Shown here one piece after another: positions 1-27,229 of a stretch of 27,229 nt of DNA (within the stretch, counting starts at the first letter, position 1; each line of letters begins with the position of its first letter). The translations under genes were made by a program, and so were the position numbers. The notes beneath the pieces are model-generated. The model made no database searches, was not told the origin of the DNA, and saw only the letters and a list, made by a program, of their open reading frames with translations. Origin of the DNA: a virus; the IMG/VR virus record IMGVR_UViG_3300032265_000118, positions 1 to 27,229 of that record. One strand, written 5' to 3'.

Positions 1-120
1 ATGTGGGATGTAGCTGTAACCTTTATGTTAATGTTTTTTGGTGCTTTTGTTGTTATTGCGTTTGGTGCAATACTTATTTGGACGTTGTATTTACTACAAA
101 ATGAGGCCGACAATGACTGA
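1..120 (+). CDS. Small single-span membrane protein (39 aa, possibly 5'-truncated)
   Basis: An open frame starts with ATG at the first base and ends with TGA at 118-120. The 39-residue product has one long hydrophobic stretch (about residues 6-32, rich in F, V, I, L, A), then a short acidic tail ending in NEADND. It looks like a small inner-membrane peptide. No family is recognised. The window begins exactly at this ATG, so the true start could lie upstream and the protein could be longer. Its last 8 bases overlap the next gene, which suggests translational coupling. The function is unknown. Confidence 0.5.
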   Translation: MWDVAVTFMLMFFGAFVVIAFGAILIWTLYLLQNEADND

Positions 121-298
121 AGAAGATGAAGCATTTAACGAGATAGAGCGCAGAAGTAAGGTAAAGCAAACCTTAGTTAAGGCGGCACTGTCAATTAACC
201 CATATCGTAATCAAGTGATTGAAGAGATAGCCCAACACATTGAAGATTGTGGGTTTTTATATGAAATAGCAAAAGCTATAAGGGAAATGAAAGAATGA
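113..298 (+). CDS. Small hypothetical phage protein (61 aa)
   Basis: I chose the ATG at 113 because it overlaps the preceding stop by 8 nt. The same frame is open further upstream, but a start there would run deep into the membrane peptide gene. The 61-aa product begins MTEEDEAFNEIERRSK and is charged and probably all-helical, with no membrane segment or cysteine cluster. It ends by overlapping the next ATG by 4 nt (ATGA), so genes 1-3 look like one coupled unit. No function can be assigned. It could be a small early regulator or inhibitor, but nothing in the sequence proves that. Confidence 0.5.
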   Translation: MTEEDEAFNEIERRSKVKQTLVKAALSINPYRNQVIEEIAQHIEDCGFLYEIAKAIREMKE

Positions 299-456
299 AA
301 GAAAAAATAGAGATGGGTAGAGCAATCACGCTGCGCCTTACACAATCTGAGTATGCTGAGTACCAAAGGCTTGGCGGGATTAAGTGGATTAGGCTTTTTT
401 TGCGTATGAGCGTTGGTGTACAAAAAGAAATTAAGCAAGAAAAAAATGTTAATTAA
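295..456 (+). CDS. Small basic protein, possible ribbon-helix-helix DNA-binding protein (53 aa)
   Basis: The ATG overlaps the upstream TGA (ATGA) and the frame runs to TAA at 454-456. The segment AITLRLTQSEYAEYQRLGG has the look of an Arc/CopG-type ribbon-helix-helix start: an alternating strand, then Thr/Ser-capped helix. A basic helix (IKWIRLFLRM) and a lysine-rich tail follow. It sits last before a Rho-independent terminator, a common place for a small regulator. The fold call is inference from pattern alone, with no family match established. Confidence 0.45.
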   Translation: MKEKIEMGRAITLRLTQSEYAEYQRLGGIKWIRLFLRMSVGVQKEIKQEKNVN

Positions 457-462
457 CTTGGC

Positions 463-490
463 AAAGGGGTTTAACAATACCCTTTTTTTT
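463..490 (+). terminator. Rho-independent terminator after the first three genes
   Basis: AAAGGG at 463-468 can pair with CCCTTT at 480-485 around an A/T-rich loop, and the run of T continues to 490 (eight T in total). It begins 6 bases after the stop of the 53-aa gene. The stem is short, but the T tract is strong. Confidence 0.6.
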
Positions 491-498
491 GATATAGT
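471..498 (+). promoter_or_regulatory. Candidate sigma70-type promoter giving a leaderless message
   Basis: TTAACA at 471-476 matches five of six bases of the -35 consensus. TATAGT at 493-498 matches five of six of the -10 consensus, and the spacer is 16 bp. The -35 lies in the loop of the terminator. With the usual 6-bp gap after the -10, the transcript would start at 505, the A of the next ATG. No Shine-Dalgarno is visible before that ATG, which fits a leaderless mRNA. Confidence 0.45.
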
Positions 499-504
499 GG
501 GTTT

Positions 505-867
505 ATGAACGAAGAAGTTTCAGAATTTGTTGCAACGCTATTCCATGCGGGAACTATCACGCATTTTCAGCATTTGCAAACTACCGAGTACAGTACACAC
601 AAGGCATTGGGTAAGTTTTATCCCAAAATTGTTGAGTTAGCTGATTCACTGGCAGAGAGTTACCAAGGCAGATATGCAACAAGGATGAAAAAATTTCCTG
701 ATGAATTGCACCAGCCCAAAGAATCACCCACTGAGTATCTGACACAATTAAAAGAATTTGTGCAAGAGGCGCGAGAAGAAATCCCGCAGGACACAGAGCT
801 GCAAAACATCGTTGATGAAATTGCTGATCTGATTAATTCAACTTTGTATCTTTTAACCTTAAAGTGA
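505..867 (+). CDS. DUF5856-like (ferritin/Dps-like helical) phage protein (120 aa)
   Basis: The N-terminal region (FVATLFHAGTITHFQHLQT, then EYSTHKALGKFYPKIVELAD) resembles a phage family I recall as DUF5856. Its hallmarks are H-x-x-H-L near the N-terminus, S-x-H-K/x-A-L, then a helix ending in a L-x-E-S-Y-Q-G motif; here AESYQGRY is present. The spacing of His and Glu in long helices is reminiscent of the ferritin/Dps fold, but metal binding is inference. The frame has no Shine-Dalgarno, and a promoter -10 ends six bases before the ATG. It heads the run of small genes that leads to GroES. The role in infection is unknown. Confidence 0.6.
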   Translation: MNEEVSEFVATLFHAGTITHFQHLQTTEYSTHKALGKFYPKIVELADSLAESYQGRYATRMKKFPDELHQPKESPTEYLTQLKEFVQEAREEIPQDTELQNIVDEIADLINSTLYLLTLK

Positions 868-874
868 GATAAAA

Positions 875-1072
875 ATGGAAAAAATGGACGGTCAATACGG
901 TAATGGTTATGCAGTCAAGGGCAACATGACCCCTGAGATGAAAAGCAAGGGCAATGTTAAAAACAACATTCCTAACGCAATGACCAACAAGGTCGGCGCT
1001 GACAAGAAGTTTGATGGCGGTAAAACCAGCGGTGTGGCTTATGTCCATGACCGCAAGTGCTACCAAGATTAA
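875..1072 (+). CDS. Small hypothetical phage protein (65 aa)
   Basis: It starts 7 nt after the upstream stop, with a purine-rich GAGA leader before ATG. The 65-aa product is rich in Lys, Gly and Asn (MEKMDGQYGNGYAVKGN, then NVKNNIPNAMTNKVG) and probably lacks a compact hydrophobic core. No family is recognised. It lies in a row of very small basic proteins before the ParB-like gene, a setting seen in many aquatic phages. Confidence 0.5.
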   Translation: MEKMDGQYGNGYAVKGNMTPEMKSKGNVKNNIPNAMTNKVGADKKFDGGKTSGVAYVHDRKCYQD

Positions 1073-1134
1073 GCGTAAACCCACGCCAAGGCAAATTGGC
1101 GGGGCTTACTAACCAAACAAAAGAAAGGTTTTGA

Positions 1135-1356
1135 ATGGCTGACGAGCATTCTAATTGCGGTAACTGTATATTTTTCAAAGCCAGTGAAATTATTGGTCTT
1201 TGTCGTTTATACCCGCAGCATCAAAACAAAAGCCAAAATGATTGGTGTGGGCAATATCAAGAGAAAGAAATCACCATGATGGATTCTTCTTATGATATTT
1301 TGACTGACCAAATCATGCCAGCTAAACGTAAATACACGCGGAGGGCAAATGCTTAA
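1135..1356 (+). CDS. Small four-cysteine protein, probable metal-binding knuckle (73 aa)
   Basis: GAAAGG lies just upstream of the ATG. The cysteines are at residues 8, 11, 23 and 38 (C-x2-C-x11-C-x14-C) in the context CGNCIFF, GLCRLYP and WCGQY. This pattern is typical of small phage proteins predicted to bind one zinc ion or an iron cofactor. The C-terminal tail is basic (KRKYTRRANA) and could contact nucleic acid. The last 8 nt overlap the GroES start, so the two are probably co-translated. Metal binding is inferred from the cysteines; the function is unknown. Confidence 0.6.
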   Translation: MADEHSNCGNCIFFKASEIIGLCRLYPQHQNKSQNDWCGQYQEKEITMMDSSYDILTDQIMPAKRKYTRRANA

Positions 1357-1606
1357 TCCTTTGCGTGACCGTGTGGTTGTGAAGCCTAAAACACGACATT
1401 TGTCAGACATTATTTACGTCAATAATAAAGAACCCTTTAACGAGGGTACTATTGTGGCTGTTGGACCTTTAGTAACCGATTGCAAGGTTGGTGACTTTAT
1501 CAAGTATGGAAACGGGGATTACCTTAACTGGCCTGTTCACCGTATTGATGACCAAGACTATCAAATCATTCAAGAAGCTGACATTTGTGCCGTAGTGGAA
1601 GAATAA
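1349..1606 (+). CDS. groES-like: Phage-encoded GroES-like co-chaperonin (85 aa)
   Basis: The N-terminus NPLRDRVVVKPK is the classic Cpn10 opening. The signatures EGTIVAVGP, VGDFIKYG and EADICAVVEE follow in GroES order. The product is about 10 residues shorter than bacterial GroES (about 95-97 aa), with a compact mobile-loop region at about residues 15-30 (HLSDIIYV). AGGG precedes the ATG. No GroEL is present here, so it would cap the host GroEL ring, as gp31 does for T4. P22-type coat folding can depend on GroEL/ES, and this window encodes such a coat protein, which gives a plausible client. The family call is firm; the client is inference. Confidence 0.85.
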   Translation: MLNPLRDRVVVKPKTRHLSDIIYVNNKEPFNEGTIVAVGPLVTDCKVGDFIKYGNGDYLNWPVHRIDDQDYQIIQEADICAVVEE

Positions 1607-1608
1607 TC

Positions 1609-1776
1609 ATGGCAACTAAACCTGGCTTGTATGCCAACATTCACGCTAAACAAGAGCGTATCAAGAACGAAAAAGCTGAGGGTAAACCTGTGGAAAAGAT
1701 GAGGAAAGTTGGTAGCAAAGGTGCGCCAACTGCCGAGGCCTTTAAACAATCTGCCAAAACAGCCAAAAAGAAATGA
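1609..1776 (+). CDS. Small lysine-rich basic phage protein (55 aa)
   Basis: I took the ATG at 1609, two bases after the GroES stop, with GGAAG upstream. The start MATKPGLYANIHAKQERI and the later segment KVGSKGAPTAEAFKQSAK form a pattern common in aquatic phage genomes, where it usually precedes a second basic protein as here. It is very rich in Lys and Ala and likely disordered. It overlaps the next gene by 4 nt (ATGA). The role is unknown; DNA binding or packaging in the virion is possible but unproven. Confidence 0.55.
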   Translation: MATKPGLYANIHAKQERIKNEKAEGKPVEKMRKVGSKGAPTAEAFKQSAKTAKKK

Positions 1777-2045
1777 AGAAGCACGACAAGCCTATTGAGC
1801 ACAAGACCACTGGTAAGGGTAAGACCTACAACCCAACAGAAAAGGGTGCAGGAATGACCGCCAAGGGTCGTGCTGAATATAATGCAAAGAACGGCAGCAA
1901 TCTGAAGCCGCCTGCTCCCAATCCAAAAACCAAAGCTGATGCTGGTAGAAAAGCGTCATTTTGTGCAAGAATGGAAGGGGTAGTAAAAAACGCTAAAGGC
2001 CCAGCAGAACGGGCTAAAGCATCCCTCAAAAACTGGAACTGTTAA
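1773..2045 (+). CDS. Lysine-rich protein with conserved Cys motif, DUF6321-like (90 aa)
   Basis: The start ATGA overlaps the upstream stop. The 90-aa protein has KGKTYNPTEKGAGMTAKG, then PNPKTKADAGRKASFCARM, and ends in KASLKNWNC. The conserved SFCARMxG segment and the terminal W-x-C are hallmarks of a phage family I recall as DUF6321, found in cyanophages and other aquatic phages. Two cysteines remain (in FCARM and at the C-terminus). It is strongly basic. The function is unknown; a nucleic-acid-associated or virion protein is the usual guess. Confidence 0.6.
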   Translation: MKKHDKPIEHKTTGKGKTYNPTEKGAGMTAKGRAEYNAKNGSNLKPPAPNPKTKADAGRKASFCARMEGVVKNAKGPAERAKASLKNWNC

Positions 2046-2056
2046 AGGAAAATATC

Positions 2057-2467
2057 ATGTCAAACTCAGTAGCACAAGGCGTTGCATATAGCGACCCCGA
2101 ATTCACAACTTGTTATGCCAGCCAAGAAATTGGCTATTCAGCAGCCGCCCAAGGTGCTGTAACTCAAGCAACCGACAAATCAACTGGCGTGACTTTGAAC
2201 AAGTCTGTTGGTCGTATCACAATGAACAACGCAGCTTTGGCTGGTGGTGCAGTAGCATTATTCACATTGACCAACAGCTTGATTTCAGCTAATGACACAA
2301 TTATCGTGTGTATTTCAAGCACTACCACTGGTAGCACTGCTGGCGCATACACCACATATGTTTCTAGCTTGTCTGCTGGTTCTGCTGTTATTGCCTTGCG
2401 TAACTTAAGCGGCACTTCATATTCTGAAGCTGTCATCATCAATTACGCCATCATTCACGGTGCATAA
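2057..2467 (+). CDS. Small beta-rich virion-type protein (136 aa)
   Basis: AAAGGAAAATATC precedes the ATG, a strong ribosome-binding site. The product is rich in Ala, Ser, Thr, Val and Gly with alternating hydrophobic strands (VGRITMNNAALAGG, then VALFTLTNSLI and ALRNLSGTSYSEAVIINYAI). It has few charged residues, typical of small capsid decoration or head-fibre proteins in aquatic phages. It is unusual in lying more than 3 kb upstream of the terminase, away from the other structural genes. The virion location is inferred from composition. Confidence 0.5.
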   Translation: MSNSVAQGVAYSDPEFTTCYASQEIGYSAAAQGAVTQATDKSTGVTLNKSVGRITMNNAALAGGAVALFTLTNSLISANDTIIVCISSTTTGSTAGAYTTYVSSLSAGSAVIALRNLSGTSYSEAVIINYAIIHGA

Positions 2468-2469
2468 TA

Positions 2470-2622
2470 ATGCCTTTGATTAAATCAATGACACCCAAGG
2501 CAATGAGTAAAAACATTGCCAAGGAGATGGAAGCAGGCAAGCCCCAAAAGCAAGCCGTAGCTATTGCTTATTCTGTGAAGCGGGAAGCTGAGAAAAAAGC
2601 CAAACAAAAGCCTAAAAAGTGA
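2470..2622 (+). CDS. DUF6496-like small basic protein (50 aa)
   Basis: The ATG at 2470 lies two bases after the previous stop and the frame ends TGA at 2620-2622. The start MPLIKSMTPKAMSKNIAKEM and the core GKPQKQAVAIAYSVKR match a very widespread small phage protein that I recall as DUF6496. A lysine-rich C-terminus follows. The stop overlaps the GTG start of the ParB-like gene (GTGA), so the two are coupled. The function is unknown. Confidence 0.7.
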   Translation: MPLIKSMTPKAMSKNIAKEMEAGKPQKQAVAIAYSVKREAEKKAKQKPKK

Positions 2623-3383
2623 AAATCACCCAAAAGAAGGTCACAGAACTAATTCCTTATGTAAAAAACAGCCGCACCCACAGCGATGAGCAAGTGGCAC
2701 AAATAGCGGCAAGCATTAAGGAATTTGGCTGGACTAATCCAATATTGGTGGACGGACAGAACGGCATCATTGCTGGGCATGGTCGCCTTATGGCTGCGCG
2801 TAAGCTGGGTTATATCGAAGTCCCAACTATAGAGCTGGCTGACTTAACTGAAACGCAAAAGAAAGCCTACATCATTGCCGACAATAGGCTGGCGCTTAAT
2901 GCTAGCTGGGACAATGAGATGCTTACCATTGAGCTCAACGAATTGTTGGCAGATGGGTTTGCATTAGATATTCTTGGCTTTGATCAAGCAGACCTAGATG
3001 AGATTTTTTTGCCTGAAGATGCTAAAGATGATAATTTATACACGCAAAAAGTTGACATACCTACTTATGAGCCAGTAGGTGAAAAGCCATCATTAGAAGA
3101 TTTGTATAATGATGAAAAAGCTATGGATTTAATTACTACAATTCAAGAAAGCAAATTAAGCGAGAAGGAAAAGCAATTTTTAATGGCAGCAGCATCACGA
3201 CATATTGTTTTTAACTATGAAAAAATTGCTAATTTTTATGCGCACTCATCAAAACAATGTCAAGAATTAATGGAAGACAGTGCCTTAGTTATTATTGATT
3301 TTAATAAAGCTATCGAAAATGGATTTGTTAAATTAACAGAACAAATTAATGATATGTTTGATGTTGATGTTGAAGATGAATAA
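2619..3383 (+). CDS. ParB/Srx-fold N-terminal domain protein with conserved helical C-terminus (254 aa)
   Basis: It starts with GTG overlapping the upstream TGA. Residues 5-95 are a ParB N-terminal domain: VTELIPYVKNSRTH, then IKEFGWTNPILVDG, then the phosphate-binding IIAGHGR (G53-R56) and AYIIADNRLAL. In many phage and bacterial proteins this domain precedes a DNA methyltransferase; here no methyltransferase motif follows. Instead residues about 140-250 hold another recurring phage module (YEPVGEKPSLEDLYN, then LMAAASRHIVFNY and SALVIIDFNKAIENGFV). ParB-type domains can bind CTP or cut DNA, but which activity this one has cannot be told. Base composition falls sharply within the gene, from about 47% G+C near 2650 to about 28% near 3200, suggesting a chimeric origin. 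Confidence 0.75.
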   Translation: MKITQKKVTELIPYVKNSRTHSDEQVAQIAASIKEFGWTNPILVDGQNGIIAGHGRLMAARKLGYIEVPTIELADLTETQKKAYIIADNRLALNASWDNEMLTIELNELLADGFALDILGFDQADLDEIFLPEDAKDDNLYTQKVDIPTYEPVGEKPSLEDLYNDEKAMDLITTIQESKLSEKEKQFLMAAASRHIVFNYEKIANFYAHSSKQCQELMEDSALVIIDFNKAIENGFVKLTEQINDMFDVDVEDE

Positions 3384-4329
3384 TGAGTATATTTTTGTTA
3401 GGCATGGTCAAACCTATTGGAATAAAAATGGCATTATGCACGGTCAGTTCGACATTCCACTTAACTATACTGGAATTAAGCAAGCACAAAATGTATCAAA
3501 AGAATTAAAGCATGAACATTTTGATTTATGCTTTACCTCAACGTTAAAAAGAGCTAAATCAACTGCATATAACATCTTAATACATCATAAAAATACAAAA
3601 ATTTATTATGATAAAAGATTACAAGAATTAAATAAAGGATTGCTAGAGGGAAAGCATCTTAATAGTGAAAAATTACTTAAAGATGAGAATTATAACTTTA
3701 TAAAAAAATTTAATATTGAAAGTAAAAAGGAATTTTTCACAAGAGTTAAAAGTTTTATAGATGAAGTTGAAAAAAATTATAAAAATAAAAAAATATTAAT
3801 AGTTTCGCATAGTGGAACAATTAAGATGTTGTTTTTTTGCTTTAACTATCCTAAAGTTCCATTACATAAAGCATATTATGATTTGCACATAAAAAACTGT
3901 AAACCTTACCGTCCACAAGAAATTAATTTAAGGAGTGAAAAAATGAAAATTGGATTTTTCCCTATGGTTGCAGATATTTTGCATTCTGGTCATGTTTTGT
4001 CCTTAGAAGAAGCTAAGAAGCATTGTGATTTTTTGATTGTTGGGCTACATTGCAAACCAAACTACAAAGACCCACAGCAATCAATTTATGAACGTTATAT
4101 GCAATTGCGAGCTGTTAAGTGGATTGACGAGGTAATTCCCTATGAAAACATTGATAAGGACTCAGATATTTTTGTTTCATTAGACTACGATGTATATTTT
4201 TTAGGTGAAGATCATAAAAATGATGATTGGGAATTAAAAAATACGATTGAAGTATTAGAAAAAGAAATTGTTTATCTAAAAAGAAAGCATAATTACAGTA
4301 GTAGTAAGATTAAAAATGAATGCAAATAA
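3376..4329 (+). CDS. Fusion of histidine phosphatase and TagD-like cytidylyltransferase (317 aa)
   Basis: I took the ATG at 3376, which overlaps the ParB stop by 8 nt and puts the catalytic motif at residue 9. Residues 1-165 are a histidine-phosphatase (phosphoglycerate-mutase-like) domain: R9-H10-G11, R59, E84 and H145 in VSHSG are all present. Residues 190-317 form a TagD-like nucleotidyltransferase: ILHSGH (HxGH, H203-H206), CDFLIVGLH, YERYMQLRAVKWIDEVIPY, LGEDHK and C-terminal SSSKIK. TagD proteins join CTP to glycerol 3-phosphate, but the substrate here is unknown. The gene is extremely AT-rich; 3661-3720 has 8 G/C in 60. A strong internal ribosome site precedes the second domain. The last 14 nt overlap the glycosyltransferase gene. 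Confidence 0.8.
   Translation: MNNEYIFVRHGQTYWNKNGIMHGQFDIPLNYTGIKQAQNVSKELKHEHFDLCFTSTLKRAKSTAYNILIHHKNTKIYYDKRLQELNKGLLEGKHLNSEKLLKDENYNFIKKFNIESKKEFFTRVKSFIDEVEKNYKNKKILIVSHSGTIKMLFFCFNYPKVPLHKAYYDLHIKNCKPYRPQEINLRSEKMKIGFFPMVADILHSGHVLSLEEAKKHCDFLIVGLHCKPNYKDPQQSIYERYMQLRAVKWIDEVIPYENIDKDSDIFVSLDYDVYFLGEDHKNDDWELKNTIEVLEKEIVYLKRKHNYSSSKIKNECK
3930..3945 (+). promoter_or_regulatory. Internal ribosome-binding site and in-frame start for a free cytidylyltransferase
   Basis: AAGGAG at 3930-3935 lies 7 nt before an in-frame ATG at 3943, close to ideal and better than the site of the full-length gene. Initiation here would give a 128-residue protein (3943-4329) starting MKIGFFPMVADILHSGH, the normal length of a stand-alone TagD-type enzyme (about 130 aa). 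The locus may therefore make both the fusion and the free second domain. Confidence 0.6.
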
Positions 4330-5179
4330 AAAATTGGCTGTGTTTATTCTTTCCCACGGAAGACCTGATAACGTTATTACGTATCAAACTTTGCGAAAAC
4401 AAGGTTACACGGGGAAAATCTATATCATTGTTGATGATGAGGATAAAACATTAAATGAATACAAGGAAAAATACAAAAATGAAATAATTGTCTTTAGCAA
4501 AAGGGCTTATCAAGGCAAATTTGACATAATGGACAATTTTAATGGCAATAAAGTTATTGTTTACGCAAGAAACGCTTGCTACGACATAGCTCGTAAATTG
4601 AACCTTGATTATTTTTTTGAGTATGAAGATGACTATACGCAATTTCAGTATAGATTTGTAGAAAAAGATTCACTTAGAGGCACACAAGTTAAGAATTTAG
4701 ATAAAATTTTAAATCTAATGATTGAATGTTTAGATGGAACAAAAGCAAACACCATAGCATTTGCTCAAGGGGGTGACTTTATTGGAGGAGTAGGGTCTTT
4801 TAAAAACAATACATTTAAAAGAAAAGCAATGAATAGTTTTGTATTCAAGGTAAACAAAGACTCTAAAGATGACATAATTTTTATTGGAAGAATGAATGAC
4901 GATGTAAATACCTATTTGACGCTAGGAAAAACAGGAAAGTTATTTTTTCAAATATCGAACATTTCCCTAGTCCAACTTGCAACACAGTCAAATTCAGGCG
5001 GCAATACAGAAGCCTATAAAGCATACGGCACTTATGTAAAGTCGTTTTATAGCGTTATAACTGCGCCTAATTGCTGCAAGATTGATTTGATGGGTAGAAC
5101 AAATAAAAGACTACATCACAAAATTAACTGGAATTATGCCGTTCCTAAAATTCTTGATGAAAAGTTTAAAAAGCAATAA
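4316..5179 (+). CDS. TET-associated glycosyltransferase (TAGT/GREB1-like) family protein (287 aa)
   Basis: The sequence shows the motif series I associate with the TAGT/GREB1-like glycosyltransferases: SHGRP at 13-17, VDDED at 39-43, YARNACYDIA at 83-92, EYEDDYTQF at 102-110 (the metal-binding DxD-like acids) and GRMNDDVNTY at 191-200. In other phages such enzymes add sugars to 5-hydroxymethylcytosine made by TET-type oxygenases. No TET oxygenase or cytosine-C5 methyltransferase is in this window, so the acceptor here is unproven. It is coupled by a 14-nt overlap to the phosphatase-cytidylyltransferase gene, which hints at shared chemistry such as donor supply. Like that gene it is AT-rich. 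Family assignment is from motif memory, not a search. Confidence 0.75.
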   Translation: MNANKKLAVFILSHGRPDNVITYQTLRKQGYTGKIYIIVDDEDKTLNEYKEKYKNEIIVFSKRAYQGKFDIMDNFNGNKVIVYARNACYDIARKLNLDYFFEYEDDYTQFQYRFVEKDSLRGTQVKNLDKILNLMIECLDGTKANTIAFAQGGDFIGGVGSFKNNTFKRKAMNSFVFKVNKDSKDDIIFIGRMNDDVNTYLTLGKTGKLFFQISNISLVQLATQSNSGGNTEAYKAYGTYVKSFYSVITAPNCCKIDLMGRTNKRLHHKINWNYAVPKILDEKFKKQ

Positions 5180-5182
5180 AAT
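5154..5182 (+). promoter_or_regulatory. Candidate promoter for the packaging/head operon
   Basis: TTGATG at 5154-5159 and TAAAAT at 5177-5182 are separated by exactly 17 bp, matching four of six and five of six consensus bases. Transcription would begin near 5189, just ahead of the small terminase ATG at 5208. The sequence is AT-rich, so chance matches are likely. Confidence 0.35.
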
Positions 5183-5207
5183 AACCTTACACTTCCCCTT
5201 AATAAAG

Positions 5208-5543
5208 ATGCTAGAACACATTCCAACCGATGAACAGCGCCGTTTAGTCGAATCGACAAGCGGTTTGGGTTTACCGCATGAACAGATAGCAATGCTTGTA
5301 GAGATTGACGATAAGACCTTACGCAAGCACTATCGTAGAGAATTGGATATGGGCAAAGCCAAGGCAAATAGTCAAATTGCTAAAACCTTGTATCAAAAAG
5401 CTACGGCTGGCGATACAACAAGTTTAATTTGGTGGACAAAGGCACAAATGCGTTGGTCCGAAACAGTTAAAGCAGAAGTTACAGGCGCAGATGGTGAGCC
5501 ACTTCAAGGCATTCAAGTTACATTTGTAAAGCCAAATGAATGA
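5208..5543 (+). CDS. terS: Terminase small subunit-like protein with HTH (111 aa)
   Basis: I chose the ATG at 5208 because earlier in-frame codons lie inside the glycosyltransferase gene and do not look like family sequence. Residues 1-45 hold a helix-turn-helix (PTDEQRRLVE, then LGLPHEQIAMLVEIDDKTLR and KHYRREL). A helical region follows (QIAKTLYQKATAGDTTSLIWW, WTKAQMRWSET) of the type found in small terminase subunits. It overlaps the large terminase by 8 nt, the usual gene order. It should recognise the packaging site and regulate the large subunit. Upstream only AATAAAG is visible, a weak ribosome site. Confidence 0.75.
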   Translation: MLEHIPTDEQRRLVESTSGLGLPHEQIAMLVEIDDKTLRKHYRRELDMGKAKANSQIAKTLYQKATAGDTTSLIWWTKAQMRWSETVKAEVTGADGEPLQGIQVTFVKPNE

Positions 5544-6810
5544 TGTTGATCGCGCCATTACTAATGCCAAATTTCCTATTAAGCTACAAGGCTTATTTAA
5601 GCCATCGCGATACAAAGTAGCTTATGGCGGGAGGGGTGGCGCTAAATCTTGGGGTATCGCAAGAGCGTTGTTAATTAAAGGCGCTAAAGAACCTTTACGC
5701 ATCTTATGTGCGCGAGAATTTCAAACAAGTATTAGAGATTCAGTCCACAAGCTATTGTGTGACCAGATTGAAGCCCTTGGATTGCTTGGCTTTTATGAAA
5801 TAACCCAAAACAGCATCAGGGGCAAGAACGGCACAGAGTTTGCCTTTGCTGGCCTAAAAAACAATATTGCCAACATTAAATCTTATGAGGGCGTAGACAT
5901 AGCTTGGGTTGAAGAAGCTCAAACCACTAGCCGACTATCGTGGAATATTCTTATCCCTACTATCCGAAAAGAAGGTAGCGAGATATGGATTTCGTTCAAT
6001 CCCGAGTTAGAGACAGACGAAACCTACCAACGGTTTGTTGTAAATCCTCCGCAAGACTGCATCACCATGCGGGTTAACTGGTCAGATAATCCTTGGTTTC
6101 CCGAAACCTTGCGGCTTGAAAAGGATTCTCTTAAAGAACGTGACGAGGAAGCCTATAACCAAGTTTGGGAAGGTTTGTGTCGCCAAACAGTAGATGGGGC
6201 TATCTTTGCCAAAGAAATGCAGCAGGCTGAGAAAGAGGGGCGCATAACCCGTGTGCCTTATGACGCTACCAAGCCAGTTCATGCGGTGTTTGATTTGGGT
6301 TGGTCGGACAGCACAGCTATATGGTTCTTGCAGTTTGTAGGCATGGAGACCAGGCTAATCCGCTACATCGAAGATAGTCAAAAAACCATCAGCTACTACT
6401 TGGCGACCCTGCAAACCTATGGATATGTGTATGACACTATTTGGTTGCCGCATGATGCTGAGAACAAGACATTAGCCGCTGCGGGTAGATCAATTGACGA
6501 TATTGTTAGAGCTGCTGGCTACAAAACCCACATATTGCCCAAAGTGCCAATTGTGGATTCAATCAACGCCGCTAGGACAATATTTCCTAATTGCTGGTTT
6601 GACCGTGAACACGCCGCAGATGGCTTGGCTTGCCTACGTCATTATCGGTATGAGGTTGATCCCACTACGGGACAATTTAGTCGCAACCCATTACACGATC
6701 ATTATTCGCATGGGGCAGATGCATTTCGGTATATTGCCCTTATGATTAAAGAACCCGCCAAACGTAAGAAACAAGCTCAGATTGCCACAGCTGGCAATTG
6801 GATGGGATAA
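5536..6810 (+). CDS. terL: Terminase large subunit (424 aa)
   Basis: This is the ATPase-nuclease motor that pumps DNA into the prohead and cuts it. Walker A is YGGRGGAKSWG (K37, S38), Walker B with catalytic acid is DIAWVEEAQ (121-129), and the coupling motif is SFNP (153-156). The C-terminal RNase H-like nuclease acids are D253 in VFDLGW, D307 in PHDAEN and D395 in SHGADAFRY. At 424 aa it is the size of terminase_3/PBSX-type enzymes and shorter than P22 gp2 (about 499). The start overlaps the small subunit stop by 8 nt. Head-full versus cohesive-end cutting cannot be told from the sequence. Confidence 0.93.
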   Translation: MNDVDRAITNAKFPIKLQGLFKPSRYKVAYGGRGGAKSWGIARALLIKGAKEPLRILCAREFQTSIRDSVHKLLCDQIEALGLLGFYEITQNSIRGKNGTEFAFAGLKNNIANIKSYEGVDIAWVEEAQTTSRLSWNILIPTIRKEGSEIWISFNPELETDETYQRFVVNPPQDCITMRVNWSDNPWFPETLRLEKDSLKERDEEAYNQVWEGLCRQTVDGAIFAKEMQQAEKEGRITRVPYDATKPVHAVFDLGWSDSTAIWFLQFVGMETRLIRYIEDSQKTISYYLATLQTYGYVYDTIWLPHDAENKTLAAAGRSIDDIVRAAGYKTHILPKVPIVDSINAARTIFPNCWFDREHAADGLACLRHYRYEVDPTTGQFSRNPLHDHYSHGADAFRYIALMIKEPAKRKKQAQIATAGNWMG

Positions 6811-6836
6811 TTTGGCAATGCATAAAAGGGCTAAAC

Positions 6837-9047
6837 ATGGCTGACTATCAAGCACAAGCATCAAGCGCCGATCCACGAATCAATGAAGCCATTAAGTTTT
6901 GGCGGTTGGTTAATGAAGCGGATTCTATGAATCGAGCCGAAGCGCTGAACGATATTAAGTTTGCCGCTGGCGATCAATGGCCTGTTGAGATACAGAACAG
7001 CCGTAACGTAGAAGCCCGACCCTGCCTGACTATTAACAAGATCGATGCATATATTCGTCAAGTTACTAACCAGCAGCGCCAGCAACGACCCCGTTTAAAA
7101 GTCCATGCTGTCAATAATTTGGCTGATTACAAGGTTGCCCAAGTAATTGAGGGTATTTGCCGACACATTGAGGTCAACTCTAATGCCGACACCGCCTATG
7201 ACACGGCTTTTGACTATGCCGTGCGTATGGGCTGGGGCTACTGGCGTATCAACACCCGTTACGCAAGCGAAGATTCATTCGACCAAGAAATCTACATTGA
7301 CACCATAGATAACCCATTTACGGTTTACTTTGACCCTAATTCATTGTTGCCCGATGGTTCGGATGCAGAGCGTTGTTTAATTACAACTGTTATGGATAAA
7401 AAGATATTCAGAGAGCAATATCCTGATGCTGATGATGGTGGGTCGTTTACCCAGCGTTCTACGGGTGATGACACTGCAAGCTGGGTAACCAAGGAAGATA
7501 TTCGCCTTGCTGAGTTTTTCTACATAGAGCGTGAACGTGCCAAGTTGTATTTGCTGAGTGATGGCACACGCCATTTTGCTGATTCCAATACTTTCTTTGA
7601 GCGTGTTGATGCTGCGGGTTTGACTGTTATTGACCAGCGTGAATCTTTCCGCAAAGCTGTCAAGTGGATCAAAATGACCGCTATGGAAGTTATTGAGGAA
7701 AAGACTTGGGCGGGTAAATACATTCCTGTCGTTCCTTGCTATGGCGCACAGGTTATTGTGGACGACAAGCGCAAGAAGTATGGTTTGGTGCGGTTTGCCA
7801 AAGACCCACAGCGGATGTATAACTTTTGGCGCACCAGCATGACGGAGAGCATTGCATTAGCTCCCAAGGCTAAATGGCTGCTTGCGGAAGGCCAAGACGA
7901 AGGGCATGAAAACGAATGGGCGCTGGCTAACATTAAGTCTAGTCCTGTGCTGCGATACAAGCAAAAAGACATTGAGGGCGTACCAGCTCCAGTGCCTACA
8001 AGATTGCAACCCGAAGCGCCGCCTGTTGGCATCATGGAAGCAGCTAATGCCATTTCGTCTGACTTGCAGATGGTGCTAGGCATCATGGACCCTAACCAAT
8101 TGCCAAGCGGAAATATCTCAGGAAAAGCCTTGGCGGGTCAACAAAATCAAGTGGATTTGTCTAATTTTCACTTTTACGACAACATGACTCGAAGCATTAA
8201 ACATACGGGCAAGATCATTTTGGATTTGATACCCAAAATTTACGATACCCAGCGTGTAATGCGGATTATTGGCACTGATGGTCAGCCAAGCATGGAAACC
8301 ATCAACGAGCAAAAAACCCAAGATGATGGCGTTCAGACCGTGCTAAATGATGTGACTGTGGGCGAGTATGACGTTGTGATGGATACGGGGCCAGGCTTTA
8401 TGACCCGCCGCCAGCAAGCCGTTGACGCAATGATGCCGTTGATGGCAAAGCCCGAATTGTTTAATGTTGCGGGTGATTTGGTGTTTAGGAATATGGATTT
8501 CCCAGGCGCTGACGTAATTGCCGATCGCCTAGCTGCGATGAACCCGTTGGCGCAGATTGACGAGAAATCAGATGTACCGCCCCAAGTGCAGATGGAACTG
8601 GCACAAGCCAAGAAAACTGTGCAGGATGTACAAAACCAAATGGCTGCAATGCAGTTGGCTATGCAACAACGTGCTGACATCGAGCAAGTTAAGCAAGACA
8701 ACGAAAACAAGCGTGAACTTATGCGTCAGACCGCCAAAGCGCACAACACCGAGACTATGGCAGAGGTCAAGGTCAATGACCAAAACACCCGTGCAATCAC
8801 TAGCCAAAACAAGACAGAGATTGAGGCTATTGTAGATTTGTTGCTACATCGTATGGATACAAGCCGTTTGAATGAAGAAATCGCTCGTAGAAATGAAGAG
8901 CAAAACCGATATGCACAGTTTGCCGCCCAAGACATTGGACAAGGCGCTAACCCATTGACGCAAGTGCCTATGCAATCAATGCAGCCTCAACCATTGCAAC
9001 AGCCGCAAGGACAGATGCCGCAAGCAGAACCACAAATGGGGCAGTGA
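6837..9047 (+). CDS. P22-type portal protein (736 aa)
   Basis: I placed the start at ATG 6837, preceded by AAAAGGG; the frame extends 13 codons further but without a ribosome site. The first half is a typical P22-type portal: ADSMNRAEALNDIKFAAGDQ, NKIDAYIRQVTNQQRQQRPR and GWGYWRINTRY. The mid region (LGIMDPNQLPSGNISGKALA) and a helical Gln-rich C-terminal barrel (about residues 585-736) follow. Length is close to P22 gp1 (725 aa). It forms the dodecameric ring at one capsid vertex, the docking site for the terminase and then for the gp4-like adaptor. The last 40 residues are Q/P-rich and probably disordered. Confidence 0.92.
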   Translation: MADYQAQASSADPRINEAIKFWRLVNEADSMNRAEALNDIKFAAGDQWPVEIQNSRNVEARPCLTINKIDAYIRQVTNQQRQQRPRLKVHAVNNLADYKVAQVIEGICRHIEVNSNADTAYDTAFDYAVRMGWGYWRINTRYASEDSFDQEIYIDTIDNPFTVYFDPNSLLPDGSDAERCLITTVMDKKIFREQYPDADDGGSFTQRSTGDDTASWVTKEDIRLAEFFYIERERAKLYLLSDGTRHFADSNTFFERVDAAGLTVIDQRESFRKAVKWIKMTAMEVIEEKTWAGKYIPVVPCYGAQVIVDDKRKKYGLVRFAKDPQRMYNFWRTSMTESIALAPKAKWLLAEGQDEGHENEWALANIKSSPVLRYKQKDIEGVPAPVPTRLQPEAPPVGIMEAANAISSDLQMVLGIMDPNQLPSGNISGKALAGQQNQVDLSNFHFYDNMTRSIKHTGKIILDLIPKIYDTQRVMRIIGTDGQPSMETINEQKTQDDGVQTVLNDVTVGEYDVVMDTGPGFMTRRQQAVDAMMPLMAKPELFNVAGDLVFRNMDFPGADVIADRLAAMNPLAQIDEKSDVPPQVQMELAQAKKTVQDVQNQMAAMQLAMQQRADIEQVKQDNENKRELMRQTAKAHNTETMAEVKVNDQNTRAITSQNKTEIEAIVDLLLHRMDTSRLNEEIARRNEEQNRYAQFAAQDIGQGANPLTQVPMQSMQPQPLQQPQGQMPQAEPQMGQ

Positions 9048-9050
9048 TTG

Positions 9051-9068
9051 ACCAATAAATAAATTGGT
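9051..9068 (+). other. Inverted repeat after the portal gene
   Basis: ACCAAT (9051-9056) and ATTGGT (9063-9068) form a perfect 6-bp stem with a 6-nt A/T loop, beginning 3 bases after the portal stop. There is no T tract, so it is not a typical terminator. It could protect an mRNA end or form with the hairpin just downstream. Confidence 0.4.
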
Positions 9069-9090
9069 GGTAAATTCGCCACAAACCTTA

Positions 9091-9107
9091 CCCGTCAGGT
9101 AGACGGG
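9091..9107 (+). other. GC-rich hairpin before the scaffold gene
   Basis: CCCGTC (9091-9096) pairs with GACGGG (9102-9107) around the loop AGGTA. It sits 22 bases ahead of the scaffold ATG in an 82-nt gap, and no T run follows. Scaffold synthesis is post-transcriptionally regulated in P22, so this structure might modulate translation or mRNA stability; that role is inference. Confidence 0.4.
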
Positions 9108-9129
9108 GCAAATTCTTAGGATTAAACCT

Positions 9130-10050
9130 ATGTCAGAAGTACAGGAAGCGCCACAAGCGCCGCCAAGAGTAGCCGCAAATGTGGTTACTAATGAAAACAT
9201 GGCTGAATTCGTTGCCAAGAAACTTGGTTTAGCTGATCCAGCGCCTAGCGAGGCTACAAATGTAGAGCCGCAAGAAAGCGCCGATGGACAGAGTGAATCT
9301 AATGAGAGCGACAAGGAAGCAACAGCGGTAGAGGATCGAAAACAGAATCCGAAGTTGGAAAAAAGGTTTTCAGAGATTACCAAGCAACGGGAGGCGGCAC
9401 GGGCAGAAGCCCAAACCGAGCGCCAAGCAAGGTTAGAACTGGAAGCAAAGTTGCGGGAATACGAAGCTAAAGCAAAGCCCCAAGCCGAGCCAGTAGCCGA
9501 AGAAGAACCGCAGCCCGATCAGTTTTCCGATATGTATGAATATGCGAAAGCATTAACAGACTATCGGGTAGAACACCGAATGAATGAGGAAAAGCAAAAA
9601 GAAGCACAGGCAAAGGTTCAAGCCGAGCGTACCCAATTAATAAATACTTGGGGAAAGCGGGTTGAAGCGGCAAAAGGGGAAATGCCCGATTTTGAGGAAA
9701 TGGTTGGTTCTGCTGATGTTGTTGTGAGCAACGAAGTGCGGGACGCAATCTTTGAATCAGAAGTAGGACCCCGAATCCTGTACCATTTGGCTGAGAATCC
9801 TGAAATTGGTGAACAACTGCAAGGCATGACTTTGACAAGAGCCTTGGCTACAATTGGGAAACTGGAGGCAAAGTTTGAAAAGACTGAACCTCAGACAAAG
9901 ACTACTGTTGGAAAAAGTAAAGCGCCAGCGCCGATCAACCCGATCAAAGCGTCTGCCAATGGGCCTGTAACAGAACTTGACTCAAATCGTCAATTTCATG
10001 GTAACTATCAGGCTTGGAGAGCAGCACGACTTGCAGGGCGAATCCGCTGA
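9130..10050 (+). CDS. Scaffolding protein (306 aa)
   Basis: The gene lies between portal and coat, the P22 position of gene 8, and its 306-aa product matches gp8 in size (303 aa). The N-terminus is acidic and low-complexity. Residues about 75-115 form a strong coiled coil (KRFSEITKQREAARAEAQTE, then LELEAKLREYEAKAK). The C-terminus is basic (NYQAWRAARLAGRIR), as expected for the coat-binding helix-turn-helix of P22-type scaffolds. It would direct coat assembly and leave before packaging. The upstream ribosome site is weak (CTTAGGATTAAACCT). Confidence 0.85.
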   Translation: MSEVQEAPQAPPRVAANVVTNENMAEFVAKKLGLADPAPSEATNVEPQESADGQSESNESDKEATAVEDRKQNPKLEKRFSEITKQREAARAEAQTERQARLELEAKLREYEAKAKPQAEPVAEEEPQPDQFSDMYEYAKALTDYRVEHRMNEEKQKEAQAKVQAERTQLINTWGKRVEAAKGEMPDFEEMVGSADVVVSNEVRDAIFESEVGPRILYHLAENPEIGEQLQGMTLTRALATIGKLEAKFEKTEPQTKTTVGKSKAPAPINPIKASANGPVTELDSNRQFHGNYQAWRAARLAGRIR

Positions 10051-10078
10051 CAACCCAAATTTTTTTTAAGGAAATGAA

Positions 10079-11299
10079 ATGAGCAACAATCTGCTTACCA
10101 TCTCCATGATCACCAACGAAGCGTTGATGGTCTTGGAAAACGAGTTGACTTTCTCCTCTGAAGTTATGCGCAACTATGATGATCAGTTCGCGATCACTGG
10201 TGCGAAAATTGGCGCAACTTTAAACGTGCGCCGCCCTGGTCGTTTCATCGGCACTACTGGTCCTGCTTTGAACGTTGAAGATTTCAACGAGACAAGCGTT
10301 CCTGTAACCTTAAGTACACAGTTTCACGTCGACACCCAATTTACTAGCCAAGATTTGGCTTTGTCTTTGGATATGTTCTCTGACCGTGTTCTCAAGCCTG
10401 CTGTTGCGGCTATTGCCAACAAGATCGACTTTGATGGCACAACCACAGCCAAGCTCAACACTGCCAATATCGTTGGTACTGCTGGCACACCCCCAACATC
10501 ATTGTTGACCTACCTCACTGCCCAAGCCTACTTGGACAGCGAAGGTGCGCCCCGTGATGGTCGCCGTTCATGCATTATTGAGCCTTTCACTGGCGCAACA
10601 ATCGTGGACAGCTTGAAGGGTTTGTTTGTTCCCAACACAACTATCAGCTCGCAATTCAGCAAGGGCATGATGGGTCGTGATTCTGCTGGTATGAACTGGA
10701 AGATGGATCAGAACATTGCCGCACAAACCTTTGGTTCGTATGCTGGTACTGCAACCATCAACACTAGCACCGATACTGGCATTTTGACATCAGGCTGGGC
10801 TCAAACCTCCACTTTGACTTTGTCTAAAACTGGCACTTTCACTCCTAACGTTGGTGACACTTTCACCATCGCTAACGTGTACGCTGTCAACCCACAGAAC
10901 CGTCAAGCCTACGGTAGCAACAAGCTCCGCAATTTCGTTGTCACCGCTATCAGCGGCAACAGCGTGACTGTGTCTCCTGCTGTTATCTCTGCTGGTCAGT
11001 TCCAAAACGTGTCCATCACTAGCGCTGGCGCTTCTGCTGTGACCCCATTCAACGCAACTGGCGCAGTGTCACCACAGAACATCGTTATGCACAAAAATGC
11101 ATTTACCTTGGCTACTGCTGACCTCGAATTGCCTGACGGTGTTCATTTTGCTGGTCGTGCAAGCGACAAAGACTTGGGCTTGTCATTGCGTGTGGTTCGT
11201 CAATATACAATTAACAACGATTCGATCCCAACTCGCGTTGATGTTTTGTATGGCTGGGCTCCTTTGTATCCCGAATTGGCTTGCCGAGTGGCTTCCTAA
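10079..11299 (+). CDS. P22-type major coat protein (406 aa)
   Basis: A good AAGGAAATGAA ribosome site precedes the ATG. The N-terminus (ITNEALMVLENELTFSSEVM) and the segment IGATLNVRRPGRFIGTTGPA are typical of the P22 gp5 family, as is VTLSTQFHVDTQFTSQDLAL. At 406 aa it is slightly shorter than P22 gp5 (430 aa). A central Thr/Ser-rich region (about residues 220-330) with beta alternation (TATINTSTDTG, TLSKTGTFTPNVGDTFTIA) sits where P22 coat has its inserted I-domain. It builds the icosahedral shell on the scaffold. Codons are more G+C-rich than in the tail genes, as expected for high expression. Confidence 0.92.
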   Translation: MSNNLLTISMITNEALMVLENELTFSSEVMRNYDDQFAITGAKIGATLNVRRPGRFIGTTGPALNVEDFNETSVPVTLSTQFHVDTQFTSQDLALSLDMFSDRVLKPAVAAIANKIDFDGTTTAKLNTANIVGTAGTPPTSLLTYLTAQAYLDSEGAPRDGRRSCIIEPFTGATIVDSLKGLFVPNTTISSQFSKGMMGRDSAGMNWKMDQNIAAQTFGSYAGTATINTSTDTGILTSGWAQTSTLTLSKTGTFTPNVGDTFTIANVYAVNPQNRQAYGSNKLRNFVVTAISGNSVTVSPAVISAGQFQNVSITSAGASAVTPFNATGAVSPQNIVMHKNAFTLATADLELPDGVHFAGRASDKDLGLSLRVVRQYTINNDSIPTRVDVLYGWAPLYPELACRVAS

Positions 11300-11326
11300 T
11301 CAACCCATCAATAAAGGAAACTAATC

Positions 11327-11755
11327 ATGGCTAACATTAATCCAGGCGCAGCACAAACCACCTCCAACCACCCGATTCAGTTGTCGAGCAACCAAGCCAT
11401 CCGCTTGATTGGTTCGGCTCAATCGGTCAACCTTAACAGCGTAGCCGACACCGTTGCACAGATTCTTGTGTCAGGTCGTGTCAGCGTTGCTTATGTTTTG
11501 GTAACCAATGCATCCGTCAGCTTGACCACTGCACAGGTAGCGGTTTATACCGCCCCTGCTGCTGGTGGAACTGCTGTTCTGTCTGCTACCGCACTTACAG
11601 GCGCTACCACAGCGGCTAAAGTTGTAAACACTGCTGCATCTTCAACCGATGCTGTTACAGGCCAATACCTGTATATCCGCAACACTACAGCCCAAGGCGC
11701 TGCCGCAACCGCTGATGTTTTCATCTACGGTTACGACTTGACTTTCCTGCCTTAA
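11327..11755 (+). CDS. Small head/decoration-type protein (142 aa)
   Basis: It lies 27 nt after the coat stop with AAAGGAAACTAATC before the ATG. The product is a low-charge, Ala/Thr/Val-rich beta protein (SVAYVLVTNASVSLTTAQVA, then GQYLYIRNTTAQGAAATADV) ending FIYGYDLTFLP. Proteins like this next to the coat gene usually bind the capsid surface. It is the last gene before a strong terminator, so it is likely transcribed with coat at high level. No named family is recognised. Confidence 0.6.
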   Translation: MANINPGAAQTTSNHPIQLSSNQAIRLIGSAQSVNLNSVADTVAQILVSGRVSVAYVLVTNASVSLTTAQVAVYTAPAAGGTAVLSATALTGATTAAKVVNTAASSTDAVTGQYLYIRNTTAQGAAATADVFIYGYDLTFLP

Positions 11756-11772
11756 TTTAGGCATGAAATAAA

Positions 11773-11808
11773 CAGAAAGGCCACTCCCAAAAGGGGTGGC
11801 TTTTTCTG
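11773..11808 (+). terminator. Strong Rho-independent terminator closing the head operon
   Basis: GGCCACTCC pairs with GGGGTGGC around a short A-rich loop, followed by TTTTT. The flanking CAGAAA and TTTTTCTG extend the stem. It begins 18 bases after the stop of the head/decoration gene and is the clearest terminator in the window. Confidence 0.9.
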
Positions 11809-11818
11809 CTTTGAAGCA

Positions 11819-11824
11819 TATAAT
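11819..11824 (+). promoter_or_regulatory. Candidate -10 element for the tail-fibre module
   Basis: A perfect TATAAT lies 13 bases downstream of the terminator T run. No good -35 is seen at 16-18 bp, where the bases fall within the terminator stem, so a phage or activator-dependent promoter would be needed. The next gene starts at 11848 with AAAGGGA upstream. Confidence 0.3.
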
Positions 11825-11847
11825 TTGATGAACTGAAAGGGATTGTT

Positions 11848-12114
11848 ATGTCCAGCAATTACGCACAAATTTCGGCAACAACTTTGATCAAGCAGCAAGC
11901 GGGCAAAATCAAAGGTATTTTTTTTAGTGCAGCATCGGCAACACCAACGATTGCAATTTATGATGCACAAACTGCTAGCACTAGCGTTAAAGTAATTGAT
12001 ACTTTTACCCCTGTTGCGGCAACAAATTACAATTTTTTAGATGGCATTACAACTGAAAATGGCATTTATGTTGTGATTGGTGGCACTGTTAGTTGCACTG
12101 TTTACTACGAGTAA
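11848..12114 (+). CDS. Small beta-rich phage protein (88 aa)
   Basis: GAAAGGGATTGTT precedes the ATG. The product (IKQQAGKIKGIFFSAASATP, IAIYDAQTASTSVKVIDTF, VVIGGTVSCTVYYE) is a compact beta-rich protein of a type often found beside fibre genes in aquatic phages. It is the first gene of the tail-fibre block. A minor virion role is likely but unproven. Confidence 0.55.
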   Translation: MSSNYAQISATTLIKQQAGKIKGIFFSAASATPTIAIYDAQTASTSVKVIDTFTPVAATNYNFLDGITTENGIYVVIGGTVSCTVYYE

Positions 12115-12120
12115 AAAAAT

Positions 12121-12618
12121 ATGGCTGTCTATCTCTCCCCCGTGGGCGGCGTTGCAGCCCAATTTTTCGACAATAATGGCATACCGCTTTCAGGTGGTAA
12201 GTTATATACGTATGCGGCTGGTACAACAACGCCACAAGCCACATACACGACTTCATTGGGGGACATTAGCCATTCCAACCCAATTATTTTAAATACCGCT
12301 GGGCGTGTGCCTGGTGGAGAAATTTGGCTCACTGCATCATCTTATAAATTCACACTTAAAGACAGCACAGATGCTTTAATTGCAACTTACGATAACGTTT
12401 ATGGCGTTGGTGCAGCAAGTTACCAAATTCAAAATTTCACAGGAAATGGAGCGACTACTGTTTTTACATTGTCAAACAGCTCATTCGGTGAAAACTATAC
12501 ATTTGTCTATATTAACGGTGTATACCAACAAAAGAATACTTATGATGTTTCAGGTACAACATTAACATTTTCGCAAGCGCCACCTGTTACATCATCTATT
12601 GAGATTATGTTTAACTAA
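12121..12618 (+). CDS. Head-binding/adaptor-type tail fibre protein (165 aa)
   Basis: It starts 6 nt after the upstream stop without a visible Shine-Dalgarno, so coupled translation is likely. The first about 95 residues resemble the particle-binding domain of P22-like tailspikes: LSPVGGVAAQFFDNNGIPLS, GGKLYTYAAGTTTPQATY, then PIILNTAGRVPGGEIWL and a strand ending ALIATYDNV. The C-terminal part (NFTGNGATTVFTLSNSS, then YINGVYQQKNTYDVSGTT) is a small beta domain frequent at the ends of phage fibre proteins. No depolymerase body is attached, so this may be a short adaptor or a fibre that binds others. Confidence 0.65.
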   Translation: MAVYLSPVGGVAAQFFDNNGIPLSGGKLYTYAAGTTTPQATYTTSLGDISHSNPIILNTAGRVPGGEIWLTASSYKFTLKDSTDALIATYDNVYGVGAASYQIQNFTGNGATTVFTLSNSSFGENYTFVYINGVYQQKNTYDVSGTTLTFSQAPPVTSSIEIMFN

Positions 12619-12620
12619 GT

Positions 12621-13214
12621 ATGGCTAATACAAAAATATCGGCACTTACTTCTTCAACTACCCCATTAGCGGGTACAGAAGTTTTGCCGATTGTTCAAAG
12701 TAGTACGACTAAACAAGTTAGTGTCGCAAACTTAACTGCTGGAAGATCAGTAAGCGCCGCTGATTATGTTATGTCTACTGGCAACCTTGTTCCAAGCACA
12801 GCAGCTAAAGGCGTTAATTACACTGCCAACACACCAGTATCAGGAATGACAAGCCAACTGTTAAATTGGTATGAAGAAGGCAATTGTTCAATCACTCTAA
12901 CAGCGGGTGCTGGTTCTATTACAAGTTCATCTGTTACGGCTAAATATACACGCACTGGAAGATTAGTAACAATTACTGGTTATTTGTCAATTACAAATAA
13001 TGGCACAGGATCAAGTTTTTTAAATTTAGTTGGTTTACCATTTACCCCTGGTACTGCTGCGGCTGGTGTTGGGCGTGAGGGTGTAAATACTGGATTGGGC
13101 GTTGTTATTTATATTTCAGCGGGAACAACAACTTGCCAAATGTTTACAACGACAAATACTTATCCAGTATTGACAGGATCAACAGTTAATTTTTCAATGT
13201 CTTACATTGTATAA
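12621..13214 (+). CDS. Short tail fibre / receptor-binding-type protein (197 aa)
   Basis: It starts two bases after the upstream stop. The N-terminus (TKISALTSSTTPLAGTEVL, then PIVQSSTTKQVSVANLTAG) is a widespread anchor seen on phage tail fibre proteins. From about residue 75 the sequence is a beta-rich C-terminal domain (SITLTAGAGSITSSSVTAKY, RLVTITGYLSIT, NFSMSYIV), which resembles a receptor-binding tip. The gene is AT-rich relative to the head genes, a common sign of exchange among receptor-binding proteins. The receptor is unknown. Confidence 0.6.
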   Translation: MANTKISALTSSTTPLAGTEVLPIVQSSTTKQVSVANLTAGRSVSAADYVMSTGNLVPSTAAKGVNYTANTPVSGMTSQLLNWYEEGNCSITLTAGAGSITSSSVTAKYTRTGRLVTITGYLSITNNGTGSSFLNLVGLPFTPGTAAAGVGREGVNTGLGVVIYISAGTTTCQMFTTTNTYPVLTGSTVNFSMSYIV

Positions 13215-13226
13215 AAGGAAAACGCA

Positions 13227-14759
13227 ATGTCTTTAACCAAAGTATCTTATTCAATGATTAATGGAGCGCCCGTTAATGTTTTGGATTATGGCGCAAAAGG
13301 CGATGGAACAACTGATGACACTGCCGCGTTTACTGCTGCTTTAGCTACTGGTAAATCAGTTTATGTACCACAAGGAACATACAAGGTTGCGCCAGTATCT
13401 ACTCCAGTTGGAGGAATTGAACCTAATAGAACATCAGCTTGGATTCTTACAAGTGGTCAAACCATTTATGGTGATGGGGTCACTTCTGTTTTGTTATGGG
13501 GCAGCGCAACCGTGCAATGCTTTTTCAAAGCCACGACCGCTACAAATATTGCCTTGCGTAATCTTAAATTTGTTGGCGGTTACTCTTCAATTATTGTTTT
13601 TCCCGATACTGATGGATCAGTGGATGGGGTAACTGTAAGTGATTGTTATTTTAACGGTTTGTTGATTGATGTAATTGGCGGCAATCAATTTCCAATAAAT
13701 TCTAATTCTAAATATTCCAAAAATGTTTTAGTACAAGGGTGTATTTCCAACAATGTGGTTGTTCATGCAATTTTATTTACTAATTGCTATAACGCTCAAG
13801 CAATTGGAAATAGATTTAACAACGTAACTGGTGGTTATTGTATAGATGCATCTCAAGGAAGCAGAAATATTGTAATAGCAAATAACGTAGCACAAACTTG
13901 TCAATATTTTTGTAAGATTGAATCTTCAGATCCTGGTGCTGTTAACCCAACTCAATGGGAATCGCACGAAGTTATTATTGCAAATAATACAGCCCGTGAT
14001 ATAAGTTTATATGGTATGTTTGTAAACACATCTGCAAACCATGTTACTATTGAGAGCAATATTATGGTTGGATTTACTACGCACGGAATATTTTTAGATC
14101 AAGTTAGTGGTTTAACCTATAACGGTTCTATTTCAATAGCAGACAACATTTTAAGTGCTAGTTCAACATCTACTGTTGCATGTGGAATTTTGGATTCTTT
14201 ATCTAATGGAACTCTACCTCATGTTTTTACAGGAAACGTAATTGACAGGGTTTATATTGGAATTCAACTAAACAGAAAAAATGCTGTTATTACTGGTGGT
14301 TCAATAAGTGCAAGCAGCACCCCTATTTTATTAAATGTTCCATCTGTTCTTGATGGAGTATGTATCACTGGTGTAAAAATGACGGGTGCAGCAGGCATCA
14401 ATTGTAATGGAACTGGTCAACCTGTAAAACGAATAACGGTAAATGCTTGCGATATAAACTTTACATCTTTTGGAATTTATAGTCAAAGTTCAATTTATCA
14501 ATCAATTTTTAACAACAACACTTTGAATAGTTCTGCACCTACTGTTGGGGGAATAGTGTTAGAAACACCTATAAACTGTTCATTGCAAAACAATACTATT
14601 AACATGAACACATCAACTTATAATTCAATAACTACAGCCACATCAACAACAGATTGCATTATTGTTGGTAATATTTCCAATCGTGCATTTAACATTAACG
14701 CACCATCGGCGGGGACAATTAATTCAGGAAACATTGTGAACGCAGCTTATGTGGCTTAA
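13227..14759 (+). CDS. Tailspike with right-handed beta-helix, pectate-lyase-like (510 aa)
   Basis: AAAAGGAAAACGC precedes the ATG. The segment VNVLDYGAKGDGTTDDTAAF is the hallmark start of the pectate-lyase-superfamily beta-helix of tailspikes. Many short Asn-rich coils follow, such as VTVSDCYFNG, IVIANNVAQTC, HVTIESNIMVG and CSLQNNTINMN. There is almost no N-terminal head-binding segment, so it probably attaches through the adaptor-type proteins encoded just upstream. Such proteins usually bind and cut surface polysaccharide. The gene has low G+C (for example about 28% at 13861-13920), unlike the coat gene. The polysaccharide target is unknown. Confidence 0.8.
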   Translation: MSLTKVSYSMINGAPVNVLDYGAKGDGTTDDTAAFTAALATGKSVYVPQGTYKVAPVSTPVGGIEPNRTSAWILTSGQTIYGDGVTSVLLWGSATVQCFFKATTATNIALRNLKFVGGYSSIIVFPDTDGSVDGVTVSDCYFNGLLIDVIGGNQFPINSNSKYSKNVLVQGCISNNVVVHAILFTNCYNAQAIGNRFNNVTGGYCIDASQGSRNIVIANNVAQTCQYFCKIESSDPGAVNPTQWESHEVIIANNTARDISLYGMFVNTSANHVTIESNIMVGFTTHGIFLDQVSGLTYNGSISIADNILSASSTSTVACGILDSLSNGTLPHVFTGNVIDRVYIGIQLNRKNAVITGGSISASSTPILLNVPSVLDGVCITGVKMTGAAGINCNGTGQPVKRITVNACDINFTSFGIYSQSSIYQSIFNNNTLNSSAPTVGGIVLETPINCSLQNNTINMNTSTYNSITTATSTTDCIIVGNISNRAFNINAPSAGTINSGNIVNAAYVA

Positions 14760-14768
14760 AGGATAAAT

Positions 14769-15032
14769 ATGTTTGAAAAACAAACTGTTGTTGATCGCAT
14801 TGAAGTATTGGCAGACCATACTGTTGCTGTGCGATATGTTGTGACCGTCTTAGAAAACGGCCTACCCTTTGCGGAGCAAGTCAAAGGCAATTACTTTAAG
14901 CCAGGTGATGACTACAGCGCCGAAGATGCCAAAGTCAAAGCCATTTGTGCAACAGTGCATACGGCAGAAGTTATTGCCGAATATCAAGCTGAACAAGCTA
15001 GGCTTTTACAAGTAACAGAAATTCCAGCATAA
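14769..15032 (+). CDS. Small hypothetical phage protein (87 aa)
   Basis: AAAGGATAAAT precedes the ATG. The product begins MFEKQTVVDRIEVLADHTVA, with alternating strands and a helical C-terminal half (AEVIAEYQAEQARLLQ). Small proteins of this kind are common beside tail fibre genes in aquatic podophages, possibly as accessory virion proteins. It separates the tailspike from the gp4-like adaptor gene. The function is unknown. Confidence 0.55.
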   Translation: MFEKQTVVDRIEVLADHTVAVRYVVTVLENGLPFAEQVKGNYFKPGDDYSAEDAKVKAICATVHTAEVIAEYQAEQARLLQVTEIPA

Positions 15033-15041
15033 GGAAACGCT

Positions 15042-16010
15042 ATGACACAACCGATTGACATTATCACCCGCGCAATGAAAGACATTGGCGCTGTTGCCGC
15101 TGGTGAAGTTCCAACGGCTGATGAAGCGCAAGATGCGTTAGATATGCTTAATGATATGTGCGCCCAATGGTCAAATGAAAACATGATGGTTTTCTATCGA
15201 TCAGAGTTGATTTTCCAAACTGTTCAGAATACTGTGCAATACACGCTTGGTCCAGGTGGTTCAGTTGGAGCTACTTTCACTGGATCAATTTCAGGCAACG
15301 TTTTGACTGTTACAGCAATTGCTAAAGGCGGCATTACGATGGGCATGACTTTGTCGGGTGCGGGAATTACGGCAGGAACAACAATTGTTGGCTTTGGAAC
15401 AGGCGCAGGCGGCAACGTAAATGAGGCGGGTACATATACCGTCAGCAAATCGCAAACAGTGGCTAGCACTACTATCAGTGCTTACTATGAAAGACCATTA
15501 ACCATTGAATCGGGATTTGTACGGGTTGCAACCATGCAAGGCGGGTCTAATCTTGCTGGCGGTTATTTAGATTATCCTTTGTCTATTCTTAGCCTTGAAG
15601 AATACGAATCTTTGGGCATTAAGCAATTAAATGGTCCTTGGGCAAAGATGATTTACTATATGCCTGCTGAAACTCTTGGCACGGTTTATGTTTTTCCTAA
15701 CCCATCGCAAGGTGAGTTGCATTTGTTTACGCAAACCATTTTTAGGCAATTTCAAAGTTTAAATGACACAATCACTCTTCCACAAGGCTATAACATGGCT
15801 TTGCGGTGGTGTTTGGCAGAGCGTTTAATGCCTATGTTTGGAAAATCTAATCAGGTTCAAATGGCTATGATTACTAGCTATGCAGCTCAAGCCAAAGCTG
15901 CAATCAAGCGCACCAATATGCGCCCACCACAAGTGTCGCGTTATCCTGATGCTTTGATGATGGGCAAAGCAAAAGACGCTGGCTTTATCATGGATGGAGG
16001 ATTTCGCTAA
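15042..16010 (+). CDS. P22 gp4-like tail accessory/adaptor protein with inserted beta domain (322 aa)
   Basis: The N-terminus ([18 protein letters not shown], then [18 protein letters not shown]) and later segments ([38 protein letters not shown]) match the gp4 tail adaptor family, the ring that binds under the portal and seals the head. It is about twice the length of P22 gp4 (166 aa). About 70 residues of that excess are a separate beta-rich insert at residues 76-148, placed between the strand ending QYTLGPGG and [19 protein letters not shown] precedes the ATG. It overlaps the next gene as TAATG. Confidence 0.82.
15267..15485 (+). other. Inserted beta-domain within the gp4-like adaptor
   Basis: Residues 76-148 show [36 protein letters not shown], then [18 protein letters not shown]. 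This Gly/Thr-rich pattern recurs, from memory, as a portable domain in fibre and other virion proteins of many phages. Removing it joins QYTLGPGG to ERPLTIESG, the continuous sequence expected for the family. It probably projects from the neck surface, possibly binding sugars; that is inference. Confidence 0.6.
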
Positions 16011-17485
16011 TGCCTGATTTTGGTTTTGTGGGTGCATCTTACGAAGCGCCATCAATTTATCAAGACGCACAAGAATGCATTAATTTCTTTTGCGAAATTG
16101 ATCCTACTAAGGCGCAGGGTGCAAGGGGTGTCGTGGCAATGTACCCAACGCCTGGCCTAACAAAAATTGCACAATTATTGTCGGCTGAAGTTCGTGGTTT
16201 GCATACTTTATCAAATGAAGATTACTTTATTGCTGTATCCGGAAATTTAGTTTACAAAATTGATGCTAGTTATACGCCTGTACAAATTGGTACTTTGACT
16301 ACTAGCTCGGGGCCAGTTTCTATATCAGATAATGTCACTAACAATGGTATGACAGCATACATTGTGGACGGAGTAAATCGATATACATGGATTGAATCTA
16401 GCAATACTTTTGCTACTTTGCCAAGCACTGATGGACCATGGAAAGGTGCTACGGTTGTTGATTCTATTGATGGATATAACATATATAACCAACCAAATAC
16501 GTTTAATTGGGCTTGCACTGATCTAAATTCAAGCCTATCCACCCAAGCCTTGTATGGTTCCGCTAATGGTTTTCCCGATAACATTGTTAGCCTTATCGTG
16601 GACCGTAGACAAGTTTATTTGCTTAAAGATGTAACGACTGAGGTTTGGACCGACATTGGCAATACGATTACGGGAATAACAACTTTTCCATTTGCCCGTG
16701 TGCCAGGCACTACCGTCCAATCAGGCGTTGGAGCTCCGTTTTCAGTTGCAAGATTTGGTGGTTCTTTTGCTGCGGTGTGTAAAGACACTCGCGGTGATTC
16801 AACCATTGAAGCTATGATTAACTATGAGTATAAAAAGTTTTCTACTCATGCTGTTGAGCAATCATTAACAAATGAAATAACCCGTGATGCTGTAGCTTAT
16901 ACCTATCAAATTGAAGGCCATGAAATGTATGTAGTGACTTTCCCTAGTGTGGGAGAGCATGGCCTTACATGGGTTTATGATGGGTCTACCCAACAATGGC
17001 ACAAATGGTTATCTTGGGATGCTGACGCTGCTGTATACAAACGCCATAGATCAAATTGTGGTTGTTATTTCAATAATTCATATATCGTTGGCGATTATGA
17101 GAACGGAAAGTTATATACCATTGAAAACGCTGTTTACACTGAAGATGGCGCACCTATTAGACGTTTGCGCCGAGCCCCTCATATAACAACAGATTTACAG
17201 CGTCAATATTTTGAATCGTTCCAAATACAGTTTCAGCCAGGCGTTGGCTTAAATTTAGGTCAAGGAGATGACCCGCAAGCAATGTTGCGTTGGTCTAATG
17301 ATGGTGGTTCTACATGGTCAAATGAGCATTGGGCAAACATAGGTCGTATTGGTCAATATGCTAATCGAGCGCTTTGGCGGCGTTTAGGTTGGTCAAGGGA
17401 TAGAATTTTTGAAGTTGTGATTAGCGATCCTGTCAAAGCTGTCATAGTTTCTGCGGAGTTGAAAGCAAGCGCAGGAGAAAATTAA
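16010..17485 (+). CDS. P22 gp10-like packaged-DNA stabilisation protein (491 aa)
   Basis: The ATG shares bases with the upstream stop (TAATG) and GGAGG lies 8 nt before it. The sequence matches the P22 gp10 family: an early YQDAQECINFFCEI, YPTPGLTKIAQL, repeated beta-propeller-like strands (AYIVDGVNRYTWIE, SLIVDRRQVYLLKD), TWVYDGSTQQWHKWLSW, and a late LRWSNDGGSTWSNEHW. The length is close to P22 gp10 (472 aa). It sits below the gp4 adaptor and keeps packaged DNA in the head. The stop overlaps the start of the long fibre gene, so tail genes are translated in series. Confidence 0.88.
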   Translation: MPDFGFVGASYEAPSIYQDAQECINFFCEIDPTKAQGARGVVAMYPTPGLTKIAQLLSAEVRGLHTLSNEDYFIAVSGNLVYKIDASYTPVQIGTLTTSSGPVSISDNVTNNGMTAYIVDGVNRYTWIESSNTFATLPSTDGPWKGATVVDSIDGYNIYNQPNTFNWACTDLNSSLSTQALYGSANGFPDNIVSLIVDRRQVYLLKDVTTEVWTDIGNTITGITTFPFARVPGTTVQSGVGAPFSVARFGGSFAAVCKDTRGDSTIEAMINYEYKKFSTHAVEQSLTNEITRDAVAYTYQIEGHEMYVVTFPSVGEHGLTWVYDGSTQQWHKWLSWDADAAVYKRHRSNCGCYFNNSYIVGDYENGKLYTIENAVYTEDGAPIRRLRRAPHITTDLQRQYFESFQIQFQPGVGLNLGQGDDPQAMLRWSNDGGSTWSNEHWANIGRIGQYANRALWRRLGWSRDRIFEVVISDPVKAVIVSAELKASAGEN

Positions 17486-19998
17486 TGGCTACCACGCCAA
17501 GCACCAATATCAACATTCCTTACTCGGCTTTTCTTGACACGAGTACAGGAAGGCCGACACAGGCATGGTTGCTTTGGTTAATGAGTCCAAATTTTATTAA
17601 TTTAAATCTTGGAAATGCTTTACCTGTTACATCGGGAGGCACTGGTTTATCGACTATTCCCGCTAATGGCCAATTACTGATTGGTAACGGTACAGGGTAT
17701 TCACTAAACACACTTGGCACTGGCGCGGGTATTTCAGTCACAAATGGTGTTGGCACAATATCAATAGCCAATACAGGCGTGTTGTCATTCTCAGGCGGCA
17801 CAACCGGTCTAACCCCAGCAACGGCCACCACGGGTGCTGTGACCCTTGCAGGCACATTGATTGCGGTAAATGGCGGTACAGGGTTTGGCTCTTATGCAGT
17901 TGGTGATTTGCTCTATGCAAACACTACAACTACTTTAGCGAAGCTGCCTGATGTTGCTACTGGCAACGCGCTCATTTCGGGTGGCGTGGACACAGCGCCA
18001 GCGTGGGGCAAGATTGGTTTGACAACGCATGTAAGCGGTGTTTTGCCAACTGCTAACGGCGGCACCAACTTGACATCTTTTACGGCCAACGGCGTTGTAT
18101 ATGCCTCAAGCACAAGTGCTTTGGCTACAGGTAGCGCGCTGACTTTTGATGGTTCGACATTGACCGCAACTGGCAATGCAATTATTAGTGACAACTCTGC
18201 CAATGCCGCTTTGCGTATTACTCAAATAGGTTCGGGTAATGCGTTATTGATTGAAGATTCTGCAAATCCTGATTCAACGCCGTTTATAGTTGATTCGGGC
18301 GGAAAAATTAAAACTGGCTATTTAACTGATTGGTCAGGAATTACCGCGCCAAGAATTGGCATTGATTCCACTTCAGCGGCTGCATTTGCTACAACATCTT
18401 TTGGTTACAACACAGCGGCTCCAATATTTTCTTCAGTTGTTGGGGGTGGCACAACTTTTGGCAACAACACAATTGTTGCCGCTAATCAAAATCTTGGTCG
18501 TTATCGTTGGTACGGCACAGATGGCACTGCGCCAGTTTTAGCCGCTGTTATTGAAGCATTAGTAGACGGAACGCCAGGTGCAAGTAGTATGCCTGGACGT
18601 TTGGTGTTTAGCACCACTGCTAGCGGAGCAACGGCTACCACAGAAAGATTAAGATTCATTAGCACAGGCGCTTGGGGTTTATCTGGGGCAAACTATGGAA
18701 CATCAGGACAGGTTTTAACCTCCGGCGGCGCTAGCGCGCCGCCAACTTGGACAACGCCAACAACTGGCGCTGTTATTTCAGTGACTGGCACAAGCCCTGT
18801 TGTTTCTAGCGGCGGCACAACCCCTGCAATTAGTTTGGCAGCGGCATACGGAGATACCCTAAACCCTTACGCATCTAAGACCGCAAATTACGTTTTAGCT
18901 GCTCCTAATGGTTCTGCTGGAGCGCCCACATTTAGAGCGTTGGTTGCGGCAGATGTGCCAGGTTCCGCATTAACCAAGACCGATGACACAAATGTCACCT
19001 TAACCCTTGGTGGTTCGCCAACAACAGCGTTATTAAATGCCGCATCTTTAACTCTTGGCTGGACAGGTCAATTAGGTATCAGCCGAGGCGGTACAAACAC
19101 TAGTACCGCGCCATCTGCTTATGGGGTTGTTTACGGCAATAGTGGTGGCACTGCCTACACTTCTTTGGCAAACGGCACAACAGGACAAATATTAACTGCG
19201 ACAACAAGCGGCGCACCAAGTTGGGCGGCGCCTGCTTATACAGGAACGGTAACTAGCGTTAGTTTCACTGGCGGCATCATTACCGTTGCAACTGGAACAA
19301 CAACCCCTGCTTTTACGGTTGCGGGTACAAGTGGCGGCATTCCTTACTTTTCAAGCGGTACAACTTGGGCATCTTCTGCTGCCTTAACTCAGTATGGCAT
19401 TGTTTATGGTGGTGGTGCTGGCGCTGCGCCTGTTTCTACGGCAGCTGGTACTACAGGCCAAGTGTTGACTGCTACTACAGGCGGCGCACCCACATGGGTA
19501 ACACCCGCGTCAGGTGGATCAGTTACAACAGTATCAGTTGTTTCAGCCAATGGTTTTGCTGGCACGGTAGCAAACCCCACAACTACCCCAGCAATTACCC
19601 TAACCACTAGCATTACTGGGGTTCTCAAGGGCAACGGTACGGCTATTTCTGCGGCTGTTGCTAATACTGATTATGTGCCTTTGTCCACTGTTATTACCAA
19701 AACGGCTGACTATACGATTACAGGCACAGACACTTGGATTATTAACAACAAAACTGGCTCGGCTTTGACGTTGACTTTTCCTGCCGCATCAAGTTGGACG
19801 GGTCGTTACATTACGGTTAAGAATATGCAAGCTCAAGCGGTTAATTCAGCATCGTCAAACATTGTCCCAATTGATAGCACTACTGCTGGTACTGCCATTC
19901 TTTTGGGAGTTGTTGGGAATTGGGCAACTATGGTTTCAGACGGTACAAATTGGATAATCATGCAAGCGGCATCAAATAACAATTTACTGTTGGAATAA
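17485..19998 (+). CDS. Long low-complexity tail fibre protein (837 aa)
   Basis: AGGAGAAAATT precedes the ATG, which overlaps the upstream stop. The N-terminus (NIPYSAFLDTSTGRPTQAWL, then WLMSPNFINL) resembles a virion-attachment segment. The rest is Gly/Thr/Ser/Ala-rich beta repeat with many GGTG/GGTN turns. A repeated unit of the form GQ(V/I)LT...W occurs three times. The C-terminal segment (KTADYTITGTDTWIINNKTG, then YITVKNMQAQ and TNWIIMQAAS) looks like a trimeric tip. Its place after gp10 suggests a fibre on the tail hub. No chaperone or enzyme domain is seen. The receptor is unknown. Confidence 0.75.
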   Translation: MATTPSTNINIPYSAFLDTSTGRPTQAWLLWLMSPNFINLNLGNALPVTSGGTGLSTIPANGQLLIGNGTGYSLNTLGTGAGISVTNGVGTISIANTGVLSFSGGTTGLTPATATTGAVTLAGTLIAVNGGTGFGSYAVGDLLYANTTTTLAKLPDVATGNALISGGVDTAPAWGKIGLTTHVSGVLPTANGGTNLTSFTANGVVYASSTSALATGSALTFDGSTLTATGNAIISDNSANAALRITQIGSGNALLIEDSANPDSTPFIVDSGGKIKTGYLTDWSGITAPRIGIDSTSAAAFATTSFGYNTAAPIFSSVVGGGTTFGNNTIVAANQNLGRYRWYGTDGTAPVLAAVIEALVDGTPGASSMPGRLVFSTTASGATATTERLRFISTGAWGLSGANYGTSGQVLTSGGASAPPTWTTPTTGAVISVTGTSPVVSSGGTTPAISLAAAYGDTLNPYASKTANYVLAAPNGSAGAPTFRALVAADVPGSALTKTDDTNVTLTLGGSPTTALLNAASLTLGWTGQLGISRGGTNTSTAPSAYGVVYGNSGGTAYTSLANGTTGQILTATTSGAPSWAAPAYTGTVTSVSFTGGIITVATGTTTPAFTVAGTSGGIPYFSSGTTWASSAALTQYGIVYGGGAGAAPVSTAAGTTGQVLTATTGGAPTWVTPASGGSVTTVSVVSANGFAGTVANPTTTPAITLTTSITGVLKGNGTAISAAVANTDYVPLSTVITKTADYTITGTDTWIINNKTGSALTLTFPAASSWTGRYITVKNMQAQAVNSASSNIVPIDSTTAGTAILLGVVGNWATMVSDGTNWIIMQAASNNNLLLE
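18706..19497 (+). repeat. Three copies of a GQxLT...W protein repeat in the fibre
   Basis: The unit appears at residues 408-422 (18706-18750), 567-580 (19183-19224) and 658-671 (19456-19497). The copies read GQVLTSGGASAPPTW, GQILTATTSGAPSW and GQVLTATTGGAPTW. The last two are closest and are preceded by the same GTT turn. This suggests growth of the fibre by internal duplication. Confidence 0.65.
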
Positions 19999-20028
19999 TT
20001 GCCATAAAATACAAAAAAGGGATAAATT

Positions 20029-20379
20029 GTGAATCACGCAGAAATATTTGCAATCCATGAAGGTCAATTTGATGCCGACTTAGGTACAGTTCACCATTTT
20101 TCGGATGGGCTTTATGCTAAACAAATGATGATTCCTGCTGGGTTTGTTGCGGGAACTCATGCCCATAATTACAGTCATTTGAGCATTTTGGCAAAAGGTC
20201 GCATAATTTTGCGTACAGATGAGGGTGCAAAAGAATACACCGCGCCAGCTTGTTTAGAAATAAAATCAGGTGTATATCACACCATTGAGGCTTTGGAAAA
20301 CTGTGAGTGGTTCTGCATTCATGCAACTGACGAAACTGACGCAACTAAGGTTGATGACGTTTTGATACGAAAGGAATAA
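20029..20379 (+). CDS. Cupin-fold protein (116 aa)
   Basis: It begins with GTG, preceded by AAAAAAGGGAT. The first cupin motif is GFVAGTHAHNYSHLSILAKG, with H44 and H46 as HxH, H50 where many cupins have Glu, and G57. The second motif is KSGVYHTIEALENCEWFCIH with H84. The product is a single-domain cupin likely to bind one metal ion. It lies between the long fibre and the ejection genes, only 2 nt before the next ATG, so it is made with late proteins. It could act on sugars or small metabolites or be structural. The substrate cannot be read from the sequence. Confidence 0.8.
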   Translation: MNHAEIFAIHEGQFDADLGTVHHFSDGLYAKQMMIPAGFVAGTHAHNYSHLSILAKGRIILRTDEGAKEYTAPACLEIKSGVYHTIEALENCEWFCIHATDETDATKVDDVLIRKE

Positions 20380-20381
20380 TT

Positions 20382-21098
20382 ATGCCAATGGCATGGGCGA
20401 TAGGCGGTAGCGCATTATTGGGCTATTTGGGTTCGCAAAACCAAGCAGATGCGGCTTCTAATGCTGCTAACTTGCAGTATCAAGGTACGCAAGAGGCTGC
20501 CCGTCAACAACGGGAAATGTTCGATATTCTGAACAAACAACAAGCACCTTATCGTGAGGCTGGCTATGGCGCATTGAGTAAGATCAATGAGATGTTGCCG
20601 CAATTTACTCGGCAATTCACTGCTGCTGACTTGAATGCCAATCTTGCGCCTAACTATGAATTTATGCGCCAACAAGGATTAGGGGCTACAGCTCAAAATG
20701 CAAATGTCGCAAGCCCAGGCTCAAACGTTGATCTTGCTAAAACTATCTTTGCGGAAAATTATGCAAAAAGTGGTTATCAAGATGCTTTAAACAATTACAG
20801 AAATCAACAAACCGATATTTTCAATCGATTGTCGGGTATTGCTGGTATTGGTCAAACTGCTCAAGGTCAAGCACAAAACCTTGGTTCATCAACTGGTACA
20901 AACTTGGCTAACCTTACAACTGGCGGCGCTAATGCGTTGGCTGGTGGTCAAGTTGGTGCAGCCAATGCTTATGCTGGTGGTATGCAAAACGTGGGTAATG
21001 CAGGATTCTTGTACTCAATGTTAAACCGAGGCGGTGCTGGTGGTTCTGATGTTACTGGTAGCAACTTTATGAACCAATACAACTCAATTGGGAAATAA
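20382..21098 (+). CDS. DNA ejection/transfer protein, first of three (238 aa)
   Basis: AAAGGAATAATT precedes the ATG. A short hydrophobic Gly/Ala N-terminus (AWAIGGSALLGYLGSQNQ) is followed by an Ala/Gln-rich helix (NLQYQGTQEAARQQREMF), PYREAGYGALSKINEML, and a Gly/Ala/Asn-rich C-terminus. These are features of phage DNA-transfer proteins, comparable in place and size with P22 gp7 (about 229 aa). They are packed in the virion and enter the host envelope to form a DNA channel. It starts the three-gene ejection block. Confidence 0.75.
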   Translation: MPMAWAIGGSALLGYLGSQNQADAASNAANLQYQGTQEAARQQREMFDILNKQQAPYREAGYGALSKINEMLPQFTRQFTAADLNANLAPNYEFMRQQGLGATAQNANVASPGSNVDLAKTIFAENYAKSGYQDALNNYRNQQTDIFNRLSGIAGIGQTAQGQAQNLGSSTGTNLANLTTGGANALAGGQVGAANAYAGGMQNVGNAGFLYSMLNRGGAGGSDVTGSNFMNQYNSIGK

Positions 21099-21100
21099 AA

Positions 21101-22600
21101 ATGGCAGACATAAACCCAATCACGCCCGTTGCTACTGGTATCAATCCACCACAACAAATGTCACTTGGTGACATGATGAATGTTGCCCGTGGCGCACAGC
21201 TTTACCAACAAGCTGAAAAAATTAATCCTTTAATGTTGCAACAACAACAGCAAACTACACGCACGGGACAAATTGCATTAGGCGTTGAAGAACAAAAGAA
21301 TCTTGAACGTCAAAATATGCAATCGTTTTTTGCTGACCCAAATAACTTTCAAACCGATGGTCGAATCGACATTAACAAAATTAATGCCCAAGTGCCTAAA
21401 CTTGCGCCGTTAACTGGTCCTGATTACGTTAGCAAAATAACCACATTAAGCACAGCCCAAACTGAGGCATTAAAAGCCAAACAAAATCTAACGCAAGACC
21501 AACGTCAATTGGTCGGCTCTACATTAGGTTTGCTAGGCCGTGCTGGTGTTAGTGATCCACAAATTGCAATTAAAGAATTGCGTATGTTGTCAGACCAAAA
21601 CCCCGACAACGTAGATTTGAAGAATCTAGTAGAAAAATCTTATGTACCTATTTTTACTGGTATGCAGGCAGGACCACAAGTAGCAGATTCATTGGTTAAA
21701 GCTGGTCAATCAATGTTGACCCCAACGCAACAACAAACAGCGCTTTCTCCATCTGTACAAGTTACTGCACAAGGTCAGACCGTAACAACTCAGCCTAGTA
21801 TTGGCATAGCGCCTCCTAGCGCTACTGTTGGGGTTGCTAGTGGTATGCAAGGTAACGCAACAACTACAAACGCACCACCGCAAATTGGTGCTGGCACTGA
21901 GGTTGCGCCTGGTATGCGTGTTCCTTACCCTGTACGAAGCGCCAATCAACCTTATATCAAAGAGCCAACCGAGGAAAAAGACCAAGCTGCTGGCGCTGAA
22001 TACCGTACTAACTTGGTAAATGGACAAATGGGATTGGCTCAAGGTCGCCGTAACGTTGAAGAAGTAATTCAGCAAGCCAACAAGATAGGTCAACAACTTT
22101 ATTTTGAAAAGGGCGGCATACCTGGTCAGATTGAACAAAAGATTCGTTCAGCTATTGGTAGCGATCAATACGATATGCTTGCCAAAGACTTGGCTAACAT
22201 GGCTATCACCAATTCCAAAGCGATGGGTTCTGTTGGCGGCACTGTGGCTGGTTTGGACATGGCTGCGGTTGCTAACGGCACTGTCAAAATACCTCCTGAA
22301 GTATTGGTAAAAATTGCCCGTAGGGTGCAGGCAGATCAAACTAACCTTGATATGCAAGCAAATGGCGCACAGCAGTTTTCACAAAAGTTTGGCGACAACA
22401 ACATGAAGGCTTATCAGCAAGCATGGAATGCTAACGCTGATAGCAAGATATTTGAAGCCCTGAACATCACAAAGGATTTGACCGATCCTGCAAAACAAAA
22501 AGCTGAATTAAATAGGCTTTTCCCAAATCCAGCACAATTCAAAGATTTTCTGAAGAAATATCAAAACATTAAGAAACTGTCTGAAACTGGGAGTTTATAA
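21101..22600 (+). CDS. Ejection-type internal virion protein, second of three (499 aa)
   Basis: The ATG lies two bases after the upstream stop, with GGGAAATAAAA before it. The protein is Gln/Ala/Thr-rich with long helices (residues 35-100 include QQQQQTTRTGQIALGVEEQK). A low-complexity mid region (about 205-275) and a helical C-terminal half follow (NLVNGQMGLAQGRRNVEEVI, AIGSDQYDMLAKDLANMAIT). It occupies the place of P22 gp20. Sequence similarity to gp20 is not visible by eye, so the call rests on context and composition. Confidence 0.6.
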   Translation: MADINPITPVATGINPPQQMSLGDMMNVARGAQLYQQAEKINPLMLQQQQQTTRTGQIALGVEEQKNLERQNMQSFFADPNNFQTDGRIDINKINAQVPKLAPLTGPDYVSKITTLSTAQTEALKAKQNLTQDQRQLVGSTLGLLGRAGVSDPQIAIKELRMLSDQNPDNVDLKNLVEKSYVPIFTGMQAGPQVADSLVKAGQSMLTPTQQQTALSPSVQVTAQGQTVTTQPSIGIAPPSATVGVASGMQGNATTTNAPPQIGAGTEVAPGMRVPYPVRSANQPYIKEPTEEKDQAAGAEYRTNLVNGQMGLAQGRRNVEEVIQQANKIGQQLYFEKGGIPGQIEQKIRSAIGSDQYDMLAKDLANMAITNSKAMGSVGGTVAGLDMAAVANGTVKIPPEVLVKIARRVQADQTNLDMQANGAQQFSQKFGDNNMKAYQQAWNANADSKIFEALNITKDLTDPAKQKAELNRLFPNPAQFKDFLKKYQNIKKLSETGSL

Positions 22601-24910
22601 ATGGCTGACCCATTAGAGCAATTTTTAGGCGGTGGCGGTGATGTTGCTGCGCCACCTAAACCAATAAATACAACTCGAATTCCATCTGACGTTCAAGCGC
22701 AACGTGACCAACAGCGAATTGCTATTCTTCAAGATGAATTGAAGAAAAAACAAACCTTGGCGGCACAAGGCAACACAATGGCGCAAGCTGATGCGGCTGC
22801 TTTGTTGCGTGAAATTGCCCAAACATCTAAAGGTTCAATTGCACCACAAAAAAGCACAATGGCAGGCATTCGACCTGATTTGCAGCCTGCACCAGCAAGC
22901 CAACCCGCATCAAGCGATCCATTAGAAGCGTTTTTGTCGGGTGCGCCTATGAGTCCTACCCAACCAAGCCAACCCAGTGCGGCTGGTGCTGGTCGTGGAA
23001 GCTATGAAGGATATTCTGTTGGCGATCAAGTTGCTGGCAACGTACAAAAACCTACAAGCAATGTGCGTCAGATTTTAGGTAAAGTGTTGCAACAAGGGTT
23101 TGAAGCCAAACAAGCTACACCTGGACTATTGGCCTCTACCGCTGATGTGATTGCTAGTGCGCCATCGGCATTAGCTGGCGTTGTTGGTTATGGAGCTGGA
23201 AGATTGTTCGGCGCTACGCCCGAAGAAGCGACTGCATCATCGCAAAAAGTTGCTGGCGCTATTGCCCAACCTGTTGGGCGTGTAACTGGATTGGCTGGAA
23301 CTCCGTCTTATCAACAGGCATTGCCTACTGTAGTCATGGATTACATAGGAAAAAATATTGGCGAAGGTGCTGCATCTATAGCCCAAAAATTTGGTGTAAA
23401 TAAAACTGACGTTGAAAATGCAATTAATGCTGGTTTAATGGTTGCTGGTGCTGTTGCGCCTAAAGCTATAGGAATGGTAAAACAAGCCGCAAAAGAAATA
23501 GAGTATGTTCGCCCTAATCAAATGCAAACACCGCAAGGAAGCATGGTTAGCGCTGGGGCTGCGGCTGTTCCTGATGCCACAACAATTAAACAAGCCTTAT
23601 CTGTTGCTACTCCTGAATTGCAACAAGCATTGCAAAGTATTCCAGCAGACAAAGTAAATGTCCCAACTTTGCAAAGACACATTGAGGCTGATAGTTTGCC
23701 TGTTCCTGTACGCTTAACAGAAGGACAAGCTACGGGTGATATTGTTAAATTATCCCGTGAACAAAACCGCAGAGGACAAGACCCATCACTTGCCCAAAGA
23801 TTCAATGAGCAAAATGGTCAATTGGTTGAAAATCTTGGCTTGATCCGAGAAAAAGCCGCACCTGATGTTTATGGTTCTAAAACTATCGAAAACAGTCAAG
23901 GCATTATTGATGCATATAAATCAATGGATTCGGCAAAAACTGCCGACATTACTCAAGCATACAAAGCGTTGGAAGATGCAAATGGCGGTCAATTTCCTGT
24001 TGATGGAAAACAACTTGCACAAAATGCTGAAGCAATGCTCAGTAAAAAACTTAAATCTGAATTTTTACCACCATCAATAAAAACTCAACTTGATCGTTTC
24101 AAGGCTGGTGAGCCTATGACATTTGAGCAATTTGAAGCTATGCGAACTAATCTTGCGGCAGAAATTCGCAAAGCTGAACGTAGTGGCGATGGTAATGCCG
24201 CCCAAGCATCAAGCGTAGTTCGTCAAGCATTAGAAGATTTACCAATGCAAGGAAGTGCCGCAGCTAACTTGAAACCTTTAGCCGATAACGCAAGATCACT
24301 TGCCAAAGCCCGTTTTGATATGTTGAAAAAAGACCCTGCTTACAAGGCCGCGGTTGATGATATTGTGCCTGCGGATAAATTTATTGATAAGTTTGTAATC
24401 AATGGTGTTAATAAAAACATTGGAACAATGGTTCAAAACTTAGGCAAAGATTCAGCCGCACATCAACACATGGCAGCGGGTACAGTTAATTGGCTTAAAG
24501 ACAAAGCTGGCATCATTGACGAATCAGGAAACTTTTCCCAAGCTGGTTACAACAAGGCTTTAAAGAAACTTGATGATGTTAAAAACTTACAAGAGATTTT
24601 CAATCCTGAAGCGGCAAGCCAATTAAAAACATTAGGCAACGTGGCAAGGTATACCCAAGCGCAACCCCGTGGAGCATTTGTTAACAATTCCAATACTTTG
24701 GTTGGTGCATTGGCTGAAAAAGCATCAGGGCTAACAAAAGCTGGAATTGAAAAAGGGTTGAATGTTGCTGTACCTGGCTTGCAGATCGGAACCACTGTTA
24801 TGGAAATGCGAGCAAGACGCGCCGCCGAAGCAGAAACTCGCAAATCATTGGAAACGGGCGCAGGCACAAAACAAACTGGTAAAAACAAAATTCAAGACTT
24901 GGGGAAATGA
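22601..24910 (+). CDS. Large ejection-type internal virion protein, third of three (769 aa)
   Basis: It starts immediately after the previous stop (TAA then ATG), with GGGAG upstream. The N-terminus ADPLEQFLGG recurs as SDPLEAFLSG at residues 105-114. A disordered Gln/Ala/Pro region is followed by a hydrophobic Gly/Ala-rich part (about 173-286: GLLASTADVIASAPSALAGV, VVGYGAGRLFG, INAGLMVAGAVAPKAIGMV) that could insert into membrane. A long helical region (KQALSVATPELQQALQSIPA, RTNLAAEIRKAERSGDGNAA) ends in a basic tail. It sits where P22 gp16 would be (about 609 aa). Function is assigned by position and composition. Confidence 0.6.
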   Translation: MADPLEQFLGGGGDVAAPPKPINTTRIPSDVQAQRDQQRIAILQDELKKKQTLAAQGNTMAQADAAALLREIAQTSKGSIAPQKSTMAGIRPDLQPAPASQPASSDPLEAFLSGAPMSPTQPSQPSAAGAGRGSYEGYSVGDQVAGNVQKPTSNVRQILGKVLQQGFEAKQATPGLLASTADVIASAPSALAGVVGYGAGRLFGATPEEATASSQKVAGAIAQPVGRVTGLAGTPSYQQALPTVVMDYIGKNIGEGAASIAQKFGVNKTDVENAINAGLMVAGAVAPKAIGMVKQAAKEIEYVRPNQMQTPQGSMVSAGAAAVPDATTIKQALSVATPELQQALQSIPADKVNVPTLQRHIEADSLPVPVRLTEGQATGDIVKLSREQNRRGQDPSLAQRFNEQNGQLVENLGLIREKAAPDVYGSKTIENSQGIIDAYKSMDSAKTADITQAYKALEDANGGQFPVDGKQLAQNAEAMLSKKLKSEFLPPSIKTQLDRFKAGEPMTFEQFEAMRTNLAAEIRKAERSGDGNAAQASSVVRQALEDLPMQGSAAANLKPLADNARSLAKARFDMLKKDPAYKAAVDDIVPADKFIDKFVINGVNKNIGTMVQNLGKDSAAHQHMAAGTVNWLKDKAGIIDESGNFSQAGYNKALKKLDDVKNLQEIFNPEAASQLKTLGNVARYTQAQPRGAFVNNSNTLVGALAEKASGLTKAGIEKGLNVAVPGLQIGTTVMEMRARRAAEAETRKSLETGAGTKQTGKNKIQDLGK

Positions 24911-25122
24911 TGGCTACACCCGAAATCGACTTGGTTAAATACGGCGTTCTTTGGCAAAAAGTTGAAGAGCTTGAAAAGAAAATTGACAAGCTAGAACATG
25001 GAATGGAAACGCTTTTAGCGTTGGCTAACCAATCTAAGGGCGGTTTTTGGATGGGCATGGTAGTTGTTTCTGCTTTGTCTACCATTATTGGTTATGCAAC
25101 CAACTGGCTACATAAGGGTTAA
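24907..25122 (+). CDS. Small coiled-coil plus membrane-anchor protein, XhlA/holin-accessory-like (71 aa)
   Basis: Two tandem ATGs (24907 and 24910) follow GGGGAA; either could be used. Residues 13-42 form a heptad-like coiled coil (VLWQKVEELEKKIDKLEH). Residues about 46-66 are one membrane span (FWMGMVVVSALSTIIGYATN) ending in a short basic tail. This layout resembles XhlA-type holin partners or small antiholins. It heads the membrane/lysis block before the holin and endolysin. The lysis role is inferred from layout and place. Confidence 0.6.
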   Translation: MMATPEIDLVKYGVLWQKVEELEKKIDKLEHGMETLLALANQSKGGFWMGMVVVSALSTIIGYATNWLHKG

Positions 25123-25124
25123 AA

Positions 25125-25787
25125 ATTGATCCTCTATCAATTCTCTTTGCTGCGAATGCGTGTGTTGCTGCTATTAAGCAAGGCTGTGACCTTTATAAGC
25201 AGGCTAAGACTTCTTTCATGGAGGTCAAGTCTACTGTTGAAGAAATTGTCGGGGATGTTAGACAAGTACGGTCGTTTTGGTCAAAGCTATTTGGCTCGAC
25301 CAAGCCTGTGGCGCAAAAGACAAAAAGAGAAAAGTTTGTAGCGGTTGATGAGACGCAAGTCATGGCTGACATTGTTAGCCAGCTCACACAGTTTTTCAAA
25401 TTGCAAGAACAGTTGGCGGCGCACATAAGGGAAGAAGAAGAAAAATCAAAGAACGTCTACGACCCTGATGCTAACTTGATGGAAGCAGCCCTAAAACGGG
25501 TAATGGCGCAAGATCAGATGGCGGCGCTGGAAGTGACAATTAGGGAAACAATGGTGTATCAGTCACCGCCTGAAATGGGTGCAATGTATTCCAAAGTCTT
25601 TGAAATGCGTGACATTATCAAAGAAGAGCAGGACAAGGCACGACAAAAAAGAGACAAGGAATCATGGCAACGCAAGGAAGAGGAACGGCTGCTAAGAGAA
25701 AAACAAGCGTATCTGCTAGCGACTATCCTATTCCTCCTATATATGTGGCTCCTAGTAGGAGTGTTGGTCAAGATTGGGAAAGCGTGA
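25125..25787 (+). CDS. Coiled-coil membrane protein with probable AUU start (220 aa)
   Basis: The frame after ATT at 25125 reads IDPLSILFAANACVAAIKQG, then CDLYKQAKTSFMEVKS, the usual N-terminus of a common phage family that begins M-D-P-L. No ATG, GTG or TTG lies in this frame between the stop at 25113 and ATG 25218. AGGGTT (25115-25120) lies 4-5 nt before the ATT, a normal ribosome-site spacing. Starting at 25218 would delete 31 conserved-looking residues. The middle is a charged helix (EEEKSKNVYDPDANLMEAAL) and a single membrane span lies at the C-terminus (LLATILFLLYMWLLVGVLV). Its last 124 nt also encode the next gene. The function is unknown; a lysis or envelope role is possible. Confidence 0.65.
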   Translation: MDPLSILFAANACVAAIKQGCDLYKQAKTSFMEVKSTVEEIVGDVRQVRSFWSKLFGSTKPVAQKTKREKFVAVDETQVMADIVSQLTQFFKLQEQLAAHIREEEEKSKNVYDPDANLMEAALKRVMAQDQMAALEVTIRETMVYQSPPEMGAMYSKVFEMRDIIKEEQDKARQKRDKESWQRKEEERLLREKQAYLLATILFLLYMWLLVGVLVKIGKA

Positions 25788-25933
25788 TTGGATATATTCT
25801 CTGTTGTTTGCTTTTGGGTATGTTGCTACCCTTATTGGGTATGTTGTACGTTGACATACTTGAGGCTAAACAAGAAGCAAAGCACCAACAAGAGCAAGTT
25901 CAAAAGTTGATTAACAAAGCAAAGGAAAAATAA
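25664..25933 (+). CDS. Small membrane protein overlapping the previous gene in another frame (89 aa)
   Basis: The ATG at 25664 has AAGGA just upstream. It begins ATQGRGTAAKRKTSVSASD and continues YPIPPIYVAPSRSVGQDWES, then a membrane span (VIGYILCCLLLGMLLPLLG) and a charged helix to KAKEK. The first 124 nt overlap the previous gene out of phase. Codons in this frame look normal for the genome, while those of the other frame do not, which supports a real overlap. The alternative is a 49-aa protein from GTG 25784, which overlaps the previous stop as GTGA. A role in lysis is suggested by neighbours only. Confidence 0.55.
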   Translation: MATQGRGTAAKRKTSVSASDYPIPPIYVAPSRSVGQDWESVIGYILCCLLLGMLLPLLGMLYVDILEAKQEAKHQQEQVQKLINKAKEK

Positions 25934-26427
25934 TGGATTGGTTAAAACAAATTGCACCCACCATAGCTACGGCGCTGGGTGGTCCATTGGCAGGTTTGGC
26001 TGTTGACGCTATCTCTAAAGCCGTTGGAATCGACCCTAAAGACGTTCAATCTACCATTGATCAAGGCAAGCTATCAGCAGAGCAAATAGGAGCGCTTAAA
26101 CAGGCTGAATTAGCGATGGCAGCTCGCGCCCAAGAGTTAGGTTTAGACTTTGAAAAGATTGCCGTAGATGACCGCAAATCAGCTCGGCAAATGCAAGTCT
26201 CTACGCAGTCTTACATACCTGGTTTGATGGCAATTGCCGTAACCCTTGGGTTCTTTGGCATCTTAGTTGGCTTAATGACTGAACACTTTAAAACATCTGA
26301 TGCGTTGATGCTGATGTTAGGCAGTTTGGGTACAGCTTGGACGGGAATTATTGCTTTCTACTTTGGTAGTTCTGCTGGTAGCCAAAAAAAGGACGAACTA
26401 CTCCATAAATCGAGTCCAACTCCATGA
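25933..26427 (+). CDS. Holin of the 3TM/two-span type (164 aa)
   Basis: It starts overlapping the upstream stop (TAATG). The N-terminus is amphipathic and hydrophobic (WLKQIAPTIATALGGPLAGL). After a helical region with VDDRKSARQMQ, two strong spans follow: about residues 95-117 (GLMAIAVTLGFFGILVGLM) and 124-146 (ALMLMLGSLGTAWTGIIAFY). A short Lys-containing tail ends it. This arrangement is typical of phage 3TM holins, which make holes in the inner membrane at the end of infection. The gene overlaps the endolysin by 4 nt. Confidence 0.82.
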   Translation: MDWLKQIAPTIATALGGPLAGLAVDAISKAVGIDPKDVQSTIDQGKLSAEQIGALKQAELAMAARAQELGLDFEKIAVDDRKSARQMQVSTQSYIPGLMAIAVTLGFFGILVGLMTEHFKTSDALMLMLGSLGTAWTGIIAFYFGSSAGSQKKDELLHKSSPTP

Positions 26428-26852
26428 ACCTTACAGAACATTTTACACTTGAAGAGCTAACTGTTACCGACCATCGGCAGTTTGACAACACCCCAAATGA
26501 TGCAGAAATTGCAAATCTTGTTCGGCTGGCTGAATTCTTAGAGCAAGTCAAAGAAGTGCTTGGTGGCAAGCCAATCATGGTGAACAGCGCCTTTCGCAGT
26601 GCTGAAGTAAACCAAGCCGTTGGATCGTCTGACAAGTCTCAGCATCGACGTGGGTGCGCTGCTGATATTAGAGTGCCAGGCATGACCCCTGATGAGGTTG
26701 TCAAAGCCATCATTGCATCGGGCTTACCCTATGACCAGTGCATTCGTGAATTCAATTCTTGGACACACGTTTCAATTCCAAACGCTGATGATGCAAAACC
26801 TAGACTAATGTCGTTAATAATAGACAAATCAGGGACAAGAGAATACGCTTGA
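26424..26852 (+). CDS. M15-family peptidase endolysin (142 aa)
   Basis: Zinc-binding residues of the M15_3/VanY-like fold are present: H74 and D81 in SQHRRGCAAD (the SxHxxGxAxD motif), and H115 in SWTHVSIP. R58 in SAFRS and E109 in REF fit the substrate and catalytic positions. The product should cut peptide cross-links of peptidoglycan (D-Ala-D-Ala carboxypeptidase or L-Ala-D-Glu endopeptidase type). There is no signal peptide, so the holin is needed for release. It starts 4 nt before the holin stop. Confidence 0.88.
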   Translation: MNLTEHFTLEELTVTDHRQFDNTPNDAEIANLVRLAEFLEQVKEVLGGKPIMVNSAFRSAEVNQAVGSSDKSQHRRGCAADIRVPGMTPDEVVKAIIASGLPYDQCIREFNSWTHVSIPNADDAKPRLMSLIIDKSGTREYA

Positions 26853-26876
26853 CATTAAGTTTCATTTGCTTGTCAT
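26849..26876 (+). promoter_or_regulatory. Candidate promoter for the last gene of the window
   Basis: A perfect TTGACA at 26849-26854 is followed after 16 bp by TGTCAT, which matches four of six bases of a -10 element. TGACA (26850-26854) and TGTCA (26871-26875) form an inverted repeat, which could be an operator. It lies in the gap after the endolysin, before a gene with GGAG upstream. Confidence 0.3.
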
Positions 26877-26915
26877 TGATTTAGTTTAATTTCAGGCAAC
26901 TTCAATGGAGTTGTC

Positions 26916-27229
26916 ATGCCAAAGCCAGTTTATAACGATGAAGAGTTTGTAGAAATTTGGAATACGCACAAATCAGGGAAAAAGATGGCGCTTGCCATTG
27001 GAATGGATGAACGGCAAATTCTTAGGCGGCGCAAAGAAATTGAAGACAAAATAGGCGTGGCGCTTGTCTCTAGCTATAAGCCTCCATCTATCAATAAGCC
27101 CGACAATCCAGTTAGAAAAGAATTAGGTATTGAAAATGGTGTTGTTTTGGTTTTTAGCGATGCTCATTTTTGGCCAGGCATACATACAACGGCATTTAAA
27201 GGCGTTCTTTGGGCAATTAAAGAGTTTCA
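26916..27229 (+). CDS. HTH plus metallophosphoesterase-like protein, cut by window end (104 aa visible)
   Basis: ATG follows GGAGTTGTC. Residues about 5-48 look like a helix-turn-helix (EEFVEIWNTHKSGKKMALAI, then RQILRRRKEIEDK). From residue 75, ENGVVLVFSDAHFWPG carries the D-x-H metal-binding motif (D82, H84) that opens calcineurin-type phosphoesterases. This resembles a phage family found in many aquatic genomes. The remaining motifs lie beyond the window, so activity cannot be judged. Confidence 0.7.
   Translation, partial: MPKPVYNDEEFVEIWNTHKSGKKMALAIGMDERQILRRRKEIEDKIGVALVSSYKPPSINKPDNPVRKELGIENGVVLVFSDAHFWPGIHTTAFKGVLWAIKEF

Follow-up and report, generated by a model that had tools for sequence, protein, structure and literature searches.

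We propose that the window, the whole stretch of 27,229 nucleotides of viral DNA analysed here, carries a TET-independent DNA-glycosylation (hypermodification) module within a ParB-terminase DNA-modification locus, a reading that we regard as reasonably probable. Judged from its genes and their neighbours, the cassette would probably attach a sugar-like group to phage DNA, and the phage appears to have exchanged the DNA-methylating half of a gene adjoining its packaging genes for it.

An AT-rich cassette in the ParB-terminase locus

Three successive, overlapping open reading frames lie directly upstream of the terminase genes (Table 1), where the sequence-only reading of this DNA had placed them. 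Its description of the region as AT-rich from about position 3000, with 8 G/C in 3661-3720, agrees with our count by eye and with the GC profile, in which GC per 500 bases is 0.45 before dropping to 0.24-0.32 over roughly 3000-5000. That reading missed that the AT-rich segment appears to be a swapped module with an edge inside the ParB gene. ATG 3376 is the better start for the second frame, giving an 8-nt overlap with the ParB stop. The module adjoins structural genes.

Table 1. Features of the cassette and its flanks in the window.
Feature	Position	Strand	Details
ParB-like gene	2619-3383	+	GTG start; 254 aa
ParB_N domain	2619-2983	+	phage-backbone part of the apparently composite ParB gene
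AT-rich segment, apparently swapped in	2984-5181	+	from blastn breakpoints, GC profile and third-position GC; right edge approximate
TAD (name coined in this work)	3036-3380	+	C-terminal in the "ParB" gene; core conserved over about 3039-3359
Phosphatase-cytidylyltransferase, ORF as listed	3349-4329	+	326 aa
Fused histidine phosphatase and cytidylyltransferase-like protein	3376-4329	+	317 aa; Pfam
Histidine phosphatase domain	3379-3912	+	PF00300 (His_Phos_1), 1.2e-37; RHG and SHSG motifs
Probable internal ribosome site and start	3930-3945	+	AAGGAG 3930-3935, ATG 3943-3945; read from sequence
TagD-like cytidylyltransferase domain	3946-4317	+	PF01467, about 1.5e-14 to 3.4e-14; HSGH, RKHNYSSS
TAGT gene	4316-5179	+	ATG start; 287 aa; 14-nt overlap with fusion gene; PF20691
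Terminase small subunit (TerS)	5208-5543	+	start picked from relatives of 110-117 aa; phrog_309, 2.2e-14 using longer ORF 5136-5543
Terminase large subunit (TerL)	5536-6810	+	PF04466, 1.4e-38

The earlier call of a ParB-like protein holds for the N-terminal domain and fails for the C-terminal part, the domain that we name TAD. The former scores 26.2 bits against Pfam ParB_N (8.2e-6; 0.1 below the cut-off), matches phrog_620 at 7.7e-69, and contains GHGRLMA and ADNR, which we take to be ParB-type motifs. Residues 1-146 align with residues 8-155 of the PADLOC MTase_II model (1.2e-39). Only the N-terminal domain is held in common with the ParB partition protein family TIGR00180, which scores 30.8 against a cut-off of 58.45 bits. 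On this evidence the "ParB" gene is composite, its phage backbone being the N-terminal domain only.

Comparison with relatives indicates what the cassette displaced. Among the best 80 of at least 588 confirmed ParB_N matches, partner classes assigned with HMMs built in this analysis place a DNA methyltransferase after ParB_N in 68 (63 + 5) and a Mom-like protein in nine, with one FkbM and Tet_JBP pair (L344), one TAGT cassette and one truncated copy. Pfam N6_N4_Mtase was confirmed in four of the five and, from the 63, in all 10 that were sampled, and Pfam Mom in seven of the nine; ParB_N and methyltransferase share one frame in 61 of the 63. In these same best 80, TerS is of the window's type in 77, and blastn homology to the window ends at 2983/2984 in 71. 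The alignments show that the segment from TAD to TAGT, that is, ParB residues 123 onward, the phosphatase-cytidylyltransferase and TAGT, differs from the relatives as a single AT-rich block. Given the partners of ParB_N in the relatives and the breakpoint at 2983/2984, we believe that the cassette replaces the DNA-modifying enzymes of a ParB-Tls locus. When loci were fetched by TerL, many on contigs that begin near TerL, 58 of 77 had none of the modules sought and one had TAGT, 5 kb upstream.

Such a locus is an already known concept, reportedly originating with Iyer et al. 2013. Excerpts of a later account place a ParB-like gene, one or more modifying enzymes and the terminase next to each other in that order, and describe ParB_N as often fused to an m6A/m4C methyltransferase (PMC6536676). 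The window has the same order and belongs to this class of locus, with DNA as the presumed target of TAGT; it differs in that its modifying enzyme would be TAD and TAGT, accompanied by a probable donor-making fusion.

The arrangement is not a chance one, since among the matches listed 53 distinct cassettes, the window included, have all five domains in the same order; their phosphatase, cytidylyltransferase and TAGT are 64-95% identical to those of the window. The GC drop starts where the two domains meet within the ParB gene, and GC is higher in ParB_N than in TAD in 53/53 of these cassettes over all positions and in 48/53 at third codon positions. Amino-acid composition accounts for part of the drop; as the sole cause it is partly rejected, for the third-position contrast is smaller but persists. 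In cassettes with no phosphatase the contrast is weaker still (64/93).

TAD and its glycosyltransferase partner

ParB_N continues in frame into TAD, a conserved helical domain with six helices predicted from alignment and model. Its AF2 model has a pLDDT of 78.4, with core blocks at 88-97 and a poor last third; a Y[ST] pair is conserved in the N-terminal stretch, whose invariant residues lie in a low-confidence, perhaps flexible region. The TAD profile gave only weak PDB matches (best 5e-4, to designed armadillo repeats, with no single stretch passing) and the model no convincing PDB relative by Foldseek (best E 1.3), which speaks against a known fold; it is no proof of a new fold, since the model is poor in its last third.

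TAGT follows TAD in 159 of 160 distinct cases among the matches listed, the sole miss being a contig end. For many of these loci the fusion or TAGT served as the query, a choice that favours linkage. Scans anchored on TAD escape this bias, and they found TAGT with TAD in 38/38 genome loci and, among the matches listed, in 70/71 newly numbered viral loci, the viral counts resting on the best 80 matches. TAD-TAGT occurs in phages of several bacterial phyla, with Gram-positive and Gram-negative hosts, and in one halovirus, HHTV-2; the isolates with a minimal form of it include Lactobacillus phages c5 and jlb1 as well as HHTV-2. Where ParB_N is lacking, TAD adjoins replication genes: DNA polymerase A, a primase/DnaB-type helicase and a sub-threshold match to a sliding clamp (L216, L221, L235), or an annotated helicase and primase in Vibrio phage pv27. 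It also stands by methyltransferase-domain proteins, whose relevance is less obvious (L213, L219). Among 291 genomes from the same class as a Blautia genome, TAGT matched in three, above the cut-off in that genome only. A literature search, which did not reach Iyer et al. 2013, turned up no paper dealing with TAD or with the pairing of ParB and TAGT.

The 287-aa protein had been called a TAGT glycosyltransferase, an assignment that PF20691 supports (5.9e-37; 128 bits against a cut-off of 27.5). No convincing PDB match was found by sequence; the AF2 model (pLDDT 89.6) has a predicted GT-A fold, and comparison with GT-A chains gives Z scores as high as 13.7. Of 117 TAGT representatives, all have D105/D106 and 99% have D196, which we take to be a DXD-type metal/nucleotide motif; T6 TAGT has the same letters. 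The locus context suggests that the window's TAGT would transfer a glycosyl group to DNA.

The putative donor and the acceptor base

The second gene had been described as a phosphatase fused to a TagD-like nucleotidyltransferase, and both halves were recovered. The phosphatase scores 129.9 bits against a cut-off of 21.7, and 51 of 54 distinct copies have both RHG and SHSG; the stretch that bears RHG is missing from the remaining three. The second domain scores 53.6 bits against 21 for CTP_transf_like, with the HxGH motif conserved (H13, G15 and H16 in at least 97% of 59 distinct copies); its closest PDB match is glycerol-3-phosphate cytidylyltransferase (1coz, 8e-13). It shares the fold family and HxGH with TagD, and KWIDEVIPY stands where TagD has RYVDEVIPE. 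Unlike TagD, it is fused to a histidine phosphatase and scores 111 bits below the NCBIfam cut-off (TIGR01518: fusion 54.0 and domain alone 58.0, against 165.4 bits), so that specificity for glycerol-3-phosphate and CTP is not assignable from the family. The nearest PDB relatives hint at CTP rather than ATP. The two domains share an open frame in all 57 distinct loci having both, with an in-frame ATG equivalent to that near 3943 in 57/57 and a simple Shine-Dalgarno-like word upstream in 33/57; this internal start may yield free cytidylyltransferase. PADLOC has no match for the fusion or TAGT.

The proposal that the fusion supplies the donor fits the TAGT tree. In the window's clade (SH-aLRT 94), all 29 TAGT rows, from 26 loci of which many were retrieved through the fusion or TAGT, have a cytidylyltransferase nearby; the tree is a quick one with a midpoint root, 46 of 114 inner branches open and several tandem copies as long branches. 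Outside the clade a cytidylyltransferase also accompanies TAGT at L165/L200. On these grounds the donor would probably be an activated, CDP-linked group. A CDP donor would be unusual; none of 13 records with distant cytidylyltransferases (L069-L081) has TAGT, and this, like the GT-A matches, mostly UDP-sugar enzymes, counts against our main reading. The strongest rival is that TAGT glycosylates DNA from a host UDP-sugar while the fusion makes a CDP-alcohol-like group for decorating the sugar or for another step. The structure matches to GT-A enzymes speak for it, as do the structurally characterised enzymes closest to the cytidylyltransferase, which make CDP-alcohols, and the 72 of 167 representative loci, some of them short, that have ParB_N, TAD and TAGT with no accessory family sought within 3 kb. 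We nevertheless think it rather unlikely, as Pfam finds no second transferase in the cassette and the cytidylyltransferase tracks TAGT phylogeny, as expected if TAGT uses its product. Elsewhere, UDP-galactopyranose mutase and an NAD-dependent epimerase/dehydratase each stand beside TAGT at three loci.

TAGT has been described as a finisher of bases made by TET or hydroxymethylase, and T6 TAGT acts on a base already hydroxymethylated and glucosylated. Transfer onto a bare base would thus have, to our knowledge, no precedent in the family. The window TAGT shares PF20691, the acidic residues and a probable DNA acceptor with that of T6, which, in the parts of the account available, likely adds a second glucose to DNA and is accompanied by a separate alpha-glucosyltransferase (PMC13390438); PHROG 842 labels the T-even TAGT beta-glucosyl-HMC-alpha-glucosyltransferase. 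In contrast to T6, which has PF00303 genes, the TAGTs of the set studied have TAD as partner as a rule, and tblastn at 1e-5 found no T-even match to the window TAGT. Phage-coded nucleotidyltransferases of RB69/Thanatos are thought to feed DNA glycosylation, and Thanatos cytosine carries a deoxypentose reported without a hydroxymethyl link, according to excerpts of PMC6024577 and PMC12838424; these are different proteins from those of the window, with UDP donors proposed or shown.

The TET route suggested by the sequence-only reading was not supported. No Tet/JBP was found in 44 records (the window and 43 others, many of them fragments) or in 38 genomes. No control matched within those two scans; the same model, run separately, matched the L344 record, our positive control, but none of eight TAD-TAGT records, and gave no match in phages Firecracker and T6, also used as controls. 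Neither the thymidylate-synthase/hydroxymethylase type (PF00303) nor a C5 methyltransferase (PF00145) was found in the window, c5, jlb1, HHTV-2 or NTR1; in 26 records PF00303 occurred in two (the T6 control and TAGT-bearing pv27), as did PF00145 (a methylase-bearing Streptococcus phage and, at 35.5 bits, the L128 record). The absence of Tet/JBP is not absolute because most contigs are fragments, and the window is itself a 27-kb linear record. We consider it improbable, in spite of the family name, the T6 biochemistry and the Tet_JBP gene in the same slot of L344, which has no TAGT by the HMMs used, that TAGT glycosylates 5-hydroxymethylcytosine from a TET/JBP oxygenase or hydroxymethylase encoded outside the sequenced portion of the genome. 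The module shares its glycosyltransferase family with the TET/JBP-TAGT pathway, but no TET/JBP was found with TAD-TAGT. As many ParB_N-TAD and TAGT cassettes have no accessory genes, the simplest acceptor would be a base that carries no modification, or else one that arises by an unrecognised route, rather than TET-made hydroxymethylcytosine.

Target, proposed mechanism and implications

Polypeptide GalNAc-transferases among the GT-A matches, the Y[ST] region of TAD and the adjoining structural genes would suit glycosylation of protein, either virion proteins or TAD itself. Given that the slot partners are DNA-modifying enzymes, and that TAD is fused to ParB_N or found in replication-gene contexts, there is little to recommend this alternative. 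Modification of surface polysaccharide or teichoic acid by a TagD-like enzyme and a glycosyltransferase, suggested by the TagD homology and by TarP and TarS among the top Foldseek matches, is very unlikely, as Pfam gives no membrane or flippase match for any of the three genes, TAD-TAGT extends to a halovirus and to hosts of both Gram types, and ParB_N fusion is frequent; we rejected it as the main reading after comparing the methyltransferase/Mom slot, and the earlier preference for DNA gains from that comparison.

In our favoured model of DNA glycosylation, ParB_N would bind DNA, possibly clamping onto it in a nucleotide-dependent manner, and TAGT would be docked there by TAD, so that ParB_N-TAD brings it to phage DNA. 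The phosphatase would trim a phosphorylated precursor and the cytidylyltransferase couple the product to CTP; TAGT would then transfer the activated group onto a base of phage DNA, which would be shielded from nucleases. More tentatively, and with doubt prevailing, TAD and TAGT may together form a two-protein system, widespread among phages and archaeal viruses, for the direct glycosylation of unmodified bases, with no TET or hydroxymethylase, with interchangeable donor enzymes and, in the window's clade, a CDP donor.

If TAD-TAGT does work without TET or hydroxymethylase, it would represent a previously unknown route to glycosylated DNA, one with a small constant partner domain, TAD. The accessory enzymes lend several cassettes a predicted donor that can be checked, and as isolates with already sequenced genomes carry TAD-TAGT, the proposal is directly testable.

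TAD as the constant partner of TAGT

Open reading frames and Pfam matches confirmed the three overlapping genes at the positions and with the identities that the sequence-only reading gave them; the fusion, however, most likely begins at ATG 3376, and the cassette, correctly located, has its left edge inside the ParB gene. Judged from its sequence, the product of this gene is a composite, in which the N-terminal ParB_N is joined to a C-terminal domain that we call TAD. In a tblastn search with the window proteins (140 loci), this C-terminal part adjoined TAGT even where ParB_N was absent. Vibrio phage pv27 encodes TAD as a stand-alone gene of 139 aa, TAD also occurs without ParB_N in L068, L120 and L066, and in L129 it stands first in the same cluster, ahead of several TAGT copies.

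Including loci fetched by the fusion or TAGT, TAGT lies within 1.5 kb downstream of 159 of 160 distinct TADs; at the single exception, L156, the contig stops 4 bases past TAD. A TAD-anchored viral scan gave at least 583 stretches, and among the best 80 of these TAGT accompanied TAD in 70 of the 71 newly numbered loci and in all 9 already among the earlier loci, with a ParB_N match within 200 nt upstream of TAD in 68 of the 71. The same scan of genomes found 38 bacterial loci, all with TAGT and 32 with ParB_N so placed, whose titles include Bacteroidales, Clostridia, enterobacteria, Veillonella, Alphaproteobacteria, Verrucomicrobia, Kiritimatiellae and others. Residues Y2, P9, Y11, L32, F48, L49, R55, H56, A65, Y68, E80, D88, A92 and G96 are invariant across 36 aligned TADs. 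AlphaFold predicts TAD to be small and helical (pLDDT 78.4, with 88-97 in the core blocks). Neither profile comparison nor structure comparison of this model, poor in its last third, gave a convincing match in the PDB, and no Pfam family scored above its cut-off on the domain.

TAGT has a predicted GT-A fold (AF2 model, pLDDT 89.6), with TarP as the best Foldseek match (1e-6) and a VIA alignment to GalNAc-T2 over 226 residues (Z 13.7, 4.9 A). Its D105-D106 and D196 are conserved and common to phage T6 TAGT, which likely adds the second glucose on hydroxymethylcytosine, according to a 2026 paper (PMC13390438). In L129, L216, L220, L223, L226, L240 and L243 a single TAD accompanies 2 to 5 diverged TAGT copies in tandem, which suggests that glycans are built stepwise or that there are several targets.

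Features of the window and of compared loci (L numbers)
Feature	Position	Remark
DUF5856 protein	window 505-867	upstream of cassette
GroES-like co-chaperonin	window 1349-1606	upstream of cassette; Cpn10 1.5e-8
ParB-like gene	window 2619-3383	ParB_N 2619-2983; TAD 3036-3380
Histidine phosphatase-cytidylyltransferase fusion	window 3376-4329	
TAGT	window 4316-5179	
Small cupin-like protein	window 20029-20379	between structural genes; 27.1 bits, 0.1 under cut-off
FkbM methyltransferase and Tet_JBP oxygenase	L344:5001-7059 (+)	in the cassette's slot; near relative (ParB_N 84%, TerL 75%)
Mom-like proteins in ParB_N slot	L286:1962-2669; L306:2942-3679; L337:2177-2872; L412:4908-5657	
UDP-galactopyranose mutase adjoining TAGT	L216:7204-8289; L187:1824-3254; L247:7243-8391	Pfam-checked
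TAGT profile match, phage T6	L264 (MH550421, 22359-22970)	in-frame TAG within match; listed ORF begins downstream of TAG

Exchange of modules behind ParB_N

The best 80 of at least 588 confirmed viral ParB_N matches, 82-92% identical to that of the window, carry the window-type TerS in 77 cases. By custom HMMs, ParB_N is followed by a DNA methyltransferase in 63 + 5 of these 80, by a Mom-like protein in 9 and by an FkbM methyltransferase with a Tet_JBP protein in one (L344; PF12851 35.3 bits against a cut-off of 34.9); one more (L345, the contig of L007) has TAD-phosphatase-cytidylyltransferase-TAGT and one is truncated. Pfam found N6_N4_Mtase in 10 of 10 sampled from the 63 and in L266, L275, L282 and L289 of the five, and confirmed 7 of the 9 Mom labels. 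For 61 of the 63, the methyltransferase is in frame with ParB_N. The L344 genes are a possible FkbM-TET DNA-modification pair. At the Mom-like loci listed in the table, ParB_N belongs to a protein with a C-terminal CPHCGKEFDARQA tail that has the look of a zinc ribbon.

Of the same best 80 relatives, 71 lose DNA homology to the window at 2983 or 2984. Where a separate right-hand match exists (70 loci), homology resumes at 5171-5304, anywhere from the final bases of TAGT to the first 100 bases of TerS. Across 53 distinct phosphatase-cytidylyltransferase cassettes, window included, GC is higher in ParB_N than in TAD in all 53, with medians of 48.1 vs 36.5 and values of 46.2 and 48.6 in the flanks; in 49 of 49 cases the DNA downstream is richer in GC than TAGT. 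The smaller counts on third positions (ParB_N above TAD in 48/53, flanking genes above TAGT in 37/46) show that amino-acid make-up explains part of this contrast. Cassettes 64-95% like the window's in phosphatase, cytidylyltransferase and TAGT neighbour TerLs ranging from 85% down to 30% identity or unmatched, some contigs ending before TerL. Given these slot partners, breakpoints, GC contrast and like cassettes beside divergent terminases, it seems that a DNA methyltransferase has given way to a mobile block. The slot itself is already known as the ParB-Tls locus, for which Iyer et al. (2013), according to PMC6536676, proposed that ParB guides the modification of DNA while it is being packaged.

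Acceptor, donor and proposed mechanism

The TET route to hypermodification proposed from sequence alone is not supported: PF12851 (Tet_JBP) profile searches detected no oxygenase alongside TAD-TAGT, with 0 of 44 records, many of them fragments, and 0 of 38 genomes positive in searches within which no positive control matched, and 0 of 8 TAD-TAGT records where the same search matched the L344 record at 2.0e-11. Among 26 records, PF00303 occurred in the T6 control and pv27, which has TAD and TAGT, and PF00145 in Streptococcus phage Javan117 and the L128 record (35.5 bits), the latter also with TAD and TAGT. The records of c5, jlb1, HHTV-2 and NTR1, titled complete genomes, were without PF12851, PF00303 and PF00145.

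Phosphatase and cytidylyltransferase share one frame in all 57 distinct loci with both domains, each with an ATG where the two domains meet and 33 with a Shine-Dalgarno-like word; in the window a strong AAGGAG lies 7 nt before ATG 3943, so a free cytidylyltransferase may also be made. One contig (overlapping loci L147, L124 and L041) has ParB_N-TAD, phosphatase and cytidylyltransferase in a single frame of 560 aa. The phosphatase is absent from the cassettes of L104, L106, L111 and L115, and the cytidylyltransferase elsewhere precedes TAD (L068), lies inside the TAGT array (L129) or follows TAGT (L165, L200, L230). In a TAGT tree built from 117 representatives (80%), the wider clade around the window's TAGT, with a starred inner set of 23 that contains it, has a cytidylyltransferase nearby in 29 of 29 rows (26 loci; SH-aLRT 94); L165 and L200, whose cytidylyltransferase is visibly different, and one diverged L129 copy fall outside. 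Taken together, the accessory labels required 19 changes on the tree; shuffled labels needed 46.5, and none of 200 shuffles came as low. Six Vibrio phages have TAGT with a separate cytidylyltransferase. Against an exclusive link, none of the 13 records bearing distant cytidylyltransferases (L069-L081) has a TAGT. The best solved relatives of the cytidylyltransferase use CTP (PDB matches).

Other TAGTs adjoin a UDP-galactopyranose mutase, predicting a galactofuranose donor, or lie near an NAD-dependent epimerase/dehydratase (L178, L203, L222; Pfam-checked). A radical SAM protein, which may alter donor or base, occurs at nine loci (L220, L226, L228, L232, L234, L242, L243, L246, L248; Pfam on 3); its gene directly follows TAGT in these genome loci, mostly of gut Clostridia. 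TAD with ParB_N and none of these accessory genes was seen in 72 of 167 representative loci, and such ParB_N-TAD and TAGT cassettes speak against preparation of the acceptor by any further cassette component.

The TAGT family, the locus type and the donor idea were already known, and a literature search that lacked the text of Iyer et al., 2013 found no paper on this TAD-TAGT variant. New are the phosphatase-cytidylyltransferase, the constant TAD partner and a setting, shared by phages and a halovirus, in which no TET was detected. We propose that ParB_N-TAD would bring TAGT to DNA, that the fusion would make a nucleotide-activated donor, as the sequence-only reading suggested, probably CDP-linked, and that TAGT would transfer the activated group to the phage DNA for its protection.

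Follow-up and report, generated by a model that had tools for sequence, protein, structure and literature searches.

The window, which is the whole 27,229 nt stretch of viral DNA analysed here, contains an open frame at 25125 to 25787 on the forward strand, as are all the features described below. It encodes 220 aa and reads IDPLSILFAANACVAAIK... in the window translation; written with isoleucine at codon 1 the same frame is (I)DPLSILFAANACVAAIKQGCDLYKQAKTSFMEVK..., and as a coding sequence initiated at codon 1 it is (M)DPLSILFAANACVAAIK.... Codon 1 is ATT (25125 to 25127). An in-frame TAA at 25113 to 25115 excludes a canonical start up to 25218: the codons GGG TTA AAA lie between this stop and the ATT, and the first in-frame ATG, GTG, TTG or CTG after the stop is the ATG at 25218 to 25220 (codon 32). 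This confirms the original prediction of an in-frame ATT at 25125 with no ATG, GTG or TTG before 25218. The AGGGTT that had also been noticed before the ATT overlaps a Shine-Dalgarno (SD) sequence, AAGGG (25114 to 25118), which is separated from the ATT by a 6 nt spacer (TTAAAA) and agrees with the SD pattern of relatives. A gene call restricted to canonical starts drops the 31 codons from 25125 to 25217.

A small ORF (24907 to 25122, 71 aa) with a C-terminal hydrophobic segment lies immediately upstream in another frame; its TAA (25120 to 25122) ends 2 nt before the ATT. Only close relatives (L001 to L007) keep it in front of the gene, and no family match was found for it at a useful E-value. 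Downstream, a small membrane-like ORF (25664 to 25933, 89 aa), which two related phages also conserve, begins within the gene: it shares 124 nt with its 3' end but is read in a different frame. It is followed by a 164 aa protein (25933 to 26427) belonging to phrog_1544 (unknown function, E 2.9e-16), which has two hydrophobic segments and is holin-like by position, and by an endolysin (26424 to 26852) of the peptidase M15_3 type (PF08291, E 5.7e-20; phrog_894 endolysin, E 1.2e-37). The small overlapping ORF, the phrog_1544 protein and the M15 endolysin downstream make late expression likely. Genes of the family lie beside cell-lysis genes of freshwater phages, and it is the proximity of the endolysin gene that suggests a role in lysis, which is plausible; searches of Pfam, PHROGs and PDB and by fold found no similarity to known holins or spanins.

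The coding sequence is supported by its translation, by a weak match of the product to phrog_12255 (unknown function) and by a helical structure prediction. An AlphaFold2 model based on 44 family members (pLDDT 78.5, pTM 0.57) has helices at residues 3-55, 76-110, 118-145 and 149-219, so the product is predicted to be all-helical with a hydrophobic stretch in the last helix (149-219). A start at codon 32 would cut the first helix, which is predicted to span residues 3-55. The invariant residues include D2, P3, L7, A10 and G20. A structure search of BFVD gave only uncultured phage proteins of unknown function and PDB had no significant match. One BFVD relative, A0A6J7WAV8 (191 residues), would have about the length of a gene call made from codon 32. 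A search of genome contigs found no relative.

To look at codon 1 in homologues we used several sets. Scanning viral contigs at the protein level gave 358 relatives; the 80 that were kept have ATT or GTG only at the position of the window's ATT. An unbiased scan used a DNA pattern starting at codon 2 and then two distant relatives, from GenBank phages of Manatee Spring, as queries. Because the pattern begins at codon 2, the codon 1 count is not biased by the pattern-derived part of the set. A profile search over all fetched sequences then gave 316 members, 230 of them distinct, which are metagenomic contigs and not independent counts. The 133 distinct members of the window-like subfamily divide into 108 with ATT at codon 1 and 25 with GTG; ATG, TTG, ATC and ATA do not occur there. 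An alignment with homologues had been proposed as the way to see whether ATG stands here, and window-like members show only ATT or GTG. Probable AUU initiation at 25125, as originally predicted, is strongly supported by this comparison.

The rest of the family is more varied. In subfamily B (n=36) codon 1 is GTG in 30 members and ATA in one, and three (L209, L212 and L216) have ATT without an alternative. Subfamily C (n=55) was picked by a loose motif and includes five window-like members; the set has ATG 29 times, GTG 12 times and ATT without an in-frame alternative six times (L248 and L270 being true C members). In some members of B and C a GTG or ATG lies one codon upstream (GTG CTT GAC), and the handful of remaining members have GTG, TTG or a GTG one codon up. 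ATG at codon 1 is found mainly in a distant branch and ATC was not seen at codon 1 in any member examined. One distant member (L215:3001) has ATA at the start place with a good SD and no in-frame alternative, a possible AUA start.

For 102 of the 108 window-like ATT members the stretch from the in-frame stop to the ATT is free of ATG, GTG, TTG and CTG, and many have TAA directly before the ATT. In five of the other six a CTG is found seven codons upstream, before the SD; the sixth reaches the contig end without any of these codons. The ATT does not behave as an ordinary isoleucine codon: downstream isoleucine codons in these genes are ATC (395), ATA (268) and ATT (247, or 27%), and the invariant isoleucines at positions 6 and 17 are mostly ATC, yet ATT is fixed at codon 1. 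In a tree built without codon 1 (a fast protein tree), at least 23 changes between ATT and GTG are required within the window-like set. The gene has the sequence features looked for in natural AUU-start genes of the infC, pcnB and cvfC1 kind: the codon is either conserved in relatives or replaced only by another start codon, an SD lies at a suitable distance and a canonical alternative is absent. Chance, and a base error, which had been raised as a possible explanation, are excluded by the number of contigs with ATT: a contig of 5,035 bases (L001) has identical bases at the site and ATT is present in the 108 distinct window-like homologues. More than 100 related phages keep AUU and swap it only for GUG, which indicates that the weak start is genuine and conserved rather than a product of faulty sequencing.

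Conservation begins where the AUU start would place it. Compared column by column, the DNA upstream of codon 1 is close to random except for the SD (-10 to -7) and an A at -2. Within codons 2-31 the first and second positions are mostly near-invariant and the third positions vary, with the amino acids nearly fixed, which indicates that these codons are translated in this frame. Homology ends exactly at codon 1, and ATT is found behind 28 of 34 unrelated upstream-gene clusters. Many different, unrelated genes precede this one from phage to phage, and with homology breaking off at its start codon it looks as if the gene moved as a cassette or its upstream neighbour were often exchanged. Synonymous choice is unusually fixed across the subfamily at CTC TTT (codons 7-8) and TCT (codon 30). 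We considered an mRNA hairpin hiding the SD by means of CTC TTT, but comparison of 60 sequences with synonymous shuffles gave no such signal, nor any sign of selection on mRNA structure around the start.

Comparison of the window's ORFs with two related phages singles out the gene at 25125: no other forward-strand gene has, away from overlaps with other genes, a conserved in-frame stretch of tens of codons ahead of its first canonical start. Where the forward ORFs at 1304, 11043, 25537 and 26321 gave a signal, it was confined to stretches shared with other coding DNA, and for the ORF at 26880 it consisted of 12 codons in nearly identical flanking DNA. AUU initiation as a general habit of these phages was rejected. 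The GenBank models of two relatives, L082 (MW202484.1) and L083 (MW202462.1), overlook the GTG start and leave out the first 7-8 codons of the conserved N-terminus, which suggests that public annotations of the family are too short.

The two start codons differ in their context. Before ATT (113 ATT-start members of the whole family) the SD has a median dG of -4.7 and the duplex is most often 5 nt from the start; in 93 of the 113 a duplex of dG <= -4 lies 2-7 nt upstream, again with a mode of 5. The SD before GTG (69 members) is weaker, with a median dG of -2.8. GTG is preceded by AT, giving ATGTG, in 56 of the 69 GTG starts of the whole family and in 24 of 25 in the window's subfamily. GTG types that have an SD usually have it 8-9 nt from the GTG, which is 6-7 nt from the out-of-frame ATG; in L014, L035, L056, L082 and most other GTG-start members of subfamilies A and B this ATG at -2 is the better spaced of the two. 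It may be a decoy, an effect of context on the initiator tRNA or a relic. The ATGTG overlap was absent from two GTG-start ORFs checked elsewhere in the window. The ATT is always followed by GA, so that a TTG in the +1 frame lies at nearly equal SD spacing. Finally, the gap between the upstream stop and the start is 0-2 nt in 55 of the 105 ATT members for which an upstream ORF was found, and such short gaps make translational coupling to the upstream ORF likely.

We weighed this start against three other ways of reading the locus. The ATG at 25218 (Met32) is the first canonical start in frame and codon 32 is ATG in 125 of the 133 window-like members; moreover, GenBank models of relatives, and probably UniProt models, begin inside the protein. 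If translation began there, the upstream homology would be incidental or belong elsewhere, but codons 2-31 vary at third positions under protein-level selection, and distant subfamilies keep D2, P3, L7, A10 and G20 and not Met32. In eight ATT members codon 32 encodes valine and the next methionine is at 86-104, which shows that this ATG is not the start of the family, and there is no SD before codon 32 (median dG -0.9 compared with -4.7 before ATT). The competing start named in the original prediction can thus be rejected as highly improbable. Readthrough of a stop codon or a frameshift, which would make the gene the 3' part of the upstream ORF, would fit the in-frame TAA directly before ATT in many relatives and the stop that lies 2 nt away in the window. 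The 34 upstream-gene clusters are, however, unrelated; their reading frames differ, the gap to the gene ranges from -5 to 45 nt, and sequence conservation stops at codon 1. ATT stands behind 28 of these clusters, so fusion or readthrough cannot be the general explanation, and we regard the probability of this reading as negligible. Somewhat less remote, though still very unlikely, is initiation in the +1 frame, at TTG 25126 or at the ATG of ATGTG, with a shift into the gene frame within the first codon. Both types do have a standard start codon in that frame, AT precedes most GTG starts and the SD of the GTG type is spaced for that ATG. Against this, the two types share no slippery sequence, the peptides of the +1 frame show no conservation (some of them ending early), and the TTG is a forced by-product of ATTGAY. 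The members with GTG one codon up (GTG CTT GAC) often also have AT before the GTG, so the AT is tied to the GTG start rather than to the D-P frame. In the wider family ATG, GTG, TTG and ATT share one codon position, as direct initiation predicts. A separate overlapping gene in the +1 frame, read from the TTG or ATG, was also considered and rejected, as its peptide is not conserved and in some members stops after about 40 codons. Taken together, the comparative data indicate that the gene at 25125 to 25787 is translated from AUU 25125, to which we give a probability of about 0.95.

A different question is whether the weakness of an AUU start has a function. An older M-I-D-P start (ATG ATT GAC) may have lost its ATG, a good SD having been sufficient for AUU to take over. 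A distant relative at the same place in the operon (L085) starts ATG ATC GAC CCC and a member of subfamily B (L205) reads ATG ATT GAC, so such a path exists, and the strong SD would compensate for the loss. However, AUG is one base from AUU and is usually the best start codon, and it occurs in none of the 133 window-like members despite at least 23 switches between AUU and GUG. A two-base change without its one-base intermediate suggests selection against AUG or recombination of ready-made start regions. We therefore consider weakness without function unlikely, though a real contender.

The original prediction named infC as the known case of an AUU start. That infC uses AUU is correct but the statement is incomplete, since pcnB and cvfC1 of Staphylococcus aureus do likewise. 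The E. coli infC gene starts at ATT and its product, IF3, represses non-canonical starts (PMC5472188). Like the phage gene, infC has a natural AUU start with an SD and no canonical alternative, and its expression is under the control of initiation fidelity; it differs in being a cellular housekeeping gene whose autoregulation by IF3 has been shown experimentally. By its title, the study of Binns and Masters (2002), cited in PMC13009471, adds pcnB as a second chromosomal case in E. coli. That is a single cellular gene, whereas the phage family is widespread and alternates between AUU and GUG. The AUU of pcnB is said to limit the yield of poly(A) polymerase I, a protein thought to be harmful in excess. 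In S. aureus cvfC1 has AUU with a strong SD, ccpN and citZ have AUA, and in minimal medium reporters with the non-canonical starts reached approximately 10% of the yield from AUG (PMC13009471). These genes share with the phage family a conserved non-canonical start with a strong extended SD, but they are Gram-positive chromosomal genes studied by ribosome profiling and reporters. Repression by IF3 has also been demonstrated for sigR of Streptomyces, which starts at GTC (PMC5472188). Its start is likewise rare and missed by gene finders, and the sigR product is kept below that of its operon partner; the codon differs and sigR is not a phage gene. A limited search of the open-access literature did not turn up a conserved AUU start in any phage gene family. 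AUU starts themselves are known, from infC, pcnB and cvfC1, but a conserved one in a phage gene family appears to be new, although this is not certain.

In the mechanism that we propose, the SD AAGGG, 6 nt upstream, would recruit ribosomes to AUU 25125, where ribosomes just ending the upstream ORF 2 nt away probably also initiate. Initiation with fMet on AUU would give the 220-residue protein beginning M-D-P. As AUU is a poor start, less of this product would be made than of the others encoded in the late operon. Selection would maintain this weakness, AUU with a strong, tightly spaced SD alternating with GUG with a weak SD and AUGUG, and never giving way to AUG in the window's subfamily; both types may be ways to keep initiation weak. 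The low yield may be needed since the product is probably a membrane protein and possibly harmful in excess, and initiation may depend on IF3 and on coupling. The simplest reading of the sequences would be that start regions have been swapped together with upstream DNA by recombination, every accepted version being weak.

The comparison of homologues establishes that translation starts at codon 1, that AUU is conserved and alternates with GUG, and that the SDs of the two types differ, and for the start and its conservation we hold this explanation with considerable confidence. We are less sure of its functional part. Selection for weak expression is the reading to which we lean. Control by IF3 is plausible by analogy with the bacterial genes. 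The full model, in which the family keeps its start weak in two interchangeable ways (AUU with a strong, tight SD, or GUG under a decoy AUG that takes the SD) and a late membrane protein is metered via start-codon fidelity, in an amount set by host IF3 and growth state, is tentative and we would not give it even odds.

Few natural AUU starts are known and nearly all are in single cellular genes; here the start is found in more than 100 sequences. Standard gene finding removes about 31 residues from these proteins. The family amounts to a natural experiment in which AUU has been kept and has been exchanged many times with GUG but never with AUG, and it offers ready natural pairs of start regions for studying selection for weak starts, the use of IF3 by phages and the AUGUG overlap.
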